Shown here one piece after another: positions 1 to 64,000 of a stretch of 64,000 nt of DNA. A program made the translations under genes and the position numbers. The notes beneath the pieces are model-generated. The model ran no database searches. It was not told where the DNA came from and saw only the letters and a list, made by a program, of their open reading frames with translations. The stretch is from an uncultured Pelagibacteraceae bacterium (GTDB taxonomy: Bacteria > Pseudomonadota > Alphaproteobacteria > Pelagibacterales > Pelagibacteraceae): the NCBI GenBank assembly GCA_902569105.1, contig CACFTE010000001.1, positions 62,001-126,000 of the forward strand, given 5' to 3'. The number at the start of each line of letters is the position of its first letter. Position 1 is the first letter of the stretch.

Positions 1-525
1 TATATTTTTATCTAAATTTTTTTCTATGTTTTTAGTATAATACTTAATAACTCTTTCGTAAGTATCTTTTAATGACTCAGTATCAGGCAATTTTTCCCTA
101 GGTATATCATTATAAGTTTCAATATTTAATGGATGATATGGATTATTTTTGCTTAATGGCTTAGGAGAAATATCCCAAGATCTTCTAAACTTAAAAATTT
201 TATCCTCACCATATTTTTTTTTCATATCATTCTTGTTTAATCCAGTAAGCTCACCATAATGTCTTTCATTAAGTTCCCAGGCTTTCAACATTTTTTCATT
301 TTTTACTCTTATAGTATTTAATATTAGCTTAAGAGTATTAAGAGCTCTTTTTTGATATGAGGAATAAAAATAACCAATTTCAATATTTAAATCTTTAATT
401 AATTCACCAGCTTTACATGCCTCTAATTTACCATTTGCTGTAAGATCTACATCTACCCATCCAGTAAATCTATTTTGCAAGTTCCATTCGCTTTGTCCAT
501 GTCTAACTAATATTAAATGACTCAT
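1..525 (-). CDS. gpmA: 2,3-bisphosphoglycerate-dependent phosphoglycerate mutase, N-terminal part
   Basis: Converts 3-phosphoglycerate to 2-phosphoglycerate in cytosolic glycolysis/gluconeogenesis. The gene reads leftward off the window edge, so only the first 175 residues are visible. They begin MSHLILVRHGQSEWN, with the phospho-acceptor histidine in the RHG motif at residues 8-10. The family block FTGWVDVDLT follows at 20-29, and the NERHYGELTGLNK block carries the catalytic glutamate further on. The second catalytic histidine of the family, near residue 184 in E. coli, lies outside the window. The start codon is the ATG at 523-525, directly before the RHG domain. It is divergent from the VanZ-like gene with only 26 bases between starts. 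Together with pgi in this window it shows that at least part of the hexose/triose pathway is kept. Confidence 0.93.
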   Translation of the reverse strand, partial: MSHLILVRHGQSEWNLQNRFTGWVDVDLTANGKLEACKAGELIKDLNIEIGYFYSSYQKRALNTLKLILNTIRVKNEKMLKAWELNERHYGELTGLNKNDMKKKYGEDKIFKFRRSWDISPKPLSKNNPYHPLNIETYNDIPREKLPDTESLKDTYERVIKYYTKNIEKNLDKNI

Positions 526-551
526 TGCTTATTTTTATTTATAAGATTTAT

Positions 552-920
552 ATGAAAATAACAAAAATTTTTTTTCATTTAATTAACTTGGCATTCTTAA
601 TATTATATCTTTATCCAGGAAGTATACTGGGTTTTTTATTATATGGTAATTTTAGTAAACAACCACAAGTTACTCCAGATTTTATTTTATCATCTAACCA
701 TGTTTATGCATTTATAGTTTTAACCTTATTTGGCCTAATTACACATAGAAATAAAAAAAATATAATTATTTATTTTATTTTTATATCTATCTTTTTAGAG
801 TTATTTCATCTACTTATCCCAAACAGGTCATTTCAATTTGGTGACTTATTTGGTAATATTATAGGAGTATTAATATCTTTTTTAATATTAAAAATTTATA
901 ATTATTTGGAGAAAAAATGA
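552..920 (+). CDS. VanZ-like small membrane protein
   Basis: A 122-residue hydrophobic protein with about four predicted membrane segments (roughly 7-29, 50-66, 71-90 and 95-115). The C-terminal half has the VanZ-like pattern of a glutamate in a helix, then IPNR, then D and N before a glycine-rich helix (ELFHLLIPNR, GDLFGNIIG). The biochemical role of this family is unknown; the name comes from a teicoplanin-resistance accessory protein, and no resistance role is implied here. An in-frame ATG at 525 would add nine residues, but starting at 552 puts the first hydrophobic helix right after a short basic N-terminus. Its stop overlaps the next start by 4 bases (ATGA), so the two are probably co-translated. 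Confidence 0.6.
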   Translation: MKITKIFFHLINLAFLILYLYPGSILGFLLYGNFSKQPQVTPDFILSSNHVYAFIVLTLFGLITHRNKKNIIIYFIFISIFLELFHLLIPNRSFQFGDLFGNIIGVLISFLILKIYNYLEKK

Positions 921-1225
921 GTTCGTTTGATGAAAGGGAAAAAGGCTTTGAAAAAAAATTTGCACACGATGAGGAACTGCAATTTAAAATAAGTGCTAGA
1001 AAAAATAAATATTTAGGAGAATGGGCTTCAAAAATACTAGGCTATAAGGACGAAAAAGAAAAAGAGTATATCCAATCTGTTATAAAGGCTGACTTTGCAG
1101 AAGTAGGTGATAACGATGTTTTTAGAAAATTGAAAGAGGATTTAAAAGATCATAATATTTCTGATGAAGAGATAAGGAAAAATATGGATGAGCTTAATGA
1201 AAAAGCAAAGTCTGATTTTAAGTAG
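917..1225 (+). CDS. F1Fo-ATPase zeta inhibitor subunit (DUF1476 family)
   Basis: A 102-residue soluble helical protein matching the DUF1476/zeta family over its whole length: MSSFDEREKGFEKKFAHDEE at the N-terminus, then a conserved R-N-K-Y-LGEWA segment around residues 28-37. In Paracoccus and other alphaproteobacteria zeta inserts its N-terminus into F1 and blocks ATP hydrolysis, so it acts as a one-way ratchet. Assignment is by sequence pattern; function here is inferred from family knowledge. It overlaps the upstream VanZ-like gene by 4 bases and the downstream nuclease-like gene by about 29 bases, in a four-gene rightward run. No ATP synthase structural gene is in the window. Confidence 0.85.
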   Translation: MSSFDEREKGFEKKFAHDEELQFKISARKNKYLGEWASKILGYKDEKEKEYIQSVIKADFAEVGDNDVFRKLKEDLKDHNISDEEIRKNMDELNEKAKSDFK

Positions 1226-1718
1226 TTTTGTAATTATAATTTTATTTTTTATTCCATATTCTTATAGTAATGAAAAAAATGTAATTAAAGGTAAAGCTGT
1301 TGTGCTGGATGGTGATACAATAAAGATAAAAGGAGAAAAAATTCGCTTTAGTGGAATTGATGCACCAGAAAGTTATTTTAGAGGTAAAAAACAAACTTGT
1401 ATTGAAGAAAATAAAAAAGTTTTTTGTGGTCAAATATCTAAAGAAAAATTGATAGAAAAAATTGGAAATAATTCTCTGAATTGTAAAATAGAAAAAAATA
1501 AAGACAAATATAAAAGATCAGTAGGTGAGTGTTTTATAAAAGAGGAAAGTCTCTCTATTTTTATGGTAAGAAATGGTTATGCTTTTGATTGGCCTTTTTA
1601 TTCAAAAGGGAAATTTGCCGATGATCAAGAATATGCGAAGAAAAATAAATTAGGCATTTGGAATATGAAATTTGAATATCCATGGATATGGAAAAAAAAA
1701 ATTAGAGAAATTAAATGA
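1197..1718 (+). CDS. Secreted thermonuclease (SNase)-like protein
   Basis: A 173-residue protein with a signal peptide of about 24 residues, then one staphylococcal-nuclease fold domain. Catalytic landmarks are visible: VLDGDTIKI (37-44), R50, then GIDAPE with D55 and E58, and R107 in a KYKRSVGEC segment. These correspond to the calcium-binding acidic residues and the two arginines of micrococcal nuclease, although the threonine after the second Asp is alanine. Four cysteines after the signal peptide could form disulphides in the periplasm. An upstream in-frame ATG at 1188 adds only three residues. The start lies inside the zeta gene and the end overlaps the next gene by 4 bases. Probably a periplasmic nuclease-like protein; substrate unknown. 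Confidence 0.75.
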   Translation: MKKQSLILSSFVIIILFFIPYSYSNEKNVIKGKAVVLDGDTIKIKGEKIRFSGIDAPESYFRGKKQTCIEENKKVFCGQISKEKLIEKIGNNSLNCKIEKNKDKYKRSVGECFIKEESLSIFMVRNGYAFDWPFYSKGKFADDQEYAKKNKLGIWNMKFEYPWIWKKKIREIK

Positions 1719-2302
1719 AACAATTAATTTTGATTGTTTTTTTTTTAATCTCAGCCTGTTCATCTATTCCAAAAAATACAGCTGATGGATGTTCTATATT
1801 TTCAGAGAGATATCTTTGGTATAAACATGCAAAAAAAACTGAGAGAAAATGGGGCACACCTATTAGCTTACAGTTAGCAATTATTAAAATGGAGTCTGAT
1901 TTTGATTGGTTAGCAAAGCCTCCACGTAATAAGCTTTTTAAAGTAATCCCGTATAAAAGAAAATCAAGCTCTTTAGGTTATTCTCAGGCAGTGAAGGGCA
2001 CATGGGAACAATATAAAAATGAAACAAATAATCCGATAGCTACTAGAGTAAGATTTAAGGATAGTGTTGATTTTATTGGGTGGTATACAACTAAAACAGA
2101 AAAAATATTAAAAATTTCTAAAAAAGATTCTTTTAGGCAGTATATTGCTTACCATGAGGGCTGGGGAAATTATAAAAATTACAAAAATAATACAAAAGTT
2201 ATTTCTCTTGCAAAAAGGGTAGAATTACAAGCTAAGAAATACAGAAAGCAACTCACTGATTGTAAAAAAAGACTTAATAGAAATAAGTATATAATTTTTT
2301 AA
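1715..2302 (+). CDS. Lipoprotein with lytic-transglycosylase (SLT)-like domain
   Basis: A 195-residue putative outer-membrane lipoprotein: signal peptide ending in the lipobox ISAC with the lipidated cysteine at residue 15. The body has the signature order of a transglycosylase SLT fold: a helix ending in MES with the probable catalytic E60, then SLGYSQ near residue 88, and a YHEGWGNY block near 147. Such enzymes cleave the MurNAc-GlcNAc bond of peptidoglycan. The sequence is short for the family and ends in a basic helix. It is the last gene of the rightward VanZ-zeta-nuclease run and ends tail to tail with the RND pump gene, overlapping it by 4 bases, so there is no room for a separate terminator. 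Confidence 0.7.
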   Translation: MKQLILIVFFLISACSSIPKNTADGCSIFSERYLWYKHAKKTERKWGTPISLQLAIIKMESDFDWLAKPPRNKLFKVIPYKRKSSSLGYSQAVKGTWEQYKNETNNPIATRVRFKDSVDFIGWYTTKTEKILKISKKDSFRQYIAYHEGWGNYKNYKNNTKVISLAKRVELQAKKYRKQLTDCKKRLNRNKYIIF

Positions 2303-5300
2303 CGAAGTTCTTTTTTAAGCTCAATATCAACGGCATCTATTCTTTTTGTATTTTTAGCTAAAGCTAAGTACATTGTTGGCGTAACATATAGAGTAAAAAA
2401 TGTTGAAATAATCATCCCACCAAGAATTGTTGATCCGACAGCTAGCCTTGATCCTTCACCTGCGCCTGGTCCAAAATTACCAATTACAAGAGGCAACATA
2501 GCGATCATTGTACTTAATGATGTCATTATAATTGGTCTAAATCTAATATTGCAAGCCTCTTTAATTGCACTTTCAATATTTTTGCCTGTAGTTCTAATTT
2601 GATTTGCGTAATCAACAATTAAAATACTATTTTTGGTGGATATACCAATCAAAATTATAAGAGCTATTTGAGAAAATATATTTATTGAACTATTTAAGAA
2701 TAAAATAAAAATTAATCCACCCAATATTGCTAATGGAACTGTTAAAACTATAATAAACGGGTGAACAAAAGAATTAAAAGTTGCTGCCATTACCAAATAA
2801 GCGGTTAATAGCGCTAAAGCAAAAATAACAAATAGTTCATTACTAGTTTCTTTAACTTCTTCAGATTTTCCTTTCCAAGTGATTTGATTTTTTGGAGCAA
2901 CTTCTGCCATTACATTTTCCAAATATTTAATAGCTTCAGGTAACGAATAATTTTCAGCAATATTTGCAGATATAGTCACTGCTCTCTGTCTGTTATATCT
3001 AGAAAGCTCTTTTGCCGTTCCTTCTTCTTTAAAATTAACTAGGTTTACCAACGAAACTAATTTTCCATTAGTCTCAGATCTTACAAATATTTTAGATATT
3101 CCCTCTTTATTTCTTCTATCTGACAAATATTGCTGGAGTATTATTGGGTACTCTTTTCCAAGCTTATTAAAAGTTGTAACTCTTTTTCCTCCGTATAAAG
3201 TTTCAAGGGTTCTACCGATTGATTCTGCAGACACTCCAAGATCCTTTGCTTTATTTTTATTTATTATAAGTTTTACCTCAGGTTTATTTCTAGAGTAATC
3301 AGACTCAATTCTTGACAAGTTTGAATTTATTCTCAACTTTCCAATCACTTCTTTTTGTATTGTTTCTAGTTCTTCGTAAGTAGTTCCATAAATCACCATC
3401 TGAACTGGTTTATTATAACTTGAAACCCTGATTGATTGTGGAGAAATTGGAAATGCAACTGCTTGTGGGACAGTTACTATTTTTCCAATTGCTTGCCTCA
3501 TCACTGTTTGAGAGTCTTCATCTCTATTTTTCCAATGATCTAGAAGTGCAATAATTATAAAACTATTATATGAGTTTGCGGAACTTCCAAATCCAGGTAC
3601 CCTCATTATAAATCTTTGATATGGGCTGTCTTCAGCTTGTAAAAGTGGGATTAATCTCTGTTCAATAATTTGAGCTTTTTCCTCAGTATATTCAAACGAA
3701 CTACCTTCATCAGTAAATCCAATTATTAAATATGCTCCTCTATCTTCCATAGGTAATAATTCTTTTTTTGAAAAATTGAAAAGCAAAACTGATGAAACAA
3801 TAACGAACACTATAAAAAAAGTTATAGTTTTGGTTTTATTTAAAGTTATAGACAAGGTTTCTTGATAAAATTTTGAAAAATTTAAAAACCAGCTTTCAAA
3901 TTTTTTAATTACAAAATTTTTATTAGTTTTCTTAGTTAAGAATTTACTTCCAAGCATTGGTGAGAGAGTTAAGGCAACGAATGATGATACAACTATTGAA
4001 AAAGAGAGAGCTATAGCTGTTTCTCTAAACAAAGTACCAGAAATTCCTTCTATGAAGATTAACGGTAAAAATACTGCTATCAAAATTAAAGTTGTGGCTA
4101 TAATTGCAAATGTGATTTGTTTAGATCCATTATATGCCGCGGCTAAAGGTGTTTCCCCATTTTCTATTCTTCTATAAATTGCATCTGTCATTATGACAGA
4201 GTCGTCAGTAATTATTCCTATTGCAAGTATAAAACTTAAAAGAACAAATATATTGATAGAAAGGCCAAAAATATAAATTCCCAAAAATGATGCAATTAAA
4301 CTTACAGGCAGAGCTATTGCAGGTACAATTACAGCCTTTAAATTTCCTAGGAATAAATAAATAATTAATACTACTAATACGAAAGCAATCATTAATGTCT
4401 TATAGACTTCATTAATTGCTGCTCCTACATAAGTTGCTCTATTAAATGCTATTTCAAGATCTAAACCATCAGGAAGAGTTTTTTTAACTTCATTAATTTT
4501 TTTTTTTATTTCTTTCGAGAGTTCTACAGTAGATGCCCCACTCTTTGCATATATTCCTATACCTACTGTTTTTAAATCTAATTGGTCTTTCCTCTGTGCT
4601 TTAAACAAAGTTTTTTCTGATACAGGTCCAAACTCGATATTTGCAACGTCTGAGAGTAAAATTGTTCGTTTGTTAGTTTTTTTTATCGGTAATTGTTTAA
4701 TTGTTTCAATGCTGTTATAGGATTTATCCAAATTAAGAGTAAGATCAATATTATCAGCTTCTAAAGTACCAGCTGGAAGTCTGATATTTTCTCCCCTGAG
4801 TGCTTTCTCTACTTCTTGAACAGTTAAATCATTGGCTGCCAGTTTGACTGGATCTATCCAAACTCTAATGCTTAATTCTCTAAGACCTCCCACTAATATT
4901 CTTCCAACATTTTTTACACTTGAAAATGCATCTATCAAATATCTGTCTGCATAATCTCCCAGTTCTAAATCACTCCAAGTCGGAGATGACAACGCAAGCC
5001 ACATGGTCGTTGTAAATCCTGCCGCTCTTTTTAAAATTTGTGGTGGATCAGACTCGCTTGGTAGATTATCCACAACTCTTGCTACTCTCTCTCTTATATC
5101 GTTAGCTGCGTTATCTAGATCAATACTTGTGTCAAATTCAATATTAATAGTACTTCTTCCATTTTCAGATTTTGAGTCAATATTTTTAATTCCCTCTGCT
5201 CCACCAATTACATCTTCAATCACTTGAGTTACCTCTTGATCAACTATTGGCGCAGCTGCTGATGAATAATCCACTTGAACTTGGACTACTGGCGGCTGTA

Positions 5301-5421
5301 TACCAGCAGGCAATTCTCTTACTGGAAGTTTCCAAAAAACAAAAATACCGAAAGTAATCAGAATTAAAGACATTACCCAAGAAACAACTGGTCTTCTAAT
5401 ACTAATGTCTGTTATGAACAT
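2299..5421 (-). CDS. RND-family efflux transporter permease subunit
   Basis: A 1040-residue inner-membrane proton antiporter of the AcrB/MdtB superfamily. The N-terminus (MFITDISIRRPVVSWVMS) is typical of HAE-type pumps. Two large periplasmic loops follow membrane segments 1 and 7. Segment 4 carries the paired aspartates of the proton relay (IGIITDDSVIM, around residue 400), and segment 10 carries the matching lysine in STKNSILIVDYANQ. Length is normal for the family. It follows its adaptor by 4 bases in the msrA-sseA-adaptor-pump operon. No TolC-type outer-membrane factor is in the window, so a channel encoded elsewhere would be needed for export across the outer membrane. Substrate cannot be read from sequence. 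Confidence 0.92.
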   Translation of the reverse strand: MFITDISIRRPVVSWVMSLILITFGIFVFWKLPVRELPAGIQPPVVQVQVDYSSAAAPIVDQEVTQVIEDVIGGAEGIKNIDSKSENGRSTINIEFDTSIDLDNAANDIRERVARVVDNLPSESDPPQILKRAAGFTTTMWLALSSPTWSDLELGDYADRYLIDAFSSVKNVGRILVGGLRELSIRVWIDPVKLAANDLTVQEVEKALRGENIRLPAGTLEADNIDLTLNLDKSYNSIETIKQLPIKKTNKRTILLSDVANIEFGPVSEKTLFKAQRKDQLDLKTVGIGIYAKSGASTVELSKEIKKKINEVKKTLPDGLDLEIAFNRATYVGAAINEVYKTLMIAFVLVVLIIYLFLGNLKAVIVPAIALPVSLIASFLGIYIFGLSINIFVLLSFILAIGIITDDSVIMTDAIYRRIENGETPLAAAYNGSKQITFAIIATTLILIAVFLPLIFIEGISGTLFRETAIALSFSIVVSSFVALTLSPMLGSKFLTKKTNKNFVIKKFESWFLNFSKFYQETLSITLNKTKTITFFIVFVIVSSVLLFNFSKKELLPMEDRGAYLIIGFTDEGSSFEYTEEKAQIIEQRLIPLLQAEDSPYQRFIMRVPGFGSSANSYNSFIIIALLDHWKNRDEDSQTVMRQAIGKIVTVPQAVAFPISPQSIRVSSYNKPVQMVIYGTTYEELETIQKEVIGKLRINSNLSRIESDYSRNKPEVKLIINKNKAKDLGVSAESIGRTLETLYGGKRVTTFNKLGKEYPIILQQYLSDRRNKEGISKIFVRSETNGKLVSLVNLVNFKEEGTAKELSRYNRQRAVTISANIAENYSLPEAIKYLENVMAEVAPKNQITWKGKSEEVKETSNELFVIFALALLTAYLVMAATFNSFVHPFIIVLTVPLAILGGLIFILFLNSSINIFSQIALIILIGISTKNSILIVDYANQIRTTGKNIESAIKEACNIRFRPIIMTSLSTMIAMLPLVIGNFGPGAGEGSRLAVGSTILGGMIISTFFTLYVTPTMYLALAKNTKRIDAVDIELKKELR

Positions 5422-5425
5422 TTAA

Positions 5426-6343
5426 TTATTTCTTATCTTCTTTTTTCTTCCAACTAGATTGATTTTTTTCTTCCCCATCTTTTATAGGATTTATTTTTGC
5501 TCTTGGGTATACTTTTTTCAATCCTTCAGCAATTATTACATCACCTTTGTTGAGTCCTGACAAGATTTCAATTTTACCTTCACTACGATTACCAATTTCA
5601 ACTTCTATTTTATTAGCTATATTTTCTGGGGACACCCTATAAACAAATGCCTTTTCACCCTCCATTATTATGCTTGTATCTGGTACACCTAAAGAATTTC
5701 TCATATTAAACATAATACTTACCTCTAAAAGAGAGCCAGAAATTAATTCTAACTCTGAATTATCAATTTTTATTCTTGTAAGTAAACTTCTTGTATCTGC
5801 ATTAATTCTACTTGAAATAAAATCAATCTCACCGTTAAAGATTTTATTTTTAAAACTAGATACTTTTGCTTCTATAGGTAAACCTTTCTTAAGAACTGAA
5901 GAATAATTTTCAGGGATTTTAATATCAGAGTAAATTACTTTGGTATCATCTAGTGTAATAATAATCGTTTTATCTGAAACGAATATATCTTCAGTTAATC
6001 CAGTATACCCTACAACTCCACTGAATGGAGCAATGATATTTCCACTCTTAAGTTTAACTATTACTTCACCCTTTTTAACATATTTATTTAGTTCTAATTC
6101 ATCTAATATATCATCTTTTTTAATTCTAAATGAATCATTTCTATTTGAAACGGCTGTTCCAAAAGTTTCAATTTTTTCAAAAAAATTATTTTCAACTACT
6201 TCTGTCACTATAATCCCAGGAGGAGGCCTCTTCCCAAACTTTTGTTTAAAATGATTTCCAATCATTGTTCTAGCAATAATTACTGAAGCTATTATAAGAA
6301 AAAAAATAATTATTATTGATAATATTTTTGTTGATCTTTTCAT
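5426..6343 (-). CDS. RND efflux periplasmic adaptor lacking an alpha-hairpin
   Basis: A 305-residue membrane-fusion protein with an N-terminal anchor (about 7-27) and a periplasmic body. The two halves of the lipoyl (barrel-sandwich) domain are joined directly: YVKKGEVIVKLKSG runs straight into NIIAPFSGVVGYTG (about residues 89-116). The coiled-coil hairpin of 50 or more residues, which normally sits there and contacts the outer-membrane channel, is missing. The beta-barrel and membrane-proximal domains follow (GSLLEVSIMF; a GLNKGDVIIAEGL block near 264). The tail is lysine-rich. It overlaps sseA by 4 bases and precedes the pump gene by 4 bases. Hairpin-less adaptors are known in spirochaetes, so the protein need not be broken. 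Confidence 0.85.
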   Translation of the reverse strand: MKRSTKILSIIIIFFLIIASVIIARTMIGNHFKQKFGKRPPPGIIVTEVVENNFFEKIETFGTAVSNRNDSFRIKKDDILDELELNKYVKKGEVIVKLKSGNIIAPFSGVVGYTGLTEDIFVSDKTIIITLDDTKVIYSDIKIPENYSSVLKKGLPIEAKVSSFKNKIFNGEIDFISSRINADTRSLLTRIKIDNSELELISGSLLEVSIMFNMRNSLGVPDTSIIMEGEKAFVYRVSPENIANKIEVEIGNRSEGKIEILSGLNKGDVIIAEGLKKVYPRAKINPIKDGEEKNQSSWKKKEDKK

Positions 6344-7158
6344 TTAACTAGTCCGTATTCACTCCATGAACCATCATAGATGGTAGGAGTATATTTATTA
6401 TTTATCAAGGAATATGCAAGCGCTAAAACTGAGGCAGTAACACCTGAACCACAGCTGAAAACTATATTATTATCCTGTGTATTTATAACTTTTTTAAAGA
6501 TTTGATTTAGTTCGTCTGTATTTTTAAAGGTGTTATTATTTTTATTTATAATTTGGGTAAATGGCAAGCAACTGGAACCTTCTATAGAGCCACTTTTTAG
6601 ATTTGGTCTAATCTCAGAAACAATCCCTTTAAATCGATCATAACTTCTTGCGTCAATTATTTGAAATTTTTTAATTTTTATATTTTTATCAATTTCAATT
6701 TTTGATTTAACCATCTTTTTATTTTCTATAGCACTATAATTACTTTTTTTAATTATGGTTTTATCTTTAACAGTAGGCTTCCCTTCTTGTTTCCATTTTT
6801 TAAGTCCACCATCTAATATAGAAACTAATGAAGGGTCATGACCAAAATATCTGAAAGTATACCAACATCTACACGAACTAATTACATCTGAGTTATCGTA
6901 TATAATTATATTGTCTTTATTTGATATACCTAAATTAGAAACTATATCCTCCCACTTTTTGGCAGAAGGCAACATATGAGGCAAGTCTGTTTCTTGACTT
7001 GAATTTTTATCTATATCAAAAAAAATTGAATTTATAATATGCTCATTCAAATATTCTTTAAGCGAATCTCTTTTTTGAGCAGGCAAGTGCCAAGAACTAT
7101 CAATTATTTTAACTTTATCTAGGTTATAAATTAACCAATCTGTAGTAACTATAGACAT
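6340..7158 (-). CDS. sseA: 3-mercaptopyruvate/thiosulfate sulfurtransferase
   Basis: A 272-residue protein with two rhodanese domains. The catalytic C-terminal domain has the CGSGVTA loop with the active cysteine at about residue 236. This loop is typical of mercaptopyruvate sulfurtransferases (SseA) rather than thiosulfate-preferring rhodaneses. The N-terminal half has the inactive-domain landmarks (IDSSWHLP; NIIIYDNSD; YFGHDPSLVSILDGG). It transfers sulfur from mercaptopyruvate to cyanide or other thiophiles and takes part in cysteine breakdown. It overlaps msrA by 1 base upstream and the adaptor gene by 4 bases downstream, giving a sulfur/oxidative-stress and efflux operon. Confidence 0.88.
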   Translation of the reverse strand: MSIVTTDWLIYNLDKVKIIDSSWHLPAQKRDSLKEYLNEHIINSIFFDIDKNSSQETDLPHMLPSAKKWEDIVSNLGISNKDNIIIYDNSDVISSCRCWYTFRYFGHDPSLVSILDGGLKKWKQEGKPTVKDKTIIKKSNYSAIENKKMVKSKIEIDKNIKIKKFQIIDARSYDRFKGIVSEIRPNLKSGSIEGSSCLPFTQIINKNNNTFKNTDELNQIFKKVINTQDNNIVFSCGSGVTASVLALAYSLINNKYTPTIYDGSWSEYGLVK

Positions 7159-7607
7159 TAAAATCTATTTTTTTCAAAATATTTCTGATGATATTCTTCA
7201 GCTTTAGAATAATTTTTAATTTTTGAAACCTTTGTAGTAATTTTTGATTTAAATTTATGATTTAATTTTTCTATTATACTTAAGGAAATATTTTTTTGTT
7301 CATCGCTATTATAAAATATTTCACTTCTATATTGCGTACCAATATCTGGACCTTGTCTATTTAACGTTGTTGGATCATGAAAATCAAAAAAATATTTAAT
7401 TATTTGATCATAACTAATCATTTTAGGATCGTATGTTAATCTAACAACTTCTGCATGTTCTGTTTCTCCTGTACAAACTTCTTTATAAGTTGCATTTGGC
7501 ATTATGCCTCCACAATATCCTACTTCTGTTTCAACAATACCTTCTATTTTACTAAATTTTTTTTCTGGACCCCAAAAACAACCTAATGCTAAAATAGCTA
7601 TTTCCAT
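7158..7607 (-). CDS. msrA: Peptide-methionine (S)-S-oxide reductase MsrA
   Basis: A 149-residue cytosolic repair enzyme that reduces S-methionine sulfoxide in proteins or free methionine. The GCFWG active-site motif is at residues 9-13 with the nucleophile C10. The family blocks EVGYCGG, TGETEHAEVV, FFDFHDPTTLNRQGPDIGTQY and AEEYHQKY are all present in order. It is shorter than the about 210-residue E. coli enzyme, lacking the N-terminal extension, and has no cysteine near the C-terminus, so the resolving cysteine may be one of the two around residues 30-50. First gene of the leftward operon, 34 bases from the divergent DMT transporter start. Confidence 0.95.
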   Translation of the reverse strand: MEIAILALGCFWGPEKKFSKIEGIVETEVGYCGGIMPNATYKEVCTGETEHAEVVRLTYDPKMISYDQIIKYFFDFHDPTTLNRQGPDIGTQYRSEIFYNSDEQKNISLSIIEKLNHKFKSKITTKVSKIKNYSKAEEYHQKYFEKNRF

Positions 7608-7641
7608 TGATTATTCCTCATTTTTAATTAAAGATAATCTT

Positions 7642-8523
7642 ATGCTTTCCAAAAATCAATTAGGTTTTTTTTACATGTTCATATCTGTATGTGCATTCTC
7701 TTTAATGGATGTTATTGTTAAGTGGTCAGATGACTACCCAGTGGGACAAGTTTTATTTTTCAGAGGGTTTTGTGGCATGATTCCTATATTGTTTCTTATT
7801 CCAAAAGACAGATTTATAGATTTTTATAAAACTGAAAGACCTTTTCTACATTTAAAGAGATGTATTGCAGGTTTAATTGCTTTAATTTCTATATTTGTTG
7901 CATTGAGGAATCTTCCATTAGCAACAGTTGTAAGTATTACTTTTGCTGCACCAATTTTTACTACAATTTTTTCAATATTTTTATTAAATGAAAAAGTACG
8001 GTTATATAGATGGTTAGCTGTCTTAGTAGGATTTATAGGAGTTATAGTTATTTCTGAGCCAGGACTTACTTCATTAAATATTTATTACTTATATCCGATA
8101 ATTTTTTGTTTGGGTTTATCTTATGTTGCCATAACGATTAGAAAGCTGTCCACAACTGAACCTGTGTGGTTAATTGGTTTTTTCTTTTCTTTTTCAATAA
8201 TGATTTTGAGTTTTTTAACTTTTTATCAAGGGTGGAAAATGCCAAGCCTCATTGATCTATCACTTTTATCTATGATTGGAATTCTTGGAGGTTTAGCAAA
8301 TTTATGGTTAACCCAATCTTATAAATTCTCTGAGGTTAGTCTAGTAACTCCATTAAAATATTTAGCCTTAGTATTCGCAATAATTTTCGGATATTTCATA
8401 TGGAATGAAATCCCAACAATAAAAACATTAATAGGTGCTTTTTTAGTTATTACCTCATCATTTATAATTTTTAGAAGGGAAATGTATCTTAAAAAACAAG
8501 TTTCTATTTCAAGACATGAGTAA
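7642..8523 (+). CDS. EamA/DMT-family transporter
   Basis: A 293-residue inner-membrane protein with ten predicted helices in two EamA repeats, the usual size for the drug/metabolite transporter superfamily. The first repeat starts FYMFISVCAFSLMDVIVKW; the second covers roughly residues 150-285 and includes a GGLANLWLTQSY segment and the P-L-K-Y motif before the last helices. The open frame runs upstream to 7504, but that part lies antisense inside msrA and is not membrane-like; the ATG at 7642 starts right before the first helix. Members export amino acids or other metabolites; the substrate cannot be read here. The stop overlaps the glycosylase gene by 8 bases. Confidence 0.85.
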   Translation: MLSKNQLGFFYMFISVCAFSLMDVIVKWSDDYPVGQVLFFRGFCGMIPILFLIPKDRFIDFYKTERPFLHLKRCIAGLIALISIFVALRNLPLATVVSITFAAPIFTTIFSIFLLNEKVRLYRWLAVLVGFIGVIVISEPGLTSLNIYYLYPIIFCLGLSYVAITIRKLSTTEPVWLIGFFFSFSIMILSFLTFYQGWKMPSLIDLSLLSMIGILGGLANLWLTQSYKFSEVSLVTPLKYLALVFAIIFGYFIWNEIPTIKTLIGAFLVITSSFIIFRREMYLKKQVSISRHE

Positions 8524-9142
8524 ACAACCATCTTATTGGAATAAAGCTAAAAAATATCTTTCAAAAAAAGATAGTGTAATGAGAAACTTAATAAATCAAT
8601 ATTCAGATGCAAATCTGACATCTCGAAAAGATGTTTTTTTTTCATTATGTAAAAGTATTATTGGTCAACAAATTAGTGTAGCTGCAGCAAACTCTGTTTT
8701 TCTAAAATTCAAAAAAAAATGTAACAATAAAATAAATGCAGAGATTATTAATAATTTAACTTTTAAACAATTAAAGAGCTGTGGATTAAGTCGCCAAAAG
8801 GTATTAGGAATTAAAAGTTTAGCAAAACAAACGCTAGATAAATCTTTTAATCCTAAATTAATTATAAAAATGAATGATGAAGAGGCTATCGATTATCTTT
8901 CTAATTTAAGACAGATTGGCAGATGGTCAGCTGAGATGATACTGCTTTTTACCTACAACAGATCGGATATTTGGCCTATTCAAGATATTGGTTTGCTAAG
9001 AGCAATTTCAAAAAATTATAATAAAAAGTATTTACCTCCAGAGAGATTTGTTAATGAACTTAGGAAGAGATTTACGCCTTATTGTTCTGTAGCAACTTGG
9101 TACCTATGGAGAAGCATTGACCCTGAACCTATTCAGTACTAA
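8516..9142 (+). CDS. DNA-3-methyladenine glycosylase II (AlkA-like)
   Basis: A 208-residue base-excision repair enzyme of the HhH-GPD superfamily. The helix-hairpin-helix lies at about residues 128-148 (LRQIGRWSAEMILLF). The catalytic aspartate is D157 in IWPIQDIGL, at the expected spacing. The SIIGQQIS block near residues 47-54 is typical of AlkA-like glycosylases. There is no iron-sulfur cluster loop after the domain, unlike endonuclease III or MutY. It removes alkylated purines such as 3-methyladenine. It is shorter than E. coli AlkA because the N-terminal domain is missing, as in many AlkA-like proteins. It overlaps the DMT gene by 8 bases and, tail to tail, the DUF1330 gene by 14 bases. 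Confidence 0.88.
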   Translation: MSKQPSYWNKAKKYLSKKDSVMRNLINQYSDANLTSRKDVFFSLCKSIIGQQISVAAANSVFLKFKKKCNNKINAEIINNLTFKQLKSCGLSRQKVLGIKSLAKQTLDKSFNPKLIIKMNDEEAIDYLSNLRQIGRWSAEMILLFTYNRSDIWPIQDIGLLRAISKNYNKKYLPPERFVNELRKRFTPYCSVATWYLWRSIDPEPIQY

Positions 9143-9428
9143 ATCCCTCAACAACTTGCATATGTCTTTTTGTTGTTTTTTTAGCAATGTCCCAACCAGC
9201 CTGATATTCTTTTGAATTATGACATTCCAAAGCTGTTTGATAATTAGGAAACTCCCAAACAACTGTTCTAATAAAATCTTCACCATCAAATGTTTTATAA
9301 TCACCGCCCCTTATAAGTGGAACTCCACCAAAACTTTTTATTATTGGAGTAACAGCCTCTGCATATTTTTTTAAATTTTCTTGATTTTCCACTTTATAAT
9401 ATAAACTTATCCAGTATCCTTTTTTCAT
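9129..9428 (-). CDS. DUF1330 family protein
   Basis: A 99-residue small soluble protein of the DUF1330 ferredoxin-fold dimer family. Typical blocks are the N-terminal GYWISLYYKVENQENLKKYA, the central FGGVPLIRGGD loop, then RTVVWEFPNYQTALECHNS and EYQ. Function is unknown; relatives resemble antibiotic-biosynthesis monooxygenase folds. It lies 1 base after the end of the family 17 glycosyltransferase gene, so the two are probably one transcript, although no functional link is evident. Its 3' end overlaps the opposing glycosylase gene by 14 bases. Confidence 0.8.
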   Translation of the reverse strand: MKKGYWISLYYKVENQENLKKYAEAVTPIIKSFGGVPLIRGGDYKTFDGEDFIRTVVWEFPNYQTALECHNSKEYQAGWDIAKKTTKRHMQVVEGFSTE

Positions 9429-9429
9429 A

Positions 9430-10320
9430 TTAATCTAACCACTCTTTATATTTATTTAAATTCATTTTAATTACCTCTGGTAAATTTTCTATTTTATATT
9501 TTTCAAGTTGCTCGCCAGTTCCTATTTTATTTACTGTTTTATCAACGTTTAAATCATAAATTGCTTTTTTTTTGTTCATAATATCTCTTATTTGATCAGT
9601 ATTTAATGACTCTGCATCAAATTCTCTATGATGCAGGTATGACTTTAATTTATATTCTATTTCCTCTGGTCCTTTTATATTAGAAAAATGCCAGCCACCG
9701 TTTTTAATTACGTTAACACTTATATATTTATCTTTTGAAAAAAAGGTATCAACTCTAAAAAAAGGATATTTTCTATCTTTAATATTTCTTAACCACTGAG
9801 GGCTAATTAAATACTTTTTTTTACATCCTTTTGTACCAGTCCACTCCATGTTTGGTAGCTTTAGATTAAATTTATAATAAAACATATCTTGTTTGAATAA
9901 AATTATTTTTTCTTTTATTTTCTTTAAGTCAATTTCTGATAAGTTTGGGATTTCATCGACATCTGATATCAATATCAAATCTTCATCATCTGCATCTTTG
10001 ATTCCCTCAAAAATAAAATTTCTTTGACCATTTTCTCTTAAAATAGCATTTTCAATATATTTATGAGATTTTATAGTTTCGCTATCACTATCATTTATTT
10101 TGAAAATTTTATCAGGAATTTCATCATAGATTTTATAAATAATTTTATCTTTAAACTTCTCAAATTTTTTAATATCAAAATTTAATTTTCGTTTTACGCC
10201 ACTATGTGTATAAGATGATTCAATTATAACAAAATAGTCAACATACTGATTTAGGTAATTAAACCTAGTATCGAGGACTATTTCCTCATCAAAATACATG
10301 AAACAATCAAAAATTCTCAT
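9430..10320 (-). CDS. Glycosyltransferase family 17 protein
   Basis: A 296-residue soluble glycosyltransferase resembling family 17 (beta-1,4-mannosyl-glycoprotein GlcNAc-transferase type). Landmarks are the opening MRIFDCFMYFDEE, the YVDYFVIIESSYTHSG block at about 27-41, a DVDEIP motif with the likely metal-binding DxD at 120-122, and GGWHFSNI near residue 206. Bacterial members are thought to add sugars to surface glycans. No other polysaccharide genes flank it here, so the acceptor is unknown. It heads a two-gene leftward unit with the DUF1330 gene and is divergent from the cytochrome c gene across 66 bases. Confidence 0.75.
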   Translation of the reverse strand: MRIFDCFMYFDEEIVLDTRFNYLNQYVDYFVIIESSYTHSGVKRKLNFDIKKFEKFKDKIIYKIYDEIPDKIFKINDSDSETIKSHKYIENAILRENGQRNFIFEGIKDADDEDLILISDVDEIPNLSEIDLKKIKEKIILFKQDMFYYKFNLKLPNMEWTGTKGCKKKYLISPQWLRNIKDRKYPFFRVDTFFSKDKYISVNVIKNGGWHFSNIKGPEEIEYKLKSYLHHREFDAESLNTDQIRDIMNKKKAIYDLNVDKTVNKIGTGEQLEKYKIENLPEVIKMNLNKYKEWLD

Positions 10321-10386
10321 TATGAACGATTGTTTTATTATAATTTTTGAAATAAATCGAAGAATAAATTAAATAATTAATAGATT

Positions 10387-10698
10387 ATGAAAATAAAACT
10401 TAGCTTTTTATTAATATTAAATTTTATAGTATTTAATCAATCACTTTCAGACGAAAAATTTAATCTAGGAAAAGAAATTTTTTTGAACAGTGGTAACTGT
10501 ATGGCTTGCCACTCACTAAAAGATGCAGGTTCTGTTGCCAATGTGGGACCAAATTTAAATGAAATAAAGCCTGATTTAGGTAGAGTAGTAATTTCAGTTA
10601 CCAATGGTGCTGGAGTAATGCCTTCGTATTTGGGTATTCTTTCTAAAGATGAAATTGAAGCAGTAGCATATTATGTTTCAGAATCCTCTATGAAATAA
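10387..10698 (+). CDS. Periplasmic class I cytochrome c, candidate PuuD partner
   Basis: A 103-residue monohaem cytochrome c with a signal peptide of about 21 residues (cleavage after QSLS). The haem motif is CMACH at residues 38-42, and the probable axial methionine is M78 in GAGVMPSY. The mature protein is about 82 residues, a minimal class I fold. It lies alone on the plus strand, ending 2 bases from the convergent allantoinase gene at the edge of the purine island. Because the PuuD-like urate oxidase at 18199 lacks its cytochrome domain, this protein is a candidate electron acceptor for it; that link is inference from position. It could instead serve another dehydrogenase. Confidence 0.88.
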   Translation: MKIKLSFLLILNFIVFNQSLSDEKFNLGKEIFLNSGNCMACHSLKDAGSVANVGPNLNEIKPDLGRVVISVTNGAGVMPSYLGILSKDEIEAVAYYVSESSMK

Positions 10699-10700
10699 TT

Positions 10701-11603
10701 TTAAATATTGTGATTAGTTATCCAGTAATTCGCAATTTCTTCTCTTTTACAAACCCACACTTTATCTTTACTCGTTATATAATCTAAAAATTTCTTCAAG
10801 GATTGTATTCTTCCAGGTTTGCCAATTATTCTACAATGTAAACCGATTGACATCATTTTAGGGTTTTCGTTTCCTTCCTCATACAATATGTCAAAGCTAT
10901 CTTTCAAATAATGAAAAAATTGATCACCATAATTAAAACCTTGGCTTGTCAGAAATCTCATATCATTATTATCTAATGTGTATGGTATCATAAGTTGTTT
11001 TTTCTTTCCTTTAATTTCCCAATATGGGAGATCATCACTGTATGTATCACTACAATATAGAAAATTTCCATTTTCAATTACTAGATCTAAAGTATTAGGG
11101 CTGCATCTACCGGTATACCAACCTATAGGTTTTTTTCCAAAAATTTTTTCAATACTAGCAATAGCTTTTTGCATATGTTTTTTTTCAATTGACTTAGAAA
11201 TATTTTGATAATCTATCCACCTCCATCCATGAGACGCTATTTCGTAATTAGATTTTTTTATTTCATTGCAAACTTCAAGATTTCTCTCAAGAGCCATACT
11301 AACTCCAAATATTGTTAAAGGAAGATTATAGCTTTTAAATAATTCATTTATTCTCCAAAAACCAACTCTTGACCCATATTCGTAAAGTGACTCCATATTG
11401 ATATGACGTGCCTTTATCGCTTTAGCACCAATTATCTCTGACAAAAAAATTTCAGAGAATTTATCTCCATGCAAAATAGAGTTTTCTGCACCTTCTTCAT
11501 AGTTTAATACAAATTGTACTGCAATCCTTGAATTATTTGGCCATTTTACTTCCGGAGGGTTTGATCCATAACCTAGCATATTTCTTGGATATTTTTTTTT
11601 CAT
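10701..11603 (-). CDS. puuE: Allantoinase PuuE (polysaccharide-deacetylase fold)
   Basis: A 300-residue enzyme expected to hydrolyse allantoin to allantoate. It is the metal-independent deacetylase-like type rather than the amidohydrolase type. Diagnostic blocks are PRNMLGYGSNPPEVKWPN at the start, FVLNYEEGAENSILHGD, YGSRVGFWR near residues 76-84, ASHGWRW near 123-129, GWYTGRCSPNT and the late GLHCRIIGKPGR. Assignment to PuuE rather than a sugar deacetylase rests on these blocks and the operon. It is the last gene of uraD-alc-allA-puuE, overlapping allA by 4 bases. With the upstream UraD it would carry flux from OHCU through allantoin. Confidence 0.92.
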   Translation of the reverse strand: MKKKYPRNMLGYGSNPPEVKWPNNSRIAVQFVLNYEEGAENSILHGDKFSEIFLSEIIGAKAIKARHINMESLYEYGSRVGFWRINELFKSYNLPLTIFGVSMALERNLEVCNEIKKSNYEIASHGWRWIDYQNISKSIEKKHMQKAIASIEKIFGKKPIGWYTGRCSPNTLDLVIENGNFLYCSDTYSDDLPYWEIKGKKKQLMIPYTLDNNDMRFLTSQGFNYGDQFFHYLKDSFDILYEEGNENPKMMSIGLHCRIIGKPGRIQSLKKFLDYITSKDKVWVCKREEIANYWITNHNI

Positions 11604-12094
11604 TTTGATAAGTAGATTTTTTCTTTTTTAAAATAATGAATAATTAAATTTTTACCTTTTCCTTTTCTATCAATTACTAAAAAATTCATATCTTTTTTTG
11701 ATATAAGAGGAAAATGCCAAATTCCTGGGTTTAAATTTATACCTGTTTGTTTTGGTATTCTAAATGACTCTATTTTTTTTAAATTTGGCTTATTACCCTT
11801 TGGTGCAACAAAAACTAAAAATGAAGTTTCTTTCATAGGTATAAATGCTTGACTTCCTAGTGGGTGCTTCTCCATCATATCAATTTTCATTGGAAATCTT
11901 CTTTTTTTCGCAGAAAAAATACTAACTATAGTTTTACCATTTTTTGATGATGTATCTATTTTTCCAAGATTATCATATCTTTTTGCAAACCCATTGTTTA
12001 TTTTAAAATATTTTTTTTTACTTGTATCAATAATCTGTCCAAAATTTTTAAAGTTTGTTTTATTTACATTTTTCGGTTTTATTTTTACTATCAT
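11600..12094 (-). CDS. allA: Ureidoglycolate lyase
   Basis: A 164-residue cupin-fold enzyme that splits ureidoglycolate to glyoxylate and urea, the final step of the pathway here. Family features are the FGQIID start of the fold, the MEKHPLGSQAFIPM block at about residues 74-87, the FLVFVAP strand, and NLNPGIWHFPL near residues 120-130. Length matches the usual 160-170 residues. It overlaps its neighbours by 4 bases on both sides in the leftward operon, which suggests translational coupling. Its substrate is the product of the adjacent allantoicase. Position and pattern agree well. Confidence 0.92.
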   Translation of the reverse strand: MIVKIKPKNVNKTNFKNFGQIIDTSKKKYFKINNGFAKRYDNLGKIDTSSKNGKTIVSIFSAKKRRFPMKIDMMEKHPLGSQAFIPMKETSFLVFVAPKGNKPNLKKIESFRIPKQTGINLNPGIWHFPLISKKDMNFLVIDRKGKGKNLIIHYFKKEKIYLSK

Positions 12095-13077
12095 TTTACC
12101 ACTTTACCAAATGCTCTTATTCTTGAAATACCACCATCAGGAAAAATATTTATTTTTAATAAGTTTACTTTATTTTTATTATTTTTATTACTTTTAAATA
12201 AATGTTTTTTATGAGGCTTTAATTTTTTTTTTTCTAGAAAGATTTTCCAATTTTTTGAATTTTTTAAAATTTTTTTTGTATTTAGTTTATTTGGTACTAA
12301 TGCTGCTTGAACTGTAAGGGAGTCTGGATAATTTCCTTTAAAATGATGTGTATCAATCTCTAATTTATTAATTATTCCAGGCTTACCAAATTTTATAATT
12401 ATCCAATCAAAATTTTTACCTCTACTTCTTCTAGTTTCCCATCCATCACCCATATTTACTCCAGTTCCAGGACTAAGAACATTTTCTGCTTTACCAAAAT
12501 GTTCATTATTACAACCAAGAATTGTAGATCCATTTAATATTGAGCTTAAATTTACGTTTTTCCCACTAAGATTAATTTTATCTAAATCTACAATTCCATT
12601 AAGTCTTATTCGAGCAACACCACCATCAGGAAAAATATTCAACTTAATGAAATTAAATGTTGAGTGATTATTTATCTTAAAATTATGATTTCTATCTGGA
12701 CCAAGTTTTTTTTTACTTAAAATAGTTTTCCAAATTGTTTTTTTCGTAGGATTCTTTTTTGAGTAACATGCCTCCAATGAAGCTTGAGAGGGATGATTAC
12801 CTGAAAAATAAGATGTATCGATATCTACATTGAATATTTTACCAGGTCTTCCTAGTTTTATAATTAAAAAATCATGACCATCTTTCCTTTTTCTTCTTGT
12901 TTCCCAACCATCCATCCATTTCCCATGTTTGTCATAAACTCCTTCTTTGAAGACTGGTTTAACTGCATTTAGAATTCTATTTGCTGCGCCAAAAAACTCA
13001 TCAGTTTTGTAAATAATTTTAGAACCAAATTTTGTTGCAGCTAAATTAACAGTGCTTTTAAATTTTATTTTTTTCAT
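12091..13077 (-). CDS. alc: Allantoicase
   Basis: A 328-residue enzyme that cleaves allantoate to ureidoglycolate and urea. Two homologous jelly-roll repeats are plain in the sequence: the first has DGWETRRKRKDGHDFLIIKLG and FPDGGVARIRLNG, the second DGWETRRSRGKNFDWIIIKFG and FPDGGISRIRAFG, each with a conserved H-F/Y-x-G-N-x-P loop after the ID strand. Length fits the family. It lies between uraD and allA with 4-base overlaps on both sides. Using allantoicase, rather than allantoate amidohydrolase, means nitrogen leaves as urea and not as ammonia at this step. No urease gene is seen in this window. Confidence 0.94.
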   Translation of the reverse strand: MKKIKFKSTVNLAATKFGSKIIYKTDEFFGAANRILNAVKPVFKEGVYDKHGKWMDGWETRRKRKDGHDFLIIKLGRPGKIFNVDIDTSYFSGNHPSQASLEACYSKKNPTKKTIWKTILSKKKLGPDRNHNFKINNHSTFNFIKLNIFPDGGVARIRLNGIVDLDKINLSGKNVNLSSILNGSTILGCNNEHFGKAENVLSPGTGVNMGDGWETRRSRGKNFDWIIIKFGKPGIINKLEIDTHHFKGNYPDSLTVQAALVPNKLNTKKILKNSKNWKIFLEKKKLKPHKKHLFKSNKNNKNKVNLLKINIFPDGGISRIRAFGKVVK

Positions 13078-13571
13078 TTTGTAAATAATTCATTTAGTCG
13101 GAATAGGGCAATTTTTTTAACTTGGCTTTTTGCTTCCTTGAATTCTAATTCTATATCATTATTAATTCTTTGTCTAAAATTATTTAATATTTCGATTTTA
13201 TCTTTACCTTTCACGGCTAAAATAAATGGGAAACCAAATTTTTTTTCATATTCATCGTTGAGCTTTTTAAATTCGACATATTCTTCCTCAGTGCAATTTT
13301 TAAGATTTGCTCGAGATTGCTCGGTACTTGAATGTTTGGTTAAGTTTTTTTCTACTGCTAATTTAGGATGAGATCTTAAAATATCTAAAATTTCTATTTT
13401 TTCTGCAGCATCATATATTTGGATCATTTTATATATTAAATCATCTTTATTTTTAAATGGTTTATGGTCTAAAAGTTTCTCTGCTATCCATTGTGTTTTT
13501 TCAAAAATAACTCCAAACAAAGATATAAATTTATCTCTATTTAAATTATTAAGATCATTTTCTAAGCTCAT
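13074..13571 (-). CDS. uraD: OHCU decarboxylase (uricase pathway)
   Basis: A 165-residue all-helical enzyme converting 2-oxo-4-hydroxy-4-carboxy-5-ureidoimidazoline (OHCU) to S-allantoin. The catalytic histidine is H68 in RSHPKLA. The later E-Q-S-R-A-N-L motif and the FGFPFILAVKGK block around residues 113-124 are characteristic, as is RIxND before the last helix. It is the first gene of the leftward operon and overlaps alc by 4 bases. It faces uraH, the preceding enzyme in the pathway, across a 65-base divergent promoter region, so both halves of the pathway may be switched together. Confidence 0.93.
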   Translation of the reverse strand: MSLENDLNNLNRDKFISLFGVIFEKTQWIAEKLLDHKPFKNKDDLIYKMIQIYDAAEKIEILDILRSHPKLAVEKNLTKHSSTEQSRANLKNCTEEEYVEFKKLNDEYEKKFGFPFILAVKGKDKIEILNNFRQRINNDIELEFKEAKSQVKKIALFRLNELFTK

Positions 13572-13613
13572 ACTGGACGTTTATTTAAGTTTTAATATAT
13601 TAATTATTTGTTT

Positions 13614-13628
13614 TTGTGTAATATACAA
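13614..13628. promoter_or_regulatory. Imperfect palindrome in the uraD/uraH divergent promoter region
   Basis: TTGTGTAATATACAA is a near-palindrome: 12 of 15 positions match its reverse complement, and the TTGT/ACAA arms are exact. It ends eight bases before the uraH ATG, inside the only shared regulatory space of the two purine operons. Its TnGT-n-ACnA shape resembles operators of FadR-type GntR regulators. This is inference only, since AT-rich DNA forms such patterns by chance and no regulator gene is in the window. Confidence 0.25.
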
Positions 13629-13636
13629 TAATCAAT

Positions 13637-13987
13637 ATGACCAAATTAACTACACATGTTTTAGATATATATTCTGGAAAACCAGGAAACGGAATAAAAG
13701 TTGATTTATTTTATATCAATGAGAATGAAAGGATAAAATTGAACTCTATAGTTTTAAATTCTGATGGAAGATCAGACCGCCCTCTTATTGAAAAAGATAA
13801 TTTTAAAAATGGAAAATATGAACTAGTTTTTTATATAGGGGATTATTTTAAAAGTATTCTTAAATCAGAAACTATTCCATTCCTAGATGATGTTATTATA
13901 AGATTTGGAATTTCAAAAAGTAATGAGCACTATCATGTTCCGTTGCTAGTATCTCCCTGGAGTTATTCAACATATAGAGGGAGCTGA
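13637..13987 (+). CDS. uraH: 5-hydroxyisourate hydrolase (transthyretin-like)
   Basis: A 116-residue enzyme that hydrolyses 5-hydroxyisourate to OHCU. Family marks are the opening LTTHVLDIYSGKPG with H7, the S-D-G-R central block with RSDRPL, the HYHVPLLVSPW segment near residue 95, and the C-terminal tetrapeptide YRGS that distinguishes these hydrolases from vertebrate transthyretin. Length is typical. No signal peptide is visible, so it is cytosolic. It is the first gene of the rightward operon and overlaps xdhA by 1 base. It would act on the product of PuuD from the same operon. Confidence 0.96.
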   Translation: MTKLTTHVLDIYSGKPGNGIKVDLFYINENERIKLNSIVLNSDGRSDRPLIEKDNFKNGKYELVFYIGDYFKSILKSETIPFLDDVIIRFGISKSNEHYHVPLLVSPWSYSTYRGS

Positions 13988-15420
13988 TGGTTTCCAATAC
14001 AATTAAATTTTTATTTAATAATAAAATATTTAAATTAAAAAATCCTGATCCAAATAAAACAATTTTAAATTTTATTAGAAACGACTTAAAAATGACTGGT
14101 ACGAAGGAAGGTTGCGCTGAAGGAGGGTGTGGTGCATGTACGATAGTATTAGGTGAGCTTAATAAAAACAAAATAGTTTATAAAGCTATAAATGCTTGTA
14201 TTAGTTTTTTACCAATTTTAAATGGAAAACAATTAATATTAATTGAAGATTTAAGTAATGGAAAAAGTCTTCATCCTGTTCAAGAGGCAATGATTAAATT
14301 TCATGGTTCCCAATGTGGCTTTTGTACACCTGGATTTACAATGTCTTTATTTTCAATGCATAAAAATAATAGATTGATTAATAATGAGATAGTTGAAGAA
14401 GCTTTATCAGGAAATTTATGCAGATGTACTGGCTATAGACCAATAATTGATGCCGCTAAAAGCTTGAACAATAAAAATGATCGTGATCAATTTAAAAAGG
14501 AACAAAATAATACTGTTAAATTATTAAAAAATATTAAAAGTATCGATATAGAAATTAATAATAAAGGTAAAAAATTCTTTGCACCAAAAACAATTAGTAA
14601 TTTAAAAAAATTATTAAATAAATATCCAGATGCGAAAATTCTGAGTGGAGGAACCGATCTTTCTCTTGAAGTAACAAAATTTAGAAAAGAAATTAAAACA
14701 ATTATTTCATTAAATTCTATTGAAAAATTAAATTTTATAAAAAAAAATAGAAATTTATTAGAAATAGGTGCCACAACATCCCTTTTTGAATTTCAAAACG
14801 TTATTAAAAATTATTTTTTAGATTTTCACGATATATTAAAAAGATATGGGTCCTTACAAATAAGAAATGTAGGCACAGTTGCAGGAAATATTGCAACAGC
14901 ATCACCTATTGGAGATACACTACCTTTATTGCTAACACTTGATGCAAAAATAGTTGTTCAAGGAAAAAATCAAAAAAAAATTTTTTCTCTAAATGAATTC
15001 TTTATTTCTTATAGAAAAACAAAACTGAAGAAAGGTGAATTTATATATTCAATTAAAATACCGATCAACAAAGATAATATTTTTAAAGCCTATAAAATTT
15101 CAAAAAGGTTTGATGATGACATTTCTTCAGTTTGTGGGTCATTTAGTTTTTTAATTAAAAAAAATAAAATCACAAAAGCTGCAATAGCTTATGGCGGCAT
15201 GTCTGCAATTCCTAAAAGAGCATCTGCAATTGAAAAAAAACTTATAAATTCAGAGTTCACTGAAAACTCATTTAGTAATGCTATTGATTTAATAAATAAA
15301 GATTTTTCACCATTAGATGACATGCGGGCAAGCAGTGAGTATAGATTGGCTGTAGCTAAAAATTTATTATTAAAAGCTTTCTATGAAATAAAGAACAAAC
15401 AAACAATAAGAATTAATTAA
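13987..15420 (+). CDS. xdhA: Xanthine dehydrogenase, iron-sulfur/FAD subunit
   Basis: A 477-residue subunit with three regions. The N-terminal plant-type ferredoxin domain binds the first [2Fe-2S] cluster through C43, C48, C51 and C71. The second [2Fe-2S] domain has C110, C113, C145 and C147 (CGFCTPG and CRCTGY). The FAD-binding CO-dehydrogenase-flavoprotein domain starts near residue 190 and includes LSGGTDLSLEV, NVGTVAGNIATASPIGDTLP and a C-terminal domain. It passes electrons from the molybdenum subunit to FAD and NAD+. Length and order match the bacterial XdhA type. It overlaps uraH and xdhB by 1 base each. No xdhC chaperone gene is visible here. Confidence 0.95.
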   Translation: MVSNTIKFLFNNKIFKLKNPDPNKTILNFIRNDLKMTGTKEGCAEGGCGACTIVLGELNKNKIVYKAINACISFLPILNGKQLILIEDLSNGKSLHPVQEAMIKFHGSQCGFCTPGFTMSLFSMHKNNRLINNEIVEEALSGNLCRCTGYRPIIDAAKSLNNKNDRDQFKKEQNNTVKLLKNIKSIDIEINNKGKKFFAPKTISNLKKLLNKYPDAKILSGGTDLSLEVTKFRKEIKTIISLNSIEKLNFIKKNRNLLEIGATTSLFEFQNVIKNYFLDFHDILKRYGSLQIRNVGTVAGNIATASPIGDTLPLLLTLDAKIVVQGKNQKKIFSLNEFFISYRKTKLKKGEFIYSIKIPINKDNIFKAYKISKRFDDDISSVCGSFSFLIKKNKITKAAIAYGGMSAIPKRASAIEKKLINSEFTENSFSNAIDLINKDFSPLDDMRASSEYRLAVAKNLLLKAFYEIKNKQTIRIN

Positions 15421-17738
15421 TGAGAAACGAGGAATTATTAAAAGGTCAAAGCATACCTCACGATAGTGCATCAAAGCATGTATCTGGCTTTGCCCAATAT
15501 ACTGATGATATTGCCGAACCTTCTAATACTTTACATGGTGCAATTGGATGGAGTGAGAAAGCTCATGCTAGGATAAAAAAAATTGATTTGAGAGATGTAG
15601 AAAAAAGTGAAGGAGTAATATCGGTTGTAACCTTTAAAGATATTCCAGGACGTAATGATGTAGGTCCAGTATTTGATGGAGACCCAATATTTCCCAAAAC
15701 AAAAGTTGAATATTTTGGCCAACCATTATTTGCAGTTGCGGCAACTACCACAGAATTTGCAAGAAAAGCAGTTTTAAAAGCTAAAATTACTTATTCTGAA
15801 TTAAAACCTATTATAACCATTGAAGAGGCGCTTAAAAAAAATAATTTTCTTTTTAATCCAAGAATTATCAAAAAAGGAAATCCACAAAATAAAATTAATA
15901 AGTGTAAAAATAAATTAATTGGTAAATTTAATACAGGTAGCCAGGAACATTTTTATTTGGAGGGACAAGTTTGTTTAGTAATTCCTCAAGAAGACAAAAA
16001 TTTGCAGGTTTATAGTTCAACCCAACATCCTTCTGAAACACAGCAAATCATTGCGAAGATGCTAAAACAGAAAAGCAATTCAATAACAGTTACAGTGAGA
16101 AGAATTGGCGGTGGATTTGGTGGTAAAGAAACAAATTTTATGACAGCAGCTATCTGTGCATTGTTATCTTACAAAACAAAACAACCAATTAAGCTTAGAC
16201 TAGATAGAGATGATGATATTATATTAACAGGTAAACGGCACGATTTTTATTCTGAGTATGAAGTAGGATTTAATGATAACGGGAAAATCGAAGGATTAAA
16301 ATTAAAACTTGCATCTAGGTGTGGAATGTCGCCTGATCTCTCATATGCAATTAATGAACGAGCGTTATTACATTTAGATAATGCATACTATTTATCAGAT
16401 TTAGAAGTTAAAAATTATTTGTGTAAAACAAACACATCATCCTCAACAGCATTTAGAGGATTTGGGGGTAATCAAGGTATGATGGTAATAGAAAATATTA
16501 TAGATAATATTTCACGATTTTTAAAAAAAGACCCTAGTGATGTTAGAAAAGAAAATTTTTACGGTCAAAACGTAAATAATATTACTCACTATGAGATGAA
16601 AATTAATGATAACGTAATCCACGATATTTTTAAAAGTCTGTTAGACAAATCCAATTATAAAAAAAGATACAATCAAATTAAAAATTTTAATATTAAAAAT
16701 AAATTTAAAAAAAAGGGGATAGCTCTAACCCCAGTCAAATTTGGAATATCTTTTACTACAATTCATTTAAATCAAGCTGGTGCATTAGTACACATATATA
16801 CTGATGGGAGTATACACCTCAATCATGGAGGTATTGAAATGGGGCAGGGTACACACACAAAAATAGCCCAACTTGTTGCAAATACATTTGGATTACCATT
16901 CGAAAAAATACAAATATCCTCAACAAATACCTCAAAAGTTCCTAACACATCAGCTAGCGCAGCATCATCTACAACAGATTTAAATGGAGCAGCAACATTA
17001 AATGCAACAGAAAAAATTAAAACAAATCTAAATAATTTTATTAAAAAAAAATATAATATTTTATCTAAAATTGAACCTGTATATAGAAATGAAAATATTT
17101 ATATCGGCAATAGAACTTTCAATTTTAAAAAAATTATTCAAGAGGCCTATTTAAATAGAATTTCTTTATCTTCATCTGGTTTTTACTCAACTCCAAAAAT
17201 AAACTTTGATAAGCAGAAATTTAAAGGGAGACCATTTTATTATTTTTGTTATGGTGCAGCTGTAACTGAAGTAACAATTGATACACTTACTGGAGAAAAT
17301 AAAGTAGACAGAGTTGATATAATTCATGATGCAGGCAATGCGATTAATCCAGCTCTTGAACTTGGACAGATAGAAGGTGGATTTGTTCAAGGACAAGGAT
17401 GGCTTACTATGGAAGAAGTGGTTTGGGATAAATCTGGAAAATTAAGAACTTATTCACCATCTACTTATAAAATTCCAGCTGTAACAGATACTCCAGATGA
17501 ATTTAATGTAGAAATTTTTAAAGGAGGTTCCAATGTTGAAAATGTTGTTAATAAACAAAAAACCACAGGAGAGCCTCCATTGATGCTTGCCATGAGTGTT
17601 TTCTTTGCAATTAAAGATGCAATAGCATCTATTTCAAACTATAAAAAAACACCTGAACTTGATGCACCTGCAACTCCTGAAAAAATATTAATGAGTATAA
17701 ACAAATTAAAAAGAAAAATTAAATCTAATGGAAAATAA
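15420..17738 (+). CDS. xdhB: Xanthine dehydrogenase, molybdopterin-binding subunit
   Basis: A 772-residue catalytic subunit that oxidises hypoxanthine and xanthine to urate at a molybdenum cofactor. Visible landmarks are HVSGFAQYTDD at the N-terminus, RRIGGGFGGKE around 235-245, the TAFRGFGGNQGMMVIE block near 345-360, EMGQGTHTKIAQL near 475, and TTGEPPLMLA near residue 725, which carries the catalytic glutamate (GEPP). Length is normal for the split two-subunit form. It overlaps xdhA by 1 base and guaD by 11 bases, so equal synthesis is likely. Molybdenum cofactor genes are not in the window. Confidence 0.95.
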   Translation: MRNEELLKGQSIPHDSASKHVSGFAQYTDDIAEPSNTLHGAIGWSEKAHARIKKIDLRDVEKSEGVISVVTFKDIPGRNDVGPVFDGDPIFPKTKVEYFGQPLFAVAATTTEFARKAVLKAKITYSELKPIITIEEALKKNNFLFNPRIIKKGNPQNKINKCKNKLIGKFNTGSQEHFYLEGQVCLVIPQEDKNLQVYSSTQHPSETQQIIAKMLKQKSNSITVTVRRIGGGFGGKETNFMTAAICALLSYKTKQPIKLRLDRDDDIILTGKRHDFYSEYEVGFNDNGKIEGLKLKLASRCGMSPDLSYAINERALLHLDNAYYLSDLEVKNYLCKTNTSSSTAFRGFGGNQGMMVIENIIDNISRFLKKDPSDVRKENFYGQNVNNITHYEMKINDNVIHDIFKSLLDKSNYKKRYNQIKNFNIKNKFKKKGIALTPVKFGISFTTIHLNQAGALVHIYTDGSIHLNHGGIEMGQGTHTKIAQLVANTFGLPFEKIQISSTNTSKVPNTSASAASSTTDLNGAATLNATEKIKTNLNNFIKKKYNILSKIEPVYRNENIYIGNRTFNFKKIIQEAYLNRISLSSSGFYSTPKINFDKQKFKGRPFYYFCYGAAVTEVTIDTLTGENKVDRVDIIHDAGNAINPALELGQIEGGFVQGQGWLTMEEVVWDKSGKLRTYSPSTYKIPAVTDTPDEFNVEIFKGGSNVENVVNKQKTTGEPPLMLAMSVFFAIKDAIASISNYKKTPELDAPATPEKILMSINKLKRKIKSNGK

Positions 17739-18198
17739 ATCAAAATTTATGTTAAGAGCGATAGAGCTATCAATTCAGAGCGCAAAAGCAAACGGAGGTC
17801 CTTTTGGTTGCGTAATTGTCAAAAATAATAAAATTATTGCCGAAGGTTTTAATCAAGTAACGTCTAATAATGATCCAACTGCTCATGCGGAGATTGTAGC
17901 TATAAGAAATGCATGTCAAAATCAAAATAATTTCTTCCTAAAAGAATGCGATCTTTATTCTACATGTGAACCGTGTCCAATGTGTCTTTCTGCAATTTAC
18001 TGGGCACATATTGAAAATATTTATTACGCTAATACAAGATTGGATGCAAAGAATATTGATTTTGATGATTCTTTCATTTACTCAGAAATAAATAAAAAAA
18101 TAAATTCTAGAAAAATAAAAATGTATCAAATGCATCGAGATGAAGCTTTGGAAGCATTTAAAATCTGGGATAAGAAAAAGGATAAAATTAAATATTAA
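17728..18198 (+). CDS. guaD: Guanine deaminase (cytidine-deaminase fold)
   Basis: A 156-residue zinc enzyme, the same length as Bacillus GuaD, that would convert guanine to xanthine with release of ammonia. The zinc site is H53 with the proton shuttle E55 (PTAHAEIVAIR) and C83/C86 in CEPCPMC. The tail has the D-x-S-F-I-Y and E-A-L-x-x-F pattern of this subgroup. The close relative TadA (tRNA adenosine deaminase) shares the fold, but the position between xdhB and puuD makes guanine deaminase the better call. It overlaps xdhB by 11 bases and abuts the puuD start. Confidence 0.88.
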   Translation: MENKSKFMLRAIELSIQSAKANGGPFGCVIVKNNKIIAEGFNQVTSNNDPTAHAEIVAIRNACQNQNNFFLKECDLYSTCEPCPMCLSAIYWAHIENIYYANTRLDAKNIDFDDSFIYSEINKKINSRKIKMYQMHRDEALEAFKIWDKKKDKIKY

Positions 18199-19110
18199 AT
18201 GGATATTCTAACTTATACAATAAAGTGGTCTGAGATTATTTTAAGATGGGCGCACGTACTCTTTGCTATTCTATGGGTAGGTAATAGTTTTTTATTTAAT
18301 TATTTAGACAACAAATTAAATAAAAAAATCACTAGTAAAGACATCGATGGTGAAGGTTATTTGATGCATTCAGGTTTTTTTTATAAGCTCTCAAGACTTA
18401 AAACATCTCCTGATAGTATTTATCTTAAACAACTAGTAATATTTAAGTGGCAAAGTTACCTAACATTCATAACTGGAATTTTACTCCTTTTTGTAATTTA
18501 TTACTACAACGCAGGCGTTTTGATGGTTGATAAAAGAGTACTAATTATTTCACCAACCTCAGCTATTTTATATTCAGTTCTCTCGTTGGTAATTTCTTGG
18601 TTTATATATGATTTTTTATGTAAATCCGATTTAATTAAAAATGAGTTCTTATTTCTTACTACAATGTTAATATTGTTAACCGTTTTAACTTTTGGTTTAA
18701 CAAAAATATTTGGTCCAAAGTTTGCAATTTTAAGTGTAGGATTAATAATTGGCTCAAATATGTTTGCAAACGTCTTTACAGTTATAATTCCTAACCAAAT
18801 GAATATTATAAACAGTAGCAAAAGATCCAAAAAATTTGATATGAGTCTCTCTCTAGCAGCAAAACAAAGATCGATACATAATAATTATTCTACTTTTTTA
18901 GTTTTATTTATAATGTTGTCAGGCCACTCTAGTTTTTTAGTTTATCATAAATATAATTGGGCAATATTTGTATTAATTGGAATAATTTCAGTTTTAGCAA
19001 GACATTATTTTAACCTCAGAGGCAGAAACATTCACAGGTTGCATTATTTAGTAGCATCAATAGTTGCTTTGATAATTCTAGCGGCTATAATTTTTATTTT
19101 CAAAAATTAG
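18199..19110 (+). CDS. puuD: Membrane urate oxidase PuuD, lacking cytochrome c domain
   Basis: A 303-residue integral membrane protein matching the N-terminal urate-oxidase domain of PuuD, which oxidises urate to 5-hydroxyisourate. Conserved blocks are ILRWAHVLFAILWVGNSF near residues 14-31, GEGYLMHSGFFYKLSR, KWQSYLTFITG, the NVFTVIIPNQ motif, and RSIHNNYSTFLVLFIMLSGH near residues 223-242. About eight helices are predicted. Characterised PuuD proteins continue into a C-terminal cytochrome c domain of about 100 residues; here the gene stops right after the last helix with no haem motif, and the next gene is a phosphoribosyltransferase. The small cytochrome c at 10387 may replace it. It abuts guaD with no gap. 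Confidence 0.9.
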   Translation: MDILTYTIKWSEIILRWAHVLFAILWVGNSFLFNYLDNKLNKKITSKDIDGEGYLMHSGFFYKLSRLKTSPDSIYLKQLVIFKWQSYLTFITGILLLFVIYYYNAGVLMVDKRVLIISPTSAILYSVLSLVISWFIYDFLCKSDLIKNEFLFLTTMLILLTVLTFGLTKIFGPKFAILSVGLIIGSNMFANVFTVIIPNQMNIINSSKRSKKFDMSLSLAAKQRSIHNNYSTFLVLFIMLSGHSSFLVYHKYNWAIFVLIGIISVLARHYFNLRGRNIHRLHYLVASIVALIILAAIIFIFKN

Positions 19111-19120
19111 TCTTTTTTAA

Positions 19121-19645
19121 ATGTCAGAAAAATTGATTGTAAGCTGGGAGGAATACAACAGAACTGTTGAGAAACTAGCTGTTCAAATTGATGAGAGTGG
19201 ATATAAGCCTACAATATTAATAGGTATAATGCGGGGAGCGGCTCCTATGATAGATGTTTTAAGTAGAATATTTAAATTGAAGTGTGCATATCTCGCAGTG
19301 GAGTCTTACAGCGGAAAAGGAATTGAAGATGAACAAGGCGATATTGTTTTTTCAAGAGAAATGAGTTCAATAGCTCCTAATATGGGTGGAAGAATTTTAT
19401 TATGTGATGATTTATCTGATACAGGAATTACATTCAACAAAAGTATCGATTGGTTAAAGCAATATGGTCCAATCAAAGGAAAAATTGATGATATTAAAAC
19501 TGCAACATTATGGAAAAAACAAAAATCAACTTTTGAGCCTGATTTTTGTGCTGTAAAATTAGATTCAAATCCTTGGATTGTACAGCCTTTTGAAATCTAT
19601 GAAGAAATTAGAATTGAAGATATTAAAAAAAAACATCAAAAATAA
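19121..19645 (+). CDS. Purine-type phosphoribosyltransferase
   Basis: A 174-residue type I phosphoribosyltransferase. The PRPP-binding motif is ILLCDDLSDTGITF at about residues 90-103, with the acidic pair followed by the S-D-T-G loop. The first conserved loop is ILIGIMRGAAPM, and the C-terminal hood has the NPWIVQPFE motif seen in xanthine/hypoxanthine/guanine transferases. It probably makes nucleotides from purine bases and PRPP, giving a salvage branch beside catabolism in the same operon. The exact base preference cannot be read; PRTases of this group can also be nucleoside-independent regulators. It starts 10 bases after puuD and is followed at once by a strong terminator hairpin. Confidence 0.82.
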   Translation: MSEKLIVSWEEYNRTVEKLAVQIDESGYKPTILIGIMRGAAPMIDVLSRIFKLKCAYLAVESYSGKGIEDEQGDIVFSREMSSIAPNMGGRILLCDDLSDTGITFNKSIDWLKQYGPIKGKIDDIKTATLWKKQKSTFEPDFCAVKLDSNPWIVQPFEIYEEIRIEDIKKKHQK

Positions 19646-19674
19646 AAAAGGCGATCCAAAAAGACCGCCTTTTT
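19645..19674. terminator. Bidirectional intrinsic terminator between the purine operon and the AzgA-type permease
   Basis: An AAAAAGGCG arm at 19645-19653 pairs with CGCCTTTTT at 19666-19674. The inner TC/GA pairs continue after one A-C mismatch, leaving a six-base loop. On either strand the GC stem is followed by a run of T, so it can end both the rightward uraH-xdhAB-guaD-puuD-PRT operon and the leftward permease transcript. Confidence 0.85.
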
Positions 19675-19700
19675 AAAAAAATTTAATTTATCTCTTTAAT

Positions 19701-20984
19701 TTATATAGCAAAACTTATTACGCTTGCTATAGCAATTACCCATATTGCAGGACTTGTATCAAATTTACCTGTAACAAGTTTTACTGCAGCATAAGAAATA
19801 AATGCCAAAGCAATTCCATGTGATATAGAATATGTAAATGGCATTGCTATCATAGCAAGAACAGCAGGACCTGATTCAGATATATCATCCCACTCTATGT
19901 CAGTTATATTTCTGACAAATAGTGTTGCGATATATATAAGCGCAGCTCCATCTATTTCTTTAGGTAAGCTAGTAGCTAGTGGGCTGAAGAATAAACACAA
20001 TAGGAAAAGAATACCTATTACTAAAGATGTCATTCCTGTTCTACCACCTGCTTTAACTCCCGCAGCTGACTCAACATAAGTAGTTACTGTAGAAGTACCC
20101 ATCATGGCACCAGCAACTGTAGATACACTGTCTGAAAGCATTGCTTTATCAATGTCTTGTATTTTACCATCTTTACCTATTTTTCCTGAAACATTGGCAA
20201 CACTCGTAAGTGTTCCGGCAGTATCGAAGAAGTCGATAAAGAATAAAGTAAATATTACTGTAACCATTGAAGCTGATAGAGCAGCACCTAAATCAAATTT
20301 GAAAAGATATGTCATAGATGGTGGCGGTGAAACGACACCATAAAAATCTCCCAAACCTGTTATCCAGGCAATTGCACTAAAGCCTACAATTCCAATTATT
20401 ATATTTCCTTTAATGCCTTTTTGTTCCATCACGATCATTGAAACAAAAGCTCCGGCACCAAGTAATAGAAGTGGATTTGAAAGATCTCCAAGGCCAACCA
20501 AAGTTGCAGGATTATCAGAAGTTAATCCCATAATTTGGAATCCTATTATAGCCAAGAATAATCCAATTCCAGCTCCAATACCAAGTTTTAAACTTTTTGG
20601 AATTGAGTTAATTAACCAAGCTCTTATTGGTGTAAGTGAAATAATTAAGAACACTATACCAGCAACCAATACTGCACCTAAAGCCTCTTCAGGTGTATAT
20701 TGCATTCCAAGACATACACCGTAGGCAATAAATGCATTTATTCCCATTCCAGGCGCTAGTCCAACAGGCCAAGTTTTTGCGTAGAAAGCACAGATGAAAC
20801 AAGCTAATGCCGTCGCACAAGCCGTGGCAGTAAATACACCACCTCTATCAAAGCCTCCTTCAGACAATATAAGCGGGTTTAAAAACATTATATACGCCAT
20901 GGTCAAAAAAGTTGACACACCAGCAACAACTTCTGTTTTAAAGTCCGTCTTATGTTGTTTATATTTAAAGTAGTTATCTAACAT
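19701..20984 (-). CDS. AzgA/PbuG-type purine base permease (NCS2 family)
   Basis: A 427-residue inner-membrane proton symporter with about 13-14 helices, of the AzgA (hypoxanthine/guanine) branch. Family marks are the N-terminal YFKYKQHKTDFKTEVVAG, TFLTMAYIMFLNP, GLAPGMGINAFIAYG near residues 75-90, the FFDTAGTLTSVA segment, and STVTTYVESAAGVKAGGRTG near residues 290-312. The start is supported by a strong GGGAGG ribosome site 5 bases upstream. It lies opposite the catabolic operon and shares its terminator. It would supply guanine or hypoxanthine to GuaD and XdhAB. Its 5' leader holds two hairpins, described separately. Confidence 0.93.
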   Translation of the reverse strand: MLDNYFKYKQHKTDFKTEVVAGVSTFLTMAYIMFLNPLILSEGGFDRGGVFTATACATALACFICAFYAKTWPVGLAPGMGINAFIAYGVCLGMQYTPEEALGAVLVAGIVFLIISLTPIRAWLINSIPKSLKLGIGAGIGLFLAIIGFQIMGLTSDNPATLVGLGDLSNPLLLLGAGAFVSMIVMEQKGIKGNIIIGIVGFSAIAWITGLGDFYGVVSPPPSMTYLFKFDLGAALSASMVTVIFTLFFIDFFDTAGTLTSVANVSGKIGKDGKIQDIDKAMLSDSVSTVAGAMMGTSTVTTYVESAAGVKAGGRTGMTSLVIGILFLLCLFFSPLATSLPKEIDGAALIYIATLFVRNITDIEWDDISESGPAVLAMIAMPFTYSISHGIALAFISYAAVKLVTGKFDTSPAIWVIAIASVISFAI

Positions 20985-20988
20985 TAGA

Positions 20989-21007
20989 CCTCCCTTATTT
21001 GGGGAAA
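20989..21007 (-). promoter_or_regulatory. Hairpin covering the ribosome site of the AzgA-type permease
   Basis: In the transcript the sequence UUUCCC can pair with GGGAGG, the Shine-Dalgarno site of the permease gene, across a 7-base loop (three GC, one AU and two GU pairs). The start codon follows five bases later. Such a hairpin would hide the ribosome site unless opened. This is seen in sequence; a regulatory role is inference. Confidence 0.35.
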
Positions 21008-21025
21008 CAGTAATTGATTCGCGTT

Positions 21026-21057
21026 AAAAAATCTTAATAAATTCCTCTATTTAAGAT
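21026..21057 (-). promoter_or_regulatory. Attenuator-like hairpin with U-tract in the permease leader
   Basis: Reading leftward, ATCTTAAAT (21057-21049) can pair with ATTT..AAGAT (21042-21031) with a three-base bulge and a six-base loop, and is followed by a T run at 21030-21026. That is the form of a weak intrinsic terminator in front of the SD-covering hairpin. A possible promoter (TTGTCG at 21095-21090, TATTAA at 21073-21068, 16-base spacer) would start the transcript just before it. The stem is AT-rich, so chance is a real alternative. Confidence 0.25.
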
Positions 21058-21136
21058 CAAAATGTGGTTAATAATGATATATTTACAACCGACAATTTAA
21101 TTTTAATTATGACACAATTGATGGCTATAAATTAGT

Positions 21137-21439
21137 ATGAAAACTCTATTTATAAAGTTACTTATAACAATTTTTATTTTAGCTACAAGTTGTCAGACAA
21201 TCAAACAAAAATCAGATGAAGTTGTTGAAAAAGAAAATGAAAAATTTGGAATGTTTGTTGGGAAACCTGTGAGTGAACTTAGAATAGAAATTGGAGCACC
21301 CTCTTCAGATTATATCAGTGAAAATGGAAACGAAATATTGGTTTATAAAACAAAAAAATATGGAATTCCTTGTGAAAGAAAGTTTGAAGTTAATTCTAGT
21401 GGTACAATTGTAAAATTTTCTTCAAGTGGATGTATATAA
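21137..21439 (+). CDS. Small putative lipoprotein, function unknown
   Basis: A 100-residue protein with a signal peptide and lipobox ATSC, giving a lipidated cysteine at about residue 19. The mature part begins with a charged stretch and then has a compact alpha/beta pattern with GKPVSELRIEIGAPSSDY, EILVYKTKKYGIPCERKFEV and a final GCI. The K-x-V-S-E-L-x-x-x-x-G-x-P pattern recalls the small-protein-A/BamE fold, in which short lipoproteins scaffold the outer membrane, but I cannot assign it firmly. Two cysteines in the mature part may form a disulphide. It stands alone between two permease genes. Confidence 0.65.
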   Translation: MKTLFIKLLITIFILATSCQTIKQKSDEVVEKENEKFGMFVGKPVSELRIEIGAPSSDYISENGNEILVYKTKKYGIPCERKFEVNSSGTIVKFSSSGCI

Positions 21440-21562
21440 TTTAAAAAAACCAATTTGAACTAATTTAACAAAATATTCTTTAAATACGTAATTAATATTC
21501 TTTCATTTTAATTTACTTTGATGCGAGTTTTGTTAGGGTTATTTAAAGTAAATGGAGGATAT

Positions 21563-22879
21563 ATGGCAAAGAATAAAGTTTCGACTTCAGGAGCCGCTGA
21601 TAAAAAGTTGCCTCTCAATCAGTCAATACCATTAGGTATTCAGCATGTGTTTGCAATGTTTGCTGGGAACATAACAGTTCCACTAATTGTCGCTGGCGTT
21701 TTTGGAGTGACTACTGGAGAAAAGATTTTTTTAATTCAAATGGCATTGTTTGCTGCTGGAGTGGCAACAATAATTCAAACAGTCGGTTATAAAGATATAG
21801 GTTCAAGATTACCAATAATACAAGGTACAAGTTTTGCTTTCATTCCAATAATGCTACCTTTCAAAGCTTTTGGTCTAGGAGCAATATTTACAGCTGCATT
21901 TATAGGAGGAATTTTTCAAATATGGATTGGAAAAATGCTGAAACCAATTCGTCATATGTTTCCTCCATTAGTAACTGGAATAGTTGTATTAATGATTGGA
22001 ATTAGTCTTCTTAAAGTTGGATTTAAATACGCAGGTGGTGGAGTATGGTTGATGAATAACAAACCAGAAATTTTTGCAAACTGGCATCACTTAACAATAG
22101 CTGGTACAGTTTTAATAGTTGCTCTCTTAGCAAATCTTAAAGGAAAAGGAATGGCGTCTGCGGCCTCAATTCTAATAGGAATAGTAGCTGGGTTCATAGT
22201 TGCAGCTATGCTTGGAGAAGTTAGATGGGAAAAAATTGCAGCTGCTGACTGGTTTGCAATCCCAATGCCTTTACAATACGGTATAGATTTTGTGTGGGGC
22301 GCAGTAATATTAATGTTATTTATGTCTATAGTAACAACAATAGAAACTATAGGAGACATTAGTGCAACAACAATGGGTGGTGCAAATAGGGAAGCTACTA
22401 ATAAAGAACTTTCAGGTGGAATAATGGCTGATGGAGTTGGGACAGCTTTTGCATCAATTTTTAATGCTATGCCAAATACGTCTTATTCACAAAATGCTGG
22501 TTTAGTTGCTTTCACTGGAGTAATTAGCAGACATGTTGGTACAGTTGCTGGTGTTATTCTAATTTTACTAGGTTTGTTCCCAAAACTTGGAGGAATTATC
22601 GCGGCAATGCCGGACTCAGTAATAGGTGGAGCCGCAATAATTATGTTTGGATTAATTGCTGGAGCAGGAATTAAATTGATTTCAAAATCAGAAATGAGTC
22701 AAAGAAATGTTTTAATTTTAGCATTATCTTTATCTTTTGGAATAGGACTATATGCATTCCCCGAGTTTGTTGCGCATGTGCCAGATTTAGGAATTAAATT
22801 AGGGTTATTGCTAACAACTGGTTTAATACCTGCGGGGTTATTAGCATTTATTCTAAACGCTATACTACCAAAAAAATAA
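21563..22879 (+). CDS. Uracil/xanthine permease-type NCS2 transporter
   Basis: A 438-residue inner-membrane symporter of the UraA/XanQ branch of NCS2, distinct from the AzgA branch gene at 19701. It has 14 predicted helices. Key blocks are GIQHVFAMFAGNITVPLIV at the first helix, the GxGTSFAF-like IIQGTSFAFIP near residue 93, and the NAMPNTSYSQNAGLVAFTGV motif near residue 305. The ATG at 21563 is chosen over ATG 21521 because a clear GGAGG ribosome site lies five bases before it and the added residues have no family match. Next to the purine island it may import xanthine or urate, but uracil is also possible. Confidence 0.9.
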   Translation: MAKNKVSTSGAADKKLPLNQSIPLGIQHVFAMFAGNITVPLIVAGVFGVTTGEKIFLIQMALFAAGVATIIQTVGYKDIGSRLPIIQGTSFAFIPIMLPFKAFGLGAIFTAAFIGGIFQIWIGKMLKPIRHMFPPLVTGIVVLMIGISLLKVGFKYAGGGVWLMNNKPEIFANWHHLTIAGTVLIVALLANLKGKGMASAASILIGIVAGFIVAAMLGEVRWEKIAAADWFAIPMPLQYGIDFVWGAVILMLFMSIVTTIETIGDISATTMGGANREATNKELSGGIMADGVGTAFASIFNAMPNTSYSQNAGLVAFTGVISRHVGTVAGVILILLGLFPKLGGIIAAMPDSVIGGAAIIMFGLIAGAGIKLISKSEMSQRNVLILALSLSFGIGLYAFPEFVAHVPDLGIKLGLLLTTGLIPAGLLAFILNAILPKK

Positions 22880-22891
22880 ATTATCTTTAAA

Positions 22892-22915
22892 CTTGTGGGG
22901 AGAAATCCCCACAAG
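22892..22915. terminator. Hairpin between the NCS2 permease and hsp20 genes
   Basis: CTTGTGGGG (22892-22900) and CCCCACAAG (22907-22915) form a perfect 9-bp stem with a six-base loop, midway between two convergent genes. A T-rich tract follows on both strands, though interrupted, so it likely works as a bidirectional terminator or at least a 3'-end stabiliser. Confidence 0.75.
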
Positions 22916-22928
22916 CAAGGTTTAATAC

Positions 22929-23375
22929 TTATTTTATCTCAATAAGTCTTTTTTTCTTATGATCTGGCAAAACTCTTTCACAAGCTACTGTTAAAAGACC
23001 ATCTTTTAATTCAGCACCATTTACTTTTACATCATCTGCGATTGTAAATGATCTTGCAAATTGTCTTTGTGAAATACCTCTGTGTATTACTTCACCATCT
23101 TCATTTTTGTTTTCAGACCTGTTAACATGTTTAGTTCTTACAGTTAATAGGTTGTCCTCAAACTCAACTTCAACATCATCTTTGTTAAAACCAGCTAAAG
23201 CAACTTCTATCGCATAGTTGTCCTTACCTGTTTTTCTTATGTTATATGGTGGATAATTTGATTGCATTGTCAAACCTCCATTGCCTAACATGTTTTCAAA
23301 TTGGTCAAACATATCGTCGAAACCAATCGAAAACGGTCTTAATGAGTTGAATATAGATAGATCCTTACTTGTCAT
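22929..23375 (-). CDS. Small heat-shock protein Hsp20
   Basis: A 148-residue alpha-crystallin-domain chaperone of the IbpA type that holds unfolding proteins for DnaK and ClpB. The N-terminal segment has LRPFSIGFDDMFDQFENML. The alpha-crystallin domain runs from about 40 to 130 with YPPYNIRKTGKDNYAIEVALAG, GEVIHRGISQRQFARSFTIADDV, the AxLKDGLLTV signature and the tail motif KKRLIEI. An AGGAG ribosome site 7 bases upstream fixes the ATG at 23375; the longer frame to 23399 has none. A sigma-32-like promoter and a 5' hairpin lie upstream. Confidence 0.95.
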   Translation of the reverse strand: MTSKDLSIFNSLRPFSIGFDDMFDQFENMLGNGGLTMQSNYPPYNIRKTGKDNYAIEVALAGFNKDDVEVEFEDNLLTVRTKHVNRSENKNEDGEVIHRGISQRQFARSFTIADDVKVNGAELKDGLLTVACERVLPDHKKKRLIEIK

Positions 23376-23409
23376 ATATATACTCCTTTTTTTAAGCAAG
23401 TTTGTTTAT

Positions 23410-23432
23410 GTAAGTCCCATCAGGCGACTTAC
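23410..23432 (-). promoter_or_regulatory. Hairpin at the predicted 5' end of the hsp20 mRNA
   Basis: GTAAGTC (23432-23426 on the minus strand) pairs perfectly with GACTTAC (23416-23410) over a 9-base loop. With the -10 element ending at 23440, transcription should begin about where the stem begins, so the mRNA may start with a hairpin. A terminal stem of this kind can protect an mRNA from decay. It does not touch the ribosome site, so it is not a simple RNA thermometer. Confidence 0.4.
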
Positions 23433-23437
23433 TAAAT

Positions 23438-23467
23438 GTATATAGTGATCAATTTTAGATTTTCAAG
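23438..23467 (-). promoter_or_regulatory. Sigma-32 (RpoH)-type heat-shock promoter of hsp20
   Basis: Minus strand: CTTGAAA at 23467-23461 as the -35 element and CTATATAC at 23445-23438 as the -10 element. The spacing fits the alphaproteobacterial RpoH consensus (CTTG, 17-18 bases, then C-Y-T-A-T-N-T). The same CTTGAAAAT start occurs upstream of groSL in this window, which supports the call. Confidence 0.7.
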
Positions 23468-23476
23468 TTGGTCTAA

Positions 23477-25552
23477 TTAAATTTTGTTAGCAACTTTTAA
23501 TGCGAAAGCGTAGTCTAATGCAACTTCTTCGATAGCACTATCCCTTCCAGTTTTACCACCATGACCAGCATTCATTTCCGTTTTTAGTAATAGTAAGTTA
23601 TTATCAGTTTTATAATCTCTTAATTTTGCAGTAAATTTTGCAGGCTCATCAAACAAAACTCTATTATCACTTAAGCTAGTTGTAATAAAAATATGTGGGT
23701 AATCCATCTTCTTTATATTGTTATAAGGCGCATATGAATAAATATAATCAAAGTGTTCTTTATTATCTTTTGCGTTTCCAAATTCATCAAATTCACCAAC
23801 AGTTAATGGTAAAGAATGATCAAGATTTGTTGTTAAAGAGTCAACAAATGGCACTGCCATTATTATTCCTAAGAATAATTCTGGAGCTTCATTTACAACT
23901 GCCCCCATCAATAAGCCACCAGCAGATCCACCCATTCCAATTATTTTACCTTTTGAAGTATAATTTTTTTCAATTAGAAATTTTGCTGTAGCAATATAAT
24001 CTTTAAAGGTATTTTTTTTATTTAGCAATTTACCTTCTTTCCACCACTTCATACCTCTTTCCATCCCGCCTCTAATGTGGGCAGTTACCCAAATAATGTC
24101 TCTATCAATTAAACTTAATTTTGTTGATGAAAATCCTGGAGACATAGAGCTGCCATAAGATCCATAACCGTACAAAAGAATATTCGCACTTCCATCAATC
24201 TTAGTTTTTTTATGCCTTGTTATTGTTATCGGAACTAATCTTCCATCGTGAGAAGGACACTCTAATCTTTCAACGATATAATCATCAGGATTATGACCGG
24301 AGGGTATTTCTTGCTCTTTTACAAGTTTTTTCTCTTTTGTTTTTAAATTATATAAATAAGCTTTGCCTGGCGTTTTAGGGGAAGAATAAGATAAATATAC
24401 TTCATCAGTATTTTTATCCCTTTGTTTTAGTGAAATTCCAGGAACAATTACTTTTTCCTCAACGAAATCTAGATCGTTTTCTTCACCTGTTTTGGGGTTT
24501 CTAATAATTAACTTACTTAAAGCATTTGAAGTTTCAGATCTTATTATCCAATCATTTAAAAATACTAGACCGCCAATTAGCACCTCCTCTTTTGCTGGAA
24601 TAAATGCTTCCCAACTTTGAATGTTTAAATCATTACAAAAATCAATTTTAAAGTCTTCTGCATCTTCATTTGTATGCAAATAAAACTTTCCACCCCAAGA
24701 ATTGACAGAATAAATTACACCTCTTTTTCTTTTTTTAATAAGTTTGGGTTTTGGATTTTCCTCGTCTTTAGAGAAATAATATTGTTCTGATGTATTATGA
24801 TCTGAGGTTGATATAAAATAATATTTTTCATCTGAGCTTATTCCAATACCACAAGTAAAAGCTTCACTTTTTTCCTCAAAAATTAATTGATCATCTATAA
24901 CTGATGTTCCCAATTTATGTCTAAAAATTTTTCTAGGTCTATGATGTTCATCTAATTTTGAGTAAAAAATAAATTTATCGTCTAAGCTAAAAGTAATACT
25001 ACCACTTGTTTCCTCAATTTTTTCCGTAACAAGTGCATTAGATGAAATATCTCTAACATAAATGGTATAATATTCAGATCCTTTTAGATCTAAAGAATAA
25101 CCAAGATATTTATCATTATTACTTATCTCTAGGTCGCCAACTCCAAAATATTCAGTTTTAAGTTTTTCTTTTTCATTATCTCCATTCCAGATTTCCTCAA
25201 CCTTATCTGTTCCAATTTTTTTTCTAAGTTTTATTGAGTAATTTCCTTTTGCTGTGGTTTTTGTCCAATACTCATAATTTTTATCTTTAAAGGGTAAAGA
25301 CTCATCATCTAGTTTAATTCTACTCTTAATTTCATCAAATAAGGTTTTTTGGATTAATTTAGTATCTTTCAAATGATGTTCTGTGTATGCATTTTCGTCT
25401 TCTAGATATTTTCTGACATCTGGTAAAAGTTTTGAGCTATCTCGTAATACCTCTAAAATATTACTTTGATGTATCCAACTATAGTTATCCTCCCAGTCGA
25501 CATTGTGACAAGATTTTAATTCAGGTTTTTTTGTTAAATGTGGTATTTTCAT
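23477..25552 (-). CDS. ptrB: Oligopeptidase B (S9 prolyl oligopeptidase family)
   Basis: A 691-residue cytosolic serine peptidase cleaving small peptides after basic residues. The N-terminal part is a seven-bladed beta-propeller (about 75-410). The C-terminal alpha/beta-hydrolase domain follows, with the nucleophile in GMGGSAGGLLMGA (GGSAGG, about residue 535), the HDGRLVPITITRHKK entry block, and a late catalytic His in MNAGHGGKTGR. The N-terminal W-E-D-N-Y-S-W-I motif and the E-Y-Y-T-I-Y-V-R-D motif are typical of oligopeptidase B. Its start codon is 3 bases from that of the divergent J-protein. It ends 101 bases before hsp20 on the same strand, with the hsp20 promoter between them. Confidence 0.92.
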   Translation of the reverse strand: MKIPHLTKKPELKSCHNVDWEDNYSWIHQSNILEVLRDSSKLLPDVRKYLEDENAYTEHHLKDTKLIQKTLFDEIKSRIKLDDESLPFKDKNYEYWTKTTAKGNYSIKLRKKIGTDKVEEIWNGDNEKEKLKTEYFGVGDLEISNNDKYLGYSLDLKGSEYYTIYVRDISSNALVTEKIEETSGSITFSLDDKFIFYSKLDEHHRPRKIFRHKLGTSVIDDQLIFEEKSEAFTCGIGISSDEKYYFISTSDHNTSEQYYFSKDEENPKPKLIKKRKRGVIYSVNSWGGKFYLHTNEDAEDFKIDFCNDLNIQSWEAFIPAKEEVLIGGLVFLNDWIIRSETSNALSKLIIRNPKTGEENDLDFVEEKVIVPGISLKQRDKNTDEVYLSYSSPKTPGKAYLYNLKTKEKKLVKEQEIPSGHNPDDYIVERLECPSHDGRLVPITITRHKKTKIDGSANILLYGYGSYGSSMSPGFSSTKLSLIDRDIIWVTAHIRGGMERGMKWWKEGKLLNKKNTFKDYIATAKFLIEKNYTSKGKIIGMGGSAGGLLMGAVVNEAPELFLGIIMAVPFVDSLTTNLDHSLPLTVGEFDEFGNAKDNKEHFDYIYSYAPYNNIKKMDYPHIFITTSLSDNRVLFDEPAKFTAKLRDYKTDNNLLLLKTEMNAGHGGKTGRDSAIEEVALDYAFALKVANKI

Positions 25553-25555
25553 TTA

Positions 25556-26059
25556 ATGAATGTCATTATTTTTACTTTAATTGCTTTTGTAGTTATTTAT
25601 TTATTATTAAGAACTATTGCAAGGGCTCCAGCAAAAAAAATATCTAAAGCATTTAGAATTTTAATTTTTATAGGATCGCTACTTCTTGCAATTTTATTAG
25701 CTTTTGGTGGAAGATTTTTATTTTCACTACCATTAATTCTATTAAGCCTTGGAATAATAAAATTAAAAGGACTTACTCTTTATCAACTAATTGGATTATT
25801 TAGACTTATACAATATTTAAGATCATCAAATAGATTTTCTTTTAATCAGAACTCCAGCACGAATAATTCAACTCTTAATATTGATGAAGCCTATAAAATA
25901 TTAAATTTAGATAGAAGTAAAAAAATTACCAAAGATGATGTTAAAAAAGCTCATACCAAAATACAAAAAAAAATCCATCCAGATATCTCACCAGAAACTA
26001 GTAGACTATCTAGTTTGGTTAACGAAGCAAAAGAGATTGTTTTAAAAGATATTAGCTAA
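25556..26059 (+). CDS. Membrane-anchored J-domain protein (Tim14/Pam18-like)
   Basis: A 167-residue protein with one or two N-terminal membrane helices (about 3-20 and 35-75), a serine/asparagine linker near 100, and a C-terminal J domain of about 55 residues. The HPD motif that triggers Hsp70 ATPase is at KKIHPDIS, after the IDEAYKILNLD helix. The order, membrane helix then J domain at the C-terminus, matches the alphaproteobacterial Tim14/Pam18-like group, not DjlA or DnaJ. It probably recruits DnaK to the inner membrane. An alternative ATG at 25538 lies inside the divergent ptrB gene. It overlaps the opposing glycosyltransferase tail by 8 bases. Confidence 0.85.
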   Translation: MNVIIFTLIAFVVIYLLLRTIARAPAKKISKAFRILIFIGSLLLAILLAFGGRFLFSLPLILLSLGIIKLKGLTLYQLIGLFRLIQYLRSSNRFSFNQNSSTNNSTLNIDEAYKILNLDRSKKITKDDVKKAHTKIQKKIHPDISPETSRLSSLVNEAKEIVLKDIS

Positions 26060-27011
26060 TCAATTTTTTAAACTTATTAAAAATTTTTTTTGAACTTATT
26101 TTATTTTTGCCAAGAGTGTTGTGAGTAACATTTTTTTCTCCATCAGGAATAATAGGGTACATAAATTTACTATAACTTCCATACATTAATGGAGTGTCTG
26201 TCATTAACACAATTGTCTTAATTCCTAGAGCAGAAGACAAATGACTAAAACTAGAGTCGTTACAAACCGCAATGTCACAATTACTTATAAGAGGCAATAT
26301 ACTGTTGATTGATAAATTATCTAATCTTTGACATTTTTTTTTGTGTTTTGATTTTAAAATTTCTTTTAATATCTTTTGTTCTTCTGAGCTTTTACCAGTG
26401 GCTAAAAAAAACTTAGATTTATATTTTTTTGAAACCAACTCAATAAACTCAATAAACTTTTTTGCCGGAACTCGTTTAGTTGGACCGGATCCACCAATCC
26501 CTAAAAGGATATTTTTTTCTTTTGGTTTAATTTTAAATTTTTTTCTAGCTAAAAAAGTCTGATTTTTTCCAATATTTATTTTAGGATTTGGTTTAACTAA
26601 AATATTTAATTCTTTTTTAATAAATTTTTGTGCAGTTTTGATAATATGCTGATTTTTCTTCTTGAAAACAGGATATTGATAAACATTTTGAATACCTGCA
26701 ATTTTAGCAATTAAATTAAATCTAGCTGATGAATTAAAAATGAAAATACTATCAAATTTATATTTTCTTAATTTATTAGCTAACTTAAAAAAACCAATAA
26801 TCCCGTCATGCTCTAAATTTTTATTGTTTCGCAATAATGGAATTATTTGGTCAATATATTTTGTATTTTCAAGATATTCATTTGCCTTAGAACTTTCTTT
26901 AACTAATAAACTTACAGGGGATTTATATTTTTTAGATATAGCTTCTATGAATGGTAAAAAAATTACCATATCACCAATTCCCATTCTGTTTTGAACAGCT
27001 AAAATTTTCAT
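26052..27011 (-). CDS. Glycosyltransferase family 9 (heptosyltransferase-like)
   Basis: A 319-residue GT-B enzyme resembling ADP-heptose:LPS heptosyltransferases. The N-terminal QNRMGIGDMVIFLPF corresponds to the acceptor-side glycine loop. The C-terminal domain has LLGIGGSGPTKRVPAKKFIE near 167-187 and the nucleotide-sugar motif CNDSSFSHLSSALGIKTIVLM near residue 250, where GT9 enzymes usually have D-S-G-P-M-H-L-A. The S-S-F-S-H version is a variation. It probably adds a core sugar to lipooligosaccharide. It is monocistronic, facing the DapA-like gene with 49 bases between starts. Confidence 0.82.
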   Translation of the reverse strand: MKILAVQNRMGIGDMVIFLPFIEAISKKYKSPVSLLVKESSKANEYLENTKYIDQIIPLLRNNKNLEHDGIIGFFKLANKLRKYKFDSIFIFNSSARFNLIAKIAGIQNVYQYPVFKKKNQHIIKTAQKFIKKELNILVKPNPKINIGKNQTFLARKKFKIKPKEKNILLGIGGSGPTKRVPAKKFIEFIELVSKKYKSKFFLATGKSSEEQKILKEILKSKHKKKCQRLDNLSINSILPLISNCDIAVCNDSSFSHLSSALGIKTIVLMTDTPLMYGSYSKFMYPIIPDGEKNVTHNTLGKNKISSKKIFNKFKKLIS

Positions 27012-27060
27012 TCTAATTTTATAATCTTTACTAAAACTAATTTTAATATAAATTTTATTT

Positions 27061-27927
27061 ATGAGTAAAATTAATGGTATTTATGCGGCGGGTCTATCAG
27101 TATTAGATGAGAATTTGGCTCTAGATGTAAAAAAAACAATTAAACATGCTGAAAACTTAATAGACAATGGTTGTCATGGGGTAGCTATTTTTGGTAGCAC
27201 CGGCCAAGCTCAACTCTTATCTGTCTCAGAAAAAATTAGTTTATTGAATGAACTATCAAAGAGTAAATACAAAGATGCTTATTTGATTGGGACAGGTTTA
27301 AATTCTCTAAATGAAACAATTAATTTAATTTCAATTTCTAAGTCTTTAGGTTTTAAAAATTTTTTAATTATGCCTCCAGCTTATTACAAGTATAGTGATG
27401 ATGAAGCATTCAATTTTTATTCAAGAATAATAAATACTCATCAAGATATTCAAATTGTTTTATATAACTTTGAAAAGTTGTGTGGATATAAATTTAGTGT
27501 TGAATGTGTACAAAAGCTTGTTGGAAAATTTCCAAAACAAATAGTTGGTGTCAAAGATAGCTCTTACAATTTATTTGAAACATTAAAAATTGATAATTTT
27601 TCAATGTTGCCTGGTTCTGAGTCTAAATTATTGAAAGGTTTAAAATTGGGCTGCTCAGGTATAATAACGGCCACCTGTAATGTTACCAGTAAACTTGCTA
27701 GAAAAGTTTTTGACGATTTTAATAATAACAAAGAGCAAACTGAAAATGAAAAACTATGTATGGTAAGAGCAGTATTTGATCAATTTAATTTAGTATCGGC
27801 TCTCCACACTCTAATGGGAACAAAAGAAAGTGAATACAACAACATTTTACCCCCTATAAGCATTTTAGATAAAGAAAAAAAAGAAAAACTTATTCTTGAA
27901 TTAAACTCATTAAATTTTAAAATTTAG
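27061..27927 (+). CDS. DapA/NanA-type class I aldolase, substrate unknown
   Basis: A 288-residue TIM-barrel Schiff-base aldolase of the dihydrodipicolinate synthase/N-acetylneuraminate lyase family. The Schiff-base lysine is in GVKDSSYN (about residue 164). The phosphate/carboxylate loop GSTGQ at 45-49 replaces the usual G-T-T-G-E of true DapA, and the tyrosine motif is YNFEKLCG instead of YN-x-P-x-x-T. Those changes argue against lysine biosynthesis and for another 2-oxo acid aldolase or dehydratase. It precedes cfa by 4 bases, but no shared pathway is apparent. Confidence 0.8.
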   Translation: MSKINGIYAAGLSVLDENLALDVKKTIKHAENLIDNGCHGVAIFGSTGQAQLLSVSEKISLLNELSKSKYKDAYLIGTGLNSLNETINLISISKSLGFKNFLIMPPAYYKYSDDEAFNFYSRIINTHQDIQIVLYNFEKLCGYKFSVECVQKLVGKFPKQIVGVKDSSYNLFETLKIDNFSMLPGSESKLLKGLKLGCSGIITATCNVTSKLARKVFDDFNNNKEQTENEKLCMVRAVFDQFNLVSALHTLMGTKESEYNNILPPISILDKEKKEKLILELNSLNFKI

Positions 27928-27931
27928 TTTT

Positions 27932-29122
27932 ATGAAATTAATTGAATTTCTAAATAATCTTTTTAAAGACGATGGTTTCTTGTTAATTGATGCCAACAAG
28001 AACAAACATTTGATTGGTAAACCTAGTAAAGAAAATCCTATAACTCTGAAAATTTTAGATAAAAGTTTACACACAAAACTCCTACTTTTACCAGATTTAT
28101 ATTTTGGTGAAGCTTATACAAATGGATCTATAAGAATAGAAAATGGAACACTTACAGAATTTTTAGATATAGCTCTAAGAAATATTGGTAGAAATGAAAC
28201 AAATTCCTTTAATTCTGCTATTAATAAACTAAGAGGAACTTATAGATTTTTAACAAACTTTAATTTGAAAAAAAAATCTAAATCTAACGTAGCTCATCAT
28301 TATGATATTTCAGAAAAATTATATGATTTATTTTTAGATGAAAAAAGACAGTATTCTTGTGCATATTTTAAAAATGAAACTGATAGCTTAGAAGAAGCCC
28401 AAAAAAATAAAATCGACCATATAATAAAAAAATTAAATTTAAAACCAAATCAAAAAGTTTTAGACATAGGTTCTGGTTGGGGATCACTTGCAATAGAGAT
28501 AGCTAAAAAATCTCAATGTGAAGTACTTGGAGTTACTTTATCTGAAAACCAATATAAGCATAGTGTTGAAAAAGCAAAGGCGAGTGGACTTGAAAACCAA
28601 GTCCGTTTTAGTCTAACAGACTATAGAGATTTAAATGAAAAGTTTGATAGAATTGTAAGCGTTGGAATGTTTGAGCACGTTGGTAGAAAATTTTATAAGA
28701 CATACTTTAATTCAGTTTCGAAACTATTAAACGAGGATGGAGTGGCTTTAATACATACTATAGGTTCGGTTAATCCACCGAGGGATCCACACCCTTGGAT
28801 TACTAAATATATCTTTCCAGGTGGATACACACCAAGTCTAAGCGAGGTTGCAAAACCTATTGAAAAATCAGGTTTAATTATGTCAGATCTGGAAGTCTGG
28901 AGAATGCATTATTCTCATACACTAAGACATTGGAAGGAAAGATTTTTAGGCAAAAGAGAAAAAGTATTAGAAATGTTTGATGAAAAATTCTTAAGAATGT
29001 GGGAATTTTATCTCGCTGGTTGTGAAATGGCGTTCAAATGGGGTGATCAGGTTGTATTTCAAATGCAACTAATAAAAAAACATTCGGCAGCTCCTAATAC
29101 TAGAGACTATATTTATCGATAA
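27932..29122 (+). CDS. cfa: Cyclopropane-fatty-acyl-phospholipid synthase
   Basis: A 396-residue methyltransferase adding a methylene group from S-adenosylmethionine across the double bond of membrane lipid acyl chains. The SAM site is VLDIGSGWGSLAIEIAKK near residue 173. The family block H-H-Y-D-I-S-E-K-L-Y-D-L-F-L-D at about 125-140, the SCAYF motif with its active-site cysteine, the MFEHVG motif and IHTIGSVN follow in order, and the tail has WRMHYSHTLRHW. Length and order are canonical. It could also be a related SAM-dependent lipid methyltransferase. It follows the aldolase by 4 bases. Confidence 0.9.
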   Translation: MKLIEFLNNLFKDDGFLLIDANKNKHLIGKPSKENPITLKILDKSLHTKLLLLPDLYFGEAYTNGSIRIENGTLTEFLDIALRNIGRNETNSFNSAINKLRGTYRFLTNFNLKKKSKSNVAHHYDISEKLYDLFLDEKRQYSCAYFKNETDSLEEAQKNKIDHIIKKLNLKPNQKVLDIGSGWGSLAIEIAKKSQCEVLGVTLSENQYKHSVEKAKASGLENQVRFSLTDYRDLNEKFDRIVSVGMFEHVGRKFYKTYFNSVSKLLNEDGVALIHTIGSVNPPRDPHPWITKYIFPGGYTPSLSEVAKPIEKSGLIMSDLEVWRMHYSHTLRHWKERFLGKREKVLEMFDEKFLRMWEFYLAGCEMAFKWGDQVVFQMQLIKKHSAAPNTRDYIYR

Positions 29123-29148
29123 TTTGTTGGTAGTAAAACAAATATCCA

Positions 29149-30324
29149 ATGAAAAAAAAGAAAAAAACTAAAAAAAAAACTAAAAAAAAAATTAAATCTA
29201 TAAAAAAAAATAAAAAATTATCAAAATTAAAGAAAAACACAAAAACTCGAAAGGGTCCCAAAAGAATTAAGAAAAATGCTATAATCCAAAAAAAGTTTAG
29301 TCTTAATCAAGTAAATAAAAAAAAAGTTTCTATAATTTTAAAAATTGCAAGAATACAAAATAGATTAACAACTTTTCCTAAAATAAATTTTTCATTTTTT
29401 TCTATTTTAGATAAAAAAATTGAAAATTTTTTTCAAGGAATAGAACGAAAAATAATTTTTTACAAAGAGCTAAGACAGGATGAAAAACAAAAAAATATAA
29501 TCCAAAAATTAGAGAGGGAAGAAAAAGCAAAACAAGCTAGAATTAAAGAAGAAAAAGACGAAGAATTAAGGTTATTAAAATTAAAAGAAAAACAAATTAA
29601 AGAAGAGCAGAGGCTAGAAAAAGAGAGAGCAAAAGATTTAAAATTATTTTTAAGGAAAGAACAAGCTATAATAAGAAAAGAACAAGCTGAGCGACAAAGA
29701 AGATTCCTTCAGGAAATTAAATTAGAAAAACAGATCGAAAAATTTAGAATTAGAGAAATTAAAGAACTTGAAAAATTAGAAAAAATTTCATTGCAGGAAC
29801 AAAGAGAAGATTATGAAAGTCTTCAAGATAGAATTGATAAATTAAAAAAGAAATATCAACAAATAAGAGATCAAAAGATTAAAGAGCGAGTTGCCGCCTT
29901 AGGAGTTGAAATTAAAGATGGCGATAGTCGTGAAATTCTTTTAGAAAAAGAAAAGCAATATAACTTAGATAGACAAAAAATTGAGCTATCTCTTGAAAGT
30001 TTTTACAGAAGCGCAAACAGTTTAGTTTTTCAATTAAATAAAAGATATATTACGAGACATATGTCAATTTTTAGATGTATAGATAGAAGATTTGAGAGTG
30101 GTGAAATCTTTATCAGATGGGATGAGTCAAACGATGATGATTGGTTAATTTTAATTTATATTAAAGATAATTCACCTGATGGAGTTATTGTAATTGAGGA
30201 TAAGTCTAATCCAGAAAAAAAAATTTCATATGAATATAAATCAAACGAAATTTTCAAAGCATCTGATTTAATGGTTGATTCTCTAACTGAACTTATCTCA
30301 AAGGAAAGATCTAGGAAGATTTAA
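29149..30324 (+). CDS. Lysine-rich coiled-coil protein, family not recognised
   Basis: A 391-residue protein I do not recognise. The first about 50 residues are extremely basic: lysine is the commonest residue and the DNA is nearly pure A. Residues about 105-250 are a charged K/E/R/Q helix with the pattern of a long coiled coil, with few hydrophobics and no proline. The last about 110 residues look folded, with a strand-rich segment (MSIFRCIDRRFESGEIFIRW, WLILIYIKDNSPDGVIVIED) and a final helix. No signal peptide or membrane segment. It lies 26 bases after cfa. A nucleic-acid-binding or cytoskeletal role is possible from composition, but nothing shows it. Confidence 0.7.
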   Translation: MKKKKKTKKKTKKKIKSIKKNKKLSKLKKNTKTRKGPKRIKKNAIIQKKFSLNQVNKKKVSIILKIARIQNRLTTFPKINFSFFSILDKKIENFFQGIERKIIFYKELRQDEKQKNIIQKLEREEKAKQARIKEEKDEELRLLKLKEKQIKEEQRLEKERAKDLKLFLRKEQAIIRKEQAERQRRFLQEIKLEKQIEKFRIREIKELEKLEKISLQEQREDYESLQDRIDKLKKKYQQIRDQKIKERVAALGVEIKDGDSREILLEKEKQYNLDRQKIELSLESFYRSANSLVFQLNKRYITRHMSIFRCIDRRFESGEIFIRWDESNDDDWLILIYIKDNSPDGVIVIEDKSNPEKKISYEYKSNEIFKASDLMVDSLTELISKERSRKI

Positions 30325-30339
30325 TATAGATAATCCTTT

Positions 30340-31788
30340 TTAGCTTTTCTTTAGGTAAAGCTTAATATGTAGCTTAAAAAATTTCTTCGTATTACTAACT
30401 TCATATTTATTGTTATTAAAATTACACCATTCCTCACCAAATAAGCATATGCTCCAAAATCCATCAAAATTATTTGAATTATCAATTTTATCGAGAATTT
30501 GAATATCAAAATCATTCGAATTAAATAAATAATTTGAATAATTGCTATAGGCTGAGAAAATAATTTCGCTTTCTTCAGTTTTAAGATTAGATAAATCGAA
30601 ATAAATATTCTTAATTTCAGTACTGTTTATATATTTGTAAACTTCGACGAAATTTGGCTTATATCTTTCAGTAATTTTATAAAATTGTTTAAAAGTATTC
30701 TCTGTAAAATGATTTGCGAAAGTAATTACAACAAAAATAATAATATATAAATATTTTATTTTACTACTCTTGATTTCGAAAATTAGACTCGAAATTAATA
30801 TTAGCAAAGGAATTGTAACAAAAATTATATATCTTTCATGAATTGCTGGTTGTGATATCCATCCATAAATTATTGGTATAAAATAAAACAAAAAAATATT
30901 TAGAGTAAAAAAAAAATAATTATTTTTTTTAAAAAATATTTCTTTATGAAAATTTATAATTAAACCAATTAATACAACTAAATGAACTAGACCCATAATT
31001 CTTGATCCAAAGAATTTTGTAAAATAAAAATCTGTATAAAATTTTAAATCAGGTTGGTTTAACCAATTAACTGCCAAAGGAACAGTTTTAATATAATAGG
31101 GTATATAAATTAATAAAAAAATTCCAGAAATAATTAAAGAAATTACTATTTGAAAACTTTTACTTTTAAAAAAAACAAATTCATAAACTGTATAAATTAA
31201 AATTGTGACATAAATTATTGTTGTAAATGGAAAACTTAAAAAAGTTAAAATTTGTAATAAATTAAATAATATAAAGTTTAAATTAAGGATATTTCTTGAT
31301 TGTGATTTATGGACTTTGAAATAGTATATTAAGTAAATAGATGCTAATAAAAAGGAAAAGATATATACCCTTGCCTCTTGAGAGTAAGAAATTAAAAAAA
31401 TATTTAAACTAACTAAATATATAACTAACAAGTAACTTCGATTCTTATTTAATAGTTTACATAAATATCCAATTGTAAATATACTTAATATTCCACAAAA
31501 AGCTGAAAAGTATCTGCCAATTTCCGGCGCATATCCAAATATAGAATGAAAATTCTTTAATAGTAAGTAATGTAAAAAAGGTATCGACTCAATTTGATTA
31601 ACTCTGAGGTATGTTTCTTTAACTGAAATACTAGGATCAGTAATCCAAAATGTAAAAATTTCATCATTCCAAAGATTTTCGTAATTTAAATTATAAATTC
31701 TTAGTATTATTCCTAAAATTATTGATATTAACAAAAAAATTAAAGTAAGATTTATTAATTTGTTATTATTTTTTACTTCGTTGAACAT
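30340..31788 (-). CDS. GT39-like polytopic membrane glycosyltransferase
   Basis: A 482-residue membrane protein with about 10-12 helices, resembling dolichyl/undecaprenyl-phosphate mannose-dependent transferases (family 39, PMT-like). The first periplasmic loop begins after helix 1 with ENLWNDEIFTFW, where the acidic residue pair D-E is the catalytic feature of the family, followed by an R-Y-F-S-A-F-x-G motif. The C-terminal about 110 residues are soluble. It would transfer a sugar from a lipid carrier to a glycan or lipid in the periplasm. It ends the djlA-like/TPR/GT39 unit, 5 bases after the TPR gene. Confidence 0.78.
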   Translation of the reverse strand: MFNEVKNNNKLINLTLIFLLISIILGIILRIYNLNYENLWNDEIFTFWITDPSISVKETYLRVNQIESIPFLHYLLLKNFHSIFGYAPEIGRYFSAFCGILSIFTIGYLCKLLNKNRSYLLVIYLVSLNIFLISYSQEARVYIFSFLLASIYLIYYFKVHKSQSRNILNLNFILFNLLQILTFLSFPFTTIIYVTILIYTVYEFVFFKSKSFQIVISLIISGIFLLIYIPYYIKTVPLAVNWLNQPDLKFYTDFYFTKFFGSRIMGLVHLVVLIGLIINFHKEIFFKKNNYFFFTLNIFLFYFIPIIYGWISQPAIHERYIIFVTIPLLILISSLIFEIKSSKIKYLYIIIFVVITFANHFTENTFKQFYKITERYKPNFVEVYKYINSTEIKNIYFDLSNLKTEESEIIFSAYSNYSNYLFNSNDFDIQILDKIDNSNNFDGFWSICLFGEEWCNFNNNKYEVSNTKKFFKLHIKLYLKKS

Positions 31789-31793
31789 ATAAA

Positions 31794-32360
31794 TTAAATT
31801 TCTTCAATATTTAAAATTTTTTCTAATTTGGATATTACCCGAGATCCTCTGGATAGAGGGTATATTTTCTTAGTTTGAATTAGATTATCAAGTGCTTTTT
31901 TATATTCTTTCATATTAATCAAAATTTGAGCTCTTCCTGATAGAGCTCCAAAATGACGAGGTTCTAAATTAAGAGTTCTTTCAATATCAATCAAAGATAA
32001 TTCATACTCTTTCATTAAAAAAAGGACCGTTGCTCTTTTATTCCATGCTTCAGACCAATTTGGATCGTCGATTATTATGTTAGAAAAAATTTTATAGGCA
32101 TACTTATGTTGACCGTTTTCCATAAGCTCTATTCCCAATTCTAGTTTATTTGTTAAAAATTGGCTATTTGGATGTAAATTCCATAAATCCCAAATATTTT
32201 TTTCGATATTAACAGCCTCATCTAAATTTTGAGAATTTTTTAATTCTGTAAAATATTTCTCCAATTTATTTTTGTGATAAATTTCAAAGGAATTTACATA
32301 ATTTACAAATGTGTAAAAAAAAAAATTTACAAACAAAACAAATTTAAAAAATTTCTTCAT
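31794..32360 (-). CDS. TPR repeat protein, exported
   Basis: A 188-residue protein with an N-terminal signal peptide (about residues 1-24, ending near VNS). The body holds at least three tetratricopeptide helical pairs, e.g. NGQHKYAYKIFSNIIIDDPN, WSEAWNKRATVLFLMKEYEL, ERTLNLEPRHFGALSGRAQI. It is probably a periplasmic scaffold for protein contacts, and the partner is unknown. It starts on the last base of the DjlA-like gene stop and ends 5 bases before the GT39 gene, so all three are co-transcribed. Annotators often call such proteins hypothetical TPR proteins. Confidence 0.82.
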   Translation of the reverse strand: MKKFFKFVLFVNFFFYTFVNYVNSFEIYHKNKLEKYFTELKNSQNLDEAVNIEKNIWDLWNLHPNSQFLTNKLELGIELMENGQHKYAYKIFSNIIIDDPNWSEAWNKRATVLFLMKEYELSLIDIERTLNLEPRHFGALSGRAQILINMKEYKKALDNLIQTKKIYPLSRGSRVISKLEKILNIEEI

Positions 32361-33088
32361 TAATTAGTTTTTTTTAACTTTTGTATTTGGCCCCAAGCAC
32401 TATTAATAGATCTCATTTTATTTTTACTTTCTTCAATAACTTCTTTTGGCACACCTTTACTCAATAGTAAATCTGGATGATGTTGTTTGCTTAAATTAAG
32501 ATACTTCTTTCTTATTGTTTGTAAATCATCTTCAGGTTTGCATTCTAAAACGACATAAGGATTTAATTTATCTGATCCTTTTCTACTTTCTTTAATACTT
32601 AAATATTGCGCGTCTGTTAAACCAAAAATTTTAGAAATATTTTCAATCATTTCAAGTTCTGATGAGCTAACCTGGCCGTCAGACTCAGCTATATAAAATA
32701 ATATATTTATTACTTCTTCTAATACATTTATGTTTCCGCTATAAAATTGAGCAATTTGTTTAGCATAAGGTTCATACCCTGCACTTTCTTCTTTTGCCTT
32801 ATTAAATATTTTTCCAACTTGATCCAATTCATTATCAGGAATTTTTAATTTATCTTTCACGGCAATCAATTCCTCTTTGCTAACCTGTCCATCAGCTTTA
32901 CTTAGTTTTGCTGATAGAACAATTAATGACAAAGCAAATATTTGTTGGTTTTGAGCTGCAGACGAAAATCTAGCACCACTTCTTGCTCGTGAGATTTTTC
33001 CACCTAAAAGCGAACCTAATAACATTCCAAAAGGACCTCCAAGCGAAAAACCGATCATTCCTCCTATTAAACTTCCCCAGATAGACAT
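32360..33088 (-). CDS. DjlA-like co-chaperone (TerB-like plus J domain)
   Basis: A 242-residue protein in three parts: a glycine-rich N-terminal membrane-interacting segment (about 1-30, GGMIGFSLGGPFGMLLGSLLGG), a TerB-like helical domain with two acidic calcium-like loops (KADGQVSKEEL and ESDGQVSSSEL, at about residues 65-75 and 134-144), and a C-terminal J domain with KQHHPDLL near residue 203. This matches DjlA, which stimulates DnaK at the inner membrane. The order is canonical. It is the first gene of a three-gene leftward operon. Together with the 25556 gene it gives two membrane-linked J-proteins in one window. Confidence 0.88.
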   Translation of the reverse strand: MSIWGSLIGGMIGFSLGGPFGMLLGSLLGGKISRARSGARFSSAAQNQQIFALSLIVLSAKLSKADGQVSKEELIAVKDKLKIPDNELDQVGKIFNKAKEESAGYEPYAKQIAQFYSGNINVLEEVINILFYIAESDGQVSSSELEMIENISKIFGLTDAQYLSIKESRKGSDKLNPYVVLECKPEDDLQTIRKKYLNLSKQHHPDLLLSKGVPKEVIEESKNKMRSINSAWGQIQKLKKTN

Positions 33089-33120
33089 AATTTAATTTTT
33101 AAATATAATTAAAATATTAA

Positions 33121-33414
33121 ATGATAACAACATTTTTAACTTTAACTTTAATATTTCTAATTTTTCTGTGGATTGTTTCTTGGATAAATTATTATAATAA
33201 ACTTGATAACAGACTAGGCAGTTCAATTTGGAGATGGAGTTATGATTACCCAGTACTTGGAAAAAGAGATATTTCAGTATTAGATGATAAAAAATTTGTA
33301 ATTTTAAGAAGAAAAAAAAACAAAATAATTACTTACATGTATTTAATTGTTTTTCTAGGATTTCTTGTTTTGATGTCTTTTGTTAGCCAAATTCTTTTAA
33401 TTATTCAAAATTAA
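33121..33414 (+). CDS. Small two-helix membrane protein, unknown
   Basis: A 97-residue protein with two predicted membrane helices (about 3-23 and 71-94) and a polar middle of about 45 residues rich in D, R and K. Motifs SIWRWSYDYPVLGKRD and KFVILRRKK are notable, but I cannot place the family. It lies 32 bases from the divergent DjlA-like gene, with a short leader, and ends tail to tail with the DCC gene, overlapping by 4 bases. Codon use is like its neighbours, so it looks like a genuine native gene. Confidence 0.55.
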   Translation: MITTFLTLTLIFLIFLWIVSWINYYNKLDNRLGSSIWRWSYDYPVLGKRDISVLDDKKFVILRRKKNKIITYMYLIVFLGFLVLMSFVSQILLIIQN

Positions 33415-33758
33415 TTTCTAAGCTGTTTTCTATTCTTGAGATATAAAAAAAAAGCAACTATTTCATATAATAATGAAAAAATATGAAAGATAATTGGTAA
33501 AGATAATATTTTACCAAGAACCTTAAATTTTGGCATTCTACTCCATAAGATAATAAATGCTTTTGCGCCAGAGTAAATTTTCCCTTCAGATTTTACATGC
33601 AATCTTCTCAGCAAATCTTTATTTGTTTTCTGGGTATCTCTTTCAGCATCTTTATTATTAGTTATATCTACCCATTCTAACTGTTTAATACCCTGTTTTT
33701 TATAGATATTGATTTCAGATCTACAAATAGAGCAAGAATTATTGAAAAATATCTTCAT
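33411..33758 (-). CDS. DCC family thiol-disulphide oxidoreductase (DUF393)
   Basis: A 115-residue protein starting with the DUF393 signature: a strand followed by the C9-S-I-C12 pair, then EINIYKKQG. The central block has D-I-x-x-N-x-D-A-E and the later GAKAFIILWSRMP, which marks the family. The C-terminal about 30 residues form a hydrophobic helix (LYEIVAFFLYLKNRK). The family is predicted to have thioredoxin-like redox activity, with unknown partners. It faces the tldD gene, and its 3' end overlaps the small membrane protein gene by 4 bases. Confidence 0.82.
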   Translation of the reverse strand: MKIFFNNSCSICRSEINIYKKQGIKQLEWVDITNNKDAERDTQKTNKDLLRRLHVKSEGKIYSGAKAFIILWSRMPKFKVLGKILSLPIIFHIFSLLYEIVAFFLYLKNRKQLRN

Positions 33759-33846
33759 ATATCAGCCATATACTCATTTTTATTAAAAATTAAAATAAGC
33801 AAAAACGCCTAATTGAAAAATTTTTACTGTCTCTTAAATTATATAT

Positions 33847-35259
33847 ATGTCAAAAATATTAAAAAATTCTGAATTAAATATTTCTACAGCAAGTAGTATT
33901 GTATCTAATACACTAAACAAGTGTGATGATGGTGAATTATATTTAGAGGATTCAAAATCAGAGTCGATAATCCTAGACGACAATAAAATCAAATCTTCTT
34001 CCTATAAATCTGATTTAGGATATGGATTAAGAGCAATTACAGGAGATGTAGTTGCCTATTCTCATTCTAGCGATTTATCAAAAAAATCTTTAAATGAATC
34101 GAGCAAGAATTTAAAGTCAACTTTATCATCTTCAAATGGAACATATAATTTTGAAATAAAAAAAACAAATAAAAAATATTATTCAGAACAAGATCCAATT
34201 GAGTCAAAAAATTTTAAGTCAAAAATCGAAATATTAAATCAGGTAAACGATTATGTAAGAAATAAAAATAACTCAGTTAGACAAGTAACAGCAACTTTGT
34301 TAGGTGAACATAGATCAATAGAAATACTTAGAGGTGACGGAGAACTTTTGTCTGATGATAGGCCTCTTGTGAGATTTAATGTTTCGGTAATGCTCGAAAA
34401 AAATGGTAGAAAAGAATCTGCGGTTTACGGCATAGGCGGTAGACAAAATTATGATGCTTATTTAGATGAAAAAAATTGGAAAAGTGTTTGCGATGAAGCA
34501 CTAAGAATTGCTAATGTAAACCTAAATAGTAAACCAGCGCCAGCTGGAGAGATGCAAGTAGTTTTAGGACCTGGTTGGCCAGCGATTTTAATTCATGAAG
34601 CAATCGGACACGGGTTAGAAGGAGATTTTAACCGAAAAAAAACTTCAGCCTTTCATGATTTAGTTGGTAGAAAAGTTGCAAGTGAAGGTGTTACAATAAT
34701 AGATGACGGTACATTAGAAAATAAAAGAGGAAGCTTAACCATTGATGATGAAGGAACTCCTACTGAAAAAACTGTTTTAATAGAAAATGGGATATTAAAA
34801 AACTTTATGCAAGACAGGTTAAATGCGCGGTTAATGAATACAAGATCAACAGGAAATGGAAGAAGAGAGAGCTACAAGCATGTTGTTATGCCAAGAATGA
34901 GAAATACAATAATGTTAAATGGAAATCACTCACAAGAAGAAATGATTAAATCGGTTAAAAAAGGAATATTTGCTGTCAGTTTTGGTGGAGGACAAGTAGA
35001 TATCACCTCTGGTAAATTCGTTTTCAACTGTACAGAAGCTTATGAAATTATAAATGGAAAAGTATGTTCACCAATTAAAGGTGCAACTTTAATTGGTGAT
35101 GGTCCATCAGCTCTCAAAGAAGTTTCAATGGTAGGAAATGATATGATGTTAGATCCAGGAATTGGAACCTGCGGAAAAGCTGGACAAGGTGTACCAGTCG
35201 GAGTTGGTCAACCATCATTATTGATTAATAAAATGACTGTTGGTGGTACTCAACTATAA
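33847..35259 (+). CDS. tldD: TldD metalloprotease subunit
   Basis: A 470-residue subunit of the TldD/TldE (PmbA) protease, which processes modified peptides such as microcin B17 precursor and degrades unfolded peptides. The zinc site is the HExxxH motif in HEAIGHGLEGDF (about residue 255), the hallmark of TldD over TldE. Conserved GFGGGQVDITSGKFVFNCTEAY and the C-terminal PVGVGQPSLLINKMTVGGT are typical. TldE follows after 1 base. No peptide-modification genes are nearby, so a housekeeping role is likely. Confidence 0.94.
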   Translation: MSKILKNSELNISTASSIVSNTLNKCDDGELYLEDSKSESIILDDNKIKSSSYKSDLGYGLRAITGDVVAYSHSSDLSKKSLNESSKNLKSTLSSSNGTYNFEIKKTNKKYYSEQDPIESKNFKSKIEILNQVNDYVRNKNNSVRQVTATLLGEHRSIEILRGDGELLSDDRPLVRFNVSVMLEKNGRKESAVYGIGGRQNYDAYLDEKNWKSVCDEALRIANVNLNSKPAPAGEMQVVLGPGWPAILIHEAIGHGLEGDFNRKKTSAFHDLVGRKVASEGVTIIDDGTLENKRGSLTIDDEGTPTEKTVLIENGILKNFMQDRLNARLMNTRSTGNGRRESYKHVVMPRMRNTIMLNGNHSQEEMIKSVKKGIFAVSFGGGQVDITSGKFVFNCTEAYEIINGKVCSPIKGATLIGDGPSALKEVSMVGNDMMLDPGIGTCGKAGQGVPVGVGQPSLLINKMTVGGTQL

Positions 35260-35260
35260 A

Positions 35261-36580
35261 ATGTTGGAATATAATAATAAATTAAGTGAAATCGTTGATC
35301 ATTGTATTTCTAATGCTAAAAAAAAAGGTGCAACCGAAGTTGAGGTTGGAATTGTAAGGAGCACTGCTGAAACAGTTAGTTATAGAAATAAAAAATTAGA
35401 TGAATCTGATAGATCTGAAAATATTGGATTATCATTAACCGCATATATTAATAAAAAAAAAAATTCAGTTTTATCATCTAATTTAAAAACTGATAATTTA
35501 GAAAAGTTAATTGAAAGATGTGTAGAAGCTGCAAAAATAACACCTGAAGATGAATTCAATTCTCTTCCTGATGAAGAATTATTTTTTAAAAATTCTGATG
35601 AATTAGATTTATTTGACGAAACCCATTTAGAAAATAATCAAAAAATCGATTATCTTAAAGAAGCAGAGGAGGTAGCTTTTAAAAATAAAGAGATTGTAAA
35701 TACTAATGGCTCATCTTTTAGCGAAAGTAAAACAGAAGTAGTCCTTGGCAACAGCAAAGGTTTTAAAAATGGATATAAAACTTCAAATTTTACTGCCTAT
35801 TGCGAGGTAGTTTCAAAAAATAATGGAAGCATGGAAAGAGATTATGAGTACACTTCAAAACGTCATTTTGAAGATTTACTAAAACCCTCAGAACTAGGAT
35901 CAAATGCAGCAAAGTTTGCAATTAGGAAGCTTAAACCTCAAAAAATTAATAGTGGAAAATTTGATATAATTTTTGATAAGAGAATTTCGAAAAGTTTCTT
36001 AAATTATTTTAGTAGCGCAATTACAGGCTCGTCAGTTTACAGAGGAACGTCTTTTCTTAAAGAAAAATTAAACAAAAAAATATTTTCAGATAATATAAAT
36101 ATAGTTGATAGAGCGGATATCAAAAGAGGAAATGGATCAAGATATTTTGACAATGAGGGAGTTAAAATACAAAATCTTTCACTAGTTAATAAAGGTGTAT
36201 TAAATGAGTATCTGATAGACACGTATTATGGGAAAAAACTTAATATACCTTCTAATGGAAGAAGTGGAGGCGCAACAAATTTATACTTTGAAAATGGAAA
36301 AAAAGATCTCAAAGACTTAATGAACTCAAGCAAAAAAATTTTTTATGTTACTGAAACAATAGGACACGGTACAAATATCGTGACTGGAGATTACTCACTT
36401 GGAGCTGGTGGCATGATGATAGAAAATGGTGAATTTGTTTATCCGATAAGTGAAGTAACAATTGCAGGTAATTTAAATGAAATGTTTATTAAAATGGTAT
36501 TAGCAAATGATTTGCAATTTAACTATTCAACAAATGCTCCTTCCGTTTTAATAGAAAATATGACCGTGGCTGGAAAATAG
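35261..36580 (+). CDS. pmbA: TldE/PmbA protease subunit
   Basis: A 439-residue partner of TldD. It lacks the HExxxH zinc motif, as expected for TldE, and shares the family blocks GSSFSESKTEVVLGNSKGF, the YTSKRHFEDL block, GRSGGATNLYFENGK and the C-terminal SEVTIAGNLNEMF. The ATG at 35261, one base after the tldD stop, is preferred to the upstream GTG/ATG in the tldD overlap at 35240. TldD and TldE form a heterodimer whose cleft digests peptides. An 11-A run lies at 35453-35463 in the coding sequence. Confidence 0.93.
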   Translation: MLEYNNKLSEIVDHCISNAKKKGATEVEVGIVRSTAETVSYRNKKLDESDRSENIGLSLTAYINKKKNSVLSSNLKTDNLEKLIERCVEAAKITPEDEFNSLPDEELFFKNSDELDLFDETHLENNQKIDYLKEAEEVAFKNKEIVNTNGSSFSESKTEVVLGNSKGFKNGYKTSNFTAYCEVVSKNNGSMERDYEYTSKRHFEDLLKPSELGSNAAKFAIRKLKPQKINSGKFDIIFDKRISKSFLNYFSSAITGSSVYRGTSFLKEKLNKKIFSDNINIVDRADIKRGNGSRYFDNEGVKIQNLSLVNKGVLNEYLIDTYYGKKLNIPSNGRSGGATNLYFENGKKDLKDLMNSSKKIFYVTETIGHGTNIVTGDYSLGAGGMMIENGEFVYPISEVTIAGNLNEMFIKMVLANDLQFNYSTNAPSVLIENMTVAGK

Positions 36581-36588
36581 TAAAGATA

Positions 36589-37284
36589 TTATTCGATTTT
36601 TTTTAATATATATTGCCATTTTCCAAGTCTCTTGTACTCAACTTTAACAATAATATTATTTTTACTGTCGTACCAAATATCAAAATCTAATCTTTTATCT
36701 ACTTCTAAATTATCATCTGTGGATTTTAATTTAAAATGGTCAACTGAAATATCTTTTCCATTCATAGTTAGGATTTCTTTTGAAATAAAATTTATCTCTT
36801 GTTTTTTAATACTTCCAGAGAGCGGGCTGATTTGACTGTTGCTAGTGAGTATTTTATGATTCCACCAATTTCCTATAATATTATTTTTATCAGCATTACC
36901 TTTATATGAAGATCCATCAATAATAAAAAATTCATTCGATTTATCATAAATCAAATTTACAAATTTCCTCTTATCATTTTGCATTGTTTCAGATTTAAAT
37001 TCTATTAATTGATCATCTTGGTACTTCTCTTTACTCATACTTTCTATTGAAAATATTTTTACTCCGGCTATTTTTACCTCAAATTTAGTTTCATTAATAA
37101 CTTCAAAAATATCTTCATAGCTTTTAAAATAATAATTACTGTATCCAATAATCTCACCGTTTCTATAAATATCCATTTCTATCAATGCCAGGTTTTTATA
37201 ATGGCCTGTGTGTGAATATAAATTTGAAAAAGTACAAATTGAAATAATTAATCCTGAAAGAATAGAGAAAAATTTAATTTTCAT
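36589..37284 (-). CDS. Exported DUF6134-like protein
   Basis: A 231-residue protein with a signal peptide of about 24 residues. The mature part is a beta-rich fold with repeated strand patterns (EMDIYRNGEIIGYSNYYF, FEVINETKFEVKIAGVKIF, WNHKILTSNSQISPLSG, DFDIWYDSKNNIIVKVEYKR), which resembles the DUF6134/DUF3108-like group of periplasmic proteins with an incomplete beta-barrel. Function unknown. It faces pmbA tail to tail with 8 bases between stops and is divergent from the YczE-like gene. Confidence 0.6.
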   Translation of the reverse strand: MKIKFFSILSGLIISICTFSNLYSHTGHYKNLALIEMDIYRNGEIIGYSNYYFKSYEDIFEVINETKFEVKIAGVKIFSIESMSKEKYQDDQLIEFKSETMQNDKRKFVNLIYDKSNEFFIIDGSSYKGNADKNNIIGNWWNHKILTSNSQISPLSGSIKKQEINFISKEILTMNGKDISVDHFKLKSTDDNLEVDKRLDFDIWYDSKNNIIVKVEYKRLGKWQYILKKIE

Positions 37285-37338
37285 TCCTAAATTTTATATT
37301 AATTATTTATTTTAAGATATATAAGAAATTATTATTTT

Positions 37339-37989
37339 ATGTTCTTATCTATAAAAAAAATTCCTAAAACCAATTGGAGTTCAAAATATCCATTTAATTT
37401 TAAGCCAAAGATTTCAACCTTTTTCTTTTTGTGCTTTGGCTTAATACTTTTTGGATTGGGCGAAGGTTTGCTAATTGTCTCCTTAAGTGGAGCTTCTCCT
37501 TGGAGTGTTCTTGCCCAAGGTATTTCTTTAAATGTAAATTATTCTATTGGAGTGATAACATTTATAATTAGTATAGTTGTTTTAATTATGTGGATACCGT
37601 TAAAACAAAAACCAGGCATAGGCACCATTTTAAATGCATTTATCATTGCCGGAATGATTGATTTATGTATCAATTTTGTACCTTCCCCTGAAAACTTTAT
37701 TTTTCAGATAAGTTTAGCAATAGTTGCTGTTCTAACAGTTGGTTTAGGTGGTGGAATATATTTAGTTGCAAATTTAGGACCAGGAGCGAGGGATGGTTTA
37801 ATGATTGGGTTACAAAAAGTAACAAATTTACCAATTGCATCTGTAAGAGCATTTATTGAAATTAGTGTTGTTTCTGTTGGATGGTATTTAGGTGGAACAG
37901 TTGGAATTGGGACATTGCTATTCGCATTTGGAATAGGACCTGCTGTAGCATTAGGTCTTTATTTAGTAGATAAAATTTTTAACAATTAA
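37339..37989 (+). CDS. YczE/YitT-family membrane protein
   Basis: A 216-residue membrane protein with about five to six helices starting near residue 27 after a polar N-terminus. The signature is the repeat of G-L-G-x-G-L-x-x-x-S-x-x-G-A-S-P-W-x-V near the first helix and a GGGIYLVANLGPGARDGLMIGL block near 136-157. YczE/YyaS proteins are uncharacterised; a role in small-molecule export or in peptide synthesis has been suggested in Bacillus only. It stands alone, followed by a strong terminator shared with groL. Confidence 0.8.
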   Translation: MFLSIKKIPKTNWSSKYPFNFKPKISTFFFLCFGLILFGLGEGLLIVSLSGASPWSVLAQGISLNVNYSIGVITFIISIVVLIMWIPLKQKPGIGTILNAFIIAGMIDLCINFVPSPENFIFQISLAIVAVLTVGLGGGIYLVANLGPGARDGLMIGLQKVTNLPIASVRAFIEISVVSVGWYLGGTVGIGTLLFAFGIGPAVALGLYLVDKIFNN

Positions 37990-38000
37990 TTTGGAGAAAA

Positions 38001-38027
38001 AAAAACCCCCAACATGTGGGGGTTTTT
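38001..38027. terminator. Bidirectional intrinsic terminator between YczE-like and groL
   Basis: AAAAACCCCCA (38001-38011) pairs with TGGGGGTTTTT (38017-38027) over a five-base loop, giving a stem of up to 11 bp with the C/G core flanked by A and T runs on both strands. It is the strongest hairpin seen in the window and ends groSL on one strand and the membrane protein gene on the other. Confidence 0.92.
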
Positions 38028-38053
38028 ATAATTTATTTCGAGTAAATTTGGGA

Positions 38054-39724
<1,671 letters not shown>

Positions 39725-39729
39725 TTAGA

Positions 39730-40023
39730 TTATTTTCCTGTTGATATACCCATAATGTCTGACTCTTTCATTATGCTGTATTCTTTTCCATCAATTTTGA
39801 TTTCAGTCCCTGACCATTTGCCAAAAAGAACCTTATCTCCAACTTTAACATCCATTGGAATGATTTTTCCATCCTCAGTTTTTGCTCCACCACCTACAGC
39901 AACAACTTTGCCTTCCTGTGGTTTTTCCTGAGCTGAGTCCGGAATGATTATGCCCCCAGAAGTTTTTTCAACATTATTTAAAACTTCTATTAAAACTCTG
40001 TCATGTAAAGGTTTAAACTTCAT
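39730..40023 (-). CDS. groS: Co-chaperonin GroES
   Basis: A 97-residue heptameric lid of GroEL. The protein begins [15 protein letters not shown] and has the mobile loop with [19 protein letters not shown], then [17 protein letters not shown]. The ATG at 40023 is chosen over the longer frame (to 40077) because an AGGAG ribosome site lies 8 bases before it and the upstream residues do not match the family and cover the promoter. It is the first gene of the groSL operon. Confidence 0.97.
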
Positions 40024-40048
40024 AAATTCTCCTATAAATATGTGAGGA

Positions 40049-40078
40049 CATATAGATATACTCCGGAGTATTTTCAAG
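40049..40078 (-). promoter_or_regulatory. Sigma-32 (RpoH)-type promoter of groSL
   Basis: Minus strand: CTTGAAA at 40078-40072 (-35) and CTATATG at 40055-40049 (-10) with a 16-base gap between these blocks. It shares CTTGAAAAT and CTATAT with the hsp20 promoter in this window. Predicted transcription start is near 40043, about 20 bases before the groS ATG. Confidence 0.72.
40058..40071. promoter_or_regulatory. Perfect 14-bp palindrome in the groSL promoter spacer
   Basis: ATACTCCGGAGTAT is its own reverse complement and fills the spacer between the -35 and -10 elements of groSL. It differs from the CIRCE operator, which has a 9-base gap between its arms. A repressor bound here would block polymerase. 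The hsp20 promoter has no such palindrome. Seen in sequence; operator function is inference. Confidence 0.4.
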
Positions 40079-40136
40079 AAGGTTATTGCTTTAAAAAATC
40101 AAAGAATATATAGCTTTTTTTAAGTAGCTTATTAAT

Positions 40137-40949
40137 ATGACTGTAAATTTAAGCAATAAAGGCCTTAGGGAAATAGCAAATAGCTTTGATCTATTTTATA
40201 TTGATATTTGGGGGGTTCTCCATAATGGAATTAAATTAAACTATGAAGCTGTGAATGTGCTTTCTGAATTAGATAAATTAGGCAAAGAATACGTATTACT
40301 CACTAATGCTCCAAGACCAAATTCTGATGTTATAAAATTTTTAGAAAAACTTGGGCTAGATAATGAAAAAAGCTCTAAAGTTTATACTTCTGGCCAAGGA
40401 TCATTAAATTATTTGAGTAACGAAAAAAAAAATCAAAAATTTTTTCATTTAGGCCCAGAAAGAGACTTCAACTTATTTGAAAATTTTAAATCATTAAAAC
40501 AAAATAAACCTGAAGAAGCTGAATATTTGATTTGTACAGGTTTATTTGATTCTCATAGAAACCTTGAGTTTTATAAAAAATTTTTGTCAAAATTTTTAAA
40601 TAAAGATATGATTTGCACAAACCCAGATTTAATTGTCGATAGAGGTGATGTCACAGAATATTGCGCAGGTTCAGTTGCAAAAGTTTTTGAGGAAATAGGT
40701 GGAATTGTTAAATACTTTGGTAAACCATATTCTTTGGTATATGAAAAGTCTATTAATAATAAAAATAAGTCAGTTTTATGTATCGGAGACAATTTAAATA
40801 CTGATATTAGAGGAGCCAATCTTCAAAATTTTAGTTCTTTGTTTATTCTTAATGGTATTCACAAAAAAGAAAATCAAAATGAACTAAATAAACTTTTTGA
40901 AAAATATCAAGTTAATGTAAATTATGTTCAAGAAATATTAAAATGGTAA
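40137..40949 (+). CDS. HAD-superfamily class IIA hydrolase
   Basis: A 270-residue phosphatase-like protein of the NagD type. The nucleophile motif is FYIDIWGVLHNG at about 20-31 with D23. In this TIGR01459-type subfamily the second Asp of D-x-D is replaced by W, as here. Motif II is VLLTNAPRP near 54-62; motif III/IV includes KYFGKPYSLVY and CIGDNLNTDIRGA near 213-225. The large IIA cap lies between motifs II and III. Substrate unknown. It starts a six-gene rightward operon leading to ribF and overlaps that gene by 7 bases. Confidence 0.85.
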   Translation: MTVNLSNKGLREIANSFDLFYIDIWGVLHNGIKLNYEAVNVLSELDKLGKEYVLLTNAPRPNSDVIKFLEKLGLDNEKSSKVYTSGQGSLNYLSNEKKNQKFFHLGPERDFNLFENFKSLKQNKPEEAEYLICTGLFDSHRNLEFYKKFLSKFLNKDMICTNPDLIVDRGDVTEYCAGSVAKVFEEIGGIVKYFGKPYSLVYEKSINNKNKSVLCIGDNLNTDIRGANLQNFSSLFILNGIHKKENQNELNKLFEKYQVNVNYVQEILKW

Positions 40950-41875
40950 AGATGAAAATATTCAATGGATTTAATATTCCCAAAAACTATTTTAATTCCA
41001 TTATACTAATTGGAAATTTTGATGGTGTACACTTGGGTCATCAAAAATTATTTAAAAGAGCAAGAGAATTTCAAAAAATATATAAGTGCAAAATTGGTGT
41101 AATATCTTTTAATCCTATGCCTAAAATGTTTTTTAATAAAAAACTAAAACATTTTACACTAATGAACTTATCTCAAAAGATAAATCAATTTGAAAAGCAA
41201 AAAGTTGATTTTCTAATAAATCAAAAATTTACAAAAAGTTTCTCAAAAATAAAAGCTGAACTATTTATTACAAGATATTTAAATAAAAAAATTAAAACTA
41301 AAGTTTTATTTGTGAGTAATAATTTTAGATTTGGAAATAAAAGAGAGGGAGATATAAATTTACTTAAATTTTTTGAAAAGAAATGTAATTATAAATTGAT
41401 TATACCTTCGCCACTAAAAAAAAATAATAAAATTATATCTTCAACCGAAATAAGAAAACTTTTATCAAATGGAAATTTATCAAAAGCCAATAAATATTTA
41501 TCTAGAAAATGGGAAATTGAAGGTAGAGTGCAAAAAGGAAGAAGAGTCGGTGGGAAAATAGGATTTGCTACATGTAATATTGATATTGGAAATTATATTA
41601 TTGCAAAACCAGGAGTTTATTCAGTTAAAGTGAAAGTTGATAATAAAAAAAAAAAAATAAATGGAATAGCGAATTTAGGTTTTAGGCCTACCTTTAATCA
41701 AAATAAAATATTATTAGAAGTAAATTTGTTTAATTTTAATAGAAATATATATAATAAAAAATTAGTAGTTTCATTTATTAAGTTTATTAGAAGAGAAAAA
41801 AAGTTTAAAAGTATTAAACAGCTGACAAATCAAATTAAAAAAGATATCAGGGTTGCAAAAAATAGTTTAAAATAG
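40943..41875 (+). CDS. ribF: Bifunctional riboflavin kinase/FAD synthetase
   Basis: A 310-residue enzyme making FMN from riboflavin and FAD from FMN. The N-terminal adenylyltransferase domain has ILIGNFDGVHLGHQKLF with the HxGH nucleotidyl motif near residues 32-35 and a second conserved ISSTEIRKLLSNGN near residue 170. The C-terminal kinase domain starts near residue 185 and has GRRVGGKIGFATCNI, the GIANLGFRPTF block and the final strand. The start could also be ATG 40952, which would remove three residues and the overlap. The coding sequence contains a run of 13 A at 41645-41657. Confidence 0.93.
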   Translation: MVKMKIFNGFNIPKNYFNSIILIGNFDGVHLGHQKLFKRAREFQKIYKCKIGVISFNPMPKMFFNKKLKHFTLMNLSQKINQFEKQKVDFLINQKFTKSFSKIKAELFITRYLNKKIKTKVLFVSNNFRFGNKREGDINLLKFFEKKCNYKLIIPSPLKKNNKIISSTEIRKLLSNGNLSKANKYLSRKWEIEGRVQKGRRVGGKIGFATCNIDIGNYIIAKPGVYSVKVKVDNKKKKINGIANLGFRPTFNQNKILLEVNLFNFNRNIYNKKLVVSFIKFIRREKKFKSIKQLTNQIKKDIRVAKNSLK

Positions 41876-41877
41876 TC

Positions 41878-44601
41878 ATGAGTAAAGAAAACCTAAATCT
41901 TCCAAAAACAGCCTTTTCAATGAAGGCAAATTTACCACAGAAAGAACCTGCTCTAATTGATTTTTGGGATAAGATCAATTTATATCAAAATTTAAGAGAC
42001 GAAAGCAAAGGTAAAAAAAAATTTATTCTTCATGATGGTCCACCATATGCAAATGGCAATATTCATATGGGAACCGCTTTAAATAAAATATTAAAGGACA
42101 TAATAACAAAATTTCACCAAATGGATGATAAGGACTCAGTTTATGTACCAGGCTGGGATTGTCATGGTTTACCTATCGAATGGAAAATAGAAGAGCAATA
42201 TAAAAAAAATAAAAAAAATAAAAATGAGGTTCCGATTGTTGAATTTAGAAAAGAATGTAGAGACTTTGCAAATAAATGGATAAAGGTTCACAAAGATCAG
42301 TTTAAAAGACTAGGCGTAATTGGAGATTGGGAGAACTATTATTCTACAATGAGTTTTGATGCAGAAGCACAAATAGTTCGAGAGCTTGGAAAATTTCTTA
42401 AAGAAGGAAGTCTATATAAAGGTTATAAACCAGTTCTATGGTCAACCGTAGAGAAAACTGCATTGTCAGATGCAGAAGTTGAATACATGGACCATACTTC
42501 TGATACAATTTATGTATCCTTTATAATCTCAAAAACAAAAATAAAAGATTTAGAGGATTGTCAAATCGTAATTTGGACAACTACACCATGGACGATCCCA
42601 GCAAATAAAGCTTTAGCATATAATGAAAGCTTAAAATACTTGATATTAGAGTTAGAGGACGATAACGATTTTAAAAAAAGCAAAGTAATCGTTGCCAAAG
42701 AACTTTTAGAATCTTTTACGAAAGAGTGTAACATTGAAAAATACAAGATATTAAATGAATTGCCTGGCAGTGCATTTAAAGGAGTTATCTGCAAACATCC
42801 TTTTTTCACAATTGGTTATGACTATGAAGTGCCAATGCTTGAGGCAAGATTTGTTACTACAGAGCAAGGAACAGGCTTCGTTCATTGTGCACCAAGCCAT
42901 GGTCCTGATGATTTTAATTTGTGTATAAATAATGGGATAAAAGCATTAGAAACCGTTGATGATGACGGCAGATACACAAAACATATTAAGAAATTTGAGG
43001 GAACTCATATTTTTAAAGCAAATCCATTAGTAATCGAGGAGTTAAAAAAAACAAAAAGATTATTAGCTAATGGAAAACTTAAACATTCCTATCCACATTC
43101 ATGGAGATCAAAAGCCCCATTAGTACATAGAGCAACTCAACAATGGTTTATCTCGATGGAAAGTCATGGTCTAAGAAAATTAGCTCTTAAAGCACTCGAT
43201 GATACAAAATTTTATCCAAGCAAAGGTAAAGAGAGAATTAAGTCGATGATTGAGACAAGACCTGATTGGTGTGTTTCTAGACAAAGAGTTTGGGGAGTTC
43301 CACTTCCAATTTTTGTTTCAAAAAAAGATAATAAAGTTTTAATAGATGACGAAATATTTGAAAACATAGCTAAAATTTATGAAAAAGAAGGATCAGATTG
43401 TTGGTTTTCAGATGATTATCAAAGATTTTTAGGAAAAAAATATAATGCAGAAGATTATGTTCAATCAAAAGATATCGTTGAGGTTTGGTTTGATAGTGGT
43501 TCGACTCATTCTTTTGTATTAGAAAAAAGAGATGATCTAAAATGGCCAGCGTCAATGTATCTAGAGGGTTCAGATCAACATAGAGGATGGTTTCATTCTT
43601 CTTTATTAGAGTCTTGTGGTACAAGGGGAAAAGCACCTTTTGAATCAATTCTTTCACATGGATTTGTAGTAGATGGAAAAGGGCTAAAAATGTCAAAATC
43701 TTTAGGAAATGTAATTGCGCCAGAGGAAATCTTAAAAAAATATGGAGCAGATATTTTAAGGGTTTGGGTTACAGCTTCAAACTATGCAGAAGATCTAAGA
43801 ATTGATTATTCAATACTAGAACAACATGCAGAAGCTTATAGAAAAATAAGAAACACTTTTAGATATATATTAGGAAATCTAAATGATAAATTCTCTGAGC
43901 AAAATTTCATTAAAATTGAGACAAACAAAATTCCAGAATTAGAACAATATATGCTCCATAAGATATATACTTTAAATCAAAGTTTTCACAAAAATTTTGA
44001 TAATTATACATTTCACAATTTATACAAAGAACTGTTAAATTTCTGTACTGTAGATCTTTCAGCATTCTATTTTGATATACGTAAAGATACTCTTTATTGT
44101 GATGATATAAATTCAGAAAAAAGAAAAAGCTGTATTACAATATTAAATATAATTTTAGATTGTCTGCTCAAATGGTTTGCTCCAATACTTTCATTTACAA
44201 CTGAAGAAATTTATTCATTAGTAAATAAAAAAAGCAATGATAGCATTCATTTAAAAAAATTTATTAAAATACCTGATAATTGGCAAAATAAAGATTTAAA
44301 TGAAAAATGGGAAAAATTAAAAAAAATTAGAGATGTTGCAAATATAAGTATTGAAAGCAAAAGAACTGAAAAATTAATAGGGTCAAGTCTCGAGTCAAAT
44401 ATTAAAATTAATCTTAATACAGATTTATATAATATTGCTAAAGATTTTGATTTCGCTGAACTTTGTATAACATCTGCTGCCGAAGTGATACTTGATAATA
44501 ATCTAACTGAAGAAATAAAAGTTGAGACATTAAAAGCCGAGGGAAATAAATGTAATGTTTGTTGGAAAATAAGAGAAAGTAAGTGCGAGAGACATGGTTG
44601 A
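41878..44601 (+). CDS. ileS: Isoleucyl-tRNA synthetase
   Basis: A 907-residue class I synthetase attaching isoleucine to its tRNA. The HIGH-type motif is HMGT at residues 63-66, and the KMSKS motif is in GLKMSKSLGNVIAP near residue 605. The CP1 editing domain (about 190-390) has TTPWTIPAN and GTGFVHCAPSHGPDDF. The tail ends CNVCWKIRESKCERHG: the first CxxC pair of the zinc site is kept, but the region before the second pair is short and the last cysteine is replaced by histidine. It starts 2 bases after ribF and precedes lspA by 15 bases. Confidence 0.96.
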   Translation: MSKENLNLPKTAFSMKANLPQKEPALIDFWDKINLYQNLRDESKGKKKFILHDGPPYANGNIHMGTALNKILKDIITKFHQMDDKDSVYVPGWDCHGLPIEWKIEEQYKKNKKNKNEVPIVEFRKECRDFANKWIKVHKDQFKRLGVIGDWENYYSTMSFDAEAQIVRELGKFLKEGSLYKGYKPVLWSTVEKTALSDAEVEYMDHTSDTIYVSFIISKTKIKDLEDCQIVIWTTTPWTIPANKALAYNESLKYLILELEDDNDFKKSKVIVAKELLESFTKECNIEKYKILNELPGSAFKGVICKHPFFTIGYDYEVPMLEARFVTTEQGTGFVHCAPSHGPDDFNLCINNGIKALETVDDDGRYTKHIKKFEGTHIFKANPLVIEELKKTKRLLANGKLKHSYPHSWRSKAPLVHRATQQWFISMESHGLRKLALKALDDTKFYPSKGKERIKSMIETRPDWCVSRQRVWGVPLPIFVSKKDNKVLIDDEIFENIAKIYEKEGSDCWFSDDYQRFLGKKYNAEDYVQSKDIVEVWFDSGSTHSFVLEKRDDLKWPASMYLEGSDQHRGWFHSSLLESCGTRGKAPFESILSHGFVVDGKGLKMSKSLGNVIAPEEILKKYGADILRVWVTASNYAEDLRIDYSILEQHAEAYRKIRNTFRYILGNLNDKFSEQNFIKIETNKIPELEQYMLHKIYTLNQSFHKNFDNYTFHNLYKELLNFCTVDLSAFYFDIRKDTLYCDDINSEKRKSCITILNIILDCLLKWFAPILSFTTEEIYSLVNKKSNDSIHLKKFIKIPDNWQNKDLNEKWEKLKKIRDVANISIESKRTEKLIGSSLESNIKINLNTDLYNIAKDFDFAELCITSAAEVILDNNLTEEIKVETLKAEGNKCNVCWKIRESKCERHG

Positions 44602-44616
44602 ACTGTTGATTACCAT

Positions 44617-45093
44617 ATGACAAAAAAACAATTTATTTTAAATTTTTTAATAATTTTTTTAATTTTTTTTTTAGACAGAATTTCAAAAATATATATTCTT
44701 AATATAGCAGAGACTGAAGGTATAGTGGATATATCATTAAATTCATTTTTGAATATAATATTAATTTGGAACACAGGAATTGGATTTGGACTTTTTCAGT
44801 TAGAACAAAATGTTATTTATAATATAATTACAATACTAATTATTTTAATTAATATATTAATCATTTATATGCTTCTTAATTCTAAAGGATTTCATAAAAT
44901 TTTATTTTCTATGATTCTAGGGGGATCATTAGGTAATTTGTTTGATAGAATATATTATTCAGCTGTACCTGATTTTATTGACTTAAATTATAACGGTTAT
45001 CACTGGTTTGTTTTTAATGTTGCTGATATATTTATTACAATAGGAATTTTTACATTAATATTTATTGAATTATTAAAAAAAAATGAAAAATAA
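44617..45093 (+). CDS. lspA: Lipoprotein signal peptidase
   Basis: A 158-residue inner-membrane aspartyl protease that cuts the signal peptide of prolipoproteins after lipidation. Four membrane helices are predicted (about 5-22, 62-84, 90-107 and 130-152). The two catalytic aspartates are in NLFDRIYYSAVPDFIDLN and FNVADIFITIG, in the normal order. The N-terminal FFLDRISKIYI and NTGIGFGL blocks are also family marks. It overlaps the following lipoprotein gene by 11 bases; that gene makes a likely substrate. Confidence 0.95.
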   Translation: MTKKQFILNFLIIFLIFFLDRISKIYILNIAETEGIVDISLNSFLNIILIWNTGIGFGLFQLEQNVIYNIITILIILINILIIYMLLNSKGFHKILFSMILGGSLGNLFDRIYYSAVPDFIDLNYNGYHWFVFNVADIFITIGIFTLIFIELLKKNEK

Positions 45094-45376
45094 ATTAATC
45101 TTGTTATTAATCGTTCTCATTTCAATTTCATCTTGTTCAAATATGAGTGGAAAAAGATCTCAAAAGTCAGATGAATTTTTAGTTGAAAAGAAAAATCCAC
45201 TTGTAATGCCCCCCGACATAGACGAGCTTCCAGAACCCAAAGAAACTTTTGAGAGTCAAACCAATGGAAATGAGTTTAAATTAAAATTAAAAAGTCAAAA
45301 TAACCAGAGCAAAGATTTAGATTTAAATAAAGATAGTTCATTAAAAAAGTCAGTTTTAGATAAAATTGAAGAATGA
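45083..45376 (+). CDS. BamF-like lipoprotein (DUF3035 family)
   Basis: A 97-residue lipoprotein: the signal peptide ends in ISSC with the lipidated cysteine at about residue 18. The mature part has the DUF3035 block DEFLVEKKNPLVMPPDIDELPEP, here almost the whole conserved region; the rest is a charged, low-complexity tail. In Caulobacter BamF belongs to the outer-membrane beta-barrel assembly complex. Confidence in the family is good, but the complex membership is inferred. It overlaps lspA by 11 bases and pgi by 4 bases. Confidence 0.8.
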   Translation: MKNKLILLLIVLISISSCSNMSGKRSQKSDEFLVEKKNPLVMPPDIDELPEPKETFESQTNGNEFKLKLKSQNNQSKDLDLNKDSSLKKSVLDKIEE

Positions 45377-46536
45377 TAGGTTTGAATCTGAAATTTAAAA
45401 GCTTTAAAAATAATCACAACTCAGAAAGAAAAAAAATACTAAGTGAAATTATAAAAAAAATAAATAAAAACGATAAACCAGATTTTATAAAAAGCTTCAA
45501 ACAAAATTATAAATATTCTTATGACAGAAAATTTTTAAGTAAGTATTTTAAATTTAAAAATATTAATATAATAGGCATGGGTGGATCTTCTCTTGGATCT
45601 AAAGCTATTTATAGTTTTTTTAAAAGTAAAATTAAAAAGAAATTTCACTTTTCAGAAGATCTTATTTTAAATAAAATAAATAAAAATAATGATTTAAATA
45701 TCATAATTTCTAAATCAGGTAATACATTAGAAACTATTTCAAACTTTAATGTTATTTATAAAAATAATCAAAAAAATATATTTGTTACTGAAAAAAAAGA
45801 TAATTACTTAAATAAATTAGCAAATAAATTAAAAGCTGATGTAATAGAACATAAAAATTTTATTGGTGGTCGTTTTTCAGTTTTGTCGGAAGTAGGAATG
45901 CTACCAGCAGAATTGATGGGCTTGAATGAAAAAAAATTTAAGCAATTTAATAAGCTCATAATTAAAAAAAGTTTTATAAATAATTTAATAAAAAATGTTT
46001 TAAGTATATATAAATTTATTAAATTAAAAAAATGTAATTCTGTTATTTTAAATTACGATAAAAATGCAGATGATTTTTTTAGATGGTACCAGCAGCTTAT
46101 ATCCGAAAGTTTAGGTAAAAAAAAATCAGGCATATTTCCAATTATCTCATCAATGCCCAAAGATAATCATAGTATACTGCAACTATATCTAAGCGGCTTC
46201 AAATCAAATTTTTATACTTTTTTTATGGTTAAGGAAAATAAGAGTGCTCATTTGAATTCAAAATTATTATTTAATGATTTTCATTTTTTAAAGAAAAAAA
46301 ATATGTTCAATATTTTAAATTCTCAAAAAAAAGCTACAGAAAAGATATTTGTGAAAAAAAATATCCCATTTAGATCTTTTTATATTAATGAAAGGACTGA
46401 AGAGGTATTAGGTGAATTATTTTGTTTTTTTACACTTGAAGTAATTTTATTATCGCATTTGATGAAAGTTAATCCACTTGATCAGCCAGAAGTTGAACTT
46501 ATTAAAAAAGAGACTTTTAAAATTCTCAAAAATTAA
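45373..46536 (+). CDS. pgi: Glucose-6-phosphate isomerase, short form
   Basis: A 387-residue enzyme interconverting glucose- and fructose-6-phosphate. Although short (E. coli has 549 residues), it keeps the family blocks in order: IIGMGGSSLGSKAIY near 66-80, IISKSGNTLET near residue 110, GGRFSVLSEVGMLPAELM near 163-180, SMPKDNHSILQLYLSG near 258-273 and the C-terminal NPLDQPEVELIKK near 367-379. The signature loops for phosphate binding are present, but the domain boundaries are shortened. It ends the ribF-ileS-lspA operon and overlaps the opposing rsmD by 11 bases. Confidence 0.9.
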   Translation: MIGLNLKFKSFKNNHNSERKKILSEIIKKINKNDKPDFIKSFKQNYKYSYDRKFLSKYFKFKNINIIGMGGSSLGSKAIYSFFKSKIKKKFHFSEDLILNKINKNNDLNIIISKSGNTLETISNFNVIYKNNQKNIFVTEKKDNYLNKLANKLKADVIEHKNFIGGRFSVLSEVGMLPAELMGLNEKKFKQFNKLIIKKSFINNLIKNVLSIYKFIKLKKCNSVILNYDKNADDFFRWYQQLISESLGKKKSGIFPIISSMPKDNHSILQLYLSGFKSNFYTFFMVKENKSAHLNSKLLFNDFHFLKKKNMFNILNSQKKATEKIFVKKNIPFRSFYINERTEEVLGELFCFFTLEVILLSHLMKVNPLDQPEVELIKKETFKILKN

Positions 46537-47092
46537 TTTTTCCAAAAATAATCTTTGATATACCATATAGCTCTGATCTTAAAAATTTAAAATCATCATT
46601 TAATTTATCATCTGTTTTTTTATGTCTATGTATAATTATTAAATTATTTGAACTTAATATTTTTGAATGTTTAACATTATTTAGTACTAGATTTAAATTT
46701 TGATCTTTAAAAGGGGGATCAATAAAGACTAAGTTGATTTTACTATTAATTTTTTTTAAACTATTTTCATTATAAATATTTTTAAGTTTAATTTCTGATT
46801 CTTTGTTAAAGTCTAATTTATTAATGTTTTTTTTTAGTAAATTTACTGCTGGCTGATAATTTTCAAAAAATATAACTTTTTTTGCTCCTCTAGATATTGC
46901 TTCTAATCCAAAAGAACCAATACCAGAAAATAAATCTAAAACATTACATTCTTCAAAGTTCTTTTTTAATAGCGATGAGTGATCCAGGATATTAAAAATT
47001 GAACCTCTTACCATATCTTTAAGAGGTCTGGTTTTCTTATTTGGCGGCATTAGAATTTTTTTCCCTTTTGCCTTACCAGATATAATCCTCAT
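46526..47092 (-). CDS. rsmD: 16S rRNA (guanine(966)-N(2))-methyltransferase
   Basis: A 188-residue SAM-dependent enzyme methylating 16S rRNA guanine 966. The opening MRIISGKAKGKKI and TRPLKDMVRGSIFNIL block, the SAM loop VLDLFSGIGSFGLEAISRGA (about 51-70) and the catalytic DPPF motif at 125-128 are all clear. Typical length. It follows purD with a 4-base overlap in a two-gene leftward unit, and its 3' end overlaps pgi by 11 bases. Confidence 0.95.
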   Translation of the reverse strand: MRIISGKAKGKKILMPPNKKTRPLKDMVRGSIFNILDHSSLLKKNFEECNVLDLFSGIGSFGLEAISRGAKKVIFFENYQPAVNLLKKNINKLDFNKESEIKLKNIYNENSLKKINSKINLVFIDPPFKDQNLNLVLNNVKHSKILSSNNLIIIHRHKKTDDKLNDDFKFLRSELYGISKIIFGKINF

Positions 47093-48357
47093 GAGTTTTG
47101 TATTACTTTGAAACCAATATCATTCCTATGATGTCCATATTTCCAATTCAGTTTCTGAATTAAGTTTAAACATTTTTTTCTAGCTAAATTTAAATCATTG
47201 TCTAAACAAACAAAATTTAAAACTCTTCCACCGCTCGAATAAAATTTATTATTGTTAAATTTAGTTCCTGCATGGAAAAGATAACAATCTTTATCTAATT
47301 TAATTTTTTCTAGATCTTCTATTAAAATATTTTTTTTATAATTTTCTGGATACCCTTTAGATGTTAAAACTATACATATACTTTTCTTATCTTTCCAATC
47401 TAATTGAATTTTATTTAAGTTCCCTTTAATACAATTTTCTAAAATTTCTACAAAATCATTGTTTAGCAAAGGTAAAATCGTTTGGCATTCTGGATCACCC
47501 ATTCTTACATTATATTCAATTAAAAAGGGTTCATCATTTTTAATCATTAAACCAGCGTATAGAAATCCTATGTACTTTCCACCATTTATTTTTAAGTAAT
47601 TTAATGTTGGTAAAATAATTTTATTTATTATTTTTTCTTGAAGAATTTTTTCGTTAAGTCTAGAAGGTGTGTAAGCACCCATCCCCCCAGTATTTTTCCC
47701 CATATCTCCCTCGAATACTCTTTTATGATCTTGGGCTGTATTAAATATTTTATAAGATGTATTATCATATAAAATAAAAAAACTCATTTCCTCACCTTCG
47801 AGGAAATCCTCAACCAGCAACTCTTTTGCTATTCCGAATTTACCATCAAATATTTCTACAATAGCTTCTTTTGCCTCTAAAACATTATTACAAATATAAA
47901 CACCTTTGCCACCAGCTAAACCATCAGCCTTTACTACAACTGGGAAATTTTTATTATTTATGTATCCAAAAGCAGCTTCTTTATTATCAAATATTTTAAA
48001 CTCAGCTGTTGGAATATTTTCAGATTTACAGATTTTTTTTGTAAAAATTTTTGAACCTTCTAATTGAGAGCAAAATTGATCTGGCCCAAATACCTTTATT
48101 TTATTTTTATTTAAATAATCTACAATACCATTAACTAAAGGCTCCTCTGGCCCGATAACAACCATATCTATTTTTTCTTTTAACAAAAATGTCTTAATTT
48201 CTTCGAAATTTTTTATGTTTATATCTATATTTTTTGAAATTTTGTCAGTACCACCATTCCCAGGTATACAAAAAATTTCAGCTACTTTTTTTGATTCATA
48301 AATTTTTTCACAAATTGCATGCTCTCTTCCGCCACTACCAATAATTGCAATTTTCAT
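47089..48357 (-). CDS. purD: Phosphoribosylamine-glycine ligase
   Basis: A 422-residue ATP-grasp enzyme making glycinamide ribonucleotide, the second step of purine biosynthesis. N-terminal GSGGREHAICEKI, VVIGPEEPLVNGIVDYL near residues 64-80, ATP-grasp blocks VVKADGLAGGKGVYICN, GEEMSFFILYD and GGMGAYTPS near 230, and the metal-binding VRMGDPECQ near 285-293 are all present. It needs glycine as substrate, which links it to glycine supply in this organism. It precedes rsmD by overlap and is divergent from the DUF2093 gene. Confidence 0.96.
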   Translation of the reverse strand: MKIAIIGSGGREHAICEKIYESKKVAEIFCIPGNGGTDKISKNIDINIKNFEEIKTFLLKEKIDMVVIGPEEPLVNGIVDYLNKNKIKVFGPDQFCSQLEGSKIFTKKICKSENIPTAEFKIFDNKEAAFGYINNKNFPVVVKADGLAGGKGVYICNNVLEAKEAIVEIFDGKFGIAKELLVEDFLEGEEMSFFILYDNTSYKIFNTAQDHKRVFEGDMGKNTGGMGAYTPSRLNEKILQEKIINKIILPTLNYLKINGGKYIGFLYAGLMIKNDEPFLIEYNVRMGDPECQTILPLLNNDFVEILENCIKGNLNKIQLDWKDKKSICIVLTSKGYPENYKKNILIEDLEKIKLDKDCYLFHAGTKFNNNKFYSSGGRVLNFVCLDNDLNLARKKCLNLIQKLNWKYGHHRNDIGFKVIQNS

Positions 48358-48374
48358 ATATACTTATTTATATA

Positions 48375-48566
48375 ATGGAAGATAAAATAGCTAGATTAAA
48401 ATATTTAGACAATACATATGAAATTATAGAAAGTGGCACTCATGTTTTATGTGCAATAACTGGAAAAAAAATTCCTTTAGAAAATTTAAATTATTGGAGT
48501 GTAGAATTTCAAGAACCTTATTTCTCTTATGTAGAAGCTAACTTAAAAAGAAATATAGTAGGATAG
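48375..48566 (+). CDS. DUF2093 family small protein
   Basis: A 63-residue protein matching the alphaproteobacterial DUF2093 family over most of its length: ARLKYLDNTYEIIESGTHVLCAITGKKIPLENLNYWSVEFQEPY. It has a V-x-C-A-x-T-G-x-x-I-P-L motif resembling one zinc-ribbon half, and only one cysteine, so a ribbon is not complete. Function unknown. It is divergent from purD by 17 bases and converges on the acyltransferase gene with 1 base between. The longer frame to 48345 adds ten residues that are antisense to the purD start. Confidence 0.8.
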   Translation: MEDKIARLKYLDNTYEIIESGTHVLCAITGKKIPLENLNYWSVEFQEPYFSYVEANLKRNIVG

Positions 48567-48567
48567 C

Positions 48568-49434
48568 TTACTTCCATCTATTATGAGTAAATATCCATTG
48601 GGATGGATTCTTTAAAATCATATTTTCTAAAATTTTATTAAGCTCGAGAGATATTTCAGTTATACTTTTTTTATCGTCAAATTTGATTGGTTGATTGATG
48701 ACTAAATTAAATTTAATATCGTCATACCTTTCAATATATATTGGCACTATTTCACAACCAAATTTCTTAGCTATTTGTGCTGGGATAGTTGTTGTGTAAG
48801 CTTGTTTTCCAAAAAAATTTACCCGAACACCTTCGCTAACCCTCTGATCAATCATGAGAGCAACAGAAAAATTTTTCTTTAAGAAATTCAAAATTTGTCG
48901 AGTTCCTTTTTTGCCTTTTTTAATTTGATTTTTACATATGTATTTTAATCTAATGAATTCCATTATTTTGTTTAAAAAAACATTGTTTAATGGTCTATAT
49001 ATAGCCGAAACATTTATCCCTGCTGCATCTATAAACATAGCCATTAATTCAAAATTATTAAAGTGCCCAGAGATAAATACAACTTTTTTATTTTTCAATT
49101 TTATTTCTTCTAGATATTCTATTCCTTTAATATTTACATAATTTTTTAAGGGACCATTTCTAAAATCACTCAAATAAACATAATCAGATAAAATTCTTCC
49201 ATAATTAGAAAAAACTTCTCGAGTAAATAAGGATTTGTCCTCAATTTTTAAATTAGTAAAACTATTTATTATTGATAAATTTTTAAGAATAATTTTATCT
49301 GATTTGACAAATTTTCCAATTGATCTCCCTATTAAAGATCCAAATTTTGAAGCATTTTTATATCCAATAATCTTAAAAATAATCAATAAAAACAATATTA
49401 TTATAAACTGAAAAAAATACTTAATTAATTTCAT
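48568..49434 (-). CDS. Kdo-dependent lipid A acyltransferase (LpxL-like)
   Basis: A 288-residue inner-membrane enzyme adding a secondary acyl chain to Kdo-lipid A. It has one N-terminal membrane anchor (about 5-25), the acyltransferase HxxxxE-type catalytic motif in ISGHFNNFELMAMF near residue 120, and the later blocks IYRPLNN, VALMIDQRVSEGVRVNFFGK and the terminal WIFTHNRWK. Whether it is the LpxL or LpxM type cannot be settled. It ends the ubiA-msbA-waaA-lpxK-acyltransferase operon, overlapping lpxK by 4 bases. Confidence 0.9.
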   Translation of the reverse strand: MKLIKYFFQFIIILFLLIIFKIIGYKNASKFGSLIGRSIGKFVKSDKIILKNLSIINSFTNLKIEDKSLFTREVFSNYGRILSDYVYLSDFRNGPLKNYVNIKGIEYLEEIKLKNKKVVFISGHFNNFELMAMFIDAAGINVSAIYRPLNNVFLNKIMEFIRLKYICKNQIKKGKKGTRQILNFLKKNFSVALMIDQRVSEGVRVNFFGKQAYTTTIPAQIAKKFGCEIVPIYIERYDDIKFNLVINQPIKFDDKKSITEISLELNKILENMILKNPSQWIFTHNRWK

Positions 49435-50351
49435 AATTTTTGCGATATAAAATTTTTAAAATCAGAATAATTGTCAATTTTCAAATCAATCTTCGTAAAT
49501 GTTGTTTTGAGTTTCTTAAATTTTTTTATTTTCATAAAATCTTTTTCAGTTGTTACAATATTTAAATTTTTTTTTAGTGCTAAATTATATATTTTATTTA
49601 TATCTGTTAAACCATAATTAAAGTGATCTGAAAAAATAATTTTTTCTTCTACTTTGAATTTATTTTTTTTTAGTAAAAGAAAAAAATTTTCAGGGGTACC
49701 GATTCCACAGAATGCTAAATATTTTTTATTTAAATTAAAACTTTTTTTATTTTTTAAAATGTATTTACCTACAAAAATATTTATATTTTTATTGAAGCTT
49801 TTTATTTTTTTTATTAAATGTTTATTTTTATCTCCATTAATAAATACAGCGTTATAATTTTTAAGTTCAGACAAATCTTCCCTTAAGGGACCTGCAGGCA
49901 ATAATTTCTCATTTCCAACACCAGTGAGACTGTTGAAACACACAATTGAGATACTATACTCAATGGATTTATCCTGAAGCCCATCATCAAATATAGCTAC
50001 AGTATTTTTTGTTTTTTTTATTTTTTTTAAAGCTAGCAATCTTTTTTCAGACATTAATAATTTAGCACTCTTGCTAAGTAATTTTTGTTCATCGATTTGA
50101 TTTTTATAATATTTTTTTATAACAAAAGTTTTTGATTTTTTTTTTAAAATTTCATTTATTTTCATTACAAGTTGTGTTTTACCAGTTCCACCAAGATAAA
50201 TATTACCAACACATATCAATTTAATTTCCGATTTATATTTTTTTTTTTTATTTTTTATAAAAATTATTAATCTTGTAATTAAGGTTAATGGCAGCAACAA
50301 CAAGACAATTAAATTATTTTTTTCCCAAAATTTAGGTTTTAGCAGGTTCAC
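49431..50351 (-). CDS. lpxK: Tetraacyldisaccharide 4'-kinase
   Basis: A 306-residue membrane-associated kinase phosphorylating the 4' position of lipid A disaccharide. After an N-terminal membrane segment (about 14-32) comes the P-loop VGNIYLGGTGKTQLV, with GGTGKT at residues 54-59. The DDGLQD motif near 138-143 is the family hallmark, followed by LLPAGPLRE and a C-terminal FSDHFNYGLTDI block. Length is normal. It starts 1 base after waaA and overlaps the acyltransferase gene by 4 bases. Confidence 0.93.
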   Translation of the reverse strand: MNLLKPKFWEKNNLIVLLLLPLTLITRLIIFIKNKKKKYKSEIKLICVGNIYLGGTGKTQLVMKINEILKKKSKTFVIKKYYKNQIDEQKLLSKSAKLLMSEKRLLALKKIKKTKNTVAIFDDGLQDKSIEYSISIVCFNSLTGVGNEKLLPAGPLREDLSELKNYNAVFINGDKNKHLIKKIKSFNKNINIFVGKYILKNKKSFNLNKKYLAFCGIGTPENFFLLLKKNKFKVEEKIIFSDHFNYGLTDINKIYNLALKKNLNIVTTEKDFMKIKKFKKLKTTFTKIDLKIDNYSDFKNFISQKL

Positions 50352-50352
50352 T

Positions 50353-51603
50353 TTAAATTAATTTTTTAATTTCTGAAAAGGTTAAGTTCAATACTTTCTT
50401 TCCATAGTTAGTTAAATTTTTATTATTAAAATTCAATTTTATTTTATTATGATTTTTTTCAATAATTTTAAAGCCAGAATTATAACTTATAAACTTTCTA
50501 GATATATTCATTTTATCTAATTTTTTATATATTTCACTAAAGTTAGAGATATACGGACCGTAAATAATTTTGCAGCCAAGTTTTGCAGGCTCCAAGGGAT
50601 TTTGACCACCGTGAATAATTAATGAACCACCCATAAAAACTAGGTTAGATATTCTATAAAATTTATTTAATTCACCATAGGTGTCCACAATATATATATC
50701 AATATTTTCGTCTATTTTTTTATTCCAACTATGCAAATGTGTTTTTAGCGAAAATTTTTCTATCTCATTTTGAATATCATTAACTCTTTCAATATGCCTT
50801 GGAATTATTATTGAAATAATATTCTTAATTTTTTTCTTCAATTTTAAATTTAAATGATTTTGTATAATAAAACTTTCTTCATTAGGATGTGTACTAGCTG
50901 CTGTAATTATAATTTTTTTATTTTTAAAAAATTTTAATTTTTTACTTTCTAAAAGGTCAGATTTAACTTTTTTTCTCGTTGAAAATTTTAGATTTCCAAA
51001 ATTTAATATATTATTAGCCCCAAGTATTTTAAGCCTTCTGCCAGTTTCTTTGTTTTGAATTAAACACAAATCAAATTTTTTAAAGACATTATTAGAAAAA
51101 TTACTAATTCTTTTCCATCTCTTAAAAGTTTTTTTTGTCATTCTTCCATTTATTAAAACTAACTTAATTCCTTGTTCACTTATTTTATTTATGAGATTTG
51201 GCCAAATTTCTGATTCACATAAAAAAAAAACAGATGGCTTCCAGTATGAAATAAATTTATTTATGATAAATACATTATCTATTGGAAAAAATTGATGGAT
51301 TGTTTTTTTTAAATTAAGTTTATAAAATATTTTTGATGAGCTTAAAGTGGTTGTTGTTACTAAAATTTGTTTAACTTTATTATTTGTCTCAAAATTTTCA
51401 ATTAACGGAATTAAACTTAGCAATTCTCCTACGCTTGAACAGTGAAACCATATAAGTTTACCTTTATTTCGTTTCTTAGAATTTATTCCATATCTTTCAA
51501 GGAATCTTCTTTTATCTTCTTTATTTTTTAAAATCCTGTATAGAATTACTAAGGGAGAAACTAATAAAAATAATTCGCTAACAATTCTATAAATTATTTT
51601 CAT
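50353..51603 (-). CDS. waaA: Kdo transferase (WaaA/KdtA)
   Basis: A 416-residue GT-B transferase that attaches Kdo sugars to lipid IVA on the inner face of the inner membrane. It has an N-terminal anchor, the IWFHCSSVGELLSLIPLI block near 50-68 with the catalytic glutamate, VFFLCESEIWPNLI, and the C-terminal FMGGSLIIHGGQNPLEPAKLG block near residues 317-337. Length is typical. It lies between msbA (4-base overlap) and lpxK (1-base gap) in the lipid A operon. Confidence 0.94.
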   Translation of the reverse strand: MKIIYRIVSELFLLVSPLVILYRILKNKEDKRRFLERYGINSKKRNKGKLIWFHCSSVGELLSLIPLIENFETNNKVKQILVTTTTLSSSKIFYKLNLKKTIHQFFPIDNVFIINKFISYWKPSVFFLCESEIWPNLINKISEQGIKLVLINGRMTKKTFKRWKRISNFSNNVFKKFDLCLIQNKETGRRLKILGANNILNFGNLKFSTRKKVKSDLLESKKLKFFKNKKIIITAASTHPNEESFIIQNHLNLKLKKKIKNIISIIIPRHIERVNDIQNEIEKFSLKTHLHSWNKKIDENIDIYIVDTYGELNKFYRISNLVFMGGSLIIHGGQNPLEPAKLGCKIIYGPYISNFSEIYKKLDKMNISRKFISYNSGFKIIEKNHNKIKLNFNNKNLTNYGKKVLNLTFSEIKKLI

Positions 51604-53336
51604 TCTGCTTTGCTAAGCTGTTTTTCATAAAAGTTTTTATAAATTGTAGACGATTGTAAAAGTTGATTATGATTTCCTTGCGATACTACCTTACCTTTTT
51701 CTATAACATATATCTTATTGCAATTGATTACTGTTGATAGTCTGTGAGCTATTACAAGTGTCGTTTTTCCTTTAGTTAAAGAATTTATTGCTTTTTGAAT
51801 CTTTTCCTCTGTTTCTGAGTCTAAAGAAGAAGTGGCTTCGTCAAGCAATATGATTTTACTGTCTTTAAGCATTGCCCTTGCAATTGATAGTCTTTGTTTT
51901 TCTCCACCGGATAATCTCACTCCATTCTCTCCAATCATTGTATTGTATCCATTAGGCATATTTTGTATGAATTCATCACAATGAGAAAGTTTTGCAGCTT
52001 CAAATATTTCTTTTTCAGAAGCATTTAAATTTGAATATTTTATGTTATTTATCACCGTATCATCAAACAATGATATATCCTGGCTTACTAATGATATATT
52101 TTTTCTTAAAGATTTAATTGAATAGTTATTTATTTTTTGATCATCAATTAGTATTTCGCCAGAAGTAGGATTGTAAAATCTTGGAATTAAGTTCATTATT
52201 GTTGATTTTCCAGCACCACTATGTCCAACTAATGCTGTCATTTCTCCGCTATCTATATTTAAACTTATTCCATTTAAAATAGGATTATCTCTTGTGTCAT
52301 ATTTGAAATTTACATTTTGAAATAAAATGTTTCCACTAGATATTTGTAAATTTTTATCTGCATTTTTATCTATATTTTTAGAGTCTATTATTGGGAGAAT
52401 CCTTTTTGCTGCTGATAATCCTTGATGAACACCCATATTTAAAGTTGCCAATGATCTTACCGGTTGATAGGCAAGCATCATAGCAGCTAGAAAGGAAAAG
52501 AAATTATTAATATCTAATTCACTATTCATAACAAGGTTCCCAGCAAAATAAATTAATAGACCAATCATAAGCCCAGTTAAAGACTCCATTATAGGGGTTG
52601 ATCGAGTCATAACTTCTTCTATTTTAACCATTTTAGAAGTTACGTTGCCTACATTTTCTGTTAACCTTTTTTGTTCGTGATCCTCTGTCTGAAAAATCTT
52701 AATAATTTTGTGATTTTTTAATATATCAAGAAAAAAAGAATGTACAATTCCTGCTGTTTCTTGAGCCTGCGTAGTTACTTTTCCAATTCTTTTACCTAAC
52801 GACTTAGCCGCTATAGATGCAAGAGGAATCATTATAAGTGCAAATAGAGCTAATCGCCAATTTTGGTAAAACATAACAGTTACTAATCCAATCAATGTTA
52901 AACTATCTTTTGTAAATAGTAGTATTGTATTTGTTACTAAGTTTTTTACCATTCCTGCATCATACTGTAGGTGTGAGACTGTTTTTCCGGAGTGCTTTTT
53001 ATCCATAGCTTCAACATTAGATGACAATACAGACTCCATAATTTGTAACTGTAGTAATTTTTGAATTTCCCCCCCTAATCTTATTAAAATAACTCTTGCA
53101 TAGAAAAGTGATAAACCTTTTATAGAAAAAGCAAATACAATCGCTATAGGAATGATGAGCATCAATTGTCTATTTTTTTCAATAAATATTTTTTCTATTG
53201 CAGGGTCAAGTAGATAGGCAATCGATGAAGTACTTCCAGCAACTAAAACTGAAAAAAATACAGAAAGTAAAATTCTTCCTAAAAATTTTTTTACATAATC
53301 CTTGTATAATCTTTTCAATATATCTGTATTTGTCAT
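51600..53336 (-). CDS. msbA: Lipid A export ABC transporter MsbA
   Basis: A 578-residue half transporter with six N-terminal membrane helices (about residues 15-300) fused to a nucleotide-binding domain. Walker A is GHSGAGKST near residue 370, the signature motif LSGGEKQRLSIARA, Walker B ILLDEATSSLD, and the H-loop AHRLST near the end. It flips Kdo-lipid A from the inner to the outer leaflet of the inner membrane. Position inside the ubiA-waaA-lpxK operon supports MsbA over a drug transporter. It overlaps waaA by 4 bases. Confidence 0.93.
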   Translation of the reverse strand: MTNTDILKRLYKDYVKKFLGRILLSVFFSVLVAGSTSSIAYLLDPAIEKIFIEKNRQLMLIIPIAIVFAFSIKGLSLFYARVILIRLGGEIQKLLQLQIMESVLSSNVEAMDKKHSGKTVSHLQYDAGMVKNLVTNTILLFTKDSLTLIGLVTVMFYQNWRLALFALIMIPLASIAAKSLGKRIGKVTTQAQETAGIVHSFFLDILKNHKIIKIFQTEDHEQKRLTENVGNVTSKMVKIEEVMTRSTPIMESLTGLMIGLLIYFAGNLVMNSELDINNFFSFLAAMMLAYQPVRSLATLNMGVHQGLSAAKRILPIIDSKNIDKNADKNLQISSGNILFQNVNFKYDTRDNPILNGISLNIDSGEMTALVGHSGAGKSTIMNLIPRFYNPTSGEILIDDQKINNYSIKSLRKNISLVSQDISLFDDTVINNIKYSNLNASEKEIFEAAKLSHCDEFIQNMPNGYNTMIGENGVRLSGGEKQRLSIARAMLKDSKIILLDEATSSLDSETEEKIQKAINSLTKGKTTLVIAHRLSTVINCNKIYVIEKGKVVSQGNHNQLLQSSTIYKNFYEKQLSKAE

Positions 53337-53341
53337 TTAAT

Positions 53342-54205
53342 TTATATTTTCCCTATAAAAATATTTATCAAAACTAAAAAACCTAGGAGATTATTACTTT
53401 TAAAAATTTTTAAGCAATTTAATTTATTTTTTTTATTAAATCTTTTTAATTGAAAAAAAAATAAATGGATAAAAACCAATATTGCCATTAAATAAAAATA
53501 GCTATTTAGTTCCATTATATATCCCATAAAAATATAAAGAAGAAAAAATAATAAATAACATAAAGATAAAAAAGTTTTTGGATTTTCTTTAAATTTAATT
53601 GATGTTGATTTTACTCCTATAATTTCGTCATCCTCAATATCTTGAAATCCATATATAGTGTCGTAACCCAATGTCCAAAATATGGCACCAAAATAGAATA
53701 TAAGAGCCGCAGCACTTATATTTTCATTTATTGAGGTCCAACCCAGTAATAATCCATAATTAAACGTAAATCCTAAAAACAACTGTGGCCAATAAGTAAA
53801 TCTTTTCATCAGCGGATAAGTAAAGGCAAATGGCATTGATGCGATTGCTAATAAAATAGTTAATTTATTAAAGTTAATTAGAACTAATAAAGCTAATAAA
53901 CATAAAAAAATCGAATAAGATAATGCAAGCTTAACAGAGATTTTTCCTGACGCTATAGGTCTATATTTTGTTCTCTCAACATTTTTGTCAAAATCTTTAT
54001 CAACTATATCATTTATTATACATCCAGCAGATCTCATTAGTACTGATCCAAAAAAAAATAAAAATATATAAAAAAAGTATTTTTCAATCCCGTTTTCAAA
54101 ATTATAGACAATTGTTAAACCCCAAGCACAAGGCCAAAACAACAACATGTATCCAATCGGCTTTTTTAACCTTGTTAATTCGAGGAAGATGCTTATATGA
54201 GACAT
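53342..54205 (-). CDS. ubiA: 4-hydroxybenzoate polyprenyltransferase
   Basis: A 287-residue inner-membrane prenyltransferase of ubiquinone synthesis. The first aspartate-rich motif is NDIVDKDFD at 65-73, followed by ERTKYRPIASG. The second, DTIYGFQDIEDDE, lies near residue 180. Eight or nine helices are predicted. The N-terminal LTRLKKPIGYMLLFWPCAWGL is typical of UbiA. It heads the operon leading into lipid A genes, with 5 bases before msbA; the grouping is operon convenience, not pathway. The ubiquinone made would be used by the respiratory chain feeding the oxidase genes at 58510. Confidence 0.94.
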   Translation of the reverse strand: MSHISIFLELTRLKKPIGYMLLFWPCAWGLTIVYNFENGIEKYFFYIFLFFFGSVLMRSAGCIINDIVDKDFDKNVERTKYRPIASGKISVKLALSYSIFLCLLALLVLINFNKLTILLAIASMPFAFTYPLMKRFTYWPQLFLGFTFNYGLLLGWTSINENISAAALIFYFGAIFWTLGYDTIYGFQDIEDDEIIGVKSTSIKFKENPKTFLSLCYLLFFLLYIFMGYIMELNSYFYLMAILVFIHLFFFQLKRFNKKNKLNCLKIFKSNNLLGFLVLINIFIGKI

Positions 54206-54253
54206 ATAAACAACTAAATAACAAAGATTTTTTATTAAGCAAATTTAATCGAC

Positions 54254-54661
54254 ATGAATATTGATTACACTGTAGTGGCACTTATGTTTCCTGCTATTCC
54301 ATTAATCATGAATGTGTATTCAACAAGATTTCATACTCTGAGCGCTTTAATTAGAAAAATTCATGATGAGTATGTTTTTGAGAAACATACCCCACCAGAA
54401 TGGAAAGACCAATTAAATAATTTAAATGCACGAATTGATGTATTAAAATATTCGATAATGTTTGGTGCATTTGGATTTCTTTTTAATATGTTAACTGTTT
54501 TTGCATTGTACTTAGATGAGTTATTTATTGCTAGAATAATCTTTGGTTCTTGTTGTTTATCAGTAATGATTTCAATAATTTTTTTTATAAGAGAAATTCA
54601 AATTTCTACTAAAGCTTTGAGACTTCACATATCAGATATGGATGATCAATTTAAGGAATAA
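54254..54661 (+). CDS. DUF2721 family membrane protein
   Basis: A 135-residue membrane protein with three predicted helices (about 5-25, 68-90 and 92-115). Family blocks are the N-terminal ALMFPAIPLIMNVYSTRFHTLSALIR and the L-N-x-R-I-x-x-L-x-x-S-I-x-F-G-A-F-x-F-L region, ending in a polar L-H-I-S-D-M tail. DUF2721 is uncharacterised. It is divergent from ubiA by 48 bases and overlaps the opposing quinone oxidoreductase by 11 bases at its 3' end. Confidence 0.82.
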   Translation: MNIDYTVVALMFPAIPLIMNVYSTRFHTLSALIRKIHDEYVFEKHTPPEWKDQLNNLNARIDVLKYSIMFGAFGFLFNMLTVFALYLDELFIARIIFGSCCLSVMISIIFFIREIQISTKALRLHISDMDDQFKE

Positions 54662-55622
54662 TAACAGCAGGTCCTAAAATTTTTCTCCCTTCCAAGTCTT
54701 TATGAGCATCAACTGTATTTTCAAGCTTGTACTCTTTAAAAATATCTATTTTTACTTTTCCAGATGTTACTTTTTCAAATAATACTTTAGATGCTTCATT
54801 AAGTTCTTCAACAGTACTCAAATATTGTTGCATAGAAGGTCTGGTTAAATATAGGCCTTTTGGTTGTATTAATTTTGGAACATTAATATCTGATAATGGT
54901 CCAGAAGCATTTCCAAATGAAACCATCATTCCTCTAATACTCAAACATTCTAGAGAACCCTCAAGTGTATTTTTACCAACACCGTCATAAACAACAGGAA
55001 CTCCCTTACCATTTGTAATTTCTAAAACTTTTTTTTCAAATTTTTCTTTATTGTAGTTTATTACATGGTCATAACCATTATTTTTAGCTTTTTCTATTTT
55101 GTCATCTGATCCAACCGTTCCAATTACCTCACAGCCTAAACTTTTAGCCCACTGACCAAAGATTTGTCCAACACCGCCTGCGGCCGCATGAAATAAAATT
55201 GTTTCACCTTTTTTTACTGGGTATGTTTTATGCAATAAATAAAAAGTAGTTAGACCCTTTGTCATCAAAGTTGCAGCCACTTTAAAATCAACACTATCAG
55301 GAATTTTTACTAAATTCTTAGTCGGGTAATTTCTATGTGTTGAATAAGAGCCTAAAGGTGCACCAGCATAAGAAACTCTATCTCCAATTTTAAAATCTTT
55401 AACATTTGAACCTATGTCTGTAAGTATCCCAGCTCCCTCAGCACCAATTGCTGTAGGCAGCTTCAAAGGATATAATCCTGATCTATGATAAGTATCAATA
55501 TAATTTAAACCAATTGCTTTATGTTCAATTGTAACTTCATCTGCCTTTGGTTTTTCTAATGAAATATCTTTTAGCTCTAATACTTCTGGGCCTCCATTTT
55601 TTAAAATCTGTATTGCTTTCAT
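54651..55622 (-). CDS. NADPH:quinone oxidoreductase (Qor-like, MDR family)
   Basis: A 323-residue zinc-free medium-chain reductase. The N-terminal catalytic domain has NYIDTYHRSGLYPLKLPTAIG at about 42-62, the cofactor domain has HAAAGGVGQIFGQWAKSLG near 143-161 with the A-A-x-G-G-V-G NADPH loop, and the GVGKNTLEGSLECL and GRMMVSFGNASG-like segments that follow are typical of Qor (quinone oxidoreductase 1). The usual structural-zinc cysteines are absent. It directly follows the pirin gene without a gap, so the two form a unit. Substrate not certain. Confidence 0.88.
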   Translation of the reverse strand: MKAIQILKNGGPEVLELKDISLEKPKADEVTIEHKAIGLNYIDTYHRSGLYPLKLPTAIGAEGAGILTDIGSNVKDFKIGDRVSYAGAPLGSYSTHRNYPTKNLVKIPDSVDFKVAATLMTKGLTTFYLLHKTYPVKKGETILFHAAAGGVGQIFGQWAKSLGCEVIGTVGSDDKIEKAKNNGYDHVINYNKEKFEKKVLEITNGKGVPVVYDGVGKNTLEGSLECLSIRGMMVSFGNASGPLSDINVPKLIQPKGLYLTRPSMQQYLSTVEELNEASKVLFEKVTSGKVKIDIFKEYKLENTVDAHKDLEGRKILGPAVIIP

Positions 55623-56459
55623 CTATTTTACAAATGTACCACTATGGTAATCCTCAATAGCTTGTAGTATCTCTTGTTTTGTATTCATTACAAACGGACC
55701 ACCTCTTGCTATTTGCTCACCAATTGGTTTGCCAGAGATTAATAGAAATTTTGCATTAGATAAAGCTGAAACTTTTAAATTATTTCCTCTTGTTAAAAGT
55801 ATTAAAGTAGAATTCTCTACTTTATCATGATTTCTATTACCAACTCTTATTTCGCCATTTATTAGGTAAATGAATGAGTTATGTGTTGATGGAATATGAA
55901 AACTAAATTCTTTTTCTTTTTTTAATTCTATATCAAAGTAAATAGGATCTACGTTGTGTTTTTTAATTGGACCTTCCGCATTTTTAAATTTACCTGCAAT
56001 TACTTTAATTTGTTTTTCATCATCTTTATGAACTGACATTTGATCTGCGTTGATATAATGATACTCAGGCTTACTCATTTTCATTTTTGCTGGCATGTTA
56101 ATCCATAATTGAAATCCGTGAAGCTTACCTTGTTTCATTGCAGGCATTTCAGAGTGGATAATCCCACTACCAGTTTTCATCCACTGAACATCTCCTGCAG
56201 TCATTCTACCTTGACCTCCTGTGCTGTCTTTATGTTCAAAATCTCCGGCAAGCATATATGTAACTGTTTCAATTCCTCTATGTGGATGAGGAGGAAAACC
56301 CGCAATATAATCATCTTTATTTTCAGATCCAAATTCATCTAGCATAAGAAATGGATCAAAATAATTTGGTTCTACACCGATGCTTCTTTTTAATTTAACA
56401 CCCGCACCATCTGTTGCAGGAGTTGGATCAATTATTTGATTTACTTGAATCTCAGACAT
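55623..56459 (-). CDS. Pirin family protein
   Basis: A 278-residue bicupin. The N-terminal cupin holds the pirin metal site: FPPHPHRGIETVTYMLAG near residues 55-72, then GDVQWMKTGSGIIHSEMP near 88-105, giving the H-x-H...H...E pattern. The C-terminal cupin is variable (FIYLINGEIRVG; RGGPFVMN near the end). Some pirins oxidise quercetin, while others are regulators, and the role here is unknown. It heads a leftward unit with the quinone oxidoreductase, divergent from the DUF924 gene. Confidence 0.92.
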   Translation of the reverse strand: MSEIQVNQIIDPTPATDGAGVKLKRSIGVEPNYFDPFLMLDEFGSENKDDYIAGFPPHPHRGIETVTYMLAGDFEHKDSTGGQGRMTAGDVQWMKTGSGIIHSEMPAMKQGKLHGFQLWINMPAKMKMSKPEYHYINADQMSVHKDDEKQIKVIAGKFKNAEGPIKKHNVDPIYFDIELKKEKEFSFHIPSTHNSFIYLINGEIRVGNRNHDKVENSTLILLTRGNNLKVSALSNAKFLLISGKPIGEQIARGGPFVMNTKQEILQAIEDYHSGTFVK

Positions 56460-56503
56460 CGACTTTATATAATTCGTTATATTATTTAATCAAGGCTTTG
56501 ACT

Positions 56504-57064
56504 ATGAATTCTAGAGCAAAAAATATTATAGATTTTTGGTTTATTAAAACCCCATCTGAAAAAAGGTTTAAAAAGGACGAAGCATTAGATCTAGAAATAA
56601 AAAATAATTTTTTAGAAGATCATAACTTAGCTAAATCAGGCGATTATGAAGATTGGCTTAACACTTCTAAAGAGTGTTTGGCTTTGATTATACTGCTTGA
56701 TCAATTTTCAAGAAACTTGTTTAGAGATAAGAAAGAGGCATTTGATCAGGACCACAAAGCAAGATTAGCAGTCAATCAAGGAATATACTTGGGCCACTTA
56801 CATGAACTTAACGAAACTGAAAGATTATTTTTTCTTTTACCTTTAATTCACAGCGAGGAATTAATAGATCATGAAAGAGCATATGCATTATTAGATAAAT
56901 ATTTAAAAAAACATCCAGATATACAAAATATTAAAAAATTTTGGGCTGATCATACAAGAGCAATTGAAAAATTTAGAAGGTATCCCCACAGAAATAAAAT
57001 ATTAGGGAGACAATCAACCAATGAAGAAATTGAGTTTCTAAATGGTCCAAACTCATCTTGGTAA
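56504..57064 (+). CDS. DUF924 family protein
   Basis: A 186-residue soluble helical protein of the DUF924 family, with a TPR-like fold. Blocks: IIDFWFIKTPSEKRFKKDE near 7-25, ECLALIILLDQFSRNLFRD near 64-82, YLGHLHELNETERLFFLLPLIHSE, and RRYPHRNKILGRQSTNEE near 159-176. Function unknown. The ATG at 56504 is chosen, since the longer frame to 56414 is antisense to the pirin start. The reading frame abuts the HAD gene at its end (stops at 57064/57065). Confidence 0.86.
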   Translation: MNSRAKNIIDFWFIKTPSEKRFKKDEALDLEIKNNFLEDHNLAKSGDYEDWLNTSKECLALIILLDQFSRNLFRDKKEAFDQDHKARLAVNQGIYLGHLHELNETERLFFLLPLIHSEELIDHERAYALLDKYLKKHPDIQNIKKFWADHTRAIEKFRRYPHRNKILGRQSTNEEIEFLNGPNSSW

Positions 57065-57727
57065 TTAAATTAAATTATTTAGATAACTTAAATTTTTTAT
57101 TTCTATTGTTGGTTTGTAATCTAAATTGTCAAATATATTCTTATTTCTATTTACCCACACTGAGTTAAAACCAAAGTTGCCTGCCGCAGATACATCCCAA
57201 GTATTAGCGCTTAAATATGCAAATTGATTTTTTTCAAACTGATACTTTTTGACTGGAATATTATAAACATTAGGATGTGGTTTATATATTTTTACTTCCT
57301 CCACAGACATCACATCATCAAAAATATTATCTAAATTATTACTACTTACCAATTCTTTAAGAAGGGAAGGAGTCCCATTTGAAAGAATGACAAGTTTATA
57401 TTTTTTTGCTTTAAGTTTTTTTAAAGTTTCTTTTACTTCAGGAAAGGTTGATAGAACTCTATACAGATCTAATAATTCATTTTTCATTAAAATATCAATT
57501 TGAAAAACTTTCATTGATTTATCTAAACTTTCTTCGGTTATTTTCCAAAAATCTTCATGTCTATTCATAAGACTTCTTAGCCATGTATATTCAAGCTGTA
57601 TAGTTCTCCAATAATTTGCAAATGGCTCCCATTTATCTCCAATTTTATTTTTGCATTTTTCTGCAGCTGAATTAACATCAAAAAGTGTTCCATAAGCGTC
57701 AAAAATAATTACTTTGATATTTTTCAT
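57065..57727 (-). CDS. Haloacid dehalogenase-type HAD hydrolase
   Basis: A 220-residue HAD protein of the L-2-haloacid dehalogenase (type II) subgroup. The nucleophile is D10 in IIFDAYGTLFDVN, motif II is LSNGTPSLL near residue 118, the lysine is in K-I-Y-K-P-H-P near 150, and motif IV is SANTWDVSAAGNFGFNSVWVNR near residue 178. The F-D-A-Y-G-T-L-F and S-A-N-T-W-D patterns point to dehalogenation of 2-haloacids rather than phosphatase. The actual substrate is not known. It is divergent from rsmE by 20 bases. Confidence 0.85.
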   Translation of the reverse strand: MKNIKVIIFDAYGTLFDVNSAAEKCKNKIGDKWEPFANYWRTIQLEYTWLRSLMNRHEDFWKITEESLDKSMKVFQIDILMKNELLDLYRVLSTFPEVKETLKKLKAKKYKLVILSNGTPSLLKELVSSNNLDNIFDDVMSVEEVKIYKPHPNVYNIPVKKYQFEKNQFAYLSANTWDVSAAGNFGFNSVWVNRNKNIFDNLDYKPTIEIKNLSYLNNLI

Positions 57728-57747
57728 AAAACTTTTAATTTAATTAT

Positions 57748-58449
57748 ATGTCTAATATTAGAATATTTTATGCTGAAAGTTTATCCAATAATTTATCTGG
57801 TAAACTAAATAAAGACCAATCTAAATACTTAAACTCTGTAATGCGGTTAAAAATAAACGATAATTTTTCTCTTTTTAATAAAGGGGGAGAGTGGAATACA
57901 AAAATTATATCAATAAATAGGGGTATTGTAGAATTTCAAGTTCAAAACCAATTAAGACAATCAAATATAGAAAGAGAAATTTGGTTAGTATTTACACCTA
58001 TAAAATCAAATTATTTTAATTTTATGTTACAAAAAGCAACTGAGATTGGAGTAACAAAATTTTATCCGATAACAACAGAAAGAACAATTGTAAGAAAAAT
58101 TAATGAAGATAGAATAAAAAAAATTTTAATTGAAGCATCTGAACAAAGTAATCGATTGACAGTTCCATCAATCGAGAAAATTCAAAAATTAGAAAAGTTT
58201 TTAGATGTAAATAAAAATATAAATTTGATTTTTGGTGATTTAAATACTTATAATAAAAAAATTGAATTGAAAGATTCACCAAAACCCATAGCTGTTCTAA
58301 TTGGCCCCGAAGGTGATTTTTCAGAGAGTGAGCGGGCTAAGATTCTTAAATTTCATGACGTTCAATCTATCAAGCTAAATGACAATATTTTAAGGTCAGA
58401 AACAGCAGTAATTTCGTCGTTATCTATTATCAATTATCTTATAAATTGA
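57748..58449 (+). CDS. rsmE: 16S rRNA (uracil(1498)-N(3))-methyltransferase
   Basis: A 233-residue SPOUT-fold enzyme methylating U1498 of 16S rRNA. It has the N-terminal PUA-like domain (about 1-72, with LNSVMRLKINDNFSLFN) and the trefoil-knot domain with LQKATEIGVTKFYPITTERT, EQSNRLTVPSI, and the SAM-binding knot LIGPEGDFSESE near residues 184-195 and LNDNILRSETAVIS. Length is typical. It ends 60 bases before ctaC. Confidence 0.95.
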   Translation: MSNIRIFYAESLSNNLSGKLNKDQSKYLNSVMRLKINDNFSLFNKGGEWNTKIISINRGIVEFQVQNQLRQSNIEREIWLVFTPIKSNYFNFMLQKATEIGVTKFYPITTERTIVRKINEDRIKKILIEASEQSNRLTVPSIEKIQKLEKFLDVNKNINLIFGDLNTYNKKIELKDSPKPIAVLIGPEGDFSESERAKILKFHDVQSIKLNDNILRSETAVISSLSIINYLIN

Positions 58450-58462
58450 TAAATTGTCGCGA

Positions 58463-58502
58463 ATATATAAGTGTATTTTTTGTAAATTGGTCATATATAA
58501 GT
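58463..58502 (+). repeat. Twin 10-base repeats upstream of ctaC
   Basis: ATATATAAGT occurs at 58463-58472 and at 58493-58502, exactly 30 bases apart, in the 60-base gap before the cytochrome oxidase operon. Either copy could be a -10 element (TATAAG-like), or the pair could be tandem binding sites about three helical turns apart. No good -35 box with standard spacing is seen for either copy. Confidence 0.3.
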
Positions 58503-58509
58503 TTTACAG

Positions 58510-60965
<2,456 letters not shown>

Positions 60966-60992
60966 TTTTATTTAAAAAGATAAAATTGTTAA

Positions 60993-61901
60993 ATGTCTAC
61001 AGTTTATACAAAATTTAAAAAAACATCTTTAGATTTAGGAATTATTCCTGAATTATTGAAGTTGATGAAGCCTAGAGTTATGTCTCTAGTAATATTTACA
61101 TGTGCGGTTGGATTACTTACAGCACCAAATTCAATTTCATTTATAACCTCAGCTCTCGGTATTTTAATAGTTGCGGTCGGAGCAGGTGCAGCGGGCGCAT
61201 TAAATATGTGGTATGAGGCTGATGTAGATAAGTTAATGACCAGAACTTGCCTTAGACCAATACCAAGGGGAAGTTTAAAAAAAAAACAGGCTTTATATTT
61301 TGGAACAACGCTATCTGTATTATCAGTAATTTCTTTGTATTATTTTACAAACTTGCTTTCCGCTTCATTACTATTATTTACAATTTTATTTTATGTATTT
61401 GTTTATACAATTTGGTTAAAAAGAAAAACTCCTCAAAATATTGTAATAGGTGGAGCGGCGGGTGCTTTACCTCCAGTAATTGGTTGGACAATAGCAACAA
61501 ATAGCATTTCTATAGAACCTATTACATTTTTTATAATTATATTTCTTTGGACACCATCTCATTTTTGGGCTCTAAGTTTATATAAGGTTCAAGATTACAA
61601 AAAGGCAAATATTCCAATGATGCCAATTACAAATGGCATCGAAACTACTAAGAAAAATATATTTATATACTCATTACTAATGTTACCAGCTATTGCTTTA
61701 CCATACTATGTTGGTTTTGTTGGAGAATTATTTTTGGTAATTGGTTTAGCTTTAACTTTTTATTATAATTATCTTTGCTATCAACTTTACAGTTTTAAAA
61801 AGAATAAATTTGAAATTAAAAAAGCTCAACAAATATTCGGATACTCTATTTTGTACTTATTTTTGGTATTTGTATTATTTTTAGGAGATAGATTAATATA
61901 A
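60993..61901 (+). CDS. ctaB: Protohaem IX farnesyltransferase (haem O synthase)
   Basis: A 302-residue membrane prenyltransferase making haem O, the precursor of the haem A of aa3 oxidase. The first aspartate-rich motif is NMWYEADVDKLMTRTCLRP near residues 72-90; the second is FLWTPSHFWALSLYKVQDYKKANIPMMP near 180-208. Eight or nine helices. The N-terminal LMKPRVMSLVIFTCAVGL is typical of CtaB/Cox10. It lies 27 bases after ctaD. Confidence 0.97.
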   Translation: MSTVYTKFKKTSLDLGIIPELLKLMKPRVMSLVIFTCAVGLLTAPNSISFITSALGILIVAVGAGAAGALNMWYEADVDKLMTRTCLRPIPRGSLKKKQALYFGTTLSVLSVISLYYFTNLLSASLLLFTILFYVFVYTIWLKRKTPQNIVIGGAAGALPPVIGWTIATNSISIEPITFFIIIFLWTPSHFWALSLYKVQDYKKANIPMMPITNGIETTKKNIFIYSLLMLPAIALPYYVGFVGELFLVIGLALTFYYNYLCYQLYSFKKNKFEIKKAQQIFGYSILYLFLVFVLFLGDRLI

Positions 61902-61903
61902 TA

Positions 61904-62029
61904 ATGATGATTAAAGACGATAAAACAAAAAAGAGAAATTTAAAGACAGCCATAGGATTAATTTTTTTTATAGTTTTTTTATTTATATTTACACTTTATA
62001 ACGTGGGAGTATTCGATAGACCTTTATGA
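61904..62029 (+). CDS. Small CoxF-like membrane protein
   Basis: A 41-residue protein starting MMIKDDKTKKRNLKTAIG, with one membrane helix (about 17-33) and ending NVGVFDRPL. It starts 2 bases after the ctaB stop and overlaps the ctaG start by 4 bases (ATGA), so it is translated within the operon. Alphaproteobacterial oxidase operons often have a small gene of this kind between ctaB and ctaG (coxF), which supports it. The F-D-R/x-P-L tail is the only family-like motif visible. Function unknown; probably oxidase assembly. Confidence 0.72.
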   Translation: MMIKDDKTKKRNLKTAIGLIFFIVFLFIFTLYNVGVFDRPL

Positions 62030-62574
62030 TCAAAAAAAAAATACTAACCCCAGTAATATTATCTGGAATATTTGTGTTTATGCTTGGTTTATCTTTTGCT
62101 GCTGTTCCGTTATACGATCTATTTTGCAGAGTAACTGGCTTTGGTGGAACAACACAAATTTCAAAAGAAGCGCCAAAAATAGTATTAGATGAAACAATTA
62201 ATGTAAGATTAGATACAAATGTTAATTCACAATTAGATTGGAAGTTTGAGTCTGAGTTAAATACTATGGAAGTTAAACCAGGTAAAGTTTATAAAATTAA
62301 ATTTAATGTTGAAAACTTAGGTAGCGAACCATCATCAGGTGTCGCAAGTTATAATGTTTCACCTTCTTCTTTTGGCGCATATTTCAATAAAATTGGCTGC
62401 TTTTGTTTTGAAAAACAAACATTAAACCCTGGAGAAAAAGCCAGTTATGATTTAGTTTTCTATTTAGATCCAGAACTGGTAAAAGATCCTAAAACTGCGA
62501 GAGTAGAGGATGTAACTATGTCCTATACTTTTTTCTCGTCAGATTATTATAAGCAAAGTAAAAAGGTAAACTAA
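62026..62574 (+). CDS. ctaG: Cytochrome c oxidase assembly protein CtaG (Cox11)
   Basis: A 182-residue membrane-anchored copper chaperone that delivers CuB to subunit I. The N-terminal helix (about 7-28) is followed by AAVPLYDLFCRVTGFGGTTQ, the family block. The copper-binding pair is C-F-C-F in KIGCFCFEKQTLNPGE near residue 124, and the D-P-E motif and VTMSYTFF lie near the end. Length is normal. It overlaps the CoxF-like gene by 4 bases and ctaE by 1 base. Confidence 0.96.
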   Translation: MIKKKILTPVILSGIFVFMLGLSFAAVPLYDLFCRVTGFGGTTQISKEAPKIVLDETINVRLDTNVNSQLDWKFESELNTMEVKPGKVYKIKFNVENLGSEPSSGVASYNVSPSSFGAYFNKIGCFCFEKQTLNPGEKASYDLVFYLDPELVKDPKTARVEDVTMSYTFFSSDYYKQSKKVN

Positions 62575-63365
62575 TGTCAGCTGGTGAAAAAAAACACGAT
62601 TACCATCTAGTAGATCCAAGTCCTTGGCCGATTTATACTTCATTTGCAACTTTAGTTTTGGCTATTGGATCTATTTACTATTTTCACTCAAAAGTAATGT
62701 GGGCAATGATTCTTGGTTTAGCTCTTGTCTGTTATGGAGCTTTTATGTGGTTCAGAGACGTAGTTATTGAAGCTGAACATCAAGGTCATCACACACCAGT
62801 TGTTCAAATTCATCACAGATATGGAATGACTTTATTTATTGCATCTGAGGTAATGTTTTTTGTTGCATGGTTCTGGGCATATTTTGATGCAAGTTTGTTT
62901 CCAAGTGAATTTGTGGGAAATGTTTGGCCACCAAAAGATATCGAAGTATTTGACCCTTGGGATATTCCGTTAATAAATACATTAGTATTGTTACTATCCG
63001 GCACTACAGTAACTTGGGCCCATCATGCTCTTTTAGAAGATGATAGAAAAGGATTTATTCAAGGTTTGTCATGGACTGTCTTCTTAGGAGTATGTTTCAC
63101 TGCACTTCAAGCTTATGAATATGATCACGCAACATTTGAATTTTCTAATCATATTTATGGTGCAACTTTTTATATGGCAACTGGCTTTCATGGTTTTCAT
63201 GTGATTATAGGAACAATCTTTTTAGCTGTTTGCTTATGGAGAGGAAAATTAGGTCATTTTAATAAAGATCATCACTTTGGATTTGAGGCTGCGGCGTGGT
63301 ACTGGCATTTTGTTGACGTAGTATGGTTATTTTTATTTGCAGCTATATATGTTTGGGGTAGTTAA
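62574..63365 (+). CDS. ctaE: Cytochrome c oxidase subunit III
   Basis: A 263-residue membrane protein with seven helices that stabilises the oxidase and its proton uptake. Marks are HDYHLVDPSPWPIYTSF at the N-terminus, FWAYFDASLFPSE near 104-116 with WPPKDI, SGTTVTWAHHALLE near 142-155, and the C-terminal YWHFVDVVWLFLFAAIYVWG. It is the last structural subunit in the operon and is followed 11 bases later by the surf1 gene. Confidence 0.97.
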   Translation: MSAGEKKHDYHLVDPSPWPIYTSFATLVLAIGSIYYFHSKVMWAMILGLALVCYGAFMWFRDVVIEAEHQGHHTPVVQIHHRYGMTLFIASEVMFFVAWFWAYFDASLFPSEFVGNVWPPKDIEVFDPWDIPLINTLVLLLSGTTVTWAHHALLEDDRKGFIQGLSWTVFLGVCFTALQAYEYDHATFEFSNHIYGATFYMATGFHGFHVIIGTIFLAVCLWRGKLGHFNKDHHFGFEAAAWYWHFVDVVWLFLFAAIYVWGS

Positions 63366-63376
63366 AACATACTAAT

Positions 63377-64000
63377 TTGAAACATAAACTTTCTTTTTCA
63401 ATTTTTGTTTATTCATTCATTCTAATATTCATCACATTAGGGGTTTGGCAACTATATAGACTTGAATGGAAACTCAATCTTATTTCAGAAATAAATAATG
63501 CAATTTCAAGCGAACCCATTGAGTTTAATTCAAATAGTATTAAAAATTTTCAAAAAGTTAGTTTCAAAGGAAAGATTGATAATGAAAAGATCATTTATTT
63601 ATATAACTTAAACGAAGATGGTGAGCCAGGCTTTGATATTATCAACCCAATCAATATAGAAAATAAAAATTTTCTCATAAATAGAGGATGGGTTAAAATA
63701 AGCGATAAAAACAAACCTTTTATTACTAACAATGAAAATTTTGTAGGAATTTTTAGAGAAAAATCAAAATCAAGCTATTTTAAGCCTGAAAACGATTTAC
63801 CTAACAATTATTGGTTTAAGTTAGAAGATAATGATTTGCAGAGATATACTGGGTTAATATTTTCAAATTATATTATTTATCTCAACGACTCAAGCCCAAC
63901 AAAAATTCCTAAACCAAAAAATATTTCCGCGAATTTATCTAATAATCATTTAAAATACGCATTAACTTGGTTTTCATTAGCGATTTCAATTTTTTTAATA
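63377..64000 (+). CDS. SURF1 family oxidase assembly protein, N-terminal part
   Basis: The frame starts with a TTG codon at 63377 and runs open for 208 residues to the window edge. The N-terminal membrane helix holds the family signature T-L-G-V-W-Q-L-Y-R-L-E-W-K near residues 20-32. NRGWVKI near residue 100 and the C-terminal NHLKYALTWFSLA, starting the second helix, are also SURF1 marks. SURF1 helps haem A insertion into subunit I. No ATG is better placed; the first in-frame ATG would remove the signature. Product and position agree. Truncated by the window end. Confidence 0.93.
   Translation, partial: MKHKLSFSIFVYSFILIFITLGVWQLYRLEWKLNLISEINNAISSEPIEFNSNSIKNFQKVSFKGKIDNEKIIYLYNLNEDGEPGFDIINPINIENKNFLINRGWVKISDKNKPFITNNENFVGIFREKSKSSYFKPENDLPNNYWFKLEDNDLQRYTGLIFSNYIIYLNDSSPTKIPKPKNISANLSNNHLKYALTWFSLAISIFLI

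Follow-up and report, generated by a model that had tools for sequence, protein, structure and literature searches.

Purine cluster of the window

The window, by which we mean the whole 64-kb stretch of SAR11 DNA analysed here, carries a cluster of purine catabolism genes arranged as cytC, then puuE-allA-alc-uraD on the reverse strand, then uraH-xdhA-xdhB-deaminase-puuD-phosphoribosyltransferase on the forward strand (Table 1). It is the SAR11 purine catabolism operon reported earlier (Haro-Moreno 2020, PMC7318151; Braakman 2025, PMC11698098), and in the latter work the gene at 18199-19110 is listed as urate oxidase PuuD. Within the cluster PuuD alone is a membrane redox enzyme, the other enzymes being soluble and cytoplasmic, and separate permease genes are present in the cluster region. 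The cytochrome gene cytC lies outside the puuD transcription unit, about 7.5 kb away, with a glycosyltransferase gene and puuE as neighbours. In SAR11 genome G912 (C14:27939-28834) puuE is interrupted (two TGA and three TAA codons in the matched stretch), which is likely to reflect a pseudogene or a sequencing error.

Table 1. Genes of the purine cluster, with positions in the window and the basis of each assignment
Gene	Product	Position	Strand	Basis
cytC	103-aa secreted monohaem SorU-like cytochrome c	10387-10698	+	PF13442/PF00034 above cut-off; CMACH at 10498-10512
puuE	PuuE-type allantoinase (polysaccharide-deacetylase fold), convergent with cytC	10701-11603	-	PF01522; cluster context
allA	Ureidoglycolate lyase	11600-12094	-	NCBIfam matches down to E 3.7e-50, below curated cut-off
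alc	Allantoicase	12091-13077	-	TIGR02961 above cut-off
uraD	OHCU decarboxylase	13074-13571	-	TIGR03164 above cut-off; PF09349
uraH	5-Hydroxyisourate hydrolase (acts on the product of PuuD)	13637-13987	+	TIGR02962 above cut-off
xdhA	Xanthine dehydrogenase FeS/FAD subunit	13987-15420	+	Translation read; same order in relatives
xdhB	Xanthine dehydrogenase molybdenum subunit	15420-17738	+	Translation read; same order in relatives
	Purine (guanine-type) deaminase	17728-18198	+	PF00383
puuD	Single-domain eight-helix urate oxidase without cytochrome c domain	18199-19110	+	PF06181 full length; eight-TM model; no CxxCH; family-invariant residues kept
	Purine phosphoribosyltransferase	19121-19645	+	PF00156

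A complete membrane domain without a cytochrome c domain

The puuD frame runs from ATG to TAG and encodes 303 amino acids. Its product matches the Urate_ox_N profile of Pfam over positions 2-293 of 295 (282.7 bits, E 4.8e-84; cut-off 26.9), and an AlphaFold model built from 46 family members (mean pLDDT 77) shows eight long helices, the last of which (helix VIII, residues 281-302) coincides with the end of the chain. With this full-length, eight-helix match above the curated cut-off the protein belongs to the Urate_ox_N family, and the preliminary description, which had seen a membrane urate-oxidase domain of 303 residues ending just after the last helix, was right. It was equally correct in noting that a different gene follows within 10 bases of the stop, the gap before the phosphoribosyltransferase start (19121) being 10 bases long, and that neither the protein nor the short gap behind it holds a haem motif. 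CxxCH is absent from the protein and from all six frames between 18.9 and 20.0 kb of the window, by which a frameshifted or displaced haem motif near the gene was ruled out. Searches of structure space with the membrane domain gave nothing below E 0.6 in Foldseek and a best Z of 7.0 in VIA-align, no higher than is common for helical models, and phmmer returned no significant match of the protein in PDB.

PuuD as described by Doniselli et al. 2015 (PMC4562309) combines the DUF989/Urate_ox_N domain with a C-terminal cytochrome c. The window protein resembles it in the complete eight-helix domain, in the retention of the membrane-domain invariant residues (H19, H57 and H227 are among 33 columns that do not vary in 46 sequences), in its place in a purine operon that contains uraH and uraD, and in the absence of a Uox-type uricase from the genomes, but differs in that no cytochrome c domain, with its CXXCH and Met ligand, is present on the same chain. 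Across 46-66 family members, fused and unfused, R16, H19, W26, H57, Y101, N191, Q200, R224, H227, N228 and Y230 are retained, among others. Nine otherwise nearly constant positions, among them W54, W81, W90, P76 and P234, are altered in SAR11.

Within the genus puuD is present in 54 of 201 genomes. All complete SAR11 (Pelagibacteraceae) copies with a checked start are 302-303 aa long, lack CxxCH and fall into one clade, so the possibility raised beforehand, that relatives carry the cytochrome fused and the window holds a broken copy, does not apply. Uniform length in SAR11, the invariant residues kept, the full purine operon and the lack of a detected Uox together argue that puuD has not decayed, and on this sequence evidence the window gene is intact. 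A search of 14 genomes for uricases of the Uox type (PF01014), as distinct from the flavin types HpxO and HpyO, gave no match, and PuuD is therefore likely to be the urate oxidase of SAR11. We consider it improbable that puuD has been truncated and survives as a remnant that no longer oxidises urate, whether non-functional or turned to another use, e.g. as a urate or purine transporter. The several altered positions that are constant in fused PuuD would agree with such a remnant; it is opposed by conserved length, low divergence and the retention of all family-invariant histidines, by the fixed operon position near uraH and uraD, whose substrates arise from urate oxidation, by the failure to find Uox in the 14 genomes, and by the separate permease genes.

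The sole long frame within SAR11 (449 aa; genome G983, L147:3790-5139) was rejected as a fused PuuD. It is a read-through without CxxCH, in which a small deletion removes the end of helix VIII and sets puuD in frame with the phosphoribosyltransferase gene, and it may be a biological fusion or an assembly error. Most SAR11 and sister-family genomes also encode frames of about 200 aa that match part of Urate_ox_N (roughly positions 157-250; L015-L030), and the window genome encodes none. These are perhaps the short four-helix DUF989 proteins of PMC4562309. Such proteins, like the window PuuD, have no cytochrome domain; unlike it, they are partial matches in unrelated contexts, whereas the window protein is a full-length domain in a purine operon.

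PuuD architecture beyond SAR11

That PuuD normally carries a C-terminal cytochrome c was supported by wider surveys. The 385 genomes of the class (Alphaproteobacteria) gave 92 strong matches, of which 89 belong to open frames at least 395 aa long, the exceptions being the window genome, genome G228 (308 codons) and one copy cut by a contig end. The corresponding figure for 398 genomes of the phylum (Pseudomonadota) is 117 of 119, with the window genome and one cut copy as exceptions. CxxCH occurs in every one of the 52 long copies inspected, so the refuting case named in the preliminary description, a majority of single-domain homologues, does not hold. A highly divergent fused relative of about 823 aa (24% identity, CxxCH at 750) was seen in a small genome (G333, L078:6717 onward).

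In the membrane-domain tree the SAR11 proteins group as a single clade (100/100) that arises from within the fused ones, although long branches call for caution. The fused or single trait needs a minimum of two changes on this tree, and by bracketing the fused form is indicated as the ancestral state. A second single-domain clade (L077:7771-8682, L278-L290) takes in all PuuD genes detected in two genera of an alphaproteobacterial family whose other genera have fused PuuD. Its members end at the last helix, contain no CxxCH and always adjoin uraH; no cytochrome c gene was found within about 4 kb of them, and most of the nine positions altered in SAR11 are retained in this clade (G228). Judged from these sequences, at least two lineages lack the cytochrome domain that has been described as an invariant part of PuuD.

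A SorU-type cytochrome c in the cluster

Haem-c scans of the genome and of the window led to cytC. Its motif at 10498-10512 is the sole CxxCH that falls within a real gene anywhere in the 64-kb window, and 10387-10698 is thus the only haem-c gene there, which the first reading of the DNA had overlooked. The earlier wording that PuuD is without its cytochrome c domain consequently holds for the polypeptide but was incomplete for the cluster; it probably means that the cytochrome resides on a separate polypeptide.

CytC has a signal-peptide-like N-terminus, the haem motif CMACH and the Met motif GVMP, and exceeds the cut-offs of both Cytochrome_CBB3 and Cytochrom_C in Pfam. Among PDB entries it is closest to SorU of Sinorhizobium meliloti (4PW9/4PWA, E 2.4e-19), with which it shares 54% identity (E 3e-26), and its identity to SAR11 cytochromes linked to apr genes is 58-65%. 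Similarity to the cytochrome domains of fused PuuD is insignificant in blastp (E 0.016 or worse), and in the tree these domains constitute a clade apart from the CytC/SorU-like kind (99/96), the placement of CytC inside the SorU-like group being poorly resolved. SorU takes up electrons from the sulfite dehydrogenase SorT as a diffusible, external and transient acceptor (PMC4760952). CytC is likewise a secreted monohaem cytochrome c with CxxCH and Met that groups with SorU and not with the fused PuuD domains, and in both cases enzyme and diffusible acceptor are separate; cytC differs from the SorU gene in lying in a purine cluster with no SorT-type molybdenum enzyme gene beside it.

Since CytC is SorU-like and set apart from the fused PuuD domains, a replacement in trans is indicated rather than a fission. 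That the cytochrome domain of PuuD was cut off, moved and became the stand-alone CytC would fit the shared compartment, haem type (CxxCH and Met) and gene cluster; the far closer relationship of CytC to SorU and the apr-linked cytochromes than to the fused domains, and the separate clade of the latter, largely refute this origin, which we regard as extremely improbable.

Association of cytC with puuD

Among SAR11 clusters that are intact and have distinct PuuD sequences, 50 of 65 contain cytC and 15 do not; most other puuD contigs stop short of its place. A strong cytC orthologue was detected in 43 of 54 genomes with puuD and in 3 of 147 without it (odds ratio 188, p 8e-30, with no correction for relatedness). 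As a test of linkage between cytC and the allantoin genes, puuE was searched in 201 genomes. Nine genomes have puuE on a contig other than that of puuD, and in each of them cytC stands beside uraD on the puuD contig. Considering genomes with puuE only, cluster-type cytC is present in 38 of 46 that have puuD and in 1 of 14 that do not (again uncorrected for relatedness), and in the single exception it adjoins a uraD cut by the contig end. The assignment of cytC to the allantoin gene block was rejected on these grounds, as the gene stays with puuD and uraD and is nearly absent from genomes having puuE without puuD. An independent-pairs test of puuE against cytC offered too few pairs.

Six intact clusters in the 201-genome sample are devoid of cytC, and five of these six genomes have another SorU-family cytochrome elsewhere: G849, G867 and G945 carry the same cytochrome beside AprBA sulfite-oxidation genes, while G923 and G978 carry a SorU-family paralogue, which is sorT-linked in G923. 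In the sixth, G940 (87% complete), no SorU-family cytochrome was found. Any SorU-family cytochrome occurs in 14 of 147 genomes without puuD (uncorrected for relatedness). Clusters without puuE contain cytC in only 12 of 24 cases, and the partner would therefore be not obligatory, or interchangeable.

Proposed two-protein urate oxidation

We think it fairly likely that SAR11 possesses a functional PuuD which has lost its fused cytochrome c domain and whose electron-accepting role has been taken over in trans by a SorU-type cytochrome. Besides the association with cytC, several points were counted in favour of such a partner: no other enzyme of the cluster is a membrane redox enzyme, fused PuuD always comes with haem c, purine use is impaired in a ccmC mutant of S. 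meliloti (PMC4562309), and SorU acts on SorT as a diffusible external acceptor. Counted against it were the finding that urate use in A. fabrum is not specifically inhibited by azide (PMC4562309), the SAR11-altered PuuD positions, the distance of cytC from the puuD transcription unit, the puuE-less clusters with cytC in half of the cases, the second single-domain clade with no cytochrome c nearby, and genome G940.

The last two, together with the 15 intact clusters missing cytC and the presence in the window genome of genes for a 181-aa CycM-type cytochrome c and cytochrome c1, would also suit a different arrangement, in which an active single-domain PuuD draws on the common pool of respiratory cytochromes (membrane-anchored CycM-type c552 or cytochrome c1/bc1) or on quinone, and CytC serves otherwise or is one of several interchangeable carriers. 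This arrangement is possible but rather unlikely, as cytC remains with puuD and uraD when other pathway genes move away, a SorU relative exists elsewhere in five of the six genomes whose clusters lack cytC, and the other enzymes of the cluster, soluble and cytoplasmic, need no periplasmic cytochrome.

In the preferred scheme of a cytochrome acting in trans, loss of the C-terminal cytochrome c domain would have occurred in the SAR11 lineage. The eight-helix core would convert urate to 5-hydroxyisourate on the cytoplasmic side, as suggested by the function of the family in A. fabrum and by the adjacency of uraH and uraD, whose products would then complete the conversion to allantoin. Electrons would cross the membrane to the periplasmic side, with the conserved histidines as candidate haem or substrate ligands. 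There a small diffusible periplasmic SorU-type cytochrome c, encoded by cytC or, in some cells, by sulfite-oxidation clusters, may accept them; its reduction is suggested by gene linkage and by the fused domain whose place CytC takes. The cytochrome would finally feed a terminal oxidase. Urate oxidase activity in SAR11, electron transfer to CytC and onward transfer to an oxidase are what we infer. The broader proposal, that PuuD and the SorU-like protein form a two-protein system in which urate and sulfite oxidation share the cytochrome as an interchangeable carrier in the periplasm and the PuuD core alone is a complete urate-oxidising, transmembrane electron-delivering unit, seems to us evenly balanced between right and wrong.

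The SAR11 purine operon and its PuuD have already been published; what is new is the single-domain form, with a plausible two-protein design. A text search of PMC7318151 and PMC11698098 gave no mention of a cytochrome, and in the literature covered, to which subscription journals mostly did not belong, no description of a full-length single-domain PuuD or of a cytochrome partner was found. For the presumed hand-over of electrons from PuuD to its cytochrome domain and then to respiration, overexpression in E. coli failed and the azide result was ambiguous (PMC4562309). Where enzyme and cytochrome occur naturally as two polypeptides, the electron acceptor of PuuD becomes testable by an ordinary acceptor-reduction assay. 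If the scheme is true, electrons from purine use in SAR11 would enter respiration straight at the level of cytochrome c, besides the NADH of current ecological models.

SorU-type cytochromes in sulfite oxidation clusters

In some SAR11 genomes (L097:3333-9106, L098, L148, L150, L151) genes aprM-aprB-aprA, a TauE-type sulfite exporter gene and a GD_AH (SuyB-like) gene adjoin the gene of the same SorU-type cytochrome, which suggests that the Apr cluster for sulfite oxidation includes a cytochrome as acceptor. In others (L171:4040-5611, L099, L100, L154, L155) a gene for a SorU-like cytochrome c comes immediately after one for a SorT-like molybdenum sulfite dehydrogenase.
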